In this document: piece by piece, positions 1 through 57,975 of the stretch
Numbering within the stretch: the first letter of the stretch is position 1
Layout of the letters: each line of letters begins with the position of its first letter
DNA from: Eubacterium sp.
GTDB taxonomy: Bacteria > Bacillota > Clostridia > Lachnospirales > Lachnospiraceae
Reading direction: 5' to 3'
DNA length: 57,975 nt
Assembly (NCBI GenBank): GCA_024698585.1
Contig: JAILRB010000045.1
Span: 1 to 57,975, forward strand
Made by a program: the position numbers and the translations under genes
The notes under the pieces: generated by a model
Databases searched by the model: none
What the model saw: only the letters and a program-made list of their open reading frames with translations
Told to the model about the DNA's origin: nothing

Positions 1-3000
1 CTTCGCCATGACATTTCCCACATCATCCAGTGCCCAACGACTGCTTCCACGTTCATCCGTACTGATATTGTAAATCTTCCGGGTCTGATTGTAAACGGAA
101 GTTGAGGTGATTACCGCTTCCAGACGCTCTTTCGCATCACCATAAGTGTAATCCACTGTCACTCCATCACTTCGCACTTCCGAAAGAACCGTTGGCACTT
201 CTTCTGTGTAATCGTAGATATATTCCGTGGTTATATTGGTCTGCTTCGTGTTATAAGTGTACTTACTTTGTTCACTGACTGGATTTCCTAAACCGTCATA
301 AACATAAGTACTCTGAATGTCACGCAAACCGTTCCGGTTCACACTTTTCTTTGCTGTGTTTAGCTGTCCTTCAACATTATAACTTCCAGTAAAGGTGGTT
401 CCTGCGACACTTCCCGGGTCATAGATTCCGGTCATGTTTCCGTGATTATCATAGTTATAGTTAATTCCGATAAAGGCTGCCATTCCGGTCGCCATGCTGT
501 CCGTCTTATTCGTTAACTGGTTCAGACCGTTATAAGTATAGTTGATAAACCGGGAGCCTCTGACTTCCGACGTAAGATTTCCGAAGCCATCATAACCATA
601 CATCGTGGTTGTGGTCTGATTATCTTTTGTGACACTTTCTGTTTTCAGTCTGTTCTGTTCATCATAGGAATAAGTGGTTTCCTTTGCGGTTCCACTGTAT
701 TTTCCGGTTTCCTTATGATAGGTAATATTTCCGTTTGCATCATGACGGTACTGGTCTAGGAGATACATCCAGATGCCTTCTGTGGCATAAATCGCAGTCA
801 GGTTCTGGTTCTTATCATAGAGGTACTTTTCTCCCACACCACGACTATGCTTCGATGTACGATGATTCAGGTAATCATACCCAAAGGTTGTGACTTTATT
901 TCCCAACTGTTCTTCCGTGATGTTTCCATTTCCATCATAAGTGTAATGAACCGTTGTTCCATCACCGTAATCGATGCTTTCCTTATTTCCGTCTGCATCA
1001 TAAGTGTAGGAAATGGTACGGTTCTGTGTCTCTGCCGTAGTGATTCTGTCTAAGGAATCCCGGGTAAAGCTTGTGACATTATCCGGGCTTTCCATCTTTA
1101 TCAGTTCACCATTCTTATTATAACTGTAAAGAGTGGTTTTGCCATCTGCTGTTTTCTGAATCAGATCATCGGACTGATTATAGGTATAGGTCTCCAGAAC
1201 GGAAGTGGCATCCTTCACCTGAGATACATGATTCATTTCATCATAAGAATACTCCTTGGTAATGGTCTTTCCATTCGCGCTTCTGATTTCAGCAGACACA
1301 TTTCCGTTTCCATCATGACGGTAAGTGGTAACTTCTGATTTCCCACTGTTTTTATCATAATCTGTTTTCTTTTTCAGAAGGTTTCTTTCATCATATTCAT
1401 ACTCCGTATAATTTCCATCCGGCTGAATCACCTTCGTTAAATTTCCAAAACCGTCATAAGTATAGGATGTGGTATTTCCGTTTCTGTCCGTATGTGCAGT
1501 CTGTTTATCCTGGAAATCATAAGTATAACTTTCAAACGTTCCATCTTCATAAGTTACCTTAGTCAGACGATTCAGGCTATCATAACTGTACGCTTCCGTG
1601 TAGGACTGTGTCCCCTTTGATTTTGTCACTTTAACCGGCTTGTTATCATCGTTATACTCATAGGTTGTAACTGTTCCATTACTGTCCGTCTGTGTATGAA
1701 TATTTCCAGCCCGGTCATAGGTATAATCTTCTGAGAATTTCCCATTGGATTCCTTATGAATCAACCGGTCCATTCCGTCATATGTCATTGTCATGAAGTT
1801 TCCGGATGCATCAATCAGCTTTGTATTATTTCCATTTTTGTCATACTCGTACTCTGTAACATGATTTTCCGCATCGGTATACTTTGTAATATTTCCCCGG
1901 AAATCATAAACCCAGTGATAGGTTTTCCCATTACTTTCGCTCTGTTCAATAACTCTGTTTTCACTATCGTAAACATATGTAATAACATTTCCGTTGGCCT
2001 GCGTTTTTTCGGATACATTTCCGTTACCATCATAACTATATGATGTCGTGTTGCTATTTCCATCTGTTTCTTCTGTCACGTCACCACGACTGTTATATGT
2101 ATAATGTTTCGTACTAATATTTTCACCGGAACCGGAGGAAACGGTCACTAAGTTTCCGTATTCATCATAGGTGTAACTATTTAATACAATTGTTTCTTCC
2201 GATTCTTCGTCTTTTCCTTCTTCTTTCGTAACCCTGCCAAGAGCATCGTATTCATAAGCATACGTTACTTTTGCGGTAAAGTTATCCTCATCACCACTTC
2301 CTAAACTTTTCTTTTCCAGTCTTCCTGCTTTGTCGTAAGTATATTTCGTGCTATATCCTTCACCGTTTGTTTCGAGCGTAATATTATCATCACAGTCATA
2401 TTGATAGCTATGCTTACAGTTTCCGTCATTGTCCTTAACCTCTAAAAGTCTGTCTTGTTTGTCATAGGTATAGGATTCTGTGATTCCTCGTTCATTTGTT
2501 TTAGAGATGACGTTATTATTTTCGTCATACTCATAATGAATGGTTCCACCATCTCGTTTTGTCTCATCTGTCAGATTTCCAACTTCATCATATGTATATG
2601 TGATTTGAACATCATCTTCCTGGTTACTATGATTTGCATCCACATAGGTTGTAACTCTTCCCGCATAATCATATGTAAAATGTTCTTCAGACAAAATGGT
2701 TTCTAAAACATCATTTTCATCTTCTGTTAATTCAATATTTTTTATGATAATATTGTTTCCATTTTTATCATATACATATTCTGTTTTCCCTGTATCAGTT
2801 TCCTTTATAATTAAACGATTGTCCTTATCATAATTGTAATAGGTTGCATTTCCGTTAGCATCTACTTCTCGTATTAAATTTCCATTCTGATCATATCGAT
2901 AAAATTTAGAGTATTCAAGCGGGTCAGTCTCAGAAAGGAGATTTCCTAAATCATCATAGCTGTATGATGTCGTTCCGTTAATGTTCGTCTTTTCCGTTAG

Positions 3001-6000
3001 TTTTCCATTCTGATCATAAACATAACTTTCTTCCTGCTGGAACGGATTAATCATTTTAATGAGACGTGATTTATTATCATACACATACGTCCATAGGTTA
3101 CCCATTTCATCCGTCTTTGTACTTACATTTCCATAGGAATCATAGGTATACTTAATCTCATTTCCATTTGCATCCTTTTCAGAACTAACATTTCCTCGTT
3201 TGTCAAATTCGTAACTGGTCTGATATCCCTCTTTCGAAGTGGTTGTGGAAACTTTACTTTGTGCATTATATTTTGTGGTTTCCTTGTTCTGTCGTGCATC
3301 TTTAGTTTCCGTTGTAAATCCATTCTTATTTACGGTGTAGTTGATTTCACGACCTTTCTCATCCGTAACCTTTTCTAACTTTCCGGCTGTGGAATACTCA
3401 TAGATTTTTTTCTGTTCCTCAGAGATTCCTTCCGTTGTCACACGTCCAAAAGAATCGTAAGTATATCTTGTGATATTTCCTTCCGCATCTTTCTTCGTGG
3501 TCACTTGTCCAGAATGGTCATAAGTATATTCCGTCACATTTCCTTCTGCACTGATTTCCTTTGATAAGTTTCCATCCGTGTCATATTCATATTGAAGGGT
3601 GTTTCCATTTGCATCCACCCGCTCATACATTAATCCGTTGACCGTGTAAGCATACTTTTCTTCATCATCATTTCTATTTTTATAATACGTCAGAAGATTG
3701 TCATCATTGTAATGATATTCTTCCGATGTACCATCCGGATAGACAATTCTCTCAATATTTCCATTTGCATCGTACGCTGTATGAAGATATCCGTCACAAT
3801 CTTTCGTCTTTACAATTTTCCCAAAACCATTATAGGTATATTCTTCCTCATCAGCACCAATGCTTTTAACGATTCTTCCTTCTTCATCATACTGAAGAAC
3901 TTCCCGATAATTATTTTCTCCGGTGCAGGTATTAGTTCTTGTTTCCTCATCATAACTGTATTTAAATGTCCCCTCTCCGGTCACGGTCTGTTCTGTTACT
4001 CTTCCCTTCTTATCGTAAACATTTTTTACAGTTTCCGTTTGTTCGAAATCCTTAACTGATAAAATATTTCCGTTTTTATCATAACTAAAGGACATCGAAT
4101 CATTGTCTAAATTCGTTGCAGATAATAAGTTATATTCTTGATAAGAATATGAGATACTGTTTCCATTCACTTCGATGGATTTGATATGATTTTCCGCTTT
4201 TTCTAATTCCATCTGGTTTTCAGACCAATCAAGTTCCTGGATATTGTCCTCTGTCAGTTCCTGTATTTCCTGATTGTCCTCTGTATCGTTTACACTTTCC
4301 CAGTGAAAGGTCATACTTCCCGCCGGGCTGGAAATGGTATCTAATAAATTATTGGAGTATGTAAGTGTAGTTGTCCAGCCGTCACTTTCTATGATTGAAG
4401 AAAGCTGCCCCTGCTCATTAAAGACATATTTCTCCGTTCCGTCTTTTAACTGGTACTCACCGTCCAGAACAGTTAATTCTCTTCCGGACATTTCTCCATC
4501 AACAAATTTATCCTCTTTCTTGTGGAATGTCGCTTTTGCACCACTCGGATCTGTCACCAGATAGATTTCTTCCTCACCGGATTCTTCGCTTTTTTCAAGT
4601 CTCCAGTCAAAATTTGTACTCCATCCAACACCTAAGCCACTATCCTTTTTCTTTTTAGAATTGTAACTTCTATCGAACGTCAAATCGTGACGTCCTTTTA
4701 ATAAAACATCTGTGTACTGATAGGTGAATGCGCCTGTCAATAAATCAATCGGATCTCCTACCTCAACAGAATATGTCTCTTCAGCATTGAGGAATTTATT
4801 TTCTCTTGCATCACCATATACCGGGCAAAGAACAATAAAGTTCGTATAGGCAAAACTTGAAGTGGAGCCGGACAAAATCGAAAATGCTTTTTTTCTTAAG
4901 GATGTCTCGATTTCTCTATCCTCTGTATCCATGAATTGAATATTTGAGCAATATGTTACAACGCAGGATTCTCCAGGTTTTAATTCATCAACATGATGAA
5001 TCAGCATCCCTTCACGAACTGCTTTTATCTGATTTTCCCCTTCTTCGTTCACGGTAATCTTTTGGTCATGGACAAACCCTTTTTGTACAAATACCGTTCC
5101 ATCATTGGCAAACTGCTCTTCTTTATCAATGAAAAAGTTTAATCCACACAGTGGTTTTGTTGTTACATTTGTGTAAATAAACCGGATTGGGTAAGAATCA
5201 CCTGTTTTGGTCATCTCATTCACTTGAATTGTTAATCCTAACGCTCCATCGGCTTGCACCTCCAATGGTGTTTCGCATCGAAAAGCGTGTTCAAATTCAA
5301 ACGGATCTGTTTCTCCGGTCCCATCAGTCATCTTTCCCTTTACTGATGCTGAAATCTCATACGTTCCGTTTTCATCCCCACGAACATACCAGTCCACACA
5401 TTCCTGACTATTCTTTTCAATCTTTTCAATCGTTTGCGTCTTTTTATTCTCTACATCTTCTTTCATTGTGGCTAGTGATAAACCTTCCGGTAAATGAAGG
5501 GTCGCTTCTGCATCCTGTACAAACTCATTGGTTGAGGTATTATAAATGAGAAGTTGAACATGGAACATATCCTTAAGCCACTTCGTCGTTCCATCAATGA
5601 TTAATATATAGAATAATCGTCCCTTCTTCTTGACTTGAATTTTTTCAAAACTTTCTGTATCCGATTGTGTTTTTTCCTGTACAACAACTCCCTCTTTTTC
5701 CTCTGTTGTGTAGATTGAAACTTCTCGTTTCTTGTTGATTGGATTAACAATTTTTTTGAATGACAATTGTAATTCATATTTAACAATATGACTATTCTCA
5801 TCACAGTCCAAATCTATTCCTGCATCCACAATGTCTTGATACGACATATCCTCAGCAGTCATTTTCCCTTGCACTGTATCATTGGTACTAAGATATAATG
5901 TTATTTCTTTATCTTCTTCATCCACCTGAACGGACGTTTGTCGCGGAAGATATTCTTTGCTTAAATCCTGTGCATATACGTAATATTTCTTATTTTTTAA

Positions 6001-8247
6001 TAAATCAACGGAAATCGTTCCTTTTTGATTTTTTGGTTTTAAAATTGGTTCTTCATTTTCATCTAAAATGTATGCATCAATTTTTTTCAGGGACTCGCCG
6101 GTTTCTGAAGACTTAAGATGAACGGTAAGCTTCTTCGTATTTTCCTCGCCTTTAATGTGTACTTCTACAACAGCTGTATTTGTAGCCCCCTGTTCATCTG
6201 TAACCGTCAACATTACCAGATAAGTTCCCGGTAGAGCATATTTATGGGAAAGTTCCTGCTTCGTATCCATCATACCGTCTCCGAAGTCCCATTTATAAGT
6301 CAAATTACTTGGAGCCGTATGATCGTCAGTGGAATTTGAACCGGAGAAATTTATCTCCTCCCCCACCTCTGCTTCTGTCGATGTAACCACAATTTTCGCT
6401 TCCGGATTGTTATTGAAAATGCCTACATCTACAGAAATATTTCCTTCTTGAAGCATTGTCTGAAACTGATAATTTTCTTCGGTATTTAGACTGTATCCAC
6501 TTGGCAAATCCCTTATTGTGACAAAATAAGTTCCCTCAGTAAGTCTAGTGATTTCTACCTTTCCTTCTTCATCTGTAATCCCTGTAATTCCCAGATATTT
6601 CTTTTCATTATTTTCTGTAAGTTTATATAAATTGAAACAGACTCCGGATACAGCATTTCCATCACTGTTTTTACATTCTAAGATTTGAGAATAAATTTGG
6701 TTTACCAAACCAATCTGGTTATCTTTTGCAACTACCTTGTCACGTTTATCTTCTGGTACAGACAATAAATTCCAGACATTATCACATACGTTTGTATATG
6801 CATCTTCATCACCATTGTCCGTATCATAGGTGGCTAAGGTTCTGAATGACTCCCCGATTGTCTCTTCCACAGCCACTTTAATTGGATAACTAAGTTTTTC
6901 TTTCACTGTAATGTACTTATTTTCAGCGAGCATAATTTCATCTTCAATATTTGCTCCCCCGTACAGTTCTAGTTCTCCCTCATTATAAATTGCTTCTGCT
7001 TTTGGCACAGTTTCATTATTGCTATTCTGTCCTGTCGATGTATTCCCAAAAAAATGTACATCTTCTAATACAGTGCTTTTTTTATTATAGATTACGCCTT
7101 CTGCACTGGAAACATTATTAGAAAAAGTTCCGCTTTCTACAATTAAATTTGCAGCTCTATCGGATTCAATAATGCACGAACCACTATTTTGTGAAAATAT
7201 GTTTTCACCAGTTTTAATTTTCCCAAAACTTGTTTCATACTCTCCTGGAGCTTTTATAACCATCGTTCCAAAGTTTATGTCTATTGCTCCGACACCTCTC
7301 GTGAAATTTTCCTGAAATGTATTTCCACCTAAAATAACCTTCTTTCCACGCGCATCAATAGCCATCGCTCCACCGGATGCTGCTCCATTATTTGAACCAT
7401 TGTTTTTAAAAACTGAATTATAGATTTCCACATCATTTGGCGAACGATCAATACTAATGGCCCCTGCCCAAAAAAGCATTCTATTGGAATCGAACATGCA
7501 CTGGTTTACATGTAATTCTTTTGACGTTATTGCCCCACCAGCGCCTGCACAGTTCTCTTTAAAGATTGTTCCCTCTACATGAAGTGTTCCATTAGAATAA
7601 ATAGCACCACCGCCGAAAAATGTACCGAAGTACCCGTTCCGGATGAATTTTCCTCCAGTGACAAAACATTCTCCGGACATTGTTGCTGCTGAAGCTCCGG
7701 AACAATTACTTATTTCACTGTCATCATCCATATGAAATGTTGCATTGTCCATTTTCAATGCTGAGCCTTCTGCATCATATTCCGTTATTTTAGAATGATA
7801 AAATGATAATGTTCCACGATTTACTATTGCAGAATAATTACCTATATTAACACTCTCACTTCCTTTAATGAATATATTATTTAAAGTTAGCTCTCCTTCT
7901 TTCTCCACACAAAAAACAACAGCCCCATTTACCGCATTATCTTTCCAGTTATTTTCTGAATCAACCAGAAATTCTGTTTCCTCTGCAGCTTCAATGTGAA
8001 CTGTTTCCTTTTCTTTAATTAATACAGCTTCCGTAATAGCCATATCTTCTGTTATTGTAAGATAAATATCTTTTTTTTCATCTGCTCTCGCTTCTTCCAG
8101 TGCCTCCTCTATGGAATCATAGCCTGACCCATTATAAAGAACCGGACTTGATAAAGCCCAGGTCTCGAATTTGACACTAGTCGCTATAATTGCCATCATC
8201 ATTACAATGGCGGTCATTCTTCTTGAGTGTTTTTTCATTTTATTCAT
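1..8247 (-). CDS. Giant secreted YD-repeat (RHS) protein, C-terminus beyond left edge
   Basis: 2,749 codons are open with no stop before the window edge. The ATG at 8247 is chosen because an AAGGGGG ribosome site lies about 13 bases upstream and the product begins with a basic head and hydrophobic run (residues about 10-32), a signal peptide. Parts in order: Asn/Gly-rich right-handed beta-helix rungs (about 35-440); a prealbumin/Cna-B-like module (about 515-590); a PKD domain with YKWDFGDG (about 610-700); a long spacer of beta-rich modules; a DUF6531-type module containing GDPIDLLTGAFTYQYTD and RSYNS (about 1155-1215); then tandem YD repeats of the pattern DxxGN...YxYD every 20-21 residues from about 1280 to the edge. 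In this family YD repeats form a closed beta-shell that often encloses a variable C-terminal toxin; others are adhesins. The C-terminal part that would decide is outside the window, so a toxin role is inference. No RHS core signature was seen within the visible part. Confidence 0.93.
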   Translation of the reverse strand, partial: MNKMKKHSRRMTAIVMMMAIIATSVKFETWALSSPVLYNGSGYDSIEEALEEARADEKKDIYLTITEDMAITEAVLIKEKETVHIEAAEETEFLVDSENNWKDNAVNGAVVFCVEKEGELTLNNIFIKGSESVNIGNYSAIVNRGTLSFYHSKITEYDAEGSALKMDNATFHMDDDSEISNCSGASAATMSGECFVTGGKFIRNGYFGTFFGGGAIYSNGTLHVEGTIFKENCAGAGGAITSKELHVNQCMFDSNRMLFWAGAISIDRSPNDVEIYNSVFKNNGSNNGAASGGAMAIDARGKKVILGGNTFQENFTRGVGAIDINFGTMVIKAPGEYETSFGKIKTGENIFSQNSGSCIIESDRAANLIVESGTFSNNVSSAEGVIYNKKSTVLEDVHFFGNTSTGQNSNNETVPKAEAIYNEGELELYGGANIEDEIMLAENKYITVKEKLSYPIKVAVEETIGESFRTLATYDTDNGDEDAYTNVCDNVWNLLSVPEDKRDKVVAKDNQIGLVNQIYSQILECKNSDGNAVSGVCFNLYKLTENNEKKYLGITGITDEEGKVEITRLTEGTYFVTIRDLPSGYSLNTEENYQFQTMLQEGNISVDVGIFNNNPEAKIVVTSTEAEVGEEINFSGSNSTDDHTAPSNLTYKWDFGDGMMDTKQELSHKYALPGTYLVMLTVTDEQGATNTAVVEVHIKGEENTKKLTVHLKSSETGESLKKIDAYILDENEEPILKPKNQKGTISVDLLKNKKYYVYAQDLSKEYLPRQTSVQVDEEDKEITLYLSTNDTVQGKMTAEDMSYQDIVDAGIDLDCDENSHIVKYELQLSFKKIVNPINKKREVSIYTTEEKEGVVVQEKTQSDTESFEKIQVKKKGRLFYILIIDGTTKWLKDMFHVQLLIYNTSTNEFVQDAEATLHLPEGLSLATMKEDVENKKTQTIEKIEKNSQECVDWYVRGDENGTYEISASVKGKMTDGTGETDPFEFEHAFRCETPLEVQADGALGLTIQVNEMTKTGDSYPIRFIYTNVTTKPLCGLNFFIDKEEQFANDGTVFVQKGFVHDQKITVNEEGENQIKAVREGMLIHHVDELKPGESCVVTYCSNIQFMDTEDREIETSLRKKAFSILSGSTSSFAYTNFIVLCPVYGDARENKFLNAEETYSVEVGDPIDLLTGAFTYQYTDVLLKGRHDLTFDRSYNSKKKKDSGLGVGWSTNFDWRLEKSEESGEEEIYLVTDPSGAKATFHKKEDKFVDGEMSGRELTVLDGEYQLKDGTEKYVFNEQGQLSSIIESDGWTTTLTYSNNLLDTISSPAGSMTFHWESVNDTEDNQEIQELTEDNIQELDWSENQMELEKAENHIKSIEVNGNSISYSYQEYNLLSATNLDNDSMSFSYDKNGNILSVKDFEQTETVKNVYDKKGRVTEQTVTGEGTFKYSYDEETRTNTCTGENNYREVLQYDEEGRIVKSIGADEEEYTYNGFGKIVKTKDCDGYLHTAYDANGNIERIVYPDGTSEEYHYNDDNLLTYYKNRNDDEEKYAYTVNGLMYERVDANGNTLQYEYDTDGNLSKEISAEGNVTEYTYDHSGQVTTKKDAEGNITRYTYDSFGRVTTEGISEEQKKIYEYSTAGKLEKVTDEKGREINYTVNKNGFTTETKDARQNKETTKYNAQSKVSTTTSKEGYQTSYEFDKRGNVSSEKDANGNEIKYTYDSYGNVSTKTDEMGNLWTYVYDNKSRLIKMINPFQQEESYVYDQNGKLTEKTNINGTTSYSYDDLGNLLSETDPLEYSKFYRYDQNGNLIREVDANGNATYYNYDKDNRLIIKETDTGKTEYVYDKNGNNIIIKNIELTEDENDVLETILSEEHFTYDYAGRVTTYVDANHSNQEDDVQITYTYDEVGNLTDETKRDGGTIHYEYDENNNVISKTNERGITESYTYDKQDRLLEVKDNDGNCKHSYQYDCDDNITLETNGEGYSTKYTYDKAGRLEKKSLGSGDEDNFTAKVTYAYEYDALGRVTKEEGKDEESEETIVLNSYTYDEYGNLVTVSSGSGENISTKHYTYNSRGDVTEETDGNSNTTSYSYDGNGNVSEKTQANGNVITYVYDSENRVIEQSESNGKTYHWVYDFRGNITKYTDAENHVTEYEYDKNGNNTKLIDASGNFMTMTYDGMDRLIHKESNGKFSEDYTYDRAGNIHTQTDSNGTVTTYEYNDDNKPVKVTKSKGTQSYTEAYSYDSLNRLTKVTYEDGTFESYTYDFQDKQTAHTDRNGNTTSYTYDGFGNLTKVIQPDGNYTEYEYDERNLLKKKTDYDKNSGKSEVTTYRHDGNGNVSAEIRSANGKTITKEYSYDEMNHVSQVKDATSVLETYTYNQSDDLIQKTADGKTTLYSYNKNGELIKMESPDNVTSFTRDSLDRITTAETQNRTISYTYDADGNKESIDYGDGTTVHYTYDGNGNITEEQLGNKVTTFGYDYLNHRTSKHSRGVGEKYLYDKNQNLTAIYATEGIWMYLLDQYRHDANGNITYHKETGKYSGTAKETTYSYDEQNRLKTESVTKDNQTTTTMYGYDGFGNLTSEVRGSRFINYTYNGLNQLTNKTDSMATGMAAFIGINYNYDNHGNMTGIYDPGSVAGTTFTGSYNVEGQLNTAKKSVNRNGLRDIQSTYVYDGLGNPVSEQSKYTYNTKQTNITTEYIYDYTEEVPTVLSEVRSDGVTVDYTYGDAKERLEAVITSTSVYNQTRKIYNISTDERGSSRWALDDVGNVMAK

Positions 8248-8362
8248 TTGTTTCTTTGGTCCCCCTTCGCTGTCCTTTTTTTGCGTTCATACTCTCTATG
8301 GAACAGATTTTTAAGGTTTCCTTCCTCCTACTTTACTAATTATCGTCCCAAACTCTTACCCT

Positions 8363-8391
8363 ATTATGGCACAACATCGTTGCTATTCTAA
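8363..8391 (-). promoter_or_regulatory. Possible promoter of the YD-repeat gene
   Basis: On the minus strand TTAGAA and CATAAT are separated by 17 bases, giving a leader of roughly 110 bases before the ATG at 8247. Both boxes deviate from consensus, so this is a moderate call. The rest of 8248-8577 holds this leader and the citrate synthase promoter; no gene of normal size is visible there. Confidence 0.4.
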
Positions 8392-8500
8392 CACGAAATT
8401 TTTTTCTTTTCAATTCCACAGTTTCACTTTGTAAGATTGTCCATGAATATAGCAGAACAAATGGTATCCAATATAACAGAGATGTATAACTCCATCCAAT

Positions 8501-8529
8501 TTGAGAAATCTCTCAATTTATGGTAGAAT
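8501..8529 (+). promoter_or_regulatory. Citrate synthase promoter with overlapping inverted repeat
   Basis: TTGAGA (8501-8506) and TAGAAT (8524-8529) are spaced by exactly 17 bases. The -35 box is also the left arm of a 6-base inverted repeat, TTGAGA-N4-TCTCAA (8501-8516), which is placed like an operator that would block polymerase. A clear AAAGGAG lies at 8564-8570, seven bases before the ATG at 8578. Confidence 0.6.
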
Positions 8530-8577
8530 ATTTGTTTGTTGAGGAAAAATACACTTTTCACATAAAGGAGACAGTTT

Positions 8578-9960
8578 ATGTTATTAGAAAAATATACTGG
8601 GATGAGTGAAGATGCGTTAACACTTCAGATTAATAAATATGCTGATCGTTGTGTCACCAACTCTTCCATTGATCCTGACTTATATGATACTTATGATGTT
8701 AAAAGAGGGTTGCGTGACCGTATTACCGGAAAAGGTGTTTTGACCGGTCTGACAGAAATCGGTGATGTTCATTCTTTTGACATTGTTGATGGGAAATCCG
8801 TTCCTTGTGAAGGAAAGCTTTACTATCGCGGAATTGATATCGAAGATATTGTTCAGGGATTTTTAGAAGAAGATCGTTTTGGTTTTGAAGAAACCACTTA
8901 CCTTCTTTTGTTTGGAGAATTGCCTACGGCAAAACGTTTAGAAAACTTTAATCAGGTGTTAGCACAGTATCGTACCCTTCCAACCAGTTTCGTTCGTGAT
9001 ATTATTATGAAGGCTCCCGGACGTGATATGATGAATCTTTTGGCTCGTTGTGTGCTCTCCCTCTATGCATGGGATGAGAATCCGGATGATACATCCATCT
9101 CCAATGTTTTACGCCAGAGCTTAAGTCTGATTGCCCGTGTTCCATTGATGTCCGTTTACGGCTATCAGGTTCATGAACATTATCACAATGGTGGAAACTT
9201 ACATATTATCAATCCGGACTTAAATTTATCCACAGCGGAAAATATTTTACGTTTATTAAGACCGGATGGTTCTTATACACATCTGGAAGCAAAATTACTG
9301 GACTTAGCATTAGTTCTTCACGCAGAGCACGGCGGTGGTAACAACTCCACCTTCACAAACCACGTTGTTTCTTCTTCAGGAACCGATACTTACTCTGCCA
9401 TTGCAGCTTCCTTAGGTTCCCTGAAGGGACCTAAACACGGTGGTGCCAACATTAAGGTGAAGCAGATGTTTGATCATATGAAAGACACCATTGATAACTG
9501 GGATGATGACGAAGAAATCTCCAGCTATCTTCAGGGACTTGTGGACAAGAAATTATTTGACAAGTCCGGTTTGATTTACGGTATCGGTCATGCCGTTTAC
9601 GCCATTTCCGATCCAAGAGCCAAATTATTGAAAGGCTTAACCGAAAAGCTTGCAAAAGAAAAGGGGCGTATGGACGAATTCCAGCTTTATCAGAATGTGG
9701 AACGTCTGGCTCCTGCCATTATTTCCAAGGGACACCGCAGAAATAAAGTCGTTAGTGCTAATGTAGACTTCTACAGCGGCTTCGTTTATTCCATGTTAGG
9801 ATTACCGGATGCTCTTTACACACCGATGTTTGCTTCTGCTCGTATGGCAGGCTGGAGCGCTCACCGAATTGAAGAGCTCATTAACGCCGGAAAGATTATT
9901 CGTCCGGCATATAAGAATGTTGTTAAGAAACATGATTACATTCCATTGACGGAACGATAA
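8578..9960 (+). CDS. gltA: Citrate synthase
   Basis: Condenses acetyl-CoA with oxaloacetate to citrate, the entry to the oxidative branch that supplies 2-oxoglutarate for glutamate. At 460 residues it matches the longer citrate synthases of Clostridia. The catalytic landmarks are visible: HAEHGGGN (His248/His251), KGPKHGGAN (His287), YGIGHAVY with SDPRA (about 336-347), and ANVDFYSG with the catalytic Asp at 397. It stands alone in a one-gene unit with its own promoter and terminator; no aconitase, isocitrate dehydrogenase or methylcitrate-cycle gene is next to it. A 2-methylcitrate synthase activity cannot be excluded by sequence alone, but nothing in the context supports it. The start is fixed by the ribosome site AAAGGAG. 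Confidence 0.97.
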   Translation: MLLEKYTGMSEDALTLQINKYADRCVTNSSIDPDLYDTYDVKRGLRDRITGKGVLTGLTEIGDVHSFDIVDGKSVPCEGKLYYRGIDIEDIVQGFLEEDRFGFEETTYLLLFGELPTAKRLENFNQVLAQYRTLPTSFVRDIIMKAPGRDMMNLLARCVLSLYAWDENPDDTSISNVLRQSLSLIARVPLMSVYGYQVHEHYHNGGNLHIINPDLNLSTAENILRLLRPDGSYTHLEAKLLDLALVLHAEHGGGNNSTFTNHVVSSSGTDTYSAIAASLGSLKGPKHGGANIKVKQMFDHMKDTIDNWDDDEEISSYLQGLVDKKLFDKSGLIYGIGHAVYAISDPRAKLLKGLTEKLAKEKGRMDEFQLYQNVERLAPAIISKGHRRNKVVSANVDFYSGFVYSMLGLPDALYTPMFASARMAGWSAHRIEELINAGKIIRPAYKNVVKKHDYIPLTER

Positions 9961-9966
9961 AATTTT

Positions 9967-10004
9967 AGAGGACCTGATTTTGAACAATCAGATCCTCTTT
10001 TTAC
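9967..10004 (+). terminator. Terminator after citrate synthase
   Basis: A 13-base inverted repeat with one mismatch (AGAGGACCTGATT and AATCAGATCCTCT) closes a six-base loop and is followed by a T run. It lies between convergent genes, so it may also serve the minus-strand gene that ends at 10016. Confidence 0.85.
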
Positions 10005-10015
10005 TTGTTCTTCTT

Positions 10016-11410
10016 TTATGAATTAATGGCTGGAATATGGATGTCAAAATCTTTACCATCTATCTTACACCCAAACTGATATGTTGGCTGGTAAAAGCCC
10101 TTAGAATCAAGCACATATTTTATACAGCAATCCTTCACTGTTATTTTCTGAATATGATTCTTGTAATATTGAAACTTTCCTGAGCACAACAAATCATATG
10201 CCTGTTGTTCGCTCAGAACCGGATACTGTTTATATAATTCTCCTTTTTTTATGGAATATCGAATATCTGAACATTTACCATCCTTTTGAAAAGTACAATT
10301 TACACATCCGTCAACTATGGAATTTCCTTCCTTTTGCATATCAACAGTAAATTGATATTGATTATTTTCTAATTCTTCAAAAGATGCATTCTCTGAAATT
10401 TCAAATCCATAGCTTTCTATTGCTTTTCTTGCACTTTCTTCATCGACCTCCACTTTTTCATCGAAGTCTTCATCTCCAAAACTACAGAAGTCTATTTCTC
10501 CGGTATAATATACCCATAAGCTCATCCCATCTTTGGAATAATAAATCGCATTTTCATCATAATAGTCATTTCTGGAGAAATCCAATTCTGTACCATTCTT
10601 TTTGAAAAACTCTTCTGCTACAGTTTCCGTTTCCTTTTTTGACAACGTTTTTATCTGATACACATCCATCTTGGTTTCTTTTGTACTAAATTGAATTTCT
10701 GAATTTATCTGAACGTGCTTCATATTTTGTTTCATCAGCCATGTTTCCGGGTTGTTCCCTAATTCTTTTCTTTGATAAACAATGAAAAGAATCGAAAATG
10801 CCATAACAGTAATAATCAATGGAATCTGCAATGCTGCAACAGCAATCCATTTTCTTTCCCATTTTCTTTTGGCAATGCACGATATGATGACATCCATCAG
10901 GACATAGCACCCATAACCAATCATTGCCCCCATGGTATTATTCATAATATCATCCGGTTCAAACATTCCCCGGTGAAACAATAATTGAATCAGTTCTATG
11001 AAAACCGTAAAGCCAAATGCAGCTAAATATGTTTTCCAAAAACGCCTCATTTTCTTTATTCCCATTGGAAGTAAAAAACCAAACGGAACAAACATCAAAA
11101 TATTTAGTATAATATTTCTCCAGGAGATGATTGAAAAATTATACCACGCATCCCGATAAGAATAAAAAAGAGGCATAAGTCTGCGATTTTCCCAGAATCC
11201 TCCACGATCTATCAGCGTAACCCCTAATACAACAAACAAATACACCAAATAGATATCCCACCAGATAATTCTTTTTAAATCCAGTTGCTTCTTCCTTCGC
11301 TTCTTTAATATCAGGACACCAATTCCCATAATTAGAAATTGAACAATTACAAAAAAAATTGCTATCCTAAAATAACTCATCCCCATATCGAATAATTCAA
11401 AGTCTCGCAT
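10016..11410 (-). CDS. VanZ-family membrane protein with large C-terminal extracytoplasmic domain
   Basis: The N-terminal half (about 1-215) is a VanZ-like membrane domain with about six hydrophobic segments, including the family-typical stretches NILMFVPFGFLLP and FIELIQLL followed by DDIMNNTMGAMIG. After a last membrane segment near 200-215 comes about 245 residues of charged, beta-rich sequence with two repeated-looking halves (each with a Tyr-rich YYxK/DG pattern), predicted to sit outside the membrane and resembling PepSY/YycI-type folds; that resemblance is a weak impression. VanZ gives low-level teicoplanin resistance in enterococcal Tn1546, but most homologs have no known role. It is the last gene of a four-gene minus operon, nine bases after the DUF4250 gene. 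The tail makes it unlike ordinary VanZ proteins of about 160-190 residues. Confidence 0.8.
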   Translation of the reverse strand: MRDFELFDMGMSYFRIAIFFVIVQFLIMGIGVLILKKRRKKQLDLKRIIWWDIYLVYLFVVLGVTLIDRGGFWENRRLMPLFYSYRDAWYNFSIISWRNIILNILMFVPFGFLLPMGIKKMRRFWKTYLAAFGFTVFIELIQLLFHRGMFEPDDIMNNTMGAMIGYGCYVLMDVIISCIAKRKWERKWIAVAALQIPLIITVMAFSILFIVYQRKELGNNPETWLMKQNMKHVQINSEIQFSTKETKMDVYQIKTLSKKETETVAEEFFKKNGTELDFSRNDYYDENAIYYSKDGMSLWVYYTGEIDFCSFGDEDFDEKVEVDEESARKAIESYGFEISENASFEELENNQYQFTVDMQKEGNSIVDGCVNCTFQKDGKCSDIRYSIKKGELYKQYPVLSEQQAYDLLCSGKFQYYKNHIQKITVKDCCIKYVLDSKGFYQPTYQFGCKIDGKDFDIHIPAINS

Positions 11411-11419
11411 ATTTTCCCT

Positions 11420-11599
11420 CTATACGAACTGGTTCGTCTCTTCATTATATTCGTATTGAATCTTGCGCAGTTTTTCCACCAGTGCTTCTTTCTCTACATC
11501 TTTTGCTCTGCAAAATTCATCTAAATTCGAATAGTAATCTCTTAAGTTTGTGTTGACCACACTTAAAAGCATTACCGGATCTTTTGGTAAACTGTTCAT
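11420..11599 (-). CDS. DUF4250 family small protein
   Basis: A 59-residue cytoplasmic protein beginning MNSLPKDPVMLLSVVNTNLR. The LPKDPxMLLSxVNxxLRD head and the KIQYEYNEETNQFV tail are the conserved features of DUF4250, a family of unknown function common in Clostridia. The ATG at 11599 is preferred over an in-frame ATG 15 bases further up because it overlaps the stop of the upstream gene (TAATG) and has the purine-rich GGGAGAAAG just before it, a sign of translational coupling. It may be a small DNA- or protein-binding helical protein, but no function can be assigned. Confidence 0.85.
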   Translation of the reverse strand: MNSLPKDPVMLLSVVNTNLRDYYSNLDEFCRAKDVEKEALVEKLRKIQYEYNEETNQFV

Positions 11600-11997
11600 T
11601 ACTTTCTCCCCCAAATCAAATATCCAATAATAATTCCGCCAATGATTCCGATTATCATGTGAACGATTCTCATAATGTCGGGACCTTTTTGTTCCTTCGG
11701 CTTTCCGTATTGCTTTTCCTGTTTACGGTTAAAACGAACCACGTCAACCATCAGCAGGATGCTACCGACGAAAGAAATTACAAAAGTTATGAGTGCAGTT
11801 ACCATGGCAATCGCTTGAGCGTTTCCACGTAAAAGAAACAATAAGAGCACAGATAACACTGAAATAATTGCTGCAGGAGCTGTAATCATCATTACAACCT
11901 TCCCGAATCCCTGAGGGACATATTGCTCTCCACGATTATTCATCATCGTCTGCTTCTTCTGTTTTCCGTAATAATATTTATTCGTCTGTTTTGCCAT
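11599..11997 (-). CDS. Small membrane protein of unknown function
   Basis: 132 residues: a basic N-terminus of about 30 residues rich in Lys, Gln and Tyr, then hydrophobic segments at about 33-57, 63-86 and 109-128, with a charged loop (about 87-105, Lys/Gln/Glu-rich) between the last two. I do not recognise the family. It is sandwiched between a COG2426-type membrane protein 13 bases upstream and the DUF4250 gene, whose start codon overlaps its stop. The arrangement suggests co-expression and coupled translation. Topology is consistent with three membrane passes; no catalytic motif is visible. Confidence 0.75.
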   Translation of the reverse strand: MAKQTNKYYYGKQKKQTMMNNRGEQYVPQGFGKVVMMITAPAAIISVLSVLLLFLLRGNAQAIAMVTALITFVISFVGSILLMVDVVRFNRKQEKQYGKPKEQKGPDIMRIVHMIIGIIGGIIIGYLIWGRK

Positions 11998-12010
11998 AAC
12001 AAGCTCCTTA

Positions 12011-12490
12011 CTAAATTCCGAAGATTTTCAAAATTCCTGTCACACCCGCGCCCATAATAATTCCGGCGAGAACTACTCCTGCCATACAGGCTGCAACACT
12101 TTTCTTAAAATCCATGTCAAGAATGCTGGCTGCCAGCGTTCCGGTCCAGGCTCCTGTTCCTGGAAGTGGAATTCCTACAAATAGGAACAATGCAAAATAT
12201 AATCCTCTTCCTGCTTTCTCCATTAACTTCTGTCCACCCTTTTCTCCTTTTGACAGACAAAAACCAAAAAACTTTCCGATGACTTTCTTATCCTGTCCCC
12301 ACACGAGAACCTTTCTTGCAAAGAAGAAAATGAATGGTACCGGAATCATATTTCCAACGATTGCTACCAGATATGTTTGAAAAACCGGCAGGTGATAAGT
12401 GTTTAATCCAACGGGAGCTGCTCCCCTGATTTCCACGATTGGAACCATAGATATAAAAAATACAATAAGATACTTTACTAATTTCGACAT
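12011..12490 (-). CDS. Small multidrug-export family protein (COG2426 type)
   Basis: 159 residues with several hydrophobic segments. The signatures of the family are VPIVEIRGAAPVG near the start, with the conserved Glu and Arg in the membrane, and the glycine-rich GIPLPGTGAWTGTLAA in the second half. The Pfam name mentions multidrug export, but transport by these proteins is poorly documented, so this is a family label rather than a proven role. The start at 12490 is chosen because GAAGGAG lies seven bases upstream; an in-frame start 42 bases earlier would place the promoter -10 region very close to the coding sequence. First gene of the four-gene operon ending in the VanZ-like protein. Confidence 0.85.
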   Translation of the reverse strand: MSKLVKYLIVFFISMVPIVEIRGAAPVGLNTYHLPVFQTYLVAIVGNMIPVPFIFFFARKVLVWGQDKKVIGKFFGFCLSKGEKGGQKLMEKAGRGLYFALFLFVGIPLPGTGAWTGTLAASILDMDFKKSVAACMAGVVLAGIIMGAGVTGILKIFGI

Positions 12491-12522
12491 AATTTCTCCT
12501 TCAATACTTAATAACCTAGTAA

Positions 12523-12551
12523 AGTATATCATTCTAACCTATTTTTCTCAA
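12523..12551 (-). promoter_or_regulatory. Promoter of the four-gene membrane-protein operon
   Basis: TTGAGA and TATACT on the minus strand are separated by 17 bases, with the -10 box about 33 bases before the chosen ATG at 12490. The -35 box is identical to that of citrate synthase but lacks the inverted repeat. Confidence 0.65.
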
Positions 12552-12566
12552 CTCATATTTCTTGAT

Positions 12567-12606
12567 AAAAAAGTCCGTCCCAGCGCTCAATCACGTCGGG
12601 ACGGAC
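12567..12606 (-). terminator. Terminator after clpB
   Basis: A perfect nine-base stem (GTCCGTCCC and GGGACGGAC) with a 16-base loop, followed on the minus strand by six T residues. It ends ten bases after the clpB stop. Confidence 0.85.
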
Positions 12607-12616
12607 CACATATGGA

Positions 12617-15193
12617 TTATCGAACCACTAATTTTCCGTCTTCCACATCAAATACAATGGTATCGCCAATATGAACCTTTCCTTCCAGAATCACTCTGGC
12701 CGCCAGGGTTTCCACATTCTTCTGAATATAACGCTTCAACGGTCTTGCACCGTAGATTGGATCATATCCATTGTCGGCAACATATTTCTTTGCTTCATCT
12801 GTAAGTTCCACAGAAAGTTCCTTGTCTTCCAAGCGCTCATTTAATTCCTTGATTACCAGGTCAACAATGCCACCAATATTGTCACGGGTTAATGGCTTGA
12901 ACATAATGATTTCATCCAGTCGATTCAAGAATTCCGGACGGAAGTTCATTCGAAGTTCTTCCATGACCTGCTGCTCATTTGCTTCCTTGATATTTCCCTG
13001 TTCGTCAATTCCCTCTAAAAGGAACGCAGAACCAAGGTTTGAAGTCATGATGAGAATGGTGTTCTTAAAGTCCACCGTTCTTCCCTGGGAATCGGTAATA
13101 CGACCGTCATCCAATACCTGAAGCAGCACATTGAATACGTCCGGATGTGCTTTTTCCACTTCGTCAAACAATACAACAGAATACGGTTTTCTACGAACTG
13201 CTTCTGTCAGCTGTCCGCCTTCATCATAGCCTACATATCCCGGAGGCGCTCCGATGAGTCTGGAGACACTATGTTTCTCCATATATTCACTCATGTCGAT
13301 TCGAACCATATTGCTTTCGTCATCAAAAAGATTTTCTGCCAAAGCTTTGGCAAGTTCTGTCTTACCAACACCGGTTGGTCCAAGGAATAAGAAGGAACCA
13401 ATCGGTTTTCCCGGATCTTTGATTCCTGCCTTGGAACGAATGATGGATTCCGTAATCTTTGTAACTGCTTCATCCTGTCCGATGACTCTCTTATGAAGCT
13501 GTTCATCCAGATGCAATGTCTTTTCCCGTTCCGTTTCAGAAAGCTTAGAAACCGGAATTCCGGTCCAGCGGGAAATGATTCTGGAGATTTCTTCCTCGGT
13601 TACCGCTTCTCTTACAAGACTTAAATCCTTATCCTTCGTTCGCTGTTCTTCTTCCTCTAATTGCTTTTCCAGCTGTGGCAATTTTCCGTATTGCAACTCT
13701 GCCGCACGATTTAAATCATAATCACTCTGGGCTTTTTCGATTTCCTTCTTAACCGCTTCTACCTGCTCTCTTAATTCCTGCAGACGATTTACGGAAGTTT
13801 TCTCATTTTCCCACTGTGCCATCTTGTTATTATAATCATCACGAAGTTCCGCCAGTTCTTTCTGTAATTCTTCCAGACGTTCCTTGCTGAGATTGTCAGT
13901 TTCTTTCTTCAATGCAGCTTCTTCAATCTCTAACTGCATCACTTTTCGTCTCAGTTCATCCACTTCCGTCGGCATGGAATCCATTTCTGTCTTAATCAGA
14001 GCACAAGCTTCATCCACCAGGTCAATGGCCTTATCCGGAAGAAAACGATCTGTAATATAACGGTCCGATAAGGTTGCCGCACTTACTAATGCACCATCCT
14101 GAATCTTAACACCATGGAATACTTCGTAACGCTCCTTCAATCCACGAAGAATGGATATGGTATCTTCCACCGTTGGCTCGTTAACCAATACCGGCTGGAA
14201 TCGACGCTCCAAAGCTTTGTCCTTTTCAATGTATTCCCGATACTCATCCAGCGTGGTCGCTCCGATACAATGAAGCTCTCCACGGGCAAGCATTGGCTTT
14301 AACATATTTCCTGCATCCATGGCTCCGTCGGTTTTTCCGGCACCCACAATGGTATGCAGTTCGTCGATGAAGAGAATGATTTCTCCGTTACTTCCCTTTA
14401 CTTCTTCTAAAACAGCTTTCAGTCGTTCTTCGAATTCTCCACGGTATTTTGCTCCGGCAAGCATGGAACCTAAATCCAAAGCAAAGACCTTTTTATCCTT
14501 TAATCCTTCCGGAACATCACCTCGGACAATTCGCTGTGCCAAACCTTCCACGGCTGCTGTTTTACCTACACCGGGTTCTCCGATTAACACCGGATTATTT
14601 TTCGTCTTTCGGGATAAGATTCGAATTACATTTCTAATTTCAGCATCTCGGCCAATCACAGGGTCCAGTTTCTGTTCTCTGGCACGCTGTACCAGATCCT
14701 GACCATATTTTGCCAAGGCATCATAGGTACCTTCCGGATTATCTGATGTCACCTTAACATTGCCCCGAACAGACTGCAGCGCTTCTAAGAAACGTTCTCT
14801 GGTCATCCCAAATTCTTTCCAGAGTTCTTTTACCTCTTTATTTGGTTTCTCAATTAACTGAAGGAAAAGATGTTCCACGGAGACGTATTCATCTCTCATC
14901 CGTTTTGCTTCGTCCTCAGCAGATACCAATACACTATTGAGCGACTGACTAATATAGGCATTTCCTCCCTGTACTTTCGGACGCTTCTGAATCAACTGCA
15001 AAACCCGGTCAGAAAAATACTCAACCTGAATTTCCATCTTTTCAATCAATTTTCGAATCAGACTCTCGTCTAATGAAATCAAACTGTAAATGAGATGCTC
15101 CTGATCTATTTCCTGATTTCCATATTCTGCTGCAAGCTTTTCACAGTTCTGAATTGCCTCAAGGGACTTCTGTGTAAATTTACTAATATTCAT
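12617..15193 (-). CDS. clpB: ClpB disaggregase (Hsp100)
   Basis: ATP-driven unfoldase that rescues aggregated proteins together with DnaK. 858 residues, the normal length. Domains in order: N-terminal Clp repeat domain (about 1-145), first AAA+ module with Walker [14 protein letters not shown] and [13 protein letters not shown], the long coiled-coil middle domain (about 400-525, Glu/Lys/Leu heptads), and second AAA+ module with [14 protein letters not shown] and the C-terminal D2 small domain ending KLVVR. No ClpP-binding loop is expected in ClpB. Transcribed alone from a promoter that overlaps a HrcA operator, so heat-shock control by HrcA is well supported. The product starts [10 protein letters not shown], with AGGAGG a few bases before the start codon. 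Confidence 0.98.
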
Positions 15194-15252
15194 CCTATGG
15201 ACCTCCTTAATCCTATTTTATGTTGCGGTCTTTTCCCTCTCCCGAAGAGTGA

Positions 15253-15279
15253 TTAGCACTCTCCTTTGTCGACTGCTAA
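15253..15279. promoter_or_regulatory. CIRCE operator (HrcA binding site) of clpB
   Basis: TTAGCACTC-N9-GACTGCTAA matches the consensus TTAGCACTC-N9-GAGTGCTAA at 17 of 18 arm positions. It lies directly downstream of the clpB promoter and about 60 bases before the start codon, as expected for repression by HrcA. Confidence 0.92.
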
Positions 15280-15283
15280 TTCT

Positions 15284-15312
15284 ATTGTACTCTATTTTTT
15301 TAGAAAAGTTAA
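15284..15312 (-). promoter_or_regulatory. clpB promoter
   Basis: TTAACT and TACAAT on the minus strand with a 17-base spacer. The -10 box is followed four bases later by the CIRCE element, so the transcript would start within or beside the operator. Confidence 0.7.
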
Positions 15313-15386
15313 GACATTATGTAAACTATTTGTTAATTTTTTTATTATAGCAAACTTTAACGATGTTTTTTCGAACTTTCCGGATA

Positions 15387-15420
15387 ATAAAAACAGAGGA
15401 CTCTCTGCGAATCCTCTGTT
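15387..15420 (-). terminator. Terminator after hisC
   Basis: A nine-base perfect stem (AACAGAGGA and TCCTCTGTT) followed on the minus strand by a T-rich tract. It closes the glmM-vanZ-hisC unit. Confidence 0.8.
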
Positions 15421-15428
15421 TCAACCTT

Positions 15429-16481
15429 TTATAATATTTCAGCTAATGCCTGATATAATTTTTCCATTTCTTCATCGGTTCCGATGGTAATTCGCAAATA
15501 ATTGTCAATTCTCGGTTTGTTCCAGTATCTGACATAAATATCCTTACTCTTTAAGAAATCAAAGATTTCCTTCGCCGGTACTGTTTTATGTGTCACGAAC
15601 AAGAAATTCGTTCTGGATTCTGTTCCTTCGAATCCCATTTCCGCAAGTTTCTTCTTTGCGTTCTCTCTGGTCGTAACAATCTTATCACGAATCATTCTAA
15701 AATATGCATCATCATTGATGGCTTCCACACCTGCTAAAATAGCTGGCTGATTCATGGTATAGGAATTATATGCAAATTTCACATTCTGCATAGCGGTAAT
15801 CAGTTCCTCACTACCGATGGCAAATCCAATTCTTGCACCTGCCATAGCTCTTGATTTTGAGAATGTTCCCGTCACCAGAAGATTTTCATACTTCGGAAGC
15901 AAATCTCTGGCTGTCACCGTTCCAAAATCTGCATAAGCTTCATCTACAATGACTATGGAATCCTGATTGTCCTGAATCAGTTTTTCAATGGATTCCAGTG
16001 GCATTTCAATGGCCGTCGGTGCATTTGGATTTGCAAAAATCACACCACCGTTCGGAATCTTATAATCTTCCACATTAATTTCAAACTGATCATTTACCGG
16101 AATCATCTGATATGGAATGCGGAACAAATCTGCCCACACATCATAAAACGAATAAGTAATATCCGGGAAAAGAATCGGTTTATCTGAGTTAAAGAATGTA
16201 AGAAAAGCCATTCCCAAAACATCATCGGATCCAACTCCAACAAATACCTGTTTTTCTGAAACACCATAATAATGAGCAATCGCACGAACTAACGGTCCCA
16301 CATCCGGAGCCGGATATAATCTCAATAAGTCCGTGTTAAAATTATTCATGATTTCATCCACTTTTGGTGTTGGTGGATAAGGGCACTCATTGGTATTGAG
16401 CTTCACCATATTTTCCTTATTTGGCTGCTCGCCCGGGGTATATGGTGTGACTTTTCTAATATATTTTTCCCATTCTCTCAT
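15429..16481 (-). CDS. hisC: Histidinol-phosphate aminotransferase family protein
   Basis: PLP enzyme of fold type I; in histidine synthesis HisC converts imidazole-acetol phosphate to histidinol phosphate. 350 residues. Landmarks: the N-terminal MVKLNTNECPYPP substrate-lip region, GVGSDDVL, FANPNAPT (Asn for the PLP ring), VDEAYADFG (Asp for the pyridine nitrogen), the Schiff-base Lys in GTFSKSRAMAGARIGFAIG, and the C-terminal YLRITIGT. It is not in a his operon here: it follows glmM and a VanZ-like gene, so a side role as a broad aromatic or phosphonate aminotransferase is possible. The start MREWEKYIRKVTPY is typical of the family. Confidence 0.92.
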   Translation of the reverse strand: MREWEKYIRKVTPYTPGEQPNKENMVKLNTNECPYPPTPKVDEIMNNFNTDLLRLYPAPDVGPLVRAIAHYYGVSEKQVFVGVGSDDVLGMAFLTFFNSDKPILFPDITYSFYDVWADLFRIPYQMIPVNDQFEINVEDYKIPNGGVIFANPNAPTAIEMPLESIEKLIQDNQDSIVIVDEAYADFGTVTARDLLPKYENLLVTGTFSKSRAMAGARIGFAIGSEELITAMQNVKFAYNSYTMNQPAILAGVEAINDDAYFRMIRDKIVTTRENAKKKLAEMGFEGTESRTNFLFVTHKTVPAKEIFDFLKSKDIYVRYWNKPRIDNYLRITIGTDEEMEKLYQALAEIL

Positions 16482-16505
16482 TTTATTTACCTCTTTATGA
16501 CACTA

Positions 16506-17048
16506 TTATTCTGTATGTGCTCCCTGCTGTGATTTGTTTCTCATCATCTGATGTGTCGAAATCAAAAGGATCATAAACAGTAAAGCCAGAAGAAATCCAA
16601 CGGAATCAATCAATACATCCCGTACCTGTGGACTTCTTCCATCCACAAATCCCTGATGAACCTCATCAGTGATTGCATAAAGAATTCCGAATCCCTCGGA
16701 ATATAATATGCGTTTTATTTGCTGACCAATCACTGAAAAAGTGAGCAGGAATCCACCCACGAAAAGTCCCAAAATCGCATATTCTCCCAAATGTCCTGTC
16801 TTACGAACAACAAAACTGACTTTATTAAATAATTCTTCCTGTCGTTCGGTGCTAAGATTGGAATAATCCGGTTCTATGAAGGTTACAATCCGCTGTGTGA
16901 TTTTATCACTGAAAGACGAGGACTCTGTTGCCGTGGCAGCAGAAAATCCAAAAATTGTAATCATCCACCAAAGACTGAGCCCCAGTAATATAACTCGGGC
17001 TCCATAGATTTTTCCTTTCTCAGAGAACCATTTATTTTTCAACTGCAT
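16506..17048 (-). CDS. VanZ-family membrane protein
   Basis: 180 residues with an N-terminal hydrophobic anchor followed by an extracytoplasmic loop (about 40-85) and then two to three further membrane segments. The VanZ-family signatures are FVVRKTGHLGEYAILG and YAITDEVHQGFVDGRSPQVRDVLIDSVG. Function unknown in this context. Its coding region overlaps the end of glmM by about 17 bases; I prefer the ATG at 17048 to the upstream one at 17072 because AAGGAAAAAGGAC sits immediately before it. Second VanZ-type gene in the window, but this one has the plain family architecture. Confidence 0.88.
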   Translation of the reverse strand: MQLKNKWFSEKGKIYGARVILLGLSLWWMITIFGFSAATATESSSFSDKITQRIVTFIEPDYSNLSTERQEELFNKVSFVVRKTGHLGEYAILGLFVGGFLLTFSVIGQQIKRILYSEGFGILYAITDEVHQGFVDGRSPQVRDVLIDSVGFLLALLFMILLISTHQMMRNKSQQGAHTE

Positions 17049-18381
17049 GTCCTTTTTCCTTGATGACAGCAATCACTTCATCCACATAATTTTCTGCTTC
17101 CTGTTCCGTCTTTGCTTCTACCATCACTCGGATTACCGGCTCAGTTCCACTTTCACGAACTAGGATTCTACCGTCATTTCCAAGTTTTTCTGATACAGCA
17201 TCTACAGCCTTCTGAACATCCACATCTGCTCTGGCTTCCGGCTTGCTTGCCACGCGTACATTCTTCAGCACCTGTGGATAAATTGTTACCGGGTTAATTA
17301 ACTCTGACATTTTCTTCTTAGAAGAGAGCATCACTTCCATCAACTTAATGGAGGTTAAGATACCATCACCGGTCGTCGCATACTTACTAAAAATAATATG
17401 TCCGGATTCTTCTCCTCCGAGACGATAGTTATTATTTCTCATACATTCATAAACATATTTATCACCAACATCTGTCTTTTCGTAGTCAATTCCTACTGCA
17501 TCAAATGCCTTGTAAAGACCAATGTTTGACATAATGGTTGTAACAACGGTGTTATTATCCAGTTCTCCGTTTTCCTTCATATAGGTTCCGCAAACATAGA
17601 GAATTAAATCTCCGTTAACGATATGTCCCTGATCATCTACACAGAAACAACGGTCAGCATCACCATCATAAGCAAAACCAATGTCTAAATGATTTCCAAT
17701 GACAAACTTCTGCAGTTCTTCAATATGTGTGGAACCACATCCCATATTGATGTTTGTTCCGTTTGGCTCTGCATGAATTACATGTGTTTCTGCTCCTAAA
17801 GCATCAAATACACTCTTTGCAATAGCTGATGCACTACCGTTAGAACAATCCAATCCCACCTTGATATTTCTAAAGGAATGTTTTGCCAATGTCATTAAAT
17901 ATCCCATATAACGATTTCTTCCTGCGAAGTAATCCACGGTTCTACCAATCTTTTCTCCCACTGCATATGGAATACTTTCGAAATCTGCATCAATATATTC
18001 TTCAATCTGATCAATGATTTCCTGTTCCATTTTTTCGCCTTTACCATTTAAAAGCTTAATTCCATTATCATAGAACGGATTATGGCTGGCAGAAATCATA
18101 ATCCCACAATCAAAATCTTCTGTACTGACAACGTAAGATACACTTGGTGTCGTAGTTACGTGTAATAAATATACGTCCGCTCCCGTAGAAGTCAGACCTG
18201 CGGACAAAGCATCTTCAAACATATAACTGCTTCGTCTTGTATCCTTTCCGATTGCAACGGAACACTTATGATAACGTCCGTAATACCATCCAAGGAAACG
18301 TCCCACCTTAAACGCATGCATTGCGGTCAGGTTCACGTTTGCCTCTCCTCTAAATCCATCTGTTCCAAAATACTTTCCCAT
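17032..18381 (-). CDS. glmM: Phosphoglucosamine mutase
   Basis: Interconverts glucosamine-6-phosphate and glucosamine-1-phosphate on the way to UDP-GlcNAc for peptidoglycan. 449 residues, full length. Seen: N-terminal GKYFGTDGFRGEAN, the catalytic phosphoserine loop MISASHNPFYDNG, the metal site DGDADRCFCVDD, the sugar-binding GGEESGHIIF, and the phosphate-binding RESGTEPVIRVMVEA near the C-terminus. First gene of a three-gene unit with a vanZ-type gene and hisC; placing glmM with a cell-envelope membrane protein fits a role in wall assembly. A GGAGGAG ribosome site precedes the ATG. Confidence 0.97.
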   Translation of the reverse strand: MGKYFGTDGFRGEANVNLTAMHAFKVGRFLGWYYGRYHKCSVAIGKDTRRSSYMFEDALSAGLTSTGADVYLLHVTTTPSVSYVVSTEDFDCGIMISASHNPFYDNGIKLLNGKGEKMEQEIIDQIEEYIDADFESIPYAVGEKIGRTVDYFAGRNRYMGYLMTLAKHSFRNIKVGLDCSNGSASAIAKSVFDALGAETHVIHAEPNGTNINMGCGSTHIEELQKFVIGNHLDIGFAYDGDADRCFCVDDQGHIVNGDLILYVCGTYMKENGELDNNTVVTTIMSNIGLYKAFDAVGIDYEKTDVGDKYVYECMRNNNYRLGGEESGHIIFSKYATTGDGILTSIKLMEVMLSSKKKMSELINPVTIYPQVLKNVRVASKPEARADVDVQKAVDAVSEKLGNDGRILVRESGTEPVIRVMVEAKTEQEAENYVDEVIAVIKEKGHAVEK

Positions 18382-18417
18382 GTTTCTCCTCCATCTCTTG
18401 GAATAACTCCATCTGTA

Positions 18418-18448
18418 CTATTATATAATAGAGTGACCTATTTTACAA
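18418..18448 (-). promoter_or_regulatory. glmM promoter with palindrome over the -10 box
   Basis: TTGTAA and TATAAT on the minus strand are 17 bases apart. The -10 box lies inside a perfect 14-base palindrome, CTATTATATAATAG (18418-18431), which might be chance in AT-rich sequence or a small operator. Confidence 0.65.
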
Positions 18449-18501
18449 TTCAATCTCCCGTTTTGAATCAAGTTTCACAGGCCCTCGATTATTTTCATTT
18501 T

Positions 18502-18771
18502 TTAGCTTTCAAAGGTCACAACGATATTTTCACATTCGTGTTCCAAATCCTTTAACACATCCTTAAGTCTTTCAACATAAGAATTCATTCTTTCATCCTC
18601 TTTCTCAGAGTTTTTTACAACAATATGCATCTCATCATTTCTTGAAGACATCACATCATAAAATCCATCCAGATTTTTTCCATAATATTTCGGAAGTTCA
18701 AATAAATCCGAAAGCATTCCATGCAATTCTTCCAAATCTTCGATTCCGGTTAAATCTATCACATAATCCAT
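18502..18771 (-). CDS. Barstar-family ribonuclease inhibitor
   Basis: 89-residue cytoplasmic protein starting MDYVIDLTGIEDLEELHGML. The barstar fold signature is visible: short first strand, helix, then FELPKYYGKNLDGFYDVM, matching the FxxPxYYGxNLDALWD segment of barstar whose acidic residues plug the ribonuclease active site. The start at 18771 follows AAAAGGGG; the in-frame extension upstream overlaps the preceding gene's end region. It begins 14 bases after the barnase-like gene, the usual toxin-then-inhibitor order. Its job would be to neutralise ribonuclease that enters or stays in the cytoplasm. Identity is strong; partnership with the neighbour is inference from order. Confidence 0.93.
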   Translation of the reverse strand: MDYVIDLTGIEDLEELHGMLSDLFELPKYYGKNLDGFYDVMSSRNDEMHIVVKNSEKEDERMNSYVERLKDVLKDLEHECENIVVTFES

Positions 18772-18784
18772 ACAGTACCCCTTT

Positions 18785-19345
18785 TTAATAAAGCTGTGTA
18801 AAAGTTTCATAATGATCTGATGTATAATAAATCAGCCCATCGGAGGAATAAATAATTCTCTTTGCTCCTCTGCTTTTCGCCCCTAAGGTGTCGATATCAC
18901 ATTCATAATAGGTACGACCTTTGGCTTTTGGAAGTTTCTTTTCATAATTTCCAAAATAATCCCCGCCGATACATTTTCCCGGCGTATAGTTTTTTAAGGA
19001 ACCTCCGTCCCAGCCCAATGCTTTTGCCTCTTTTTTCGTGATGAAGTTTTTCGGCAATGTTCCATACTGATGAATGTAAGCTGCCACGTCCTCTTTGGAG
19101 CTGTATGTGCCGTTACGGTCAATCTTCTTTTGTCTCGTGGACTTTTTTGAAGCTTTCGTTGTCGCTTCATTGACCGCTTCCGTGGTTTCGTCATGCTCTA
19201 CAGCAACGGTAACAAAATTATTTCCCGGTTGATTGTCCTGCTGCGTATCGCCTTCTCCAACACATCCGGAAAAGACCATAGCAGCCAGAAGCAAAACCAA
19301 CGCAACAACGCTCCATCTTCCTTTTGAGAATAATTTTTGTATCAT
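18785..19345 (-). CDS. Barnase-type ribonuclease lipoprotein
   Basis: 186 residues. An N-terminal signal ends in a lipobox (AAMVFSGC, Cys28), so the enzyme should be lipid-anchored on the outer face of the membrane. A Thr/Lys-rich linker (about 45-75) leads to a domain closely resembling Bacillus barnase: YIHQYGTLPKNFITKKEAKA, PGKCIGGDYFGNYEKKLP, RTYYECDID, KRIIYSSDGLIYYTSDHYE. The catalytic triad is present: Glu148, Arg163 and His178 correspond to barnase Glu73, Arg87 and His102, so it should be an active guanyl-preferring RNase. The start at 19345 follows GGAAAGGCGG. Barnase proper is freely secreted; membrane anchoring is the odd feature. It follows an ABC exporter gene by 17 bases and precedes barstar. 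Confidence 0.92.
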   Translation of the reverse strand: MIQKLFSKGRWSVVALVLLLAAMVFSGCVGEGDTQQDNQPGNNFVTVAVEHDETTEAVNEATTKASKKSTRQKKIDRNGTYSSKEDVAAYIHQYGTLPKNFITKKEAKALGWDGGSLKNYTPGKCIGGDYFGNYEKKLPKAKGRTYYECDIDTLGAKSRGAKRIIYSSDGLIYYTSDHYETFTQLY

Positions 19346-19362
19346 ATCATCCGCCTTTCCTT

Positions 19363-21066
19363 TTATCGGACTGTGCAATGAAGTTTCTTATTTTCAATCA
19401 CAAATTCCCGGTTACAAACCTGTAACGCTGCATTCTTATGTGTAATGATAATACATGTTTTCTTCTGTAATCTCTGAATATTTTCCAGAACCCGTTCTTC
19501 TGTTTTTGCATCCAAAGCCGAGGTAGCTTCATCCAATAAGATAATTGGCGCCCTACTGAGGATTGCTCTGGCAATGGCAAGTCGCTGGGCCTGACCTTCA
19601 GAAATCCCCAGTCCCTTTTCTCCAATGGTAGTGTCCAATCCATCCGGCAGTTTTTTCACAAAATCTGCAATATCACTTAATTGTAATGCATCGTTGATTT
19701 CCTCATCCGTTGCATCCGGATTTACCATAAGAATATTTTCCCGCAAGGTTCCGCTGAAAAGATAATTTCCTTGCGGAACATATGAAAACAGTCCTCTGGT
19801 ATCTGTTCCTGCTTCCTCATAACTTCCATCTTCATAGTATAGTCGGATGTTTCCTGCTTTCGGATTAAAGACCCCTAAAAGCATCTTCATTAAGGTACTC
19901 TTTCCAATTCCGGAAATTCCCCGGATTGCCACAAAATCGCCCTTCTTTAAAGAAGCATTTCCTTCCTCTAAGACGCTCTCTCTTCCATAGTTAAATTGAA
20001 TCTTTTCAAATCGTATTTCCTTGAGTCTGGCATAGGTTTCTTCCACATTGATTTTTTCCTGAAGATACAATTCCTTTTCAATGTTTTCAATTTCAATAAT
20101 TCGTTCTGCAGAAGCAACAATGGCATAATACTGCGGAAGAACTCTTGTCACATTTACAAAAGGCATCTGTAACTGGGAAACCAGCTGTAATACCGCAGTC
20201 AATGTTCCATAAGACATGGTCTTCCAACAAACATGTAATGCACACCAAACCAGAGCGAACAGATAACCGGCATTGAATACGAAAGAAAAACCTGCATTGG
20301 CTAAAATGCTAATATTTCTTCGCTTCATTTTTACTCGATAATTAATCTGCTGCAATTCATCGCCTTTTTCAGAAAAACGTTCTTCCACCCCAAACGTCTT
20401 TACGACTAAAAGACTTTCAATGGCTTCCTGATAGAAGGAACGAACCTTACCATCGGTGGACTGTACTTCCTTATGCAAATTTTTCAATCGCTTTCTGAGT
20501 GTCAGGGTTACAGTGGATACTAAAAGGCCTCCTACCAGAAATACCAATGTAAATTTCCAGTCAAAGGTAACCAATACGACAAAAGCCCCGACAAACTGAG
20601 TCACATAGTAAATCAAATCCGGAATGATGTTCGTCATTCCGTCTGAGATAATTTTAATGTCACTGGTAATGCGATTCATCAACTCACCGCTGTGATATTC
20701 ATTGATTTTTTCATATTTTTTTCCGAGGATTTCGGAAAACAAATCCGAACGCATTTCCATTTCCAGTCCAGCCTGCGTCCGAATGGCGAGACTCTGATTG
20801 TATACACGTAAAAACAATCGTCCGATGATAATGCAAAAAATCACAATTCCATAGACAATAATCATATGAATATATTGATCTCTTGTCTCAATACTTCCTG
20901 CATCAGCAGCCTTTTGTGCGGAATCAATGGCATACTTACTCATGACCGCTAACGAAGTCGTAGCAAGTGCCAGAAAAACATTGAATAAACTCAGTGCAAT
21001 GATTTTCAGACGATATCCTTGGCTGTTATTCACAATCCATCGTAATCCTTTTGATTCTTTCATCAT
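19363..21066 (-). CDS. ABC transporter, fused permease and ATPase
   Basis: 567 residues with the half-exporter plan: six-helix membrane domain (about 10-320) and C-terminal nucleotide-binding domain. ATPase motifs: Walker A RGISGIGKSTLMKMLLG, Q-loop YVPQGNYLFSG, signature LGISEGQAQRLAIARAIL (LSGGQ replaced by ISEGQ), Walker B IILLDEATSALD and a switch His in IIITHK. The Ser-Glu-Gly-Gln signature is common in bacteriocin and peptide exporters. It has no N-terminal C39 peptidase. Directly downstream of genes for a signal-peptidase-like protein, a PqqD protein and an HPr-kinase-like protein, so export of a processed peptide is the likely job; the substrate is unknown. Confidence 0.95.
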   Translation of the reverse strand: MMKESKGLRWIVNNSQGYRLKIIALSLFNVFLALATTSLAVMSKYAIDSAQKAADAGSIETRDQYIHMIIVYGIVIFCIIIGRLFLRVYNQSLAIRTQAGLEMEMRSDLFSEILGKKYEKINEYHSGELMNRITSDIKIISDGMTNIIPDLIYYVTQFVGAFVVLVTFDWKFTLVFLVGGLLVSTVTLTLRKRLKNLHKEVQSTDGKVRSFYQEAIESLLVVKTFGVEERFSEKGDELQQINYRVKMKRRNISILANAGFSFVFNAGYLFALVWCALHVCWKTMSYGTLTAVLQLVSQLQMPFVNVTRVLPQYYAIVASAERIIEIENIEKELYLQEKINVEETYARLKEIRFEKIQFNYGRESVLEEGNASLKKGDFVAIRGISGIGKSTLMKMLLGVFNPKAGNIRLYYEDGSYEEAGTDTRGLFSYVPQGNYLFSGTLRENILMVNPDATDEEINDALQLSDIADFVKKLPDGLDTTIGEKGLGISEGQAQRLAIARAILSRAPIILLDEATSALDAKTEERVLENIQRLQKKTCIIITHKNAALQVCNREFVIENKKLHCTVR

Positions 21067-21531
21067 TTATCCTAAAATTTTACGCTTAATCCTGCCTAAA
21101 ATTCTTCTTCCCTTTTTCTTTATTTTTCGTAGGCCTACCGTAGCAACCCAGACCTTCACATAAATTCGATACCCCAGCCCCTGACAAGAATGTTTTTTCC
21201 CTTTCCGGGTAAAAGATACAACAACACCAATGATTTGAGACTCCTCAATTCCATATTCCTTCACGAACTGCCCGTCGCCCCGCATCACATACTTGCCCTG
21301 AGACAAATCAACGACCCGATGTAAAACATAACTTCCGTCCTTTCTTTGATACAATGGCAAATCATATTTTTTCAGTGGAAACTTTGCCCTGGCAATTGTA
21401 ACGGTATCCATCCCGTCCCGAAGCATGGGAAGCATACTTTTCCCTTTAGGCGTAAAAGTCGCTTTCCCTCCGGCCTCCAACTGGTTCTTTATCAAAGGTA
21501 TCATTTCTTCCATGGAAACTACTTTATTCAA
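21067..21531 (-). CDS. S24/S26 signal-peptidase-like protein
   Basis: About 154 residues. The S26 signature is visible: the nucleophile Ser in PKGKSMLPML, the DGMDTVTIA strand, VLHRVVD with the His that replaces Lys in the SipW/archaeal/ER-type enzymes, and VMRGDGQ. The C-terminus is strongly basic (KIKKKGRRILGRIKRKILG) and may be a membrane-bound amphipathic tail; there is no classical N-terminal anchor. For the start, a TTG at 21531 is spaced well from AAGGAGGG and overlaps the upstream stop (TTGAATAA); the ATG at 21513 is the alternative. Ends one base before the ABC gene. In this context it would trim a leader from a peptide substrate. Confidence 0.83.
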   Translation of the reverse strand: MNKVVSMEEMIPLIKNQLEAGGKATFTPKGKSMLPMLRDGMDTVTIARAKFPLKKYDLPLYQRKDGSYVLHRVVDLSQGKYVMRGDGQFVKEYGIEESQIIGVVVSFTRKGKKHSCQGLGYRIYVKVWVATVGLRKIKKKGRRILGRIKRKILG

Positions 21532-21793
21532 ATAATCCCTCCTTCTCGACCTTCTGAATAAATAGTTTAACATCTTCTTTTGCGGTTTCCTCTGAAACCT
21601 CAAATTCCTGCATCAACGCCTGAATGAGTTCTTCTTCCGTAATTCCCGCCTGCAGTTTTTCAAAAAGAAATGCACCGGTTCCGTTTAAACTCACCATACC
21701 ATTAAAATCTATATTTTCTTTTCCAATGGGAACCACAACATAATTCCCAGCAATATTCCTTAACAAAAATCCATCTTTTATTTTCATATTCAT
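21524..21793 (-). CDS. PqqD-family peptide chaperone
   Basis: 89 residues with the PqqD fold pattern: LLRNIAGNYVVVPIG, then the conserved NGTGAFLFEKLQAGITEEEL and a winged-helix C-terminus of alternating Glu/Val. PqqD proteins (RiPP recognition elements) bind leader peptides and hand them to modifying enzymes. Here it lies three bases after the HPr-kinase-like gene and overlaps the start of the signal-peptidase-like gene. No radical SAM enzyme, cyclase or other classical modifying enzyme is next to it, so the partner is probably the kinase-like protein. The exact peptide partner is not visible. Confidence 0.9.
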   Translation of the reverse strand: MNMKIKDGFLLRNIAGNYVVVPIGKENIDFNGMVSLNGTGAFLFEKLQAGITEEELIQALMQEFEVSEETAKEDVKLFIQKVEKEGLFE

Positions 21794-21796
21794 TTC

Positions 21797-22546
21797 CTAT
21801 ATTCTTCTAATTTTTTCGTAAGCTGTCACCACAGCCTCATCACTCATGTCACAGCCCATTCGATATAACGGGGTACTGGTCAGAATTTTCTCTAAATTAT
21901 CAAGAATGCGATCCATCTGTTCCACTCCCCCGGACTGATGAATGGTCTGCTTCATATAAAGCGGAATTGCTTCTGCCACATCAATTTCCCGGATATGATT
22001 TTCCTTAGAACGCTCCAGAAAAACAATTGCTCCCAGTTTTCCTCTGACATTCTCATTCAAATCCGTCTTTCCACTCCAAGGTGTTCCATAGACATACCAT
22101 GCATCATCCGTAAAGCGTAAAACCGGTTTATCATCATTAACAATTACTGCACGGTTTCCGAAATGCTCTTTCCATAGCGACGTATGGGTGGATTTTCCGG
22201 TTCCACTGTCTGCGGAGAACAAATATACATAATCATCCACCATGACAGCCGAAGAATGAAGCATGCATCCCTGCTTTTTAATAATCAGCCAATGAAACAA
22301 TTCCCCGGTATATATGTATTCAATGCTCTGCATCGGAAGGTTTGCCGCGGACTGTTCCCTCATTTCTTCGTAAAAAGAATGTTCCAGAGAGATTTCAATC
22401 TCTGCCTCCTCTTCTTTCCAGGAAGATTTTGCCAGATATTTTTTCGCCTGATTCCGGGTTCGGTTATAATATAATGTCATCACAACTTTCAAACCGGCAA
22501 TTTCATAGCGTTCCTTTTGCGGAATCCCTTCTGTCATCTGTTCCAT
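21797..22546 (-). CDS. HPr-kinase-like ATP-binding protein
   Basis: 249 residues. The N-terminal part (about 1-85) is unlike known domains to my eye; the C-terminal part shows the HprK-type nucleotide site: SSAVMVDDYVYLFSADSGTG continuing into GKSTHTSLW (P-loop), VNDDKPVLRF and YGTPWSGKTDLNEN. Such proteins occur in peptide-maturation operons, including kinases that phosphorylate lasso peptides, and also in capsule regions. The regulatory HPr kinase of sugar control has a longer N-terminal domain and is not intended here. The start at 22546 is preferred to upstream in-frame starts because GAAAGAGG lies about eight bases before it. First gene of the six-gene run ending in barstar. Confidence 0.8.
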   Translation of the reverse strand: MEQMTEGIPQKERYEIAGLKVVMTLYYNRTRNQAKKYLAKSSWKEEEAEIEISLEHSFYEEMREQSAANLPMQSIEYIYTGELFHWLIIKKQGCMLHSSAVMVDDYVYLFSADSGTGKSTHTSLWKEHFGNRAVIVNDDKPVLRFTDDAWYVYGTPWSGKTDLNENVRGKLGAIVFLERSKENHIREIDVAEAIPLYMKQTIHQSGGVEQMDRILDNLEKILTSTPLYRMGCDMSDEAVVTAYEKIRRI

Positions 22547-22577
22547 TTTTTCATCCTCTTTCATTTCTATACAATGG

Positions 22578-22610
22578 AAAAACACCCATGGACATGCATA
22601 GGTGTTTTGT
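22578..22610 (-). terminator. Hairpin between cpsD and the kinase/PqqD operon
   Basis: AAAACACC pairs with GGTGTTTT around a partly paired loop, and T residues follow on the minus strand. It probably ends most transcripts of the capsule genes; some read-through could supply the next operon, as no separate promoter is obvious in the 72 bases between coding regions. Confidence 0.65.
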
Positions 22611-22618
22611 TACAAATT

Positions 22619-23341
22619 TTATTTATAATATCCCTTGTTCTGTCCGTATCCATAACCGTAATTCGAACCATATCCTCTCTGATAATATCCGCCATAATAG
22701 CTTCCCTTATCTTCAGGATCCACTTTATTCAATACACATCCCAGAATCTTACAGCCTGATTTCTTCATCTGTTCAATCTGTTTTTGTGCATACTTGTAAC
22801 TGATATTCGACTGAGATATTAAGAAGATTACTCCATCCGTTTTCGGTGCAACAATAGCCGGGTCAATAACCTGTCCAATCGGCGGGGTATCAATAATTAC
22901 ATAATCATAGTTTTTTCTGGCAATTTCCACCAGTTCATCAAACTTCTTTCCGTTCAGTAATTCTGCCGGGTTCGGTGGTACCGGACCGGAAATAATCATA
23001 TCCATATTTTCAATATTAGTAGTGTACTTCACTTCGTCCAATTCTGCCACACCGGACAAAAACTGTGTCAGACCCTTGATGGCCTTATTGATTTTATATC
23101 GACCAATCAAAACAGACTTACGTAAATCGGCATCAATAAACAATACCTTTTTCCCGGAATCCGCAATGGAAATCGCAAGGTTAAAAGCTACCATGGATTT
23201 TCCTTCATTCGGAATACAACTGGTCAAGGAAATTACCTTTACGTCATCTCCACAGAACTGTACATTCGTACGGAGCGTTTTATATGCTTCTCTTGTCTTA
23301 AAATCTAAGTCAGAAACTTTTTCAAGATTAATATTTAACAT
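22619..23341 (-). CDS. cpsD: Capsule tyrosine autokinase (BY-kinase, CpsD/CapB type)
   Basis: 240 residues. Walker A SCIPNEGKSMVAFN, Walker A' VLFIDADLRKS and Walker B DYVIIDTPPIG define a bacterial tyrosine kinase of the separate (Firmicutes) type, which needs the membrane adaptor encoded just upstream. The C-terminus is a dense tyrosine cluster with Gly-Tyr repeats (from about residue 217: YYGGYY, NYGYGYGQ, GYYK), the expected autophosphorylation tail. Phosphorylation cycles control capsule or exopolysaccharide chain length. The ATG at 23341 follows GGAAAGGAG; a GTG three codons earlier is less likely. Third gene in the order phosphatase-adaptor-kinase. No glycosyltransferases or polymerase are next to it in this window. 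Confidence 0.95.
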   Translation of the reverse strand: MLNINLEKVSDLDFKTREAYKTLRTNVQFCGDDVKVISLTSCIPNEGKSMVAFNLAISIADSGKKVLFIDADLRKSVLIGRYKINKAIKGLTQFLSGVAELDEVKYTTNIENMDMIISGPVPPNPAELLNGKKFDELVEIARKNYDYVIIDTPPIGQVIDPAIVAPKTDGVIFLISQSNISYKYAQKQIEQMKKSGCKILGCVLNKVDPEDKGSYYGGYYQRGYGSNYGYGYGQNKGYYK

Positions 23342-23358
23342 CACGAACACTCCTTTCC

Positions 23359-24168
23359 TTACTTACTCGGCTCTTCATCTTTGCCGTCCGGTTCTTTTGT
23401 TTTGCCACGCGCCTGCTCCGGTCGATGTCCGTAACCATATCCGTAACCATATCCATAACCACTCTTAGAGTCTGCACTCTTTAATGGAATTGCTGCAAGA
23501 ACACTTAATCCCAGATATTTCTCAATATCATCCGGTGACTTAATCGTATCATCTAAAATGAACATGATAACTACAACGATTACAGAAAGGCCAAATCCCA
23601 ATACGAATCCAAGCATGGTATTCTTTTCTACATTCGGGCTGGATGGACTCTGAGGAAGTTTCGCTTCATCAATGGCGTTCACCGCCTCGATTCCTTCCAT
23701 TACGTTCTTTGTCTTTTCATTGGCCACATCTCGTACCTTGTTCGCAATTTTCTGCGCAAGTTTCGGATCTGTACTGGTCACTGAAATTTCCATCACACGG
23801 GTATCTTCAATTAATTCAACAGAAATCATATCTGCCAGAGCATCTGTGCTCTGTTCCAAATCCAGTTCATCAATTACTTCCTGTAAAACCGGATCACTGG
23901 TCAGTAATACCTGGTAGTCATTCGCCAGATATGTTGCAAAGGCTAAATCGTTTGTGGTAAGTCCTTCTGAGTTTGGATCCTGATGGGTCAAAATGTAAAC
24001 CTTCGTTTTTGCCACATATTGTTCATCCACAAAATATTCCGTATATGCAAATACAATACCACCTACAAGAATTCCAACCAGAATAATAATCATCATTCGA
24101 TTCAGTATGGCAGTAAACAACCCTCGAAGGTCAATTTCTATCTCATTTCTGCTATTCTCTGCGTCCAT
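23359..24168 (-). CDS. cpsC: Chain-length adaptor of the BY-kinase (Wzz/CpsC type)
   Basis: 269 residues: membrane segment at about 20-45, a large external coiled domain (about 50-175) and a second membrane segment at about 185-207 preceded by LPQSPSSPN, the conserved Pro-rich motif. The cytoplasmic C-terminus normally activates the kinase. Here that tail carries SGYGYGYGYGYGHR followed by a Lys/Glu-rich end, so Tyr residues are present in the adaptor as well as in the kinase. The DNA coding for it is a short tandem repeat. It ends 17 bases before cpsD and starts about 20 bases after cpsB. Confidence 0.95.
   Translation of the reverse strand: MDAENSRNEIEIDLRGLFTAILNRMMIIILVGILVGGIVFAYTEYFVDEQYVAKTKVYILTHQDPNSEGLTTNDLAFATYLANDYQVLLTSDPVLQEVIDELDLEQSTDALADMISVELIEDTRVMEISVTSTDPKLAQKIANKVRDVANEKTKNVMEGIEAVNAIDEAKLPQSPSSPNVEKNTMLGFVLGFGLSVIVVVIMFILDDTIKSPDDIEKYLGLSVLAAIPLKSADSKSGYGYGYGYGYGHRPEQARGKTKEPDGKDEEPSK
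23429..23462. repeat. 12-base tandem repeat encoding the Gly-Tyr tail of the adaptor
   Basis: Two exact copies of a 12-base unit (CCGTAACCATAT on the plus strand) and a partial third copy. Each unit codes for Gly-Tyr-Gly-Tyr on the minus strand. Because the unit is a multiple of three, copy changes would lengthen or shorten the Tyr tail without breaking the frame. Confidence 0.85.
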
Positions 24169-24188
24169 TTCTTATCCTCTTTCTTCAT

Positions 24189-24911
24189 CTATTTATCTTC
24201 AATGATTCTCCGAGGATTTTCCTCCAGTAACCACTGAATATACCCCGGACTGCATTTTTTTTGAAGTTGTGTCAGACACTCTTTCCAAAAAACGCCTCGA
24301 TGCCCGGTGCTATGTGCATCCGTTCCAATGAAATGAAGCATATCCGCTTCAATCAATTTCGCGACAAATTTCTTTTCTCTTCCGAAAACACTGGATGCAT
24401 TTACCTGAAGTAATGCTCCCATTTCCATAATATGTCGTAATGCTTCCCTATTTAATACGCCGATTTTCTTTCGAAGGCAACTGTATCGCTCACAATGAGC
24501 AATTACCGGAATATAACCGCCGTTCTGCAAATCTCGCAGATATTTTTCCATCTCCGGAAATCGAACCGTTGGATAAAACTCTACCAAAACATACCGACTT
24601 CCTGCAAGACTCCGAACACGCCCTTCTTCTAACATGGAAACCATATCATTACATGCCATAATTTCGTTTCCCAAAAATAATGACAAATCGGAATATTTCC
24701 TTGCCACGGCTTCCTTTATTTTTTCAAAATGCAATTCTATTGTTTCTTTTTTGGGCATACACTCCCCAATATGAAAATGCGGAGTGAATATGATGTTACG
24801 AACTCCCTGATCGTATTCTCTTTCAATAATCTCTAAAGAGGTTTCCAAAGAGTCTGCGCCATCATCCACACCATACAAAATATGGTTATGCAAATCAGTT
24901 ATTCCGGTCAT
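24189..24911 (-). CDS. cpsB: PHP-type tyrosine phosphatase of the capsule module (CpsB)
   Basis: 240 residues. Metal-dependent PHP phosphatase that dephosphorylates the BY-kinase. Metal ligands are visible in DLHNHILYGVDDGA (start), TPHFH (about 44-48), the Glu of GNEIMACND, VIAHCERY (about 136-143) and IGTDAHSTGHRG (about 197-208). The order cpsB-cpsC-cpsD is the usual one. A strong promoter precedes it and AGGAGGGT is its ribosome site, so this is the first gene of the unit. Confidence 0.95.
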   Translation of the reverse strand: MTGITDLHNHILYGVDDGADSLETSLEIIEREYDQGVRNIIFTPHFHIGECMPKKETIELHFEKIKEAVARKYSDLSLFLGNEIMACNDMVSMLEEGRVRSLAGSRYVLVEFYPTVRFPEMEKYLRDLQNGGYIPVIAHCERYSCLRKKIGVLNREALRHIMEMGALLQVNASSVFGREKKFVAKLIEADMLHFIGTDAHSTGHRGVFWKECLTQLQKKCSPGYIQWLLEENPRRIIEDK

Positions 24912-24939
24912 AGGCTACCCTCCTAGGCACACGCAAATA

Positions 24940-24968
24940 ATTATACCAAAAAAGAAGTGTTGAAACAA
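24940..24968 (-). promoter_or_regulatory. Promoter of the cpsBCD unit
   Basis: TTGTTT and TATAAT on the minus strand are separated by 17 bases, about 30 bases before the cpsB ATG. The perfect -10 box makes this a good call. Confidence 0.75.
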
Positions 24969-24971
24969 CTA

Positions 24972-26045
24972 TTACTCTTCATTTACCTGTGCTAATTTTG
25001 CAGCCTGATCTGCTGCGATACAGCTATCAATAATTTCCCCAATATCTCCGTTCAAAATCTGTTCCAAACGGTGTGAGGTATACTTAATTCGATGGTCTGT
25101 CACACGTCCCTGTGGGAAATTGTAAGTACGAATCTTTTCAGAACGATCTCCGGTACCAATCTGACTCTTTCTGGCCGCAGATTCTTCATCCTGCTTCTTC
25201 TGTAATTCCAATTCATATAATCTGGCACGAAGTACCTTTAATGCTTTATCCTTGTTCTTTAACTGAGATTTTTCATCCTGACAGGAAATCACGATTCCTG
25301 TTGGAATATGTGTTAAACGAACCGCAGAGTCTGTGGTATTGACACACTGTCCACCGTTTCCTGATGCACGGAATACATCAAAACGACAATCGTTCATATC
25401 AATCTCAACATCCACTTCTTCCGCTTCCGGCATAACGGCAACCGTAGCTGTAGAAGTATGAATACGTCCACCGGATTCCGTAACAGGCACACGCTGAACA
25501 CGATGTACTCCACTTTCGTATTTCAGTTTCGAATAGGCACCCTGTCCATTTACCATGAACACAACTTCCTTAAATCCACCGATTCCGTTTTCGTTAATAT
25601 CAACCAATTCTGTTTTCCAACGCATGGATTCCGCATACATGCAATACATTCTGTAAAGTTCCGCTGCAAACAATGCTGCTTCGTCTCCACCGGCACCACC
25701 ACGGATTTCCACGACTACGTTCTTGTCATCATTTTCATCTTTTGGAAGTAATAAGATTTTCAGTTCTTCTTCTAACTTGCCAATCTGTTCCTTCGCTTCA
25801 TTCATTTCTTCTTTTGCAAGTTCTCTTAATTCATCATCGGATTCTTCATCCAGAATCAATAAACTATCTTCTACAGTCTGCTTAGCATCCTTATATGCCT
25901 TGTAAGCTTCCACGATTGGAGCCAGATCACTCTGTTCCTTCATGATTTTTCGATAATTACTCTGATCATTGACAACATTCGGATCATTTAACTGTTCCAT
26001 AATCTCATCATATCTCTGTAAAATGTCTTCCAACTTATCAAACAT
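24972..26045 (-). CDS. prfA: Peptide chain release factor 1
   Basis: Recognises UAA and UAG stop codons and triggers release of the finished peptide. 357 residues. The universal GGQ motif is in [18 protein letters not shown], which extends to the RF1/RF2 signature; the specificity loop region [20 protein letters not shown] includes a PxT tripeptide, here in the PVT form close to the start of that stretch. Overlaps the end of prmC by one base, the standard pair with the methyltransferase that modifies the GGQ glutamine. Confidence 0.97.
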
Positions 26046-26887
26046 TATTTTAATCCTCCATAAACTACTCTGTCGTTTCTCGACAAATCCTTCACCACAT
26101 GGATTTCCTGAAATCCATTGTTTTCCAATATATGTTTAACATCTTCGCCCTGATCAAATCCAATCTCGTAAAAGAGCATTCCTCCCGGGGAAAGATGCTG
26201 TTTCGCTTTCTCTGTAATCTCTCTGTAAAAATCCAACCCGTCTTCATGACCATCTAAAGCAATCCACGGATCATGGTCCTTTACTTCTTCCATCAATTCC
26301 GCAATCACTGCCGTGCGAATATAAGGTGGATTCGATACAATCACATCAAAGGTTCCTTCAATCTGTTCAAACAAATTCGATTGAATCAAGGACACCTCCG
26401 TCCCGATTTTCTGATTATTCTTCTTGGCCATTTCCAAGGCTTTTTCTGAAATGTCACTGGCAAAAACTTCTGTGTTATCCGTCAGTTTTGCGATGGAAAT
26501 CGCGATACATCCGGAACCGGTACAAACATCCAGAACTTTCACATTTTCCTTACCTTTCAGATATTGCAAAACAAGCTCTACCAATACTTCTGTATCCTGA
26601 CGGGGAATCAATACATGTTCATTGACCAGAAATTCCAGTCCCATAAACTCCTGTACTCCTGTGATATGTTGCAATGGAATTTTCTGACAACGAAGTTTTA
26701 TCGCTGCCCCAAACTGCTCTGCCTTTTCTTCCGTTGTTTTCAAATTCGGTTTCAAAAGCAGGTCATTTCGGGTAATCCCCAGAAAATGTTCTGCAAGAAG
26801 CATCACATCAATCTTATAATCTGCAATCTCTGCCTGTTGCAGCATTGCTTCACCTTTTTTGATTACGTCCTTTGCTAAAACTTCCAA
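26045..26887 (-). CDS. prmC: Release factor glutamine methyltransferase
   Basis: Methylates the glutamine of the GGQ motif in release factors using S-adenosylmethionine. 280 residues. Seen: an N-terminal helical domain (about 1-75), the SAM loop [16 protein letters not shown], and the catalytic VSNPPYIR that defines N5-glutamine methyltransferases. Its start overlaps the end of yqhQ (26875) by 13 bases, and its stop overlaps prfA, so translation of the three is probably coupled. Confidence 0.96.
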
Positions 26888-27948
26888 TTATATCCTGAAC
26901 CTTCACCTTCCACATGTTGTTCTCTGAGTCTGGCAAGTACTCTTGCCTCTTCTTCTCTCTTTAAACGGTCTTCTTCTAACTCAATTCCGTTTTCGCGAAG
27001 ATATGTCTTCCAATCAAAAACAGCTTCCACTGCTGCAATGGCCACTTCAATCATATCATCGGTTGGTTCCTTCGTCGTAATCTTCTGCATCCATAGCCCC
27101 GGCTTGCTCAAAAGATTCACTACCGGATTCGTACTTCTCCCTGCCAGTTTAATAAACTCGTAAGAGATTCCGGCAATTACAGGAATCAAAAGAATACGAA
27201 TCAGATATCTAAGCCAGATTGTTTTCGTCTGAACCAGAATAAAAATCACAATACTAATTACCAGAACGATCAGCATAAAACTGGTTCCACAACGTTTATG
27301 AAATCTGGAACTTTCTCTCACGTTGTCCACTGATAATTCTTTTCCACTTTCAATGCAATTAATGCACTTATGTTCTGCTCCGTGATACATAAAGGTTCTC
27401 TTGATGTCCTTCATCAGGGAAATCAGCAAAAGATATGCAATAAAAATCACAATTTTTACCACCCCTTCAATAACCGGCACCTGACGGGAACCGACTCCCG
27501 GAATAAAGCGTTCGCATAAATCTGCAATAAATAAAGGCAATAACATAAACAGTCCCACTGCCAGAATCACGGAAAGCATCACTGTAAAAGCCATCACTAC
27601 TTTTTCAGCCTTTTCTCCCAGTTTGTTCAGCAACCAGGTTTCAAACTTTCCCGGTTCCTCCTCTTCCTCATCAAAGAAGCTGGCAGAAAAAGTCAATGTC
27701 TTGATTCCTAAGACCATGGAGTCAATAAAATTGAACACCCCACGAATCAACGGAAGACCCAGGATTTTCTTTCCTTCCGTAAACCCTTTGTACTTCTGTA
27801 CATCTACAGCAATCGTGTCGTCCGGTTTTCGGACAGCCACTGCATAATCCCCTTTATTTCTCATCATAATTCCTTCCAGAACGGCCTGACCGCCAATACC
27901 GGAAGGATACAAATTACAACCTGTATCTTTTTCTTTATTCTTCATCAC
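26875..27948 (-). CDS. yqhQ: DUF1385 membrane protein (YqhQ type)
   Basis: 357 residues. DUF1385 signatures: SGIGGQAVLEGIMMRNKG near the start, RGVFNFIDSMVLGIK, FMYHGAEHKCINCIESG (a His/Cys cluster), RFHKRCGTSFMLIVL and RSTNPVVNLLSKPGL. Four to five hydrophobic segments between about 115 and 265. The function is unknown; the gene sits between rpmE and prmC-prfA in many Clostridia and Bacilli, and this neighbourhood is conserved here. The C-terminus is charged and probably cytoplasmic. Confidence 0.93.
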   Translation of the reverse strand: MMKNKEKDTGCNLYPSGIGGQAVLEGIMMRNKGDYAVAVRKPDDTIAVDVQKYKGFTEGKKILGLPLIRGVFNFIDSMVLGIKTLTFSASFFDEEEEEPGKFETWLLNKLGEKAEKVVMAFTVMLSVILAVGLFMLLPLFIADLCERFIPGVGSRQVPVIEGVVKIVIFIAYLLLISLMKDIKRTFMYHGAEHKCINCIESGKELSVDNVRESSRFHKRCGTSFMLIVLVISIVIFILVQTKTIWLRYLIRILLIPVIAGISYEFIKLAGRSTNPVVNLLSKPGLWMQKITTKEPTDDMIEVAIAAVEAVFDWKTYLRENGIELEEDRLKREEEARVLARLREQHVEGEGSGYNWKF

Positions 27949-27962
27949 TACACCTATTCTAA

Positions 27963-27997
27963 AATAAGAAAAGAGGTTGAGAATCTCTCCTCAACCT
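27963..27997 (-). terminator. Terminator after rpmE
   Basis: Perfect eight-base stem (AGGTTGAG and CTCAACCT) with an eight-base loop and a T-rich tail on the minus strand, between rpmE and yqhQ. It should separate the ribosomal protein from the prmC-prfA unit, at least partly. Confidence 0.8.
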
Positions 27998-28011
27998 GTA
28001 TTTCTTAAAAC

Positions 28012-28221
28012 TTATTTCATACCATATTTCTTGTTGAACTTTTCAATTCTACCACGTGCTGAAGCAGCCTTCTGCTGTCCTGTATAGAAAGGATGGCATG
28101 CTGAACAAATTTCTACATGGATATCTTTCTTTGTTGAACCTGTTACGAATGTGTTACCACAGTTACATGTAACGGTTGCTTCATAGTAATCTGGATGGAT
28201 TCCTTCTCTCATTACATTCAC
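28012..28221 (-). CDS. rpmE: Ribosomal protein L31
   Basis: 69-residue protein of the large ribosomal subunit. Typical head [20 protein letters not shown] preceded by MNV, and a Cys pattern (CNC, then CSAC about 20 residues later) showing the zinc-binding form, as opposed to the Cys-less paralogue used during zinc starvation. The C-terminus ends in the basic [13 protein letters not shown]. Single-gene unit with its own terminator. Confidence 0.97.
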
Positions 28222-28289
28222 CTCATTTTATTTATTTTTTCTCATTGGCAACGCCAATTCGTCTTCGCTTCGAATATTGTCGAATATCC

Positions 28290-28302
28290 CGAACTTTGTT
28301 CG
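28290..28302. promoter_or_regulatory. Palindrome upstream of rpmE
   Basis: CGAAC-TTT-GTTCG is a perfect inverted repeat with a three-base centre, and beside it a 10-base direct repeat (TCGAATATTG and TCGAATATCC share eight bases) occurs at 28270-28288. It lies between rho and rpmE, in the likely rpmE promoter region. The factor that might bind is unknown. Confidence 0.35.
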
Positions 28303-28371
28303 ACAACTCAACAGCCTTTATATTATAGCATAGTAGTACGCTCTGTGCAAGTATTTTTTTTAATTCAAAAA

Positions 28372-29793
28372 TCAACCATTATAATTCGGTCGAATTCGAT
28401 TCACCTTTGCAATAAATTCCTTATTATCCTTGGTCTTGGCAAAGAGATTAATCACCTGCTCCACGGCATCTTCTTTTCGCATACTGTTCATTTCTTTTCG
28501 AATGATATAGGATGCTCCCAATTCCTCAGAATCTAATAACAAGTCCTCTCTTCTGGTACCGGATTTTGTAATATCCACTGCCGGGAAGATTCTTCGTTCC
28601 GATAATTTACGATCCAGAACCAATTCCATGTTTCCGGTTCCCTTAAATTCCTCGTAAACCACATCATCCATTTTACTTCCGGTGTCAACCAGAGCGGTTG
28701 CAAGGATAGTCAGACTTCCCCCCTCTCGCATATTTCTTGCCGCACCAAAGAATCGCTTCGGCATATGAAGGGCTGCCGGATCCAATCCACCGGACAAGGT
28801 TCGTCCACTTGGTGGAACCGTCATATTGTAAGCTCTCGCAAGTCTTGTAATACTATCTAACAGAATCACAACATCTTTTCCGTGTTCCACCAGACGCTTA
28901 GCGCGCTCAATTACCATTTCCGACACACGCTTATGATGTTCCGGAAGTTCATCAAAGGTGGAATAAATAACCTCCACGTTTTCTCCCTGAATCGCTTCCT
29001 TAATATCGGTTACTTCTTCCGGTCGTTCATCAATCAGAAGAATAATAATTTCCATTTCCGGGTTATTCGTTAAAATCGCCTTTGCTGTTTCTTTTAGCAA
29101 TGTGGTCTTTCCTGCCTTTGGCGGAGACACAATCATCCCACGCTGTCCCTTTCCAATTGGACTGATCAAATCAACAATTCTCATTGCCTTACTGTGTCCA
29201 TCAGTTTCCAGATGAAGTCGTTCATTTGGAAAAATCGGTGTCAGGTCTTCAAAGTTTGGTCTGGCAAGAACCTTGTCCAATCCCTCTCCATTTACCTGAT
29301 CCACATAGTAAAGTGCTCCGAACTTTTCGTTTTCTCGTTTTTCACGAACCCTACCGGTCACAAAATCTCCCGTTTTTAAGCGGAATCGTTTAATCTGAGA
29401 CGGTGCCACATAAACATCATCTTCTCCCGGCAGATAATTATCACAACGAATAAACCCAAATCCGTCCGGCATAACTTCCAGAATTCCGGTTCGTGTTACT
29501 CCGTTTTCGTTAGGCACTTCGTCCTTTCGTTCCCCTTCTTTTCTGCTTCTATGATGACGATGTCTTCCACTGTTGCTCTTTTCCGTTTCTTCTAAAGCAG
29601 TTTCTTCGGTTTCAGCAACCGCTTCCGCTGCTTCACCACTTTCCTCGGATTCATTGCTACTCTTTCGCTCGTTTTCTTCCAGAATCATATCAATCAGTTG
29701 CTGTTTCCTTAAACTGGACACCGATTTAATTCCATTGCTTTTTGCAATTTCACGTAGTTCTGCCACCGGAAGTGCATTTAACTTTTCTCTCAT
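28372..29793 (-). CDS. rho: Transcription termination factor Rho
   Basis: Hexameric RNA helicase that ends transcription at Rho-dependent sites. 473 residues. N-terminal helix-extended-loop-helix (about 1-42, [15 protein letters not shown]), then an insertion of about 50 residues rich in Glu, Ser and basic residues (about 43-95), the cold-shock-like RNA-binding domain ([13 protein letters not shown]), Walker [14 protein letters not shown], Walker [17 protein letters not shown] and the Q/R-loop region [13 protein letters not shown]. The charged insertion is larger than in E. coli Rho and is the only unusual feature. Located upstream of rpmE, as often seen in Firmicutes. Confidence 0.97.
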
Positions 29794-29869
29794 ATAACAA
29801 TTCCTTTCCTGCTCAATTTATATCAATTTCATTTGAATCAATGGGATATCTGAGGGAAGCCCTCAATAG

Positions 29870-29901
29870 ATAAGTTATCGAATGTTTACTCGAAAAGTAT
29901 A
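29870..29901 (-). promoter_or_regulatory. Possible rho promoter -10 box and leader hairpin
   Basis: TATACT on the minus strand (29896-29901) is the best -10 candidate, with a poor -35 box. About ten bases into the leader region a short hairpin TGAGGG...CCCTCA follows (about 29851-29867 to the left). Rho commonly controls its own transcription through the leader, but nothing here proves it. Confidence 0.35.
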
Positions 29902-29998
29902 ACACATTTTCCATAAAATAAAAAGATTGCTTTATTTTTTCCCAAAAACAATGCTTTTTTCATCATTTTTTCTCTTTTTCTATCCATCAAAATGTGCT

Positions 29999-30031
29999 AT
30001 TCTAATAAAAGTGTGTTCAGTTCATCTGAAC
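29999..30031 (+). promoter_or_regulatory. Malic enzyme -10 box and 5' leader hairpin
   Basis: TATTCT at 29999-30004 is a plausible -10 box with no clear -35. It is followed by a tight hairpin, GTTCAG-N5-CTGAAC (30015-30031), which would sit at the very 5' end of the transcript and could protect it from decay. The ribosome site TGGAGG is at 30048-30053. Confidence 0.4.
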
Positions 30032-30060
30032 CCCACAATGAATTATATGGAGGTACAATC

Positions 30061-31212
30061 ATGACAACTGATGAAAAATCATTAAAGATGCATGCTGACT
30101 TAGTCGGTAAGTTAAGCACCGAAACAAAATGTCCGGTAAAGAGCCGTGAAGATTTATCTATCGCTTATACACCGGGTGTTGCAGAACCTTGTCGTAGAAT
30201 CGCTGACAATCCGGAAGACGTTTACAAATATACTTGGAAAGCGAATACAATCGCTGTAGTTTCTGACGGTAGTGCTGTTTTAGGACTTGGAAACATTGGT
30301 CCGAAAGCTGCTATGCCTGTTATGGAAGGAAAAGCTGTATTATTCAAGGAATTCGGTGGTGTAAATGCCGTTCCTATTTGTCTTGATACACAGGATCCTG
30401 ATGAAATCGTGGAAACTGTTGTACGTATGGCACCTGGTTTCGGTGGAATCAACTTAGAAGACATTTCAGCTCCACGTTGTTTTGAAATTGAAAATAAATT
30501 AAAGGAACGTTTAGACATTCCTGTTTTCCATGATGACCAGCACGGTACTGCTATCGTTGTTTTAGCCGGTGTCATCAATGCCTTAAAGGTTGTTGGAAAA
30601 GAAAAAGAAAACTGTAAGGTTGTAATCAACGGTGACGGTTCTGCCGGTATCGCTATTACAAAATTATTATTAAGATATGGTTTCAAGGATTTAACTCTTT
30701 GCGGACGTTACGGAATCTTAAACGAATCCTGCGCAAACATGAACTGGGCTCGTGAAGAAATGATTGCTTTAATCAATCCTGAAAATAAGACCGGTTCTTT
30801 GGCAGATGCTTTAAAGGGTGCTGATATCTTTATCGGTGTTTCTCTTCCGGGTGTTGTTACAGAAGAAATGGTTGCTTCCATGAATAAAGATGCTATCCTC
30901 TTTGCCATGGCAAACCCTACTCCGGAAATTATGCCGGATCTTGCAAAGAAAGCCGGAGCTCGTGTCGTTGGTACCGGACGTTCAGACTTCCCGAACCAGG
31001 TTAACAACGTTGTTGCCTTCCCTGGAATTTTCAAGGGTGCTTTAGAAGGACGTGCAAAACAGATTACAGAAGACATGAAGCTTGCCGCTGCTCTTGCAAT
31101 TGCAAACGCTGTTCCTGAATCTGAACTCAGCGAAGATAACATTATGCCGGAAGCTTTTGATCCGAACGTTGCAGAAGCTGTTAGCCAGGCTGTAAAAGAT
31201 AACATCAAGTAA
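30061..31212 (+). CDS. Malic enzyme (oxaloacetate-decarboxylating malate dehydrogenase)
   Basis: Converts malate to pyruvate and CO2 with NAD or NADP. 383 residues, the short bacterial form without a phosphotransacetylase tail. Seen: the N-terminal LSIAYTPGVAEPC, WKANTIAVVSDGSAVLGLGN with the catalytic Tyr/Lys region further on (GKAVLFKEFGGVNA), the metal site NLEDISAPRCFEIE and FHDDQHGTAIVV, and the Rossmann loop INGDGSAGIAI. The ATG at 30061 (MTTDEKSLKMHADL) is chosen over an upstream in-frame ATG at 29992 because of the GGAGG 8 bases before it. Cofactor preference cannot be told with confidence by eye. Confidence 0.95.
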   Translation: MTTDEKSLKMHADLVGKLSTETKCPVKSREDLSIAYTPGVAEPCRRIADNPEDVYKYTWKANTIAVVSDGSAVLGLGNIGPKAAMPVMEGKAVLFKEFGGVNAVPICLDTQDPDEIVETVVRMAPGFGGINLEDISAPRCFEIENKLKERLDIPVFHDDQHGTAIVVLAGVINALKVVGKEKENCKVVINGDGSAGIAITKLLLRYGFKDLTLCGRYGILNESCANMNWAREEMIALINPENKTGSLADALKGADIFIGVSLPGVVTEEMVASMNKDAILFAMANPTPEIMPDLAKKAGARVVGTGRSDFPNQVNNVVAFPGIFKGALEGRAKQITEDMKLAAALAIANAVPESELSEDNIMPEAFDPNVAEAVSQAVKDNIK

Positions 31213-31245
31213 TTCGTCTGATAAAAAAAGATTGGAGTAAAAAAA

Positions 31246-31719
31246 ATGTTGAATGCAGAAAAAAATGAAAAAGCCGAATTAATTTTTCAAATTGCGGTAT
31301 CTGGTTATTTCTTAATTATATCCACCGTTGTTATTTTTCTTCTCGCGTCGACATTTATTCACTCAGAAAATTCTAATGAACGGTTGATTTTAACCCCATT
31401 TTTATTAGCTTTAATAACTTTCTTTTTCAGTATGGTTGTTTCCATTAGAAAAGCCCTAATCGGGTTAAAAAAGCTCAAGAGTCATGATGTCCCAACGGAT
31501 GAAGAAGAGGAATTGGATCAGGGAAATACTTTAGTCAGATTCACTTCAATCCTGTCAACTCTGGCGAGCATTGCATTTTATGTATTTTGGTTTTCATTCC
31601 TGACATATATCGATTATATGATGGCAAAGGAAAATCGAAAAGATATTATCATTTTCACATTATTTTTTTGGATCGCGGGAATTGTTTCTGCCATTTCCAC
31701 TTTTAGAAATGATGAATAG
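31246..31719 (+). CDS. Small membrane protein of unknown function
   Basis: 157 residues with four hydrophobic segments (about 13-35, 46-66, 98-121, 132-150), short charged termini and a charged middle loop containing DEEEELD. I do not recognise a family. It begins 33 bases after malic enzyme and ends before a strong terminator, so it is probably the second gene of that transcript. A short poly-A stretch and a weak GGAG lie before its ATG. No transport or enzyme motif is visible. Confidence 0.75.
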   Translation: MLNAEKNEKAELIFQIAVSGYFLIISTVVIFLLASTFIHSENSNERLILTPFLLALITFFFSMVVSIRKALIGLKKLKSHDVPTDEEEELDQGNTLVRFTSILSTLASIAFYVFWFSFLTYIDYMMAKENRKDIIIFTLFFWIAGIVSAISTFRNDE

Positions 31720-31730
31720 AAACGTAACAA

Positions 31731-31766
31731 AAAGCAGCTACGGTTTAGAACCCTAGCTGCTTTTTT
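31731..31766. terminator. Bidirectional terminator
   Basis: AAAGCAGCTA pairs with TAGCTGCTTT over 10 bases around a 13-base loop and is flanked by T residues in the plus direction and by A residues at the left, so it can end transcripts from both the malic enzyme unit and the minus-strand DUF4364 unit. Confidence 0.9.
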
Positions 31767-31775
31767 ACATTCTTT

Positions 31776-32300
31776 CTATGTTGCCAGTTTACTCAATATG
31801 TACTGGTATATTTCCTGAGACCGATCCTTGTCTTCCCATGCGGCACACATTTTCGATGCCATCTGTCGGTCCGGTGTGGCAATATTGACCTCAATTAACG
31901 TAGACTCTCCTTCTTTTACCTGACAATGGACAATATACTCCCCATTAGAAGTGCGGTAATAATCCGAAACCGTTCCTACTTCATTTCGCAGTTCATACCG
32001 GTTATTTACCAAAAACGAATCCACGTCATCAATGATGCTCCCCGGAATTCTGTTCTCGAAAAACTTCAGACTTTCTCTTCCTTCCGAGGTCAAATGATAG
32101 TAGGATGTATTTCTGTTTACATTCAGAAAGACAAATCCATCCTCAATCAACTCATTGATTGCCTTTTGTACATTAAAATAGCTGGTATATTCCTCATCCA
32201 GAAAGAACTGCGCAATCTGCGTATTCGTCAACGGAAATTCTACTTTATTGAGCATATGCATAATAATTAATTTATACAATGTTTCTGCTGCAAGCGCCAT
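31776..32300 (-). CDS. DUF4364 family protein
   Basis: 174 residues. N-terminal winged-helix-like part (about 1-75: LYKLIIMHMLNKVEFPLTNT, then QIAQFFLDEEYTSYFNVQKA) resembling PadR/MarR-type DNA-binding folds, followed by a smaller alpha/beta domain (about 100-174) with VEGESTLIEVNIAT-like strands. This matches DUF4364, a Clostridia family of unknown function. Last gene of the lon-engB run, 36 bases after engB. A regulatory role is suggested only by the helix-turn-helix-like head. Confidence 0.88.
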   Translation of the reverse strand: MALAAETLYKLIIMHMLNKVEFPLTNTQIAQFFLDEEYTSYFNVQKAINELIEDGFVFLNVNRNTSYYHLTSEGRESLKFFENRIPGSIIDDVDSFLVNNRYELRNEVGTVSDYYRTSNGEYIVHCQVKEGESTLIEVNIATPDRQMASKMCAAWEDKDRSQEIYQYILSKLAT

Positions 32301-32335
32301 TTTTTATCTCCTATCCGGTAGAACCCTCTCAGATT

Positions 32336-32929
32336 CTACTGATTTCCCGTAACTATTTCTTCAATCAAATCAAGAATTTCGTCTCTTCCCTGTTTGGTCT
32401 GAGCCGAAAACGGAATCACTGTCGTTCCCGGAACAACCTGTAAGGTGTCCTTAATGACCTTGATATTTTTCTGTAGCTGACTCCTCTTGATTTTATCCAT
32501 TTTCGTAGCAATGATGATTGGTTCAAATCCATTGGCAAGAACCCACTGATACATGTTCACATCGTTCTTAGATGGCTCGTGACGAATATCAATCAAAAGA
32601 AAGATGGCACGAAGCATCTTTGAACGGTTTAAGTATCGTTCAATCATCTTTCCCCACTGCTCTTTTTCCTTTAAGGAAACTTTCGCATATCCATATCCCG
32701 GCAAATCCACAAAATACAATTCCTCATTCACATTATAAAAGTTAATGGTCTGTGTTTTTCCCGGCTGGGAAGATGTTCTGGCCAACGCTTTGCGGTTTAC
32801 CAGTCCATTAATCAGCGAAGATTTTCCAACATTGGACTTTCCTGCAAAGGCGATTTCCACCATATCATTTTCCGGCAGTTTACTGGTCACACCACAAACT
32901 GTCTCCAACGCAACATTCTTTATTTTCAT
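32336..32929 (-). CDS. engB: Ribosome biogenesis GTPase EngB (YsxC/YihA)
   Basis: 197-residue essential GTPase for assembly of the 50S subunit. GTPase motifs: G1 FAGKSNVGKSSLIN, G2 region TSSQPGKTQTINFY, G3 VDLPGYGYAKVS, G4 IATKMDKI, G5 SAQTKQG. Placed 10 bases after lon; lon-engB is a conserved pair in Firmicutes. Confidence 0.97.
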   Translation of the reverse strand: MKIKNVALETVCGVTSKLPENDMVEIAFAGKSNVGKSSLINGLVNRKALARTSSQPGKTQTINFYNVNEELYFVDLPGYGYAKVSLKEKEQWGKMIERYLNRSKMLRAIFLLIDIRHEPSKNDVNMYQWVLANGFEPIIIATKMDKIKRSQLQKNIKVIKDTLQVVPGTTVIPFSAQTKQGRDEILDLIEEIVTGNQ

Positions 32930-32939
32930 AGCAATTCCT

Positions 32940-35255
32940 TTATTTCACTAATGCGTGTTTTAAAACCTGATCCATCTGTTCCACAAATACAATTTCCATG
33001 CCCTCTTTGATTTCCTGAGAAATCTCCTCTGCATCCGGAATATTTTTCTTTGGAACAAGTACTTTCTCGATTCCTGCATTTTTTGCAGCGAGAAGTTTTT
33101 CCTTTAATCCACCAATCGGCATAACCTTTCCACGAAGATTAATCTCTCCGGTCATGGCAACCTTACAATTTACCGGAATTCCGGAAACTGCTGATAAAAT
33201 GGCTGTTGCCATGGTAATTCCTGCAGACGGTCCGTCCTTTGGCACGGCGCCTTCCGGAACATGAATATGTAAATCATTTTCTGCAAAAAATTCTTTGTCC
33301 ACATCATAGTTTTCTGCGATGCTTCTGACGTAGCTTAACGCAATCTGAGCCGATTCCTTCATGACATCCCCTAACTGTCCGGTAATTCGAAGTTCTCCTT
33401 TTCCCGGCATAGTATTTACCTCAATCTGAAGGGTCGTTCCACCCACAGCAGTCCATGCCAGACCACGGACAATACCGATGTCATTTTCATCATTGGCCAG
33501 TTCAATATCAAACTTCTTCTTACCCAAATATTTTTCAATATTCTTAGAAGTAACCTTCAGAGACTTCTTTCCATCCTGTACCAGGAATCTCGCTGCCTTT
33601 CGACAGATTTCTGAGATTTCACGGTCCAACTGACGTACTCCTGCCTCACGGGTATAATATTTAATGATGGAATAGATTCCTTCATCTGTAATCTTTAACT
33701 GGCTTTTCTTGATTCCATTCTTTTCAAATTCCTTATCCACCAGATGTTCCTTGGCAATATGGAACTTTTCATTTTCTGTATATCCTTCCACTTCGATGAT
33801 TTCCATTCGGTCAATCAACGGAAGCGGAATCGTATTCATATCATTTGCCGTAGCAATAAATAATGCCTTGGATAAATCAATCGGAACTTCCACATAGTTA
33901 TCACGGAATGCGAAATTCTGTTCTGAATCCATAACTTCTAACAAGGCGGAAGCCGGATCCCCGTGAATGCCTCTTCCCAGTTTATCAATTTCATCAAATA
34001 AAATCAGTGGGTTTGAGCTTTTCGCCTGCTTTAATGCATTGGCAATTCTTCCCGGCATTGCTCCCACATAAGTCTTTCTGTGTCCGCGAATTTCTGATTC
34101 GTCATCCACACCACCGAGACTGATTCGAACATAGCTCTTATTCAGTGCCTCTGCCACGGATTTTGCAATGGATGTCTTTCCGGTTCCCGGAGGTCCTACC
34201 AGACAAACAATCGGACTATTTCCCCTCGCTTGTGTAAGAACCCGGACAGCTAAAAATTCCAGCACACGGGCCTTTACTTTTTCCAGACCATAATGGTCTC
34301 GATCCAGTATTTCCTGTGCATTGTTTAAGTCAGGATTTTCTTCTGTCACCTGATTCCATGGTAAATCTAACAGTGTTTCAATATAGGTACGAATGATATT
34401 GGATTCCATGGCATTGCCACCGAAAGACTTATAGCGGTTCAGTTCTTTCAACAGTTTTTCTTTCACCGCCTCATCGGCATCCAATTCCATGATTTTTTCT
34501 TCCAGTTCTTCTGCGCCGGACATGTAATCATCCCCTAATTCCTCACGGATGACCTGCATCTGTTCCCGAAGAATATGTTCTCTCTGGTTTTTATCCAGAC
34601 GCTCCTTAACCTTCTCAACGATTTCATTTCGAATGGCACCAATTTCATTTTCCTTATTCAGGAATTTTGCCACTACTTCAAATCGTTCCACGGTTCCATC
34701 GGCTTCAAGGAACTCCTGTTTTGTTTTGAATCCCACTTTAATCCGCATCATGGACTGCAACATCAATTCTTCCAGTTTGGAAATATTGAGCAGACTCTGT
34801 AACGCAGTCACAGGTAACTCATGGGTTGAGGAATCAAAAGCTTTTAACATATCCTTTAATTCTCTGGCAAAAGCTTCTTCCTGAACATCATTCAGTTCCA
34901 CTTCTTCCACCTGATGGGGAACCACTCTTGCTTCCAGATAATCTGCTTCATCTAAAAATTCGATCACTTCCGCTTTTGATTCTGCTTCTACCATGACACG
35001 AACCACATTATCCGGCAACTTGCTCAACTGCTTGATATTCACCAATGTTCCCATACGGTATATGCCATCAAAACCCGGTGTTTCTTCCACCGGGTCTTTC
35101 TGTGCTACTACAAATAAACGTACCCCATGAACCATGGCAGCTTCTGCCGCCAGGATTGAGGATTTTCTGCTTACATCAAAATGGACTGTTGTTCCCGGCA
35201 GGATTGTTAATCCACGAAGTGGAATCGCCGGCAGTCTAAAGATCTTCTCTGACAT
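32940..35255 (-). CDS. lon: ATP-dependent protease Lon
   Basis: 771 residues. N-terminal substrate-binding domain (about 1-200, [20 protein letters not shown]), coiled-coil linker, AAA+ domain with Walker [14 protein letters not shown] and Walker [12 protein letters not shown], and the C-terminal serine protease domain with the catalytic Ser in [14 protein letters not shown] and a Lys in [20 protein letters not shown]. Degrades misfolded and regulatory proteins in the cytoplasm. Lies 13 bases after clpX in a proteostasis operon with tig and clpP. The start [15 protein letters not shown] is well placed. Confidence 0.98.
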
Positions 35256-35268
35256 GTATTCTCCTTAA

Positions 35269-36540
35269 TTAGGCACTTTTCCCTTTTTTCTTTCCGCTTT
35301 TTTTCACAACGGTATCATACTTCAATTCCGGATCCGCTAATCCATTAATTACATCCCCGTTAATGATACATTCTGTAATGGACTCATCCGATGGTGTTTC
35401 ATACATCGTGTCCATTACCGCATTTTCTACAATCGCACGAAGACCACGGGCACCGGTCTTTCTCTCCACAGCTTTCTTTGCCACTGCTTCCACGGCATCC
35501 TCTGTGAATTCCAGTTTCACACCATCTAATTCAAATAATTTCTTATACTGTTTTACCAATGCATTCTTCGGTTCCGTAAGAATTCGTCCCAATGCTGCTT
35601 CGTCTAAGAAATCCAATGCCACGGTGACAGGAACTCGACCAATGAATTCCGGAATCAAACCAAACTTTGTTAAATCCTGTGGCATAACCTGTTTAAACAA
35701 TTCATCTGCAACGGCATCTGTTTTTACCTTTACTTCCGAATTAAATCCAATGGAACTCTTATCCAAACGTCTTTCGATAATCTTTTCCAGACCGGCAAAG
35801 GCACCACCGCAAATAAACAGGATATTTGTGGTATCAATCGGAATTAATTCCTGCTGCGGATGCTTTCTTCCCCCCTGTGGCGGAACGGAAGCTTCTGTTC
35901 CTTCCAGGATCTTTAACAGAGCCTGCTGCACCCCTTCTCCGGAAACATCTCTGGTAATCGAAACGTTCTCTGATTTCTTTGTAATCTTATCTATTTCATC
36001 GATATAAATAATACCGTGTTCTGCGCGTTCAATATCATAATCTGCAGCCTGAATCAGCTTTAGCAGGATGTTTTCCACATCCTCACCCACATAACCTGCT
36101 TCAGTCAATGTTGTGGCATCTGCAATGGCAAATGGCACGTTCAAAATCTTTGCAAGGGTCTGTGCAAGATAAGTCTTTCCGGAACCGGTAGGTCCTAAAA
36201 GAAGGATGTTAGTCTTCTGAAGTTCCACATCCAGATCCTTTCCTGCCAGAACTCTCTTATAGTGGTTATATACTGCTACAGATAAAACTTTTTTCGCATC
36301 TTCCTGACCAATGACATACTGATCCAAAAATGCCTTGATTTCCTTTGGCTTTAATAAATTAATTTCTTCCGGTTCACTGCTGTGCTTTCCGTAAAATTCC
36401 TCTTCTACAATACTGGCACAAAGTTCCACACATTCATCACAAATAAATGCATCTCCCGGTCCCTGAATCAATCTTCTTACCTGATCTTCTGTCTTCCCAC
36501 AGAAGGAACAGCAATACTTTTCCATCATTTTATTAGCCAT
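35269..36540 (-). CDS. clpX: ClpX unfoldase
   Basis: ATPase partner of ClpP. 423 residues from the ATG at 36540, preferred to an in-frame start nine codons up because AGAGGAG lies six bases before it. The zinc-binding domain is intact ([20 protein letters not shown] and CDECVELC), with Walker [17 protein letters not shown], Walker [11 protein letters not shown] and the pore loop GYVGEDV. The LGF-type ClpP-binding loop has the form IGFNSE here. A Lys/Gly-rich tail ends the protein. Between clpP and clpX there is a hairpin that may set their ratio. Confidence 0.98.
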
Positions 36541-36565
36541 AAAAACTCCTCTAAACTTGCAACAC

Positions 36566-36589
36566 AAGGCACCACATCTGCGGTGCCTT
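36566..36589 (-). terminator. Hairpin between clpP and clpX
   Basis: AAGGCACC pairs with GGTGCCTT over eight bases with an eight-base loop. On the minus strand it is followed by GTGTTGC rather than a T run, so it looks like an attenuator, RNA-processing or stability element, not a full terminator. Confidence 0.55.
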
Positions 36590-36604
36590 TATTGCATTCA
36601 ATTT

Positions 36605-37186
36605 CTATCTTTCTCTGATTACTTCATCGATTAATCCGTATGCCTTTGCTTCATCTGCTGACATCCAGTTATCACGATCCGTATCTTTCTCAACAACTTC
36701 AAGTTCCTGTCCTGAGTTTGCTGCTAAAATTTCATTCAACTTTTTCTTTGTCTTTAAAATATGCTCTGCGGCAATCTGAATTTCTGTCGCCTGACCCTGT
36801 GCCCCGCCAAGTGGCTGGTGAATCATCACTTCTGCATTTGGAAGTGCGAAACGCTTTCCTTTTGCTCCACTGGATAAGAGGAATGCACCCATGCTGGCTG
36901 CCATTCCGATACATGTGGTTGATACATCACACTTGATGTAATTCATGGTATCGTAAATTGCCATTCCTGCGGTGACAGAGCCTCCCGGACTGTTAATGTA
37001 CATATGAATATCTTTTCCCGGGTCTTCAGATTCCAAGAACAATAACTGTGCAACCACCGTACTGGCCACTGCATCATTAATTTCTTCCCCAAGGAAAATG
37101 ATACGGTCTTTTAATAATCTTGAGTAAATGTCATAAGAGCGTTCCCCTCTGGAATTCTGCTCAATGACGTAAGGTATTAATGCCAT
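36605..37186 (-). CDS. clpP: ClpP protease subunit
   Basis: 193 residues. The catalytic triad regions are visible: nucleophile Ser in [14 protein letters not shown], His in [11 protein letters not shown] and the Asp in [11 protein letters not shown]. The N-terminal [20 protein letters not shown] is the standard axial-loop segment. Forms a 14-mer degradation chamber fed by ClpX (next gene) or ClpC. Lies between tig and clpX, the normal order. Confidence 0.98.
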
Positions 37187-37217
37187 AACGACACCTCCTT
37201 AGCTTTTCATTCTAAAT

Positions 37218-38498
37218 CTATTTTGCCTGTTCTACAGCAAACTTTGCAGCCTTCTTAGCACAGATATCTTTCTTGATGTTCTTCTGATCATCTTCTGAAA
37301 GGTATCCTTCTAATTTTTCAGCTTCCATCTTATACTGTTCAGCCATCTTAGCAATTTCTTCTTTGTATTCTTCATCAGTTGCTTCGATTCCTTCTGCTGC
37401 AACAATTGCTTCTAATACAAGACTTGTTTCGATTCTTGCCTGAGCCTGTGGCTTAACCTGTTCTTTCATCTGTTCTACAGTTCCACCTGTAAACTGTAAG
37501 TACTGATCGAATGACATTCCCTGCATTGCAATGTTCTGAGCAAATTCTTCTAACATCTGTTCAGCCTGTGCTTCAATCATCTTTTCAGGAATTTCCATTT
37601 CAGAATCCTTAACGATTGCTTCGATGACATTGCTTTCTTTTTCTCTTTCAGCATCCTGTGCTTTCTGTTCTTCAAGGTTCTTCTTGATGTCAGCCTTATA
37701 TTCTTCTAATGTATCGAATTCAGATACATCCTGTGCAAAATCATCATCGATTTCAGGATATTCTTTTACCTTTACTTCCTTGATTGTTACCTTAAACATA
37801 GCAGGCTTTCCAGCTAATTCTTCTGCCTGATACTGTTCTGGGAAAGTAACATTAACTTCAACTTCGTCTCCAACCTTCTTACCAACTAACTGATCTTCAA
37901 ATGTATCGATGAAAGAATGAGATCCGATAGTTAATGGATAATCTTCTCCCTTTCCACCTGCGAATGCAACACCATCTACGAATCCTTCGAAGTCAATTAC
38001 TGCCTGGTCTCCGTTTTCGATAGCCTTATCATCCATAGCAACTAATCTGCTGTTCTGTTCTTTCACCTTATCGATTTCAGCCTGAATATCTTCATCAGTT
38101 ACTGTAGCATCAACAGGATCAACCTTTACTCCCTTGTACTTTCCAAGTTTGATTTCCGGCTTTGTAGTTACTTCTGCTTCAAAGATGAATGCTTTTCCTT
38201 TTTCAATCTGTACAACATTGATTTCCGGACGAGCAACGATTTCTAATCCGCTTTCTACTGCTGCATCAGCGTATGCATTTGGGATTAATGAATTTGCAGC
38301 GTCTTCATAGAATACACCTGCACCATACATCTTTTCGATCATAGCGTAAGGAACTTTTCCTTTTCTGAATCCCGGAACATTAAACTTACCTTTATTTTTT
38401 TGATAAGCTGCCTGAATCGCCTTATCAAATTCTTCAGCTGCTACTTCAATTGTAAGCTTTGCTGTATTGTTTTCTAATTTCTCTACCTGTAAACTCAT
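37218..38498 (-). CDS. tig: Trigger factor
   Basis: Ribosome-bound chaperone. 426 residues: ribosome-binding domain with FNVPGFRKGKVP signature (about 38-49, the GFRxGKxP motif), FKBP-type peptidyl-prolyl isomerase domain (about 150-240), and the helical C-terminal chaperone arms rich in Glu, Ala and Met. First gene of the proteostasis run; codon use is strongly biased (GAA, GTT, AAG), as expected of an abundant protein. Confidence 0.97.
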   Translation of the reverse strand: MSLQVEKLENNTAKLTIEVAAEEFDKAIQAAYQKNKGKFNVPGFRKGKVPYAMIEKMYGAGVFYEDAANSLIPNAYADAAVESGLEIVARPEINVVQIEKGKAFIFEAEVTTKPEIKLGKYKGVKVDPVDATVTDEDIQAEIDKVKEQNSRLVAMDDKAIENGDQAVIDFEGFVDGVAFAGGKGEDYPLTIGSHSFIDTFEDQLVGKKVGDEVEVNVTFPEQYQAEELAGKPAMFKVTIKEVKVKEYPEIDDDFAQDVSEFDTLEEYKADIKKNLEEQKAQDAEREKESNVIEAIVKDSEMEIPEKMIEAQAEQMLEEFAQNIAMQGMSFDQYLQFTGGTVEQMKEQVKPQAQARIETSLVLEAIVAAEGIEATDEEYKEEIAKMAEQYKMEAEKLEGYLSEDDQKNIKKDICAKKAAKFAVEQAK

Positions 38499-38589
38499 GG
38501 TTTCTTCCTCCTAAATCATACCATTGGAATAATTTCCATTTTTCTTTTTCTGGCGTTTGGGCATACTTATCCCATTGACGCAGTTTCAT

Positions 38590-38618
38590 ATTATAACACG
38601 AAACATTCATCTTGTCAT
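38590..38618 (-). promoter_or_regulatory. Promoter upstream of tig-clpP-clpX-lon
   Basis: ATGACA and a perfect TATAAT on the minus strand with a 17-base spacer, about 90 bases upstream of the tig start. No CIRCE element and no clear CtsR heptad repeat is visible near it, so the unit is probably expressed constitutively. Confidence 0.75.
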
Positions 38619-38645
38619 CACTTTTTGCCGAAGTTTTCAGACCTT

Positions 38646-39194
38646 TTACTGATACTGGATTGCTGCTGCCACATCCTTTGCTGTTTTCTCATCCACAAGA
38701 ATCCGAATCAGTTCCAGCCCCATTTCTAAAGCCACACCTAAGCCTTTCGCCGTTACAATGTTTCCATCCGTTACAACACCGCCACCATAGTTTTTACAAT
38801 CCATTACTTCTTCAAAGGACGGATAGCTTGTGGCATTTTTGTCCTTTAACAGGCCCAGCTTACTGAAAAGACTTGGTGCTGCACAAATCGCAGCTAACAG
38901 CTTTCCTTCTTCATTGTATTTCACAACCTGTTCCATTAATGTCTCATTGGCTCCCAGGTTCGTTGTTCCCGGCATACCTCCGGGAAGGAAAATACAATCT
39001 CCCCGGCTAAAATCTATTTCATCAATCTTCTGATCTGCATACAATTTTATGTTATGAGAACTTTCTACCAATAACTCATCTTTGATAGATACTGTTACAA
39101 CATCTAACTGGTTTGTTCTGCGAAGTAAGTCGATAACCATCAACGCTTCCACTTCTTCCATTCCGTCTGCTAAAAACGCATAAACTTTCTTCAT
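38646..39194 (-). CDS. DJ-1/PfpI family protein
   Basis: 182 residues. DJ-1 landmarks: KKVYAFLADGMEEVEALM (the Glu that pairs with the cysteine), PGGMPGTTNL, and the nucleophilic elbow AAICAAPSLF with the reactive Cys. The closest functional classes are deglycase/glyoxalase-III-like DJ-1 proteins and ThiJ/YajL; the activity cannot be decided from sequence. Single gene; its ribosome site AGGAGG is visible before the ATG. Confidence 0.93.
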   Translation of the reverse strand: MKKVYAFLADGMEEVEALMVIDLLRRTNQLDVVTVSIKDELLVESSHNIKLYADQKIDEIDFSRGDCIFLPGGMPGTTNLGANETLMEQVVKYNEEGKLLAAICAAPSLFSKLGLLKDKNATSYPSFEEVMDCKNYGGGVVTDGNIVTAKGLGVALEMGLELIRILVDEKTAKDVAAAIQYQ

Positions 39195-39340
39195 ATGAAA
39201 CCTCCTAATCCTTTAACACTCTAACCGTTTCAGTATACCACACTCTGCACTTTAAAAACCATCTTTTTCTTCCTAAATAATATTTCCAACCACCTGATTT
39301 TTTGGTACAATCTCAATAAAACTATGATTGGAGAATTCAT

Positions 39341-39787
39341 ATGGAAATCGAAAGAAAGTTTCTTCCGGCATACCTTCCGGAAAATTTAGACCGGTATAAA
39401 CACCATCTCATTGAACAGGCCTATTTAAATGTAGCTCCTGTAGTCAGAATCCGTCGCCAGGATGATGAATACATTCTTACCTATAAAGGTGGTGGTATGA
39501 TGGCCAGAGAGGAATATAATCTTCCCTTAAATCAAGAAAGCTATCTCCATCTTTTGGAAAAGGCTGATGGAAATATCATTACCAAGACCCGTTATCTCAT
39601 TCCAATTCACGATGGTCTTACTGCAGAACTGGATATTTTTGAAGGAAAGTTTTCCGGCATGCTACTGGTGGAAGTGGAATTTGATTCCGTGGAAGCTGCC
39701 AATGCCTTTCAGAAACCGGACTGGTTTGGAGAAGATGTTACCTACGACAAGCATTATCACAACAGTTACTTAAGCAAAATACAATAA
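39341..39787 (+). CDS. CYTH domain protein (triphosphate tunnel metalloenzyme)
   Basis: 148 residues beginning MEIERKFLP, the ExExK signature of the CYTH family, followed by alternating Arg/Lys/Glu strands that line a tunnel (VRIRRQDDEYILTYKGGG, TKTRYLIP, ELDIFEGKF, VEVEFDS). Most bacterial members hydrolyse inorganic tripolyphosphate or related triphosphates; some are adenylate cyclases. Single gene with a weak promoter (TTTCCA, 17 bases, TACAAT at about 39314) and GGAG before the start. Confidence 0.92.
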   Translation: MEIERKFLPAYLPENLDRYKHHLIEQAYLNVAPVVRIRRQDDEYILTYKGGGMMAREEYNLPLNQESYLHLLEKADGNIITKTRYLIPIHDGLTAELDIFEGKFSGMLLVEVEFDSVEAANAFQKPDWFGEDVTYDKHYHNSYLSKIQ

Positions 39788-39795
39788 CAATTTTT

Positions 39796-39884
39796 AAAAA
39801 AGAAGCCTCTGTTTGAACCGACTTCCAATTGTTAGATTTTTGGTCTGACTTTTTGGGGGAAGTTCAAAACGAGGCTTCTTTTCA
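39796..39884. terminator. Very long bidirectional hairpin terminator
   Basis: AAAAGAAGCCTC and GAGGCTTCTTTT pair over 12 bases, and the pairing continues with small bulges through GTTTGAAC and CTTCC on the left against GGAAGTTCAAAAC on the right, leaving a loop of about 30 bases. Poly-T on both strands. It separates the convergent CYTH and M64 genes. Confidence 0.85.
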
Positions 39885-39889
39885 ATGAT

Positions 39890-42800
39890 TTATTTGTATG
39901 ATTTTTTCGAATAATTTGGCTGAACTTTTTTCAGGATGTCATTGTAAAGGAAGTTATGTCTTACCTCCGTTAACATCTGACAACTCTGATAAAGTCGATC
40001 TGCAACACCGTAAATCGTATAATTTGCGACATCGGAATAAACATATGCGCCGCTCTCTAATTTTGCATAGGCACGTATTTTCCAGTTCGCAGAAAATTCT
40101 TTGACTGTCTTCGGGCCGAATTTCATGGTCATGGAATGACTGGTTGCAAAATCAGACTGCGCATAGACCTTTTTGCAAAGACCCGATGCATTACATTCAT
40201 AGCTGATTACTCTTTCATTGGAGCTTCCAACATATAAATCCGAATCTGCTGCGTAAGGTGCAAGACCATAAATCAAACCGGCTGATACCACTTCCTGTCC
40301 GTTAATATGATTATCTACCGAGAAGATTGTACGCATACCATCCACTGTGTTACTGATCTGATATCCATTAATCTCAATTCCTCCGGAAATCTTTCTTGTA
40401 TCTGACGCTTTCACAAACTGGAAGTAATCCACGTTTGCTACGTAGTAAGCTCCATTCTTTGTCACATACTTCATATAGATTTTATGAACTCCCGCAGAAA
40501 TCGTAGAATCCAATAATCCGGTATAATCGGAGTATGTCTGCCAATTGGAGCCATTGTTCTTTAATGGAATGGTTCCAACCTTATGATTCAGCGAATCCAC
40601 ATAGATTTCCACAGTTCCATTGGCCGTTCCCTTTGGACTGGAATATCTTAACTGGAACGCTCCGGCACTTTCTGTAAACTGTACTCTGTCATACTGCATC
40701 GTCACGCCATTAGAGATTCCTCCAATATTATGTCCACCACTGGCATTGGAATTATTATCAATTATACCACCCTGATGTTCATCAAAGGCTTCTGCTTCAA
40801 TTTTTTGGTAAGCATTGTAAGTCACAGTAGTCGGCTCTTCTGTGGTCGGTTCCTGTGTGGTCGGTTCCTGTGTGGTCGGTTCTGCTGTAGTCACTTCCTT
40901 CGTGGTTGTTTCCGGTTCTGTATCAACCAATGCAAAAGAAGTTACATCCAGACGATAATTATCCGGTGCATTTCCTAAGTCAATGAAAATCTGCGCCGTA
41001 GTTGTTGTTGTGAAATCCAATGTAATGTTATTGGTTCCACTGCTTAAGCTTACCAGTTTTTCAGTCTGAGATTTATCATCCTTGAATCGAATGTCGTTTG
41101 CTGCTGCACTGGAATTTACAGTAAGCTTACACTGATACTTCTTTCCTGATACAACAGACAGCTCCTTTGTTTTCATCTGAACTGCCCAAGCCGAGTTCTT
41201 TGGTCCATTGTTAATATAAATGCTGAAGTTATTGTATGCATTTCCATTACGGTATCCACCGGTTGGATTATTGCCCCAACCATTTGCAAAATAAACAGAC
41301 CAGAAATTCATGTCAGTCCATTCTGTTCCGGCAGCCGTAAAACCTGATGGAATTGTTGTCGGTGCTTCTGTCGGAGCCTGAGTTGTGGTTACAGCACCAC
41401 GAACACTTACGGTCGCTGTCACACCACTACTTTCTTTTCCATTGTAGACCGAAGTGATCTTTACAGTGTGGTTTCCTTCTGTCACGCCGGTAATCGTCTG
41501 TACCGCACAGGCCACATTACTCAATTTCTTCTGGTTATCCACATAAATATTATAGAGCTGTCCTTTTGATTCCATGGACTCATTTCTGCCCCATACTACT
41601 GTAATTGTATTGTTTGCATCAGAACTGACTACCTGACCAAATACCTCTTCCGGATTATTATTCTGTGGCTGGGTCGTTGGTTCCACGTTCTGACTGGCAA
41701 TATTTAATTCAGGGCGTTCGCTTCCCTGCTTCCATACATTGTTTACACTATTTAATAAATTGGTGACATTTCCATTAGTAAAATCGGATGCACTCTTAGA
41801 CTTAGCATCATTTTCACGATTTCCTGTTCCTGATTTATAGAAACAGTTTGTCACGGTTCCGCCCGGCTTATATCCCACAACACCACCGTTCCAGTATCCA
41901 TCTCCACTGGAAGTAGAACCGGTATTATAACAGTTCTTTACCGTTCCGGATGTGAGCCATCCTACAATACCGCCGGCTACCTGACTGGTGGCATTAATAG
42001 TTCCGATATTATAGCAGTCACGAATCATTCCGCTGCCTTCCATTAATCCGGCAATTCCGCCCACTGCATTAGATGATGTAACCGTACCTGAGAAAGAACA
42101 CTGTTCAATGGTTCCTTTACAGCATCCGGCAATACCACCTACATAATAACTGCTTCCCTTGATGGTAGCATTTTCCAGTTTCAGATTCTTTACCACGGCT
42201 CCTTCTGCTACCTCACGAAACATTCCCACATAACCGTCACTGACATTAATGTTCAGTCCGCTGATTTTATGTCCATTTCCGTTAAAGGTTCCCTGGAATG
42301 TACCACGACTGGTAATGGTTCCGCTGACGGTAATATCATTCGCCAATGTCACTGCCTTATTTTTCGTGGATGCACCATTGGCTACTTTCTGTAAATAGTT
42401 TTTTAACTGGTCTCCATTGTAAATGGTTGTATTTTCTGCGATTTTACTATCAACATTCAGATTAATTCTGCGACGGATTTCTCTCTTACATACTTCACAG
42501 AATTCCTGATTCAGGTAACGCATCTCACATCTCTGATGTGGTCTGTACCAATCCGGCTGTTCTTCATGGGAATACAATCCGACTCCATTCACGCCAATAA
42601 GGTCTGACCACTTACATTTTGAAGGGTCACTTTCATGCGTTCTGTTTGGTGCCTCAGAACGATTGTCTGTTGTGGTTTCCCAATATTCATCTGCTAATCC
42701 ACCACCGGTATGTCCGAATTCATGGAATGCAATATCTCTTGCTTCAGAATGAGCAGAGATACAGCAAAGGCTACCACCGGATCCACCGTACTTTTCACTG

Positions 42801-43459
42801 TTACATACTACAATTGGTACTGCACATTCCGGCATATACTGATTGATTACATTACGAAGTCTTGTTTCATCATGAATACAAACAAGTCGTTCAATATTCC
42901 AGTTATTGAATGTGGCCTTAAAGAAGGTATCATACGGTGCATTCGGATCCAATGATGTTCCTGATGCATTGGACACCGTACATACCGCACGAATATTAAT
43001 CTTGTTCTTAATATTTGATTCATTAAATGGTGAACGGGTCATAAAATAGTCTGCAATCTGTTGTGCGATATTCAGGAATTTATCCTGCTCTCCTGCCGTA
43101 TAACCATCACCACAAATTAAAATACAATAATTCTGTGAATCAGAACCATTGTTGATTAAATCCTTGGTTCTGAAATTATAAGTTTCTGCAATCTGCTGAA
43201 CCTGCCCAGGTTCAACTTCTTTTCCTCTTGCATCAAACTGTTTAAATTCTTCCGGATCCACTTCCACATGCTTCATGGAACCATTTGGAGAAAATACTTC
43301 TACAAGATTATCTTCCTCCAATGCTGCCGGAATCGGTGTTGTTTCATACACTGATGTCTGCTTTTCTGGTGCCGCATCAACCGGTTCCACCGAACCCATC
43401 AATACTAACAATAAAAGAAAGGCAATCATCCTCTTCCCCCACAACTTCACTCGCTTCAT
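39890..43459 (-). CDS. Secreted M64-type metallopeptidase with GLUG repeats and CBM6-like module
   Basis: About 1,189 residues from the ATG at 43459 (MKRVKLWGKR), chosen for the AAGGGAAGGA before it; upstream in-frame starts overlap the promoter region. Signal peptide to about residue 30 (cleavage near VDAA). The peptidase domain carries CGDGYTAGEQDKF, the zinc motif HEFGHTGGGLADEYW (His246, Glu247, His250, Asp257) and FCEVCKREIRRRI, which is the M64 (IgA-peptidase type) arrangement. Then GLUG-type repeats (YVGGIAG, AVGGIAGLMEGS, VAGGIVGWLTSG), a fibronectin-like segment, a carbohydrate-binding-like beta-sandwich, a Thr/Glu/Pro linker, a CBM6-like module (EAEAFDEHQGG...NVDYFQF) and a last beta domain. 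No LPXTG or SLH anchor was seen. A role on host glycoproteins such as IgA or mucin is inference. Confidence 0.92.
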   Translation of the reverse strand: MKRVKLWGKRMIAFLLLLVLMGSVEPVDAAPEKQTSVYETTPIPAALEEDNLVEVFSPNGSMKHVEVDPEEFKQFDARGKEVEPGQVQQIAETYNFRTKDLINNGSDSQNYCILICGDGYTAGEQDKFLNIAQQIADYFMTRSPFNESNIKNKINIRAVCTVSNASGTSLDPNAPYDTFFKATFNNWNIERLVCIHDETRLRNVINQYMPECAVPIVVCNSEKYGGSGGSLCCISAHSEARDIAFHEFGHTGGGLADEYWETTTDNRSEAPNRTHESDPSKCKWSDLIGVNGVGLYSHEEQPDWYRPHQRCEMRYLNQEFCEVCKREIRRRINLNVDSKIAENTTIYNGDQLKNYLQKVANGASTKNKAVTLANDITVSGTITSRGTFQGTFNGNGHKISGLNINVSDGYVGMFREVAEGAVVKNLKLENATIKGSSYYVGGIAGCCKGTIEQCSFSGTVTSSNAVGGIAGLMEGSGMIRDCYNIGTINATSQVAGGIVGWLTSGTVKNCYNTGSTSSGDGYWNGGVVGYKPGGTVTNCFYKSGTGNRENDAKSKSASDFTNGNVTNLLNSVNNVWKQGSERPELNIASQNVEPTTQPQNNNPEEVFGQVVSSDANNTITVVWGRNESMESKGQLYNIYVDNQKKLSNVACAVQTITGVTEGNHTVKITSVYNGKESSGVTATVSVRGAVTTTQAPTEAPTTIPSGFTAAGTEWTDMNFWSVYFANGWGNNPTGGYRNGNAYNNFSIYINNGPKNSAWAVQMKTKELSVVSGKKYQCKLTVNSSAAANDIRFKDDKSQTEKLVSLSSGTNNITLDFTTTTTAQIFIDLGNAPDNYRLDVTSFALVDTEPETTTKEVTTAEPTTQEPTTQEPTTEEPTTVTYNAYQKIEAEAFDEHQGGIIDNNSNASGGHNIGGISNGVTMQYDRVQFTESAGAFQLRYSSPKGTANGTVEIYVDSLNHKVGTIPLKNNGSNWQTYSDYTGLLDSTISAGVHKIYMKYVTKNGAYYVANVDYFQFVKASDTRKISGGIEINGYQISNTVDGMRTIFSVDNHINGQEVVSAGLIYGLAPYAADSDLYVGSSNERVISYECNASGLCKKVYAQSDFATSHSMTMKFGPKTVKEFSANWKIRAYAKLESGAYVYSDVANYTIYGVADRLYQSCQMLTEVRHNFLYNDILKKVQPNYSKKSYK
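40826..40890. repeat. 15-base tandem repeat encoding the Thr-Glu-Pro linker
   Basis: Exact and near-exact copies of a 15-base unit (TGTGGTCGGTTCCTG on the plus strand) code for repeats of Thr-Thr-Gln/Glu-Glu-Pro in the linker before the CBM6-like module. The unit length keeps frame, so linker length can vary. Confidence 0.85.
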
Positions 43460-43564
43460 TTTTTTATCCTTCCCTTTCATTTTTTCCGTTCTCCACACAA
43501 CCGTTTTCAAGTATAGCACAGAATTTTTCAAAATTTTTTAATGCTGAAATTTTATACCCTAAAA

Positions 43565-43599
43565 TAAAAAATGAGGAAATTGTTTTCACAATTTCCTCA
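43565..43599 (-). terminator. Terminator after the G1P-dehydrogenase-like gene
   Basis: A 12-base perfect stem (TGAGGAAATTGT and ACAATTTCCTCA) with a four-base loop and a T-rich tail on the minus strand. Confidence 0.9.
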
Positions 43600-43608
43600 A
43601 GAATTTTC

Positions 43609-44667
43609 TTATAAATGAAAAACTTTTTTCAGTTGTTCATCATGATAAAGTACTTCTTTCGCTTTTTTACGATATTGTTCTTCATGAATATATAAATGTC
43701 GAAACGGTTTAATGGAAGGCGCCAAGTCAATGGCCTTTTCATAATCCTCCGCATTTAGGTTCAATGTTTCCACATAATCCCAAAAACCGGTATCTGTGAG
43801 AATCGTATTCACACGCTTATCTCTATGTTCCTGAACCACACTCATGATGTAGGTTGCAATCCCCACTTGAACACCATGCAATTGTGGTCTCTCCAACAGT
43901 TTATCCAATGCATGACTAATTAAATGTTCACTGCCACTAGTCGGTGCACTACTTCCGGCAATTTCATTGGCGATTCCACTCATTGCCAACGAATGTACCA
44001 ACTCACGAATAAATAAATCATCCGTAATATCATCAAACGGTGTTCGTACAAAACTGTTGACTGCTTTTTTTGCAATCATAGATGCAAAATCATCTAATGT
44101 GGCATAACCGTGTTCGTCTTCATAAACCCAATCATACAACGATGTAATCTTGGAAACTAAATCCCCGATTCCGGAATAAATGAACTTTTTCGGTGCGCTT
44201 TTAATCACATCTGTATCCACAATGATTCCTGTGGCCATCTTTGCAGGCACTGAAGTACGTCTTCCGTTCACAATCAGGGACGCACTGGCACTGGAAAAAC
44301 CATCACTGGAAGAAGACGTTGGAACACTGATGAAAGGAAGTTTTCTAAGGTATGCAGCATACTTTGCCACATCAATGACTTTCCCACCACCGATTCCTAT
44401 CACTGCCTGGGTTTTCATATCCATGGAAAATGCCAATTCAATAATTTCATTAATATTGGAAGTATCTAGTTCCTTCATATCTAAAATTTTGATATCACAT
44501 TTCTCAAGGGACTTTTTCACTCGTTCTCCAAACAAACCAATCAAGTCATTTCCGAAAAATAATGTGACACTCTTCATCCCATGATGGGCAATATATTCTC
44601 CAATATGATCCAAGGTTCCTTCTCCTACCTTAAGGATTACCGGAATCGCAATATGCATATTATTCAT
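43609..44667 (-). CDS. Glycerol-1-phosphate-dehydrogenase-like protein (EgsA/AraM family)
   Basis: 352 residues of the iron/zinc alcohol dehydrogenase superfamily: GIGGGKVIDVAKYAA (dinucleotide loop), PTSSSSDGFSSASASL, and metal ligands in SGIGDLVSK (Asp), SGSEHLISHALD (His) and LHGVQVGIAT (His). The AraM/EgsA branch makes sn-glycerol-1-phosphate, the archaeal-type backbone; Bacillus AraM uses it for heptaprenylglyceryl phosphate. The bacterial paralogue group is wide and a different sugar or polyol phosphate is possible. The ATG at 44667 follows AAAGGAG with seven bases between. Single gene. Confidence 0.85.
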   Translation of the reverse strand: MNNMHIAIPVILKVGEGTLDHIGEYIAHHGMKSVTLFFGNDLIGLFGERVKKSLEKCDIKILDMKELDTSNINEIIELAFSMDMKTQAVIGIGGGKVIDVAKYAAYLRKLPFISVPTSSSSDGFSSASASLIVNGRRTSVPAKMATGIIVDTDVIKSAPKKFIYSGIGDLVSKITSLYDWVYEDEHGYATLDDFASMIAKKAVNSFVRTPFDDITDDLFIRELVHSLAMSGIANEIAGSSAPTSGSEHLISHALDKLLERPQLHGVQVGIATYIMSVVQEHRDKRVNTILTDTGFWDYVETLNLNAEDYEKAIDLAPSIKPFRHLYIHEEQYRKKAKEVLYHDEQLKKVFHL

Positions 44668-44742
44668 AAGCTCACTCCTTTACAATATTATTGTCCACTA
44701 CTCATATGAATATCATACTATTTCTTGCACATCATTGCAAAG

Positions 44743-44769
44743 AAAAACCGGGTAGAATTTTCTACCCGG
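44743..44769 (-). terminator. Terminator after the lipoprotein gene
   Basis: Perfect 10-base stem (CCGGGTAGAA and TTCTACCCGG) with a two-base loop by strict pairing, followed on the minus strand by five T residues. Confidence 0.92.
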
Positions 44770-44785
44770 CCTCTTTCAAAAATCA

Positions 44786-45733
44786 TTATTTTAATGAAAT
44801 ACCTTTTACAATATCCATAGAATCTTCAAGATTTACAAACATACCGTAAACACGTACAGCACCTTCTCCGGAATCTACGAATAACATATACTGTGAATCA
44901 TTAATTTCCATATACTGATATGTAATATCACCAATCTTCTTTTCAGTAATCTTATTATCGCCACCGAAGTTTCCATTCATGGAGTCAGCCCATTCCTTTG
45001 CAGTTCCCCACAGTGTAGAGTATTCCACTTCAACGTATGCGCTTTCGCCTTCTTTTACCATAACCTTTGCGCTATCTTCATCAAATTCATCAAAGTAAGC
45101 ACCTTCCGGAATCTTAACAACTGCTGCAGTAATGTCTGCTTCTTTTGCTTCCTTCTTTGCTGCTAAAATAGATTCCTGTTCTACTACATAAGACTGATGT
45201 TCTTTTGTTTCTCTTCCTGCAACTTTCAGTGTTACATTTCCTGCACCACTTTCCATAGCCCATCCATTAAATTCAATTACAACATCAGCTTCCGGATCAT
45301 TGATAATCCAGCCACCCTTTAATGTAGTTGACTTTCCTGGCTGTATTTCTTCATCAGAATTCAATGTTGCAACAAAGTTATCATCCTTATCTCTTAACTG
45401 TGACCAACCAAGAGATTCTTCTCCCTGTTTTGTAGTGATGTTCGCAACAGTTGTAAATGTTTTTGCTTCTTTTCCAATGTTTGTTACTTTAATGTCTACA
45501 ATCAGGTTGTCAGATCCATCTTCCTCGTTGTAAATTACTTCGTCTCCCACAATTTCAACTTTGAAGTTTTCCTTATAAGTTACAGTCTGAACGTCATAGG
45601 CAGGTTTACTATCCTTACCCGCTCCCTTACTGTCCTTCTTTTCTGAAGAACCACATGCACAAAGTGCAACTGTCATTGCCATAACTGCGAGTACGGCAAT
45701 CCCCTTTTTCATCAAGTTACTTTCCTTTTTCAT
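44786..45733 (-). CDS. Lipoprotein with DUF5067-like domain
   Basis: 315 residues (308 from the alternative inner ATG). The signal ends in a lipobox, TVALCACGSS, then a Lys/Ser-rich linker and an immunoglobulin-like beta domain (about 50-165: VEIVGDEVIYNEEDGSDNLI and VDIKVTNIGKEAKTF) of the kind grouped as DUF5067, and a second alpha/beta part (about 195-315) that looks like a short PsbP/LpqN-type fold. Surface-anchored, function unknown. A strong promoter and a leader hairpin precede it, suggesting good expression. The longer start MKKESNLMKK follows GAGAGGAG and is kept. Confidence 0.85.
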   Translation of the reverse strand: MKKESNLMKKGIAVLAVMAMTVALCACGSSEKKDSKGAGKDSKPAYDVQTVTYKENFKVEIVGDEVIYNEEDGSDNLIVDIKVTNIGKEAKTFTTVANITTKQGEESLGWSQLRDKDDNFVATLNSDEEIQPGKSTTLKGGWIINDPEADVVIEFNGWAMESGAGNVTLKVAGRETKEHQSYVVEQESILAAKKEAKEADITAAVVKIPEGAYFDEFDEDSAKVMVKEGESAYVEVEYSTLWGTAKEWADSMNGNFGGDNKITEKKIGDITYQYMEINDSQYMLFVDSGEGAVRVYGMFVNLEDSMDIVKGISLK

Positions 45734-45764
45734 AGAAATCTCCTCTCTTTCTTAAGTTTTCTCT

Positions 45765-45834
45765 GTTCGAAAAAGTAATTTTTCCGAACAATTACCCTCC
45801 TAACCATTATATAGCATTTTTAGACATACATCAA
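45765..45834 (-). promoter_or_regulatory. Promoter and leader hairpin of the lipoprotein gene
   Basis: TTGATG (45829-45834) and TATAAT (45806-45811) on the minus strand are 17 bases apart. In the leader, GTTCGGAAAAA pairs with TTTTTCGAAC (45765-45789) with one bulge. The hairpin ends about 30 bases before the start codon, so it may stabilise the message. Confidence 0.7.
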
Positions 45835-45870
45835 ATTGTTTTCACGACATCTGTTATTATTTGATGAATT

Positions 45871-46488
45871 CTAAACACTACGTACTGCTTTTACAAAATC
45901 TTTCACCTTTCTCTGATCCTTTTCCTGTCTGTCCGTGCGTTCCACAGAAGAAGAAACATCCACCCCATCCGGGTGTAAGTAACAAATCGCTTCTGCAACA
46001 TTCTCCTGATTCAATCCGCCTGCCAACATCAACAGTTTATCATCCCTTGGGATTTGATCCATTAACTTCCAGTCGAAGGTTTCTCCACTTCCCGGTTTTG
46101 CAGCATCAAAAACATATCCAACGACCCGTTCCATAGTTTGATAGGTTTCGAAATCCTGCATATCAGATACATTAAATGCCTTCCAGATTGGAATCGTTGT
46201 CTCTTTCAGGATTTCCTCAAAGACCTCACCGTGAATCTGTATCAGGTCAAATCCTGCTCCTTCAATATCCTGAACCTGTTTCAAAGTCGGTTTCACTACC
46301 ACGGCAACCTTCTTGATCACCGGGTCTAATTCCTTCATAATTTGTTCTGCCTGTTTTATGGTAATATTTCTCTTACTTTTTTCAAAGAAGAGAACCATTC
46401 CTGCATAATCCACCTTCTCTTCGTTTAAATATATTGCCTCTTCCGGTCTTGTCAGACCGCATATTTTAATCTTTGTATTCTTTTCCAT
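45871..46488 (-). CDS. trpF: Phosphoribosylanthranilate isomerase
   Basis: 205 residues from the ATG at 46488, which has CAGGAG seven bases before it. The TrpF signature is intact: KIKICGLTRPEEA with the catalytic Cys, DLIQIHG, the general acid Asp in YVFDAAKPGSGETFDW, and the phosphate loop LAGGLNQENV with GVDVSSSVER. Third step of tryptophan synthesis from chorismate. No other trp gene is adjacent, so it is separated from the operon or supplies a stand-alone activity. Ends before a lipoprotein gene with no obvious terminator between. Confidence 0.95.
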   Translation of the reverse strand: MEKNTKIKICGLTRPEEAIYLNEEKVDYAGMVLFFEKSKRNITIKQAEQIMKELDPVIKKVAVVVKPTLKQVQDIEGAGFDLIQIHGEVFEEILKETTIPIWKAFNVSDMQDFETYQTMERVVGYVFDAAKPGSGETFDWKLMDQIPRDDKLLMLAGGLNQENVAEAICYLHPDGVDVSSSVERTDRQEKDQRKVKDFVKAVRSV

Positions 46489-46555
46489 GATTTGCTCCTG
46501 TTTTTTATTCCGTAGCTTCATTATACACCACTTCCACTAAGGATGGTCATTAAAT

Positions 46556-46588
46556 ATAAAAAAAGTGCCTAACATCGTTAGACACTTT
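46556..46588 (-). terminator. Terminator after tRNA-Leu
   Basis: AAAGTGTCTAAC pairs with GTTAGGCACTTT around a three-base loop on the minus strand (one G-U pair) and is followed by a run of T residues. Confidence 0.88.
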
Positions 46589-46595
46589 CTTAAAG

Positions 46596-46676
46596 TACAG
46601 GTGACAGGACTTGAACCTGCACGTCGAAGACACTAGAACCTAAATCTAGCGCGTCTGCCAATTCCGCCACACCTGC
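46596..46676 (-). tRNA. tRNA-Leu (anticodon UAG)
   Basis: The minus strand begins GCAGGTGTGGCGGAATTGGC and folds with acceptor stem GCAGGTG/CACCTGT (one G-U at the end), a D-arm with TTGGCAGACGCG, an anticodon stem CTAGA/TCTAG enclosing the loop TTTAGGT (anticodon TAG), a class II long variable arm (GTGTCTTCGACGT) and a T-arm GCAGG-TTCAAGT-CCTGT. The CCA end is not encoded. It should read CUN codons, chiefly CUA. Confidence 0.95.
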
Positions 46677-46715
46677 CCATTCATTGACTGTCCTTTGCCG
46701 GACTCAACGTGTTAG

Positions 46716-46744
46716 ATTATAGCATTGATTTCCTCTGATTTCAA
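46716..46744 (-). promoter_or_regulatory. tRNA-Leu promoter
   Basis: TTGAAA and TATAAT on the minus strand are spaced by 17 bases. The -10 box is about 40 bases before the mature 5' end of the tRNA. Good match to a sigma-A type promoter. Confidence 0.8.
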
Positions 46745-46772
46745 GTAAATCATTGCCGGATTTCCATAATAA

Positions 46773-46807
46773 AAATCCCCTGCTAAAGAGTTCTTTCTTT
46801 AACAGGG
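46773..46807 (-). terminator. Terminator after the glycosyltransferase-like gene
   Basis: CCCTGTTAAAG pairs with CTTTAGCAGGG over 11 bases (one G-U pair) on the minus strand, followed by ATTTTTATT. Confidence 0.85.
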
Positions 46808-46824
46808 AATTCCAAATCACATAC

Positions 46825-48249
46825 TTAATCAATTCTCTTTAACATCGTATGTGTCTCCGTCTTCATATAAACTTCATATTTTTCATCAACGATTTCCTTG
46901 ACCTCAGGAAGAAATTCTTTTTCTGTCACATGAATGATGTACTTCGCCTTTCCACTCCGTAACAAATCCTGTAATTCATCATAGAGCGAAAAATCCTTGG
47001 CACATTGAAAATCCTGCAAATGAATATACTTAAAACATGGATCAATTCCTGTCGCAAGATAGAAATAGCATCCACCATTATAAGCAATGACCTTATCTCT
47101 ATCCTTCTCATCAATCACACGAGCCATCGTTTTAAACTCATTTGTTAAGGACATATCATTATGAATGAATGCATCTCCACTCTTCCATAAACTCCATCCG
47201 AAGCCAACAACCAAACTCAAAATCAGTACATAATAAATGCATTTCTGAGCTGTTTTCTTCATATCCAACAATAGAAATCCCAACAGGATCGTCGGTGCAT
47301 AAACTAATAAATAATGTTCATATAGAGCACTTCCAAACTGGAAAATCATCGCAAAAGCACCCTGATAAATCAATATGCTTGACAAATTCCCCTGTTTTTT
47401 CACATTGATTACTCCAATGGCCAAACTTAATATAATAGCCGACATAAATAATAAAACATATTGAATTACATCCAACGCAGTATACTGATAAGTCATTTGA
47501 TTAATTACCGCATATCGGAAATTATATGTAAAGGTACAGTAAAGCATCTGCGGAATTGCATCTACCGCATAGAAATAAACAAAAATCGGAATGGACACGA
47601 TTACGCATCCACTAATAAATCCTCCGATAGCCTTTCCCAGTTCTTTCCACGTTTTATTATGTACAAAGAAAAGAGTGATTGTTAACATTTCCGCACATAA
47701 TGGAAACGCATTCGTCAGTCGTGTATAAGCACAAATGGCAAAGGTTATTCCAAAGAATAACGCATATCGAAAAACCTTCTTCAAATCCTTTTCTCGAAAG
47801 AATTGAATCGTGTAATACTGTGACCACATCAGAAAGGGTAAACAATACTCTCCAACAGTATTGCCTCGATCAAAAAACATAGCCATTGCAATCAAAGTAC
47901 CAAAGAACTGAACATACTTTGTCTTTTTCTCAAAATCAAATAAGCCAATTATTTTCTGAATTCCCCATAATGTGAAAACTAAAAATACTGCTTCCAAGAC
48001 TAATACAGCACATTTATTCTGAACAAATCCATAGGAAATGTACATTAAAAACATGAGAACCGGTCCTTTATGATCAAAAAAGTCCACATATGGGATTTCA
48101 CCCTGATGCATCAGTTTTCCCATCAACATAAATACATCCGAATCCGCTCCGTAAATATGGTAAACGGGTGAGGTGGTTCGCGCATAAATCAGTAAAAATA
48201 CCAACGAAATCCCGGCATATACTAAAAATTGTAGGGATATTTTTTTCAT
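46825..48249 (-). CDS. Polytopic membrane protein, GT39/ArnT-like glycosyltransferase family
   Basis: 474 residues with about ten membrane segments. The first external loop holds GADSDVFMLMGKLMHQGEIP and DFFDHKGPVL, the acidic pattern found in polyprenyl-phosphate-dependent glycosyltransferases of the PMT/ArnT fold (conserved Asp before a helix). The C-terminal tail (about 385-474) is soluble and outside. These proteins transfer a sugar from a lipid carrier to lipids, teichoic acid or proteins; the acceptor is unknown. It starts 22 bases downstream of the telA stop, and could be the last gene of the XpaC-VWA-TelA unit. Confidence 0.85.
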   Translation of the reverse strand: MKKISLQFLVYAGISLVFLLIYARTTSPVYHIYGADSDVFMLMGKLMHQGEIPYVDFFDHKGPVLMFLMYISYGFVQNKCAVLVLEAVFLVFTLWGIQKIIGLFDFEKKTKYVQFFGTLIAMAMFFDRGNTVGEYCLPFLMWSQYYTIQFFREKDLKKVFRYALFFGITFAICAYTRLTNAFPLCAEMLTITLFFVHNKTWKELGKAIGGFISGCVIVSIPIFVYFYAVDAIPQMLYCTFTYNFRYAVINQMTYQYTALDVIQYVLLFMSAIILSLAIGVINVKKQGNLSSILIYQGAFAMIFQFGSALYEHYLLVYAPTILLGFLLLDMKKTAQKCIYYVLILSLVVGFGWSLWKSGDAFIHNDMSLTNEFKTMARVIDEKDRDKVIAYNGGCYFYLATGIDPCFKYIHLQDFQCAKDFSLYDELQDLLRSGKAKYIIHVTEKEFLPEVKEIVDEKYEVYMKTETHTMLKRID

Positions 48250-48270
48250 TTTACTCCTCCGTAATTCCGT

Positions 48271-49407
48271 TTATTGAAATATCTCTTTTTCTCTTTCCAG
48301 TTTTTCAACCTGCTCATTTCCCATCTCAACCATTTCCTGGAATTCTCCAATGGTACTCTTCAAACGAGGCAATGCTTCCTGACGATACTTACTGATATCA
48401 TCCAACGCTTCCATGGTATCTGCAAAAGCCTGCTTCAGGGATTCCGCAGAAATAGCTGTGGCTGTTGCCTGACGATGAATTTCTGTTCCCTGAGTCTTTA
48501 ACATGTTGGCTGTGGCTTCAATCATATGATTGGTTGTGTCATTTAATGCATTAATTTTTTCCAGAACGATCTGTTCATCATATAATGCACCCGCCAGAGT
48601 AACCGCTGTTCTAAGGGCATTAACTGTTACCGTCTTTGCTCTGTCCACTGAACGGATTAATTCCTTATTATTCTTACGAATTAATTCCATTGCAATGATT
48701 CCCTGCTGATTAACTACTGCTAACTGCTGGAAATCCGTAATTCTCTGACGAAGCGGGAATAATAATTCCTCTTCGATGAACTTAATCTTTTCCGGAGATT
48801 CTCCACTAAGTTTTGCATTTTCCACTGCATTGCTTACACTGGCATCCAACTGTAAGCCTAATTCAATATTCTGTTTTAATTTCTTTGTCATTTCACGCAT
48901 GGAAGCCTGTTCAATCTCCAGCGTGGTATTATCATTGACAAGACTCTTTTTCCCTTTATCTAAGGATTCAATAATGTCTGCAATTTCCCTATCTGCCGTT
49001 TTATACTTTTCGAAATATCTGCGAATCGGATTGAAGAATTTTCCAAGCGGTCCTTTCTTCGCAAAATCTAAGCCGGAAGGATCCAAATCTCTCATTTTAA
49101 TTGTTAAATCTTCTAAGCTCTTGGCTACTTCTCCGCCTTCGCTTCCCTGCTGGCTTAACGTTCCCACGCGACGTTCCAAAATGGAGTTTTTCTTCTGTGC
49201 CTGCTGCATTAATTCCTGTCCGAAATTATCAATGACATCCGTATATTCTTTTCTCTGCTGAATGGAATCAATATCAACAGACATAATTTCCTGCGCCTGC
49301 TGCTGAGCAGTTGTCTGAATTGCAGTCTGCTCCTGTGGTGCCGGAGCCAGTTCCTGTTCAATCTGAACTTTTACTTCTTCCTGTGTCGGTAAACTTAAAT
49401 CTAACAT
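48271..49407 (-). CDS. telA: TelA-type toxic anion resistance protein
   Basis: 378 residues. Mostly coiled-coil: Gln-rich head (about 1-45), then DVIDNFGQELMQQAQKKNSI, MRDLDPSGLDFAKKGPLGKF and helical segments, matching TelA/KlaA-like proteins. Linked by family name to tellurite resistance on plasmids, but chromosomal members sit beside XpaC-type genes and respond to envelope stress; the molecular function is unknown. Here it is 24 bases after the VWA gene and next to an XpaC-like gene. No membrane segment, so cytoplasmic. Confidence 0.93.
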   Translation of the reverse strand: MLDLSLPTQEEVKVQIEQELAPAPQEQTAIQTTAQQQAQEIMSVDIDSIQQRKEYTDVIDNFGQELMQQAQKKNSILERRVGTLSQQGSEGGEVAKSLEDLTIKMRDLDPSGLDFAKKGPLGKFFNPIRRYFEKYKTADREIADIIESLDKGKKSLVNDNTTLEIEQASMREMTKKLKQNIELGLQLDASVSNAVENAKLSGESPEKIKFIEEELLFPLRQRITDFQQLAVVNQQGIIAMELIRKNNKELIRSVDRAKTVTVNALRTAVTLAGALYDEQIVLEKINALNDTTNHMIEATANMLKTQGTEIHRQATATAISAESLKQAFADTMEALDDISKYRQEALPRLKSTIGEFQEMVEMGNEQVEKLEREKEIFQ

Positions 49408-49431
49408 CTTTCTTATCCTCTCTTTTCCTTA

Positions 49432-51123
49432 TTACATTTCCGCATTAAACAACTGCTTTAACTGATATACGATATCGTCTGTTGTACTGTTAATGCTTGC
49501 GGCTTCATTGATATCACTAATCTGTTTTAACGCATCAATATCCGCATCATATCCGATGGTATATATCGGAACCTTCATTCCCGAAATAATTCCCTTTACA
49601 TCATTGAAACCATATCCCTGGTTGGTTTCCCCATCACTTAACACAAATAACATCGGCTTTACATCCGGTGTTTTTTCACACTGTTCCTTCAACATACTAA
49701 GGCCAACACAGATGGCATCAAAGGTTGCTGTCTCACCACCGGCATAGAGTGTTTCGACTGTTCCCTTAAACAAGGATTGCTGCTCTAAATCAAACTTTGC
49801 CAACGGTAACTCAATTGTTACATCATTATTGTAAGAAATTAATCCGATATAGTTTTCCCCATTAATATATTTCATGGAGTTTACCAAGGATTCCTTTAAG
49901 GACATGATTCTGTCTCCACTCATACTTCCTGAAGTGTCTGCAATAAAAACACATGCTACCGGATTTCCGCTATCCTTATTCTGCTTATACAAATTCTGCA
50001 TGGAAATCAACATATTTCCGTCCAGTTCCGGATATTCACACTGATACTGATCCATTTTATTAAATCCATCTTCTTCAGCAAGCTTCTTTGCCTTTTCTGT
50101 GGAGCAGTATTCTGCAAATTTTTTCAGAATTTCTTTCTTCTCATCGGTTGTGGAGGAAATTGCAACCAACGGATTATCATGACGATATCCATATGGTGTA
50201 AACTTATAATTCTTTGACAATACAGAATCATTAATATAGGTCTGGTATTCAGAAATAAATCCCTCCAGAGAGCCCTTATCTGCTGCATTTCTCATCTGTA
50301 CCGTAGTTAATGCAACAAATGGTACGTTATCCTGGAATTTCTTAAATCCTTCAATCGCAGTATCTGATAGTGGTGATTCTCCATCATATCGTTCCAGGGT
50401 ACAAGCTAAAAAGTTTAATCCCGCCGTACTAGTGAACGGATTCGTGTAACCCATCTGAATTTCTCCTGCCTCCGAAGCTTCTGTAATGGATTTCATATCG
50501 ACAGAACCGTACTTCTCCACAATTTTTTTATATACGTTATTCTTCAAAACAATACCTGCCACATTCTTTACGGTAGACTGCGCAACTGTTTCTGTTTCAA
50601 TACCTTCTTCACTTAACATGGAAATCCAAAACATACTGGATGGTGAAAAGCCGTCCGGTACAGCCTTTCCAGTCTTGATGTAGTCTCTTGCTAATCCACT
50701 GCTGACGCTACGAATCTGCACACTGACTTTCTGACCGTTTACTTCATAACCTTTCGCATTAAATTCCTTTGCTAAATCACACATCCATCCGTCAGTTCCA
50801 GAACCTGCTTTTTCCGGTGAACAGTAGATTTCAGCATACAACTTTGTATTCGCTTTCACACCGATTTCGTTATTATCAATATCCGGAAGTTCATCTGCTG
50901 TTGTATCATCATCTGTATATTCCACAGAAGATTTTACTGGCGTGCCTTTGATAGGTTCAATTTTCTTTACCATTTTTTCCAAATTCTTCTGAGCCTGTTC
51001 CTTGGAAATAGTCTTTTCCGATTTTCCTAAATTTCTTGTAAGATAAATACCTCCAAATACGGCAATCGCAACCACTGCAAAAATAATTACGATTAACCCT
51101 GCTTTGCTCTTGTTCTCTTCCAT
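49432..51123 (-). CDS. Membrane-anchored VWA protein with solute-binding-type domain
   Basis: 563 residues. One N-terminal membrane segment (about 9-28), a linker, then a periplasmic-binding-protein-like region (about 75-375: KLYAEIYCSPEKAGSGTDGW, SPSSMFWISMLSEEG, GYTNPFTSTAGLNFL) and a VWA domain (about 385-560) with an intact MIDAS: DTSGSMSGDR, a Thr/Ser in the next loops (GGETATFD) and an Asp in LSDGETNQG. The fusion of a type-2 binding fold with a metal-ion-dependent VWA domain on the outer membrane face suggests a sensor or scaffold that grips a ligand. It lies between an XpaC-like gene and telA. The combination is not one whose function I can name. Confidence 0.9.
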   Translation of the reverse strand: MEENKSKAGLIVIIFAVVAIAVFGGIYLTRNLGKSEKTISKEQAQKNLEKMVKKIEPIKGTPVKSSVEYTDDDTTADELPDIDNNEIGVKANTKLYAEIYCSPEKAGSGTDGWMCDLAKEFNAKGYEVNGQKVSVQIRSVSSGLARDYIKTGKAVPDGFSPSSMFWISMLSEEGIETETVAQSTVKNVAGIVLKNNVYKKIVEKYGSVDMKSITEASEAGEIQMGYTNPFTSTAGLNFLACTLERYDGESPLSDTAIEGFKKFQDNVPFVALTTVQMRNAADKGSLEGFISEYQTYINDSVLSKNYKFTPYGYRHDNPLVAISSTTDEKKEILKKFAEYCSTEKAKKLAEEDGFNKMDQYQCEYPELDGNMLISMQNLYKQNKDSGNPVACVFIADTSGSMSGDRIMSLKESLVNSMKYINGENYIGLISYNNDVTIELPLAKFDLEQQSLFKGTVETLYAGGETATFDAICVGLSMLKEQCEKTPDVKPMLFVLSDGETNQGYGFNDVKGIISGMKVPIYTIGYDADIDALKQISDINEAASINSTTDDIVYQLKQLFNAEM

Positions 51124-51152
51124 TTTTCTTCTCCTCGTTTTGCTTTAATTCT

Positions 51153-51875
51153 TTACTGATATAATTTTACTTCGTCAGTAAGACGTTCTATTTCTTCCAG
51201 AAGTGCATCTCCCGGTTTATATTCCTCTTTCACATCAGATAATTCCATAGACAATGTATCCATTTTCAAAAGAAGTTTCTCATTAACTGCAATTCCGTTT
51301 TGAATGATTTCCATATTCTTTTCATATAACGCTAATTGCTGTTCCTGAACATCATCCGGAATTAAATCTTTCTTATAGTTAGATAGTCTCTGATATTCGT
51401 TCTCATCAAACATCTGCATCCTGTTTGCCATGGAAACAATATTTTGCAATGCTGTTTCCCTTGCGGATTCCACAACCGAATAATATTTCTCCCAACTCAA
51501 ACTTCCCTGATCAAACCGCTCGTTAATCAGTTCTTCCGTTCTTCCAAAAGATTTTACCATTCGCTGTAATTGATTTTCTGCGGTCTTTGCTGTTCCCCCT
51601 ACATAACGACCTCCGAAGAAGCTTTTCAGGATTTGCTCCGCCTGCTGAGTATTCACGGATTCCATCCGAGAAATTTTTAGAACCGGTTTATCCTTTAACA
51701 TTTCATAATTTCCATAAAAAAATGCGAAGGCTAATCCCAACGCGATCATAATGGACATCCCCGCCCGAAAAATACTGTCATCAGATGGACGTAAATTTAA
51801 CAATCCCGGCGAGTAACAAACAATTGTTACTGCGATAATTATAAAGTTTAAAAAAAATATTTTATATGCTTTCAT
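51153..51875 (-). CDS. XpaC-like membrane protein
   Basis: 240 residues. Two hydrophobic segments at the N-terminus (about 5-25 and 38-56) followed by a long helical, charged cytoplasmic part with SFFGGRYVGGTAKTAENQLQ, RTEELINERFDQGSLSWEKY and Glu/Lys-rich coiled-coil, in keeping with XpaC (named for 5-bromo-4-chloroindolyl phosphate hydrolysis), a family commonly paired with TelA. There is no strong ribosome site before the ATG. First gene of the trio with the VWA protein and TelA; 18-base hairpin separation from the nudix gene upstream. Confidence 0.82.
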   Translation of the reverse strand: MKAYKIFFLNFIIIAVTIVCYSPGLLNLRPSDDSIFRAGMSIMIALGLAFAFFYGNYEMLKDKPVLKISRMESVNTQQAEQILKSFFGGRYVGGTAKTAENQLQRMVKSFGRTEELINERFDQGSLSWEKYYSVVESARETALQNIVSMANRMQMFDENEYQRLSNYKKDLIPDDVQEQQLALYEKNMEIIQNGIAVNEKLLLKMDTLSMELSDVKEEYKPGDALLEEIERLTDEVKLYQ

Positions 51876-51893
51876 TTGACTCTGTCACTTGAA

Positions 51894-51921
51894 ATATCGT
51901 CATCACAATGGATGACGATAT
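51894..51921 (-). terminator. Hairpin between the nudix gene and the XpaC-like gene
   Basis: A perfect 11-base stem, ATATCGTCATC paired with GATGACGATAT, around a six-base loop. The T tract after it is short (TTTC), so it may end the STAS-nitrilase-nudix transcript incompletely, letting some reads enter the XpaC unit. No separate promoter is evident in the 54-base gap. Confidence 0.75.
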
Positions 51922-51929
51922 TACTCCAT

Positions 51930-52496
51930 TTATTTATTATCTTTGATCCATAACATGCAATATGCCTGGGTTCTTGCTGCAAACATCTCCGTTTTCAGCA
52001 ACTGAGAAACTTCCTCTCTGGTGAACCATCCGGCTTTGATTTCTTCCATTTCGGAATGACTTGGTTTAAATTCTCCAGCAGCCTGTCCTACAAGGACAAT
52101 AACTTTTTCATTGGAAAAACCAACTGCAGAATAACTTTCCTTCCAAACTTCTAAAACCTGTTCCAATTGTAACCCGGTTTCTTCTCTTAATTCCCTGACC
52201 GCTGCTTCCTCCGGGCCTTCTCCATCGTCAATCAGCCCTGCAGGAAAATTATAAACCCATTGATTAACCGCCATACGGTACTCACAATTCAAAAGTATTT
52301 TATCATTTTCCCTATTATGCATAATCATAACCACGGCGTCAACCTTATTATGCGCTAAATCTTCTCCATTTTCAATATCCGGATTTCTGCTAATGATTTC
52401 ATATTGCTTTTCTTTTCCACTTTTTGTTTTATAGTGGATATTATACCTTGTAATAAACTTACCTTCATGTATTTTTTTTATATGATGAAATTTCAT
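51930..52496 (-). CDS. NUDIX hydrolase
   Basis: 188 residues. The Nudix box is complete: GLIDDGEGPEEAAVRELREE followed by TGLQLEQ. The preceding FPAGLIDDGE and the N-terminal Lys/Arg-rich strands resemble ADP-ribose/nucleoside-diphosphate-sugar pyrophosphatases rather than MutT. Substrate cannot be assigned. Its start is two bases from the end of the nitrilase-like gene, so the pair is co-transcribed, and a link to NAD or ADP-ribose chemistry is a reasonable but unproven idea. Confidence 0.93.
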   Translation of the reverse strand: MKFHHIKKIHEGKFITRYNIHYKTKSGKEKQYEIISRNPDIENGEDLAHNKVDAVVMIMHNRENDKILLNCEYRMAVNQWVYNFPAGLIDDGEGPEEAAVRELREETGLQLEQVLEVWKESYSAVGFSNEKVIVLVGQAAGEFKPSHSEMEEIKAGWFTREEVSQLLKTEMFAARTQAYCMLWIKDNK

Positions 52497-52498
52497 GA

Positions 52499-53908
52499 TT
52501 ATACTCCCTGCATCGTATTATAATACATACAGTCATGATTACATTCTCCCGTAAATGCCCCCGGACAGGTCTTCATTCCACAAAGCATCTGTGCTTCGTC
52601 ATCCGTTCGGCTAATTCGCTTTCTAACGTAACCAATATTTTCAAAGTTTGCTTCTTTTCCTTTAACCATAGACGCACACGTGTTAATCCAGACCACGTTA
52701 CAATCATCATGTGCACATAAATCAAAAGACTGTCTAAAGTCATACGAACCTGTGGAGAATGATGGCACAATAATTAATGTCAGTTTAAAACAACGCATTA
52801 ACTGTTCCATATACTTCGTGGTCAGGAAGTCCTTGCATATCAGAATTGCAATTCGACCAATCCCCTCAAAGTGGAAAATATTAATTACCATGCTCGGGAT
52901 AATTCCTTCCAAATAAGCACGACCTTCCGCTTCAATACGAAACGGATTCTGTTTGCACTGCTTACAAATCACATCTCCATTTCGGTTCATAATCGTTACT
53001 GTATTTCGTTTATTCTCCCAATATGAAGGAAGAATAATCATAGAAGGAACTTTCTCTCGTTCCACTTCTGTAAGTGCTTTCAGCTTATCACCAATATATT
53101 TTGTCATTTCCGGATTTCCTAACATTTCCGGGAATACAATAATATCACTCTCATTCTCTGCTGCATCAAGGATTTTTTCCCAAATTGTGGCATTATCTTT
53201 TTCAAAATCCTTTTCATCATAGGTAATGCTAAAATACTGCACACGATCCTTTTCATATAAGTCCGCTGTAAAATCCGGACTTAATCGAAGTGCTGTAGCT
53301 GCAACCTTCAATGATTTTTTCGTTGCAAAATTTGGAAATAAATCATTGGTCAGGAAGAAATGTCTGTCAATCAATTCTCCCAGAATATTGTTTTCCATCA
53401 GCAAGATGTTAAACAAGAAGTTATCCATACGGTTATAGCTATGGGAAAGTCTGTGTTTTCTTTCCCATACACAGGAACAACGTGGCAAAAGGCCGATTCC
53501 CGTCGCTTCACGATTCGTGTTTAACACGACGGAAAAATCATCTTCCTGAAATTCAGCAATTCGTTCCAACAGCAGTGTTTTCAAAGCGGCATCCAATGTC
53601 TGAACCAATCCGCATACACCAAAATAATCCTCTTTATTTCTCAGTTCTGAACTATAGATATCCAGTTTCTCGAAAAACTCCTCATCCATATCTTCATGGG
53701 TTAATTTATGAATAACCTTGTGAGACATACGATCTCGTCCCACATATTCTTCCTCATCAAACAGAATCGGAACTTTATCATTGATTTCATGTTCTATTCG
53801 CTGTCGCTCATTCACAGAAAGACAACTGTACATCACAAAAAAATCTTCCGTGCATGACTCAATGATATAAGCACATAAATCTGCTATCACATTATAAATA
53901 CGAGCCAT
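52499..53908 (-). CDS. Divergent nitrilase-fold protein with extra N- and C-terminal parts
   Basis: 469 residues. An N-terminal region of about 200 residues, which I do not recognise and which is helical with Asp/Glu-rich loops, precedes a carbon-nitrogen hydrolase domain (about 215-430). The Glu-Lys-Cys triad is visible: SDIIVFPEMLG (Glu), KQCKQNPFR (Lys) and IAILICKDFL (Cys). The tail holds six Cys in about 40 residues (LCGMKTCPG, ECNHDCMY), which could bind metal. Ordinary nitrilases end soon after the fold. It sits between an RsbW-like kinase and a Nudix hydrolase. Amidase or nitrilase activity is likely from the triad; the substrate is unknown. Confidence 0.82.
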   Translation of the reverse strand: MARIYNVIADLCAYIIESCTEDFFVMYSCLSVNERQRIEHEINDKVPILFDEEEYVGRDRMSHKVIHKLTHEDMDEEFFEKLDIYSSELRNKEDYFGVCGLVQTLDAALKTLLLERIAEFQEDDFSVVLNTNREATGIGLLPRCSCVWERKHRLSHSYNRMDNFLFNILLMENNILGELIDRHFFLTNDLFPNFATKKSLKVAATALRLSPDFTADLYEKDRVQYFSITYDEKDFEKDNATIWEKILDAAENESDIIVFPEMLGNPEMTKYIGDKLKALTEVEREKVPSMIILPSYWENKRNTVTIMNRNGDVICKQCKQNPFRIEAEGRAYLEGIIPSMVINIFHFEGIGRIAILICKDFLTTKYMEQLMRCFKLTLIIVPSFSTGSYDFRQSFDLCAHDDCNVVWINTCASMVKGKEANFENIGYVRKRISRTDDEAQMLCGMKTCPGAFTGECNHDCMYYNTMQGV

Positions 53909-53923
53909 CCTGTGTCCTCCTAC

Positions 53924-54340
53924 TTAATCCATCCGGATTTTTTTCTTCAAGGTTAAAATATTACAGTTTTCCTTATATTCATAAGAAACCTGATCCATGA
54001 TTTTCTTTGTCATAAAGATTCCTAAGCCACCAATCTGACGCTCCTCTGCACTCAAGGTCACATCCGGATCCGCCTTTTCTAAAGGATCATACGGAACTCC
54101 CTGGTCACAAAATGTAATGGACACTTCATGAGTCTCCTCATCCATGTCAATCCCTACAGTGGCTGTCCCTGTTCCGGAACCATAGGCATAGTTCGCAATA
54201 TTTACAAAAATTTCCTCCACAGCAATTCCAATCTGCATGGTATCCTTCATGGAACAATGATATCGTTCCAGATATTCTTCAATAAACATATTGACCGCAA
54301 TAAGATTATCCTTTGTGGCATCAAATTTTCTTTCTTCCAT
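53924..54340 (-). CDS. RsbW-type serine kinase (anti-sigma regulatory factor)
   Basis: 138 residues. GHKL ATP-binding fold: QIGIAVEEIFVNIANYAY (N box), FCDQGVPYDPLEKADP (G1 region) and GGLGIFMTKKIMDQVSYEY (G2). Such proteins phosphorylate STAS antagonists and hold a sigma factor or another target inactive. The partner STAS gene is directly upstream (22 bases). No sigma factor and no PP2C phosphatase is adjacent in this window, so the regulated target is not visible; the nitrilase-like protein may be it, but that is speculation. Confidence 0.92.
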   Translation of the reverse strand: MEERKFDATKDNLIAVNMFIEEYLERYHCSMKDTMQIGIAVEEIFVNIANYAYGSGTGTATVGIDMDEETHEVSITFCDQGVPYDPLEKADPDVTLSAEERQIGGLGIFMTKKIMDQVSYEYKENCNILTLKKKIRMD

Positions 54341-54361
54341 ATATGATTCCTTTCAAGACAA

Positions 54362-54658
54362 TTATTCAATCGTCAAAATACCTGTGAATCCTGTAATATC
54401 GAAAATATCCATAATTGTTTCGTTAACGTGAATCATCTTCATACTTCCCTGCTTGTTCATTCGTTTCTGAACTGCAAGAAGAATTCTGAGTCCGGAAGAT
54501 GAAATGTATTCTAAGTCCTGTAAATCCCATACAAGATTTTTCACGTTATCTAAATCCGCCCCAACTTCACTCTCTAACTGTGGGGATGTAACGGTATCCA
54601 ATCTACCGGAAAGTTTAATAGTCATCTGATCTCCCTGAATATTTTTTACAATCGTCAT
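54362..54658 (-). CDS. STAS anti-sigma factor antagonist
   Basis: 98 residues. The STAS motif is clear: IKLSGRLDTVTSPQLESEV at the start and LEYISSSGLRILLAVQKRM, where the middle Ser of ISSSGLR is the usual phosphorylation site. It should bind the RsbW-like kinase next door. First gene of the operon STAS-kinase-nitrilase-Nudix; the ribosome site GGAGG precedes the ATG, and a TATAAT lies at 54703-54708 on the minus strand. Confidence 0.93.
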   Translation of the reverse strand: MTIVKNIQGDQMTIKLSGRLDTVTSPQLESEVGADLDNVKNLVWDLQDLEYISSSGLRILLAVQKRMNKQGSMKMIHVNETIMDIFDITGFTGILTIE

Positions 54659-54731
54659 ATTAATCCTCCTTATTTTTCATGGCCGTAAATCACTCTGTTC
54701 TGATTATACCATAGAATTCGATTTTTTTCCT

Positions 54732-55463
54732 TTATTTTCCCTGTTCCACAGACTTGATTTCCTCTTTTGATGTGCCCTTTAAAGCGTAGGTATCAAATCC
54801 CGGATCGGTCGGTAACTGGATTTCAATCTGTGTGATCTTATCCATTCTTCCGTGACCTTCTCTTAATTTTACTTCAAACACATGACCACCCTTGGTTCGG
54901 TCTTTCGAAATAAAATGAAAATGCCATCCTGCTGCATTAATTCCATCCATATAATCCGGATAGTATACACAAATCAGGGAACCTTCCACGTTTTCAAACT
55001 GAAAGGCTTTCTGGGTTTCCGCCAACATATCCTTTAAGGAAACATGCATGGCAAAATAGCCGGTTTCGGAACGGGCATCCACTAAATCGAAGAATCCGTC
55101 AATTCTTACCATATGCATACTGTTCAGCCCAAACCATTCCTCAATTAAATTATTCAAATGCTGTTTTAAGCCCTCCACGTTTTTCACGTATTCCAGTTCA
55201 AAATCTCTAGCCTCTTCCATGGAACAAACCGATGCAAATGGAATTCCCATAGTCTCTTCTGCTTCTTCCACGCCTCCGTCATCCTTTGCCCGATAGCACT
55301 TGCCATCAATGACAATCATCTCTCCGTCCACACCTTCGTACGTTCCCAATCCAGTGTTTCCCTGCTCCATCAAATCCTTTACGGTAATGACTGATTTTGT
55401 ATAGCCTAAAGCCAGGGCCTGAAGGGTGGAAACCTGATACATTTTAACTTGTTTCATATTCAT
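54732..55463 (-). CDS. budA: Acetolactate decarboxylase
   Basis: Converts acetolactate to acetoin. The zinc site GWHFHFISKDRTKGGHV, with three His, and the preceding LYQ-like MYQVSTLQALALGYTKSV and GLGTYEGVDGEMIVIDGKCY are the family signatures. 243 residues from the ATG at 55463. The open frame extends 19 codons further to a TTG at 55520; AAAGGAGGAGG lies inside that extension, about 20 bases before the ATG, so the start is uncertain between these. No acetolactate synthase gene is adjacent. An attachment-like tRNA fragment lies just upstream, and the gene is the first chromosomal gene left of the mobile element. Confidence 0.9.
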   Translation of the reverse strand: MNMKQVKMYQVSTLQALALGYTKSVITVKDLMEQGNTGLGTYEGVDGEMIVIDGKCYRAKDDGGVEEAEETMGIPFASVCSMEEARDFELEYVKNVEGLKQHLNNLIEEWFGLNSMHMVRIDGFFDLVDARSETGYFAMHVSLKDMLAETQKAFQFENVEGSLICVYYPDYMDGINAAGWHFHFISKDRTKGGHVFEVKLREGHGRMDKITQIEIQLPTDPGFDTYALKGTSKEEIKSVEQGK

Positions 55464-55556
55464 TCGGCGGAGTAATCCTTCGCCTCCTCCTTTCCCGTTT
55501 TTTCCGTTCTCTTTTTTCAAAAATCACAATCTTTATTCTACCATATTATCCGCAAC

Positions 55557-55586
55557 GAAAAAAGAACCTCTTGAAAAGAGATTCTT
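55557..55586 (-). terminator. Terminator next to the tRNA 3' fragment
   Basis: AAGAATCTCTT pairs with AAGAGGTTCTT around a three-base loop on the minus strand, followed by TTTTTT. It lies seven bases after the tRNA-like fragment, as a native tRNA terminator would. Confidence 0.85.
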
Positions 55587-55592
55587 TTTCAG

Positions 55593-55612
55593 TGAGCCAC
55601 TGGGGAATCGAA
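55593..55612 (-). other. tRNA 3'-end fragment, probable attachment site (attL)
   Basis: On the minus strand the 20 bases TTCGATTCCCCAGTGGCTCA look like the T-loop, the 3' side of the T-stem, the 3' acceptor strand and the discriminator A of a tRNA. The 5' half is missing: the bases before the T-loop do not pair with CCCCA. A full tRNA would begin GAGCCAC, which resembles tRNA-Lys of Firmicutes, but the identity is not certain. A native-looking terminator follows, and a tyrosine recombinase gene begins about 140 bases to the right. This is the usual footprint of integration into a tRNA 3' end. Confidence 0.7.
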
Positions 55613-55690
55613 GACGAATTCGATTGTTTTAATACCCCTCTGGATGTCCCATTATTCCTAGTGTTTTTACTATAAGCAAAACAATTGTTC

Positions 55691-55717
55691 GGGTTACCTT
55701 GGGTTACTTGGTAACCC
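55691..55717. repeat. GGGTTAC repeats beside the integrase gene
   Basis: Two direct copies (GGGTTAC at 55691 and 55701) and one inverted copy (GTAACCC at 55711) occur within 27 bases, 10 bases apart, that is about one helical turn. They lie between the attachment-like site and the recombinase stop, a place where arm-type recombinase sites are often found. The hairpin option (GGGTTAC/GTAACCC) could also act as a terminator for the recombinase gene. Confidence 0.6.
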
Positions 55718-55748
55718 ACAATGGAATATTAGGACAATTTATATTCTC

Positions 55749-57026
55749 CTAAATCAATATTGCATTATTTATTTGTTGAAGTTTTTTGTCAGTTTTTTTA
55801 TTGCTAAAGTAATAGTATTTCTTAGTACATGATATGTCTGCATGTCCCATTTGCTCTATAATGAAACTTTCATCAACTCCTGCGTCAATTAGCGTTGTCC
55901 CATAAGTTTTTCTAATCTTATGCATTGTTCTAACAGGGATGCCAACTTCATCACATATTTTTTTTAATTCTGGATTAAAGTTTCTACCATATACTCTACT
56001 AAATTTTCTTGAACCATTCATCTTACAAAACAGAAAATTATCTACCGGATTTGGATTTACTTCTTTTATTTTATTAAGAGTTTCTAATGTTCTATCTGTA
56101 ATATATACATACCTATCGCCAGAACTTGATTTTGGATAATCTTTAATTGCTATAATAAACTTTCCATCTTCATCTGGATACTCAACTTCTGTTCTTTGAA
56201 TGTGTATATATTTTCTATAAAAATCAATATCACTCCATTTTATAGAACATAACTCACCAACACGAAGTCCTGTTTGAAATGTCAATAGAATACCGAGTCT
56301 TTTAATGTCAATGAAAACGCCACGTTGTTCATATTCTTTATTTATATACTCAACAATTTTTTGAACTTCATCTTCATAAAATATTTCTTTTTCTTTAAAT
56401 ACGATCCTGTTTGCAAATACTCTTCTTGATATTTCTAAATCCCCAATAACATTTGTTATACTTAAATTTGTCCACTTCTTTCTTTTTGCGTATTTAAATA
56501 TTCCAAGAATTAATGTTTTGAAATTCGTATATGCTTTTGTTGTTAGATTGTTTATTGCAATCGTTTTACGGATAAAACCTTCAATACTTTCCTCAGATAT
56601 ATATAATATCTTTCTGTCTTTAAATCCATCCAAATCAAAATATTTATTAAAGTCTCTTCTATATCTTCCTGCTGTAGATAATGAAATTTCTTTGTATTCA
56701 AGTTTTTTTGAAACCCATTCTTCAAATACTTTTGATACTATAGGTTCATTCTCTAACTGTTTGTAATGTTCTACTATTACATCCTCAATCTCTTTTTCTG
56801 ACTTTCTTTTTCTAAGCACCTTCTTTCCTTCAACTTCGTCATATAATTTTGTGTACCATTTACCATCATTTCCTTGCCAAATAGAATAATTATGTTGAGA
56901 TAAGTATTTTTTTCTTTCGTTCATTTTAATCTCTTCGGCTATACTTGACACATCAATTATACTATTGGCTATCGCATACTGCAATATATCATTAGGAGAA
57001 TTATTTAATAACAGTTCGTTTTCCAT
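55749..57026 (-). CDS. int: Tyrosine recombinase (integrase)
   Basis: 425 residues. An N-terminal region with an arm-binding-like beta part (about 38-80: HNYSIWQGNDGKWYTKLYDE, KKVLRKRKSEK), a core-binding SAM-like domain (about 98-205) and the catalytic domain with the expected residues: Arg in TGLRVGELCSIKW, His-x-x-Arg in MHKIRKTYGTTLI, His in QMGHADI, and the nucleophile Tyr in TKKYYYF. This is the Tn916/phage-integrase type. It reads toward the attachment-like fragment, as expected of an element integrated by its own enzyme. The start could be the inner Met (MNERKK, about residue 35), but the longer reading has a plausible AGGAGAA before it. Confidence 0.95.
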   Translation of the reverse strand: MENELLLNNSPNDILQYAIANSIIDVSSIAEEIKMNERKKYLSQHNYSIWQGNDGKWYTKLYDEVEGKKVLRKRKSEKEIEDVIVEHYKQLENEPIVSKVFEEWVSKKLEYKEISLSTAGRYRRDFNKYFDLDGFKDRKILYISEESIEGFIRKTIAINNLTTKAYTNFKTLILGIFKYAKRKKWTNLSITNVIGDLEISRRVFANRIVFKEKEIFYEDEVQKIVEYINKEYEQRGVFIDIKRLGILLTFQTGLRVGELCSIKWSDIDFYRKYIHIQRTEVEYPDEDGKFIIAIKDYPKSSSGDRYVYITDRTLETLNKIKEVNPNPVDNFLFCKMNGSRKFSRVYGRNFNPELKKICDEVGIPVRTMHKIRKTYGTTLIDAGVDESFIIEQMGHADISCTKKYYYFSNKKTDKKLQQINNAILI

Positions 57027-57058
57027 AAATAATTCTCCTAATCGTTAATTTTGTTATT

Positions 57059-57337
57059 TTATTCTTTTATTTTTTCTTCTAAAATGTTTTTAACTAGAAT
57101 GTCGTTCTCAGTAATTACCTTTATAGCATCTTGCAAACTGCAATCCAATTCAGAAAGAGTTTTTACATCAAATTGTCTTTTTAATCCAAATAAAATGCAA
57201 TTTGTCAAACTTCTATAAAATCCAAGCGATTTATAAATAGTCTTTCCTTCTTTGTCGGTTTTATGCGTATCTATTTGAAGTGTGTAATTACCAACTGAAT
57301 CAACACTACAATAATAATCTTCGTATAAATGTATCAT
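57059..57337 (-). CDS. Small protein of unknown function, mobile element
   Basis: 92 residues starting MIHLYEDYYCSVDSVGNYTL. An N-terminal beta-rich part (QIDTHKTDKEGKTIYKSLGF) leads to a helical acidic C-terminus (DVKTLSELDCSLQDAIKVIT). It resembles the short uncharacterised proteins found beside dUTPase in Firmicutes phages; I do not recognise a family with confidence. The ATG at 57337 is chosen because CAGGAG lies nine bases before it; the longer reading would overlap dut by 25 bases. Ends 33 bases before the integrase start. Confidence 0.75.
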   Translation of the reverse strand: MIHLYEDYYCSVDSVGNYTLQIDTHKTDKEGKTIYKSLGFYRSLTNCILFGLKRQFDVKTLSELDCSLQDAIKVITENDILVKNILEEKIKE

Positions 57338-57341
57338 AAAA

Positions 57342-57767
57342 TTATTCTCCTGTACTTCCAAATCCACCTGAACCTCGTTCAGTATCTTCTAAATCATCGA
57401 CCTGTACTAAGTTACATCTTAAATATGGCTGAATAATTAACTGTGCAATTCTTTCGCCACGATCAATGCTTCTAATGTATTCTCCATGATTGTGTAATGC
57501 TACCTTAATTTCTCCCCTGTAGTCGCTATCTACAACACCAATTTTATTGGCAGGTGCTAAATCCTTCTTTAATGCAATTCCACTTCTTGCGTAAATTCCA
57601 CCAAAATATCCTTTTGGGATTTCTGCATAAACTCCTGTTCCAATAAGCACTGTTTCGTGTGGTCTAATATCTACTGATTCTGTTGAATACAAATCAAATC
57701 CGGCAGCTTCATCAGTACCTTTTGTTGGCATAAATCCATTTTTATCAATCTTAATATTCATATTCAT
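57342..57767 (-). CDS. dut: dUTP diphosphatase
   Basis: 141 residues. Hydrolyses dUTP to dUMP, lowering uracil in new DNA. All five trimeric dUTPase motifs are present: AGFDLYS, YARSGIALK with the sugar-binding SG, IGVVDSDYRGEI with the catalytic Asp, RGERIAQLII, and the C-terminal GSGGFGSTG arm. The upstream gene's stop and a GGAGATAAATAA stretch precede the ATG; two ATGs six bases apart are possible starts. Mobile-element copy, judged by its place in the AT-rich region. Confidence 0.96.
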   Translation of the reverse strand: MNMNIKIDKNGFMPTKGTDEAAGFDLYSTESVDIRPHETVLIGTGVYAEIPKGYFGGIYARSGIALKKDLAPANKIGVVDSDYRGEIKVALHNHGEYIRSIDRGERIAQLIIQPYLRCNLVQVDDLEDTERGSGGFGSTGE

Positions 57768-57778
57768 TTATTTATCTC

Positions 57779-57975
57779 CTATTGTCTTTTTCTTTTTTTA
57801 ACTTTTGTTGTTGTGATATTGTTCTTGTTTAAATCATTAATAGTTTTATTTAATGTTAATTTTATCTTTTTAAGAACATCATTTTTTACTGCATAATCTT
57901 TATCGTAAAATGGTCTATAAAAAGTTCCATCTCTGTTAGTACAAGAAATATAAATATATTCGTTTTCTTCTTGTA
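57779..57975 (-). CDS. Partial unknown protein, N-terminus beyond right edge
   Basis: The minus strand holds an open frame from the window edge to the TAG at 57779-57781, giving 65 complete codons. It ends with a Lys/Arg-rich tail (TTTKVKKRKRQ), preceded by helical Leu/Asn/Lys sequence and DGTFYRPFYDKDYA. Its stop is 11 bases before the dut start, so they are probably one transcript. Not recognised; no start is visible. Confidence 0.6.
   Translation of the reverse strand, partial: QEENEYIYISCTNRDGTFYRPFYDKDYAVKNDVLKKIKLTLNKTINDLNKNNITTTKVKKRKRQ

Follow-up and report, generated by a model that had tools for sequence, protein, structure and literature searches.

Four genes in a 57,975-nucleotide stretch of Eubacterium sp. 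DNA (Lachnospiraceae; the whole of this stretch, contig JAILRB010000045.1, positions 1 to 57,975, is called the window below) probably form a RiPP cassette of the linear polyphosphorylated peptide (LPP) type, likely acting in trans on peptides with YxxP leaders and with a putative role in the docking of exoproteins, whereas the barnase and barstar genes beside it are most likely unrelated. LPPs are the RiPP type described by Popov et al. 2026 (PMC13381572), in the main text of which a Paenibacillus kinase, LppK, polyphosphorylates Ser3 of the core, LppB binds the YxxP leader and LppS cuts it off; no other paper on polyphosphorylated peptides as RiPPs was found in the literature. The new finding is that YxxP peptides are tied to large predicted secreted proteins, to a C-terminus shared by these and to anchored proteins carrying the tail of the peptide.

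The six-gene, head-to-tail arrangement given by the initial annotation is present as described, entirely on the minus strand and with gaps of 0–17 bp and one 8-bp overlap; the same-strand run extends upstream of the kinase through cpsD, cpsC, cpsB, prfA and prmC. The features of the region are:

17032..18381, minus strand: glmM, the edge of the conserved locus, found 3' of the cassette in 19/20 genus loci, the remaining locus ending at a contig edge
18502..18771, minus strand: barstar-family inhibitor, most likely a mere neighbour (PF01337, E 5.5e-16)
18785..19345, minus strand: barnase-family ribonuclease with a lipoprotein-type N-terminus, likewise most likely a neighbour outside the system (PF00545, E 3.1e-22)
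19363..21066, minus strand: MsbA-like ABC exporter half-transporter (LppD-like), 567 aa (PF00664, PF00005)
21067..21531, minus strand, with an inferred TTG start at 21531: S26/signal-peptidase-like putative leader peptidase (LppS-like; Ser/His/Asp residues and weak profile matches)
21524..21793, minus strand: PqqD-type discrete RiPP recognition element (RRE; LppB-like), 89 aa (PF05402, E 3.8e-17)
21797..22546, minus strand: predicted HprK-like peptide kinase (LppK-like), 249 aa (P-loop/NDDKP residues and predicted fold)
22619..23341, minus strand: CpsD/Wze-type tyrosine kinase with a Tyr/Gly-rich tail, upstream context (TIGR01007)
23359..24168, minus strand: CpsC/Wzz-type chain-length protein with a GYGYGY stretch, context (PF02706)
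24189..24911, minus strand: CpsB-type phosphatase, context (PF19567)

At E 0.01, neither the 249-aa protein nor the S26-like protein has a match in Pfam, and a Pfam plus NCBIfam scan of the former gave nothing except a sub-threshold match to ScmC. It was assigned as an HprK-like kinase from its AlphaFold2 model (mean pLDDT 91.6), whose top Foldseek matches are PEP carboxykinases and HPr kinase/phosphatases; the P-loop and NDDKP residues are invariant or nearly so across 21 aligned relatives, and the protein is present at 45% identity or more in 21 of the 23 genus genomes. The PqqD protein, searched against the PDB at E 0.01, matches a single entry, 9x8z, which contains LppB with the LppA leader (E 1.1e-4). 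In the phmmer alignment to this entry, where LppB positions are offset by the tag of the PDB chain, the residues facing LppB N33, D70 and F74 are Asn, Asp and Phe; across 18 RREs that Asn and Phe are invariant, and the Asp is not found in all. In the S26-like protein, S56, H95 and D110 (long ORF numbering) are invariant in 24 aligned relatives, and weak profile matches lead to signal peptidase I (best E 7.9e-4); its Ser-His spacing of 39 equals that of LppS as published, whereas the His-Asp spacing is 15 rather than 25. The best NCBIfam matches of the exporter, TIGR02203/02204, lie below the cut-off.

The cassette of kinase, PqqD, S26 and ABC genes is kept in 20/20 genus loci examined, with the S26 gene missing in 5/20. 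Measured against the LPP clusters of the main text of PMC13381572, it shares an HprK-like kinase beside a discrete PqqD-type RRE (in all 20 genus loci), a signal-peptidase-like peptidase, an MsbA-like exporter, YxxP leaders, the lack of a cyclase, a capsule-locus setting and, in part of the genus, an NTP transferase. It differs in occurring in Clostridia rather than Bacilli, in having its likely precursors in trans rather than in the cluster, and in the company that these peptides keep: large predicted secreted proteins with which they are paired, and anchored proteins whose tails they share. A further difference concerns the NTP transferase, which belongs to the conserved set of that paper and is missing from the window's cassette, so that the latter is an LPP-type variant and not a plain LPP cassette. 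An NTP_transf_5 gene does lie between cpsD and the kinase in seven of the 20 genus loci (one confirmed by Pfam), and the window's genome (G000) has one on contig C39, beside a truncated kinase and a PqqD-S26 pair. The initial annotation had proposed a machine for peptide maturation and export with no precursor, cyclase or radical SAM enzyme nearby; this proposal is supported, and the machine can be named as an LPP-type RiPP cassette.

A precursor encoded locally was rejected, as no YxxP peptide was found in the 20 genus cassette loci (identical peptide sequences being counted once in this search) or on the window's contig. YxxP peptides are encoded elsewhere in the genus genomes, and precursors placed outside the cluster would be missed by searches around RRE genes. 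A profile of YxxP-leader peptides (A2, built from 35 peptides chosen by eye and by regular expression, with others on the same lists omitted) matches 23/23 genus genomes with a best E per genome of at most 9.9e-6, and the window's genome has four such peptide places. Among named Clostridia, exoprotein, YxxP peptide and cassette also occur in one cluster (for example L183, L186, L196, L202 and L220, the last from Clostridium pascui). In NCBIfam, 10/35 scanned YxxP peptides had no family over the cut-off. A Ser stands at Y+18 or +19 in 47 of 81 peptides, the position in LppA as published being Y+18, and the printed LPP leader consensus YxxPxVLxHQxIxFETxxS (PMC13381572) is matched here solely at YxxP and at the later Ser. 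The window's genome contains a second kinase-PqqD-S26 module on contig C3, and it could be this module, instead of the window's cassette, that serves the YxxP peptides.

The genes upstream of the peptides are unusual in what they encode. Among the 81 peptides, the upstream gene is cut by the end of the sequence examined in 29 and none lies within 350 bp in eight; where it is complete, it encodes a large predicted secreted protein for 40/44 peptides, against a background of 41/349. Without multi-pass proteins the same comparison gives 39 versus 28 (Fisher P 4e-30, a value that overstates independence, like other P values here, because the sequences are related). These exoproteins have signal-peptide-like N-termini, and the gaps between exoprotein and peptide genes are short. 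A profile of their C-terminal domain (A3) matches at most 600 bp upstream in 62 of 101 peptide places, where about 0.1 pair would be expected; the remaining 39 have no domain match upstream, among them two of the four in the window's genome (on C54 and C13), and 64 of 119 domain places have no peptide, both totals being all listed places with weak matches counted too. Profile A3 comprises 26 C-termini (that of L267 and 25 of 36 listed), unlike ones and some near-duplicates having been omitted, and, like A2, it was built partly from loci that were counted afterwards. Partner exoproteins vary in their C-terminus, about ten unlike ones having been kept out of A3. In three neighbouring exoprotein pairs, the last 207–211 residues are 86–90% identical and there is no other long match; where neighbouring exoproteins thus differ in their N-terminal parts and have the C-terminus in common, the peptides are near-identical. 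No PDB entry matches a model of the C-terminal domain (pLDDT 84.4) at E ≤0.001, and a length-filtered protein search with the domain returned three short fragments.

The peptide tail recurs in a third component. At 11 loci, the tail of the peptide also forms the end of a predicted membrane-anchored protein: among 330 peptide/anchored-protein pairs, identity over at least four residues is seen in 11, where 0.4 would be expected, and over at least six residues in seven, against 0/71,169 in the null. Of the 11 tail matches, seven belong to two ortholog groups, and others could likewise be related. An exact-pattern search of the window's genome for genes ending in the WTGLY/F tail returned two peptides and no further gene.

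These observations can be accommodated by a scheme in which the RRE of the cassette would bind peptides that have a YxxP leader and genes at other sites in the genome, the kinase would phosphorylate their conserved Ser, and the core would be exported by the cassette after removal of the leader. The variable tail of the peptide may then dock the partner exoprotein, while surface polysaccharide may become linked to its phospho-Ser end, a step that would fall to the NTP_transf_5 enzyme in those cases where it is present; an anchored protein presenting the same tail from the membrane would help to hold exoproteins at the cell surface. We tentatively suggest, as a possibility somewhat short of an even chance, that LPP RiPPs are surface-docking peptides, with a phosphate or sugar-phosphate handle at one end, a locus-specific tail gripping the exoprotein at the other, and the anchored protein as a second dock. 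If true, surface display in Clostridia would have a new form, built from a RiPP rather than a sortase or S-layer motif, and gut and rumen Clostridia would have a RiPP-based means of retaining surface proteins; the tie between peptide, exoprotein and anchored protein would give LPPs a concrete candidate role.

No paper linking RiPPs with surface proteins in this way was found, and the main text of PMC13381572 contains no link to exoproteins or anchored proteins, the terms surface, secreted, extracellular, Clostridi and Lachnospir occurring 0 times.

In PEP-CTERM/exosortase surface sorting, a C-terminal unit ties exported proteins to polysaccharide loci. The proposed Lachnospiraceae system resembles it in linking exported proteins with polysaccharide loci through a C-terminal unit, and differs in that the short tail sits on a separate gene.

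The cassette might instead yield free signalling or antimicrobial phosphopeptides, with the exoprotein link reflecting no more than common regulation of the genes or their joint transfer as a module. This would fit the main text of PMC13381572, which presents LPPs as linear counterparts of phosphorylated lasso peptides and gives their biological role as unknown; release of the peptide would be in keeping with an ABC exporter, and the short exoprotein-peptide gaps could serve co-expression alone. However, the exoprotein C-terminus and the peptide stay paired even where exoproteins differ in all other parts, and the peptide tail is repeated in anchored proteins, two features that a free antibiotic would not be expected to show; we regard free products as unlikely, though a serious competitor. 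As far as export, this alternative and the docking scheme coincide.

Within the genus, the cassette mostly lies between prfA/cpsBCD and glmM, and cpsBCD is found upstream in 16/20 loci. This setting, together with the lack of a local peptide, would agree with a cassette whose target is a capsule protein, be it CpsC/CpsD, modified at their Tyr/Gly-rich tails, or some other one, the second module serving the dispersed peptides. Loci L069, L070 and L077, however, carry the cassette directly behind prfA and without cpsBCD, and the residues that read YxxP are kept in the PqqD protein, which makes a capsule-protein target improbable.

Like paeninodin/pseudomycoidin-type lasso clusters, as set out in PMC8498205 and PMC7533575, the LPP-type cassette and its peptides combine an HprK-like kinase, a PqqD-type protein (B1 in those clusters), an NTP transferase, an ABC exporter and [Y/W]xxP leaders, so that it might be a lasso remnant that has lost its cyclase. 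Such an origin is very improbable, since the cassette keeps one position throughout the genus, an S26 peptidase replaces B2, and the PqqD protein shares an Asn with LppB at a position that is Gly in paeninodin types. The lasso B2 family (PF13471) is over the cut-off in 0/23 genus genomes, with one sub-threshold match in G219; the Asn_synthase matches in the window's genome (C22, C60, C1 and C54) share no contig with its PqqD genes (C2, C3 and C39). A lasso cluster, intact or remnant, was rejected on the absence of B2 and of a local cyclase and on the LppB-type RRE.

The barnase and barstar, adjacent genes that are ordinary family members by Pfam, had been viewed by the initial annotation as either a neighbour or possibly the cargo-linked effector and immunity of the peptide system, the latter in accord with their strand, the 17-bp gap and the lack of a detected terminator-like site between the ABC gene and barnase (the 21 promoter-like sites are no more than chance would give, shuffled sequence having 18.8). 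All four barnase places in the 23 genus genomes do fall in the slot behind the cassette, with barstar beside each; yet the slot is so occupied in only 4/20 loci and barnase was found nowhere else in these genomes, and the pairing is therefore incidental. Among 80 named Clostridia loci, barnase lies beside the cassette in one, in a near-identical relative. Across 200 genomes of the family, the kinase is matched in 45, many of these matches being distant, and barnase in 48, and both occur in 12 versus 10.8 expected (draft genomes, tables compared by eye); they share a contig in 1/12, the window's own genome, and lie on separate contigs in 11. The repeated linkage that would have joined the two gene sets was thus not seen, and in the genomes examined they occur independently. 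The barnase N-terminus, moreover, resembles a lipoprotein signal, so the ABC exporter should be unnecessary for it. An effector and immunity role within the system is accordingly the least credible of the readings considered. In the other 16 cassettes, the variable slot lacks barnase and can instead hold a gene for a NUDIX-like protein (in L069 and L070), one for a glucanase-like protein (in L071) or, in five loci, a small inverted gene.

From the HprK-like kinase gene to barstar, six genes run in one direction with gaps of 0–17 bp and one 8-bp overlap, confirming the head-to-tail run described in the initial annotation:

Upstream of the six genes, same strand: cpsD, cpsC, cpsB, prfA and prmC
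22546–19363, minus strand: HprK-like kinase, PqqD, S26-like peptidase and ABC exporter genes (the cassette)
Continuing to 18502, minus strand: barnase and barstar
Downstream of the six genes: glmM

CpsC (23359–24168) and CpsD (22619–23341) have Tyr/Gly-rich ends (GYGYGY), which is unusual for CpsC.

The cassette resembles the machinery of linear polyphosphorylated peptides (LPPs), RiPPs known since 2026. As described in the main text of Popov et al. (PMC13381572), this comprises an HprK-like kinase (LppK), a discrete RRE (LppB), a signal-peptidase-like protein (LppS) and an MsbA-like protein (LppD), together with an NTP transferase (LppN) and precursors (LppA) whose leaders carry a YxxP motif; the clusters often sit in capsule loci. 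The same study establishes phosphorylation, RRE binding and leader cleavage for a relative: core Ser3 is polyphosphorylated by LppK, and LppS, assisted by LppB, removes the leader. The window's kinase, which has no Pfam match, yields an AlphaFold2 model (pLDDT 91.6) resembling PEP carboxykinase and HPr kinase/phosphatase structures, and a profile of the S26-like protein, whose Ser, His and Asp are invariant in 24 relatives, weakly matches signal peptidase I. Searched against the PDB at E 0.01, PqqD has a single match, 9x8z (E 1.1e-4), a structure of LppB together with the LppA leader. The window's PqqD protein carries Asn, Asp and Phe at the positions aligned with LppB N33, D70 and F74, whereas the first of these is Gly in paeninodin-type RREs. 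No lasso B2 protein scores over the cut-off in the 23 genus genomes, and none of the Asn_synthase matches in the window's genome lies on a contig carrying its PqqD genes. The peptide-maturation and export machine initially proposed is supported. Since the window lacks two features of the published LPP clusters, the NTP transferase and the in-cluster precursor, the cassette is classed as a putative variant of the LPP type.

Kinases of at least 45% identity occur in 21 of the 23 genus genomes. Across 20 genus loci (the window and L067–L085), kinase, PqqD and ABC genes are always present, one ABC gene being interrupted by a contig end; S26 is found in 15, cpsBCD upstream in 16 and glmM downstream in 19, and in seven an NTP_transf_5-type gene separates cpsD from the kinase (assigned by clustering, with a Pfam check on one). 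In five genus genomes (L079–L083) the cassette retains kinase, PqqD and ABC genes but has no S26 gene, and several of these genomes encode S26 in other modules.

Barnase and barstar, in turn, occupy the ABC–glmM slot in 4/20 loci; in the remaining loci the slot either has no gene or is taken by different ones, for example for a NUDIX-like protein in L069 and L070 and a glucanase-like one in L071. PF00545 occurs in 4/23 genus genomes, each time in this slot, and in 73/299 genomes across the family. Of 200 family genomes queried with the kinase, 45 contain a match to it and 48 contain barnase; the two coincide in 12, against 10.8 expected. The window's genome is the only one in which they share a contig, a point weakened by draft assemblies and distant kinase matches. 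Around kinase relatives in named Clostridia, barnase and barstar appear at 1/80 loci, where the kinase is 97% identical. The earlier suggestion that the pair may belong to the same system is not borne out: barnase is a neighbour of the cassette, and no recurrent linkage is seen in these genomes.

Short ORFs with a Y-x-x-P leader lie upstream of the kinase in relatives among named Clostridia. A profile built from 35 such peptides (A2) finds matches in each of the 23 genus genomes (the top hit always at E ≤9.9e-6), including four places in the window's genome (contigs C59, twice, C54 and C13); the 20 genus cassette loci contain no YxxP peptide and the window's contig no A2 match, in agreement with the initial remark that no precursor is near. 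Ser stands 18 or 19 residues past Tyr in 47/81 peptides, the phosphorylated Ser of LppA being at 18; for ten of the peptides, an NCBIfam scan gave no family over the cut-off. One peptide (L187, 5756–6115) has a core with a long Ser-Asn-Glu repeat.

The window's genome holds two further modules: kinase, PqqD and S26 beside a DUF815 ATPase on contig C3, and, on C39, a module in which the kinase frame is truncated and accompanied by PqqD, S26 and NTP_transf_5. Since the former is the only other intact-looking kinase module, and no ABC gene of the cassette type is matched in its locus, the window's cassette would serve the YxxP peptides encoded elsewhere in the genome; an LPP-type system acting in trans is the probable reading. 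The C3 module (9380–12102 of L031, which spans C3:7000–26999) lies downstream of genes resembling those for a glycyl radical enzyme and an activase of it, an order recurring in many genus genomes; that on C39 (9333–11421 of L151, which spans C39:32000–46341) looks decayed.

The peptides themselves lie behind large genes. In the stretches examined, 73 of 81 distinct peptides follow a same-strand gene of at least 100 aa ending within 350 bp, with a gap of 1–35 bp in 40 of the 73. Where this gene is complete, it encodes at least 330 aa with a signal-peptide-like N-terminus for 40/44 peptides, against 41/349 ordinary gene pairs; with multi-pass proteins excluded the counts are 39 and 28 (Fisher P 4e-30), although the background includes some of these same exoproteins and loci that are related do not count independently. 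These predicted secreted partners reach >2,800 aa, some with carbohydrate-binding or F5/F8-type domains and others without any Pfam domain. Many end in a related C-terminal domain (profile A3, from which about ten unlike C-termini were excluded), modelled by AlphaFold2 as mostly beta (pLDDT 84.4) and without a PDB match at E 0.001. Within the genus, 62/101 peptide places have this domain ≤600 bp upstream and 55/119 domain places have a peptide ≤600 bp downstream, where about 0.1 pair is expected. In three genomes (L267, in the window's own, L271 and L272) paired exoprotein genes lie side by side, each with its own peptide. Their last 207–211 residues are 86–90% identical; otherwise BLASTP aligns only 61 residues at 34% in L272 and a signal region of 25 residues in L271. 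L271 and L272 each carry two identical peptides, and the two in L267 are one residue apart; C-terminus and peptide therefore stay together, like a mobile unit, while the rest differs.

Peptide tails also recur on putatively anchored proteins. Among 330 same-strand pairs within 8 kb of a peptide and a protein of 60–320 aa with a hydrophobic N-terminus, the last 14 residues of both have at least four tail residues in common in 11, five in nine and six in seven, against 82, 3 and 0 of 71,169 cross-locus pairs; one ortholog group accounts for five of the 11 and a second for two, and further pairs may also be related, which lowers the number of independent cases. The tails vary in step, GFGPLI, WGPLE, GEDNT, IDWF, IDWFDD and VPGGEW each being found on both partners. 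One of the cases lies in the window's genome, on C54 (L268); a search for a comparable partner of the C59 peptides gave none. The peptide tail might dock the partner exoprotein, a role we propose tentatively; the main rival reading is that the phosphopeptide acts freely, as a signal or an antimicrobial. Neither the main text of PMC13381572 nor our literature search, which covered mainly open-access journals, reports a genus-wide trans arrangement, exoprotein pairing or tail sharing.

A single run in another genome (L154, contig C47, 207–8027) ties YxxP peptides to wall polysaccharide genes: it encodes a predicted secreted protein, a YxxP peptide, PqqD, S26, a LytR-CpsA-Psr protein, CpsC and CpsD, along with an MBG-like Lys-rich secreted protein and cytidylyltransferase-like and NTP_transf_5-like genes. 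Elsewhere in the window, 39890–43531 encodes a protein of 1213 aa, predicted to be secreted, in which one part is metalloprotease-like (HEFGH) and another carbohydrate-binding-like, and 55749–57026, close to the window end, a 425-aa protein that by eye resembles a tyrosine recombinase.
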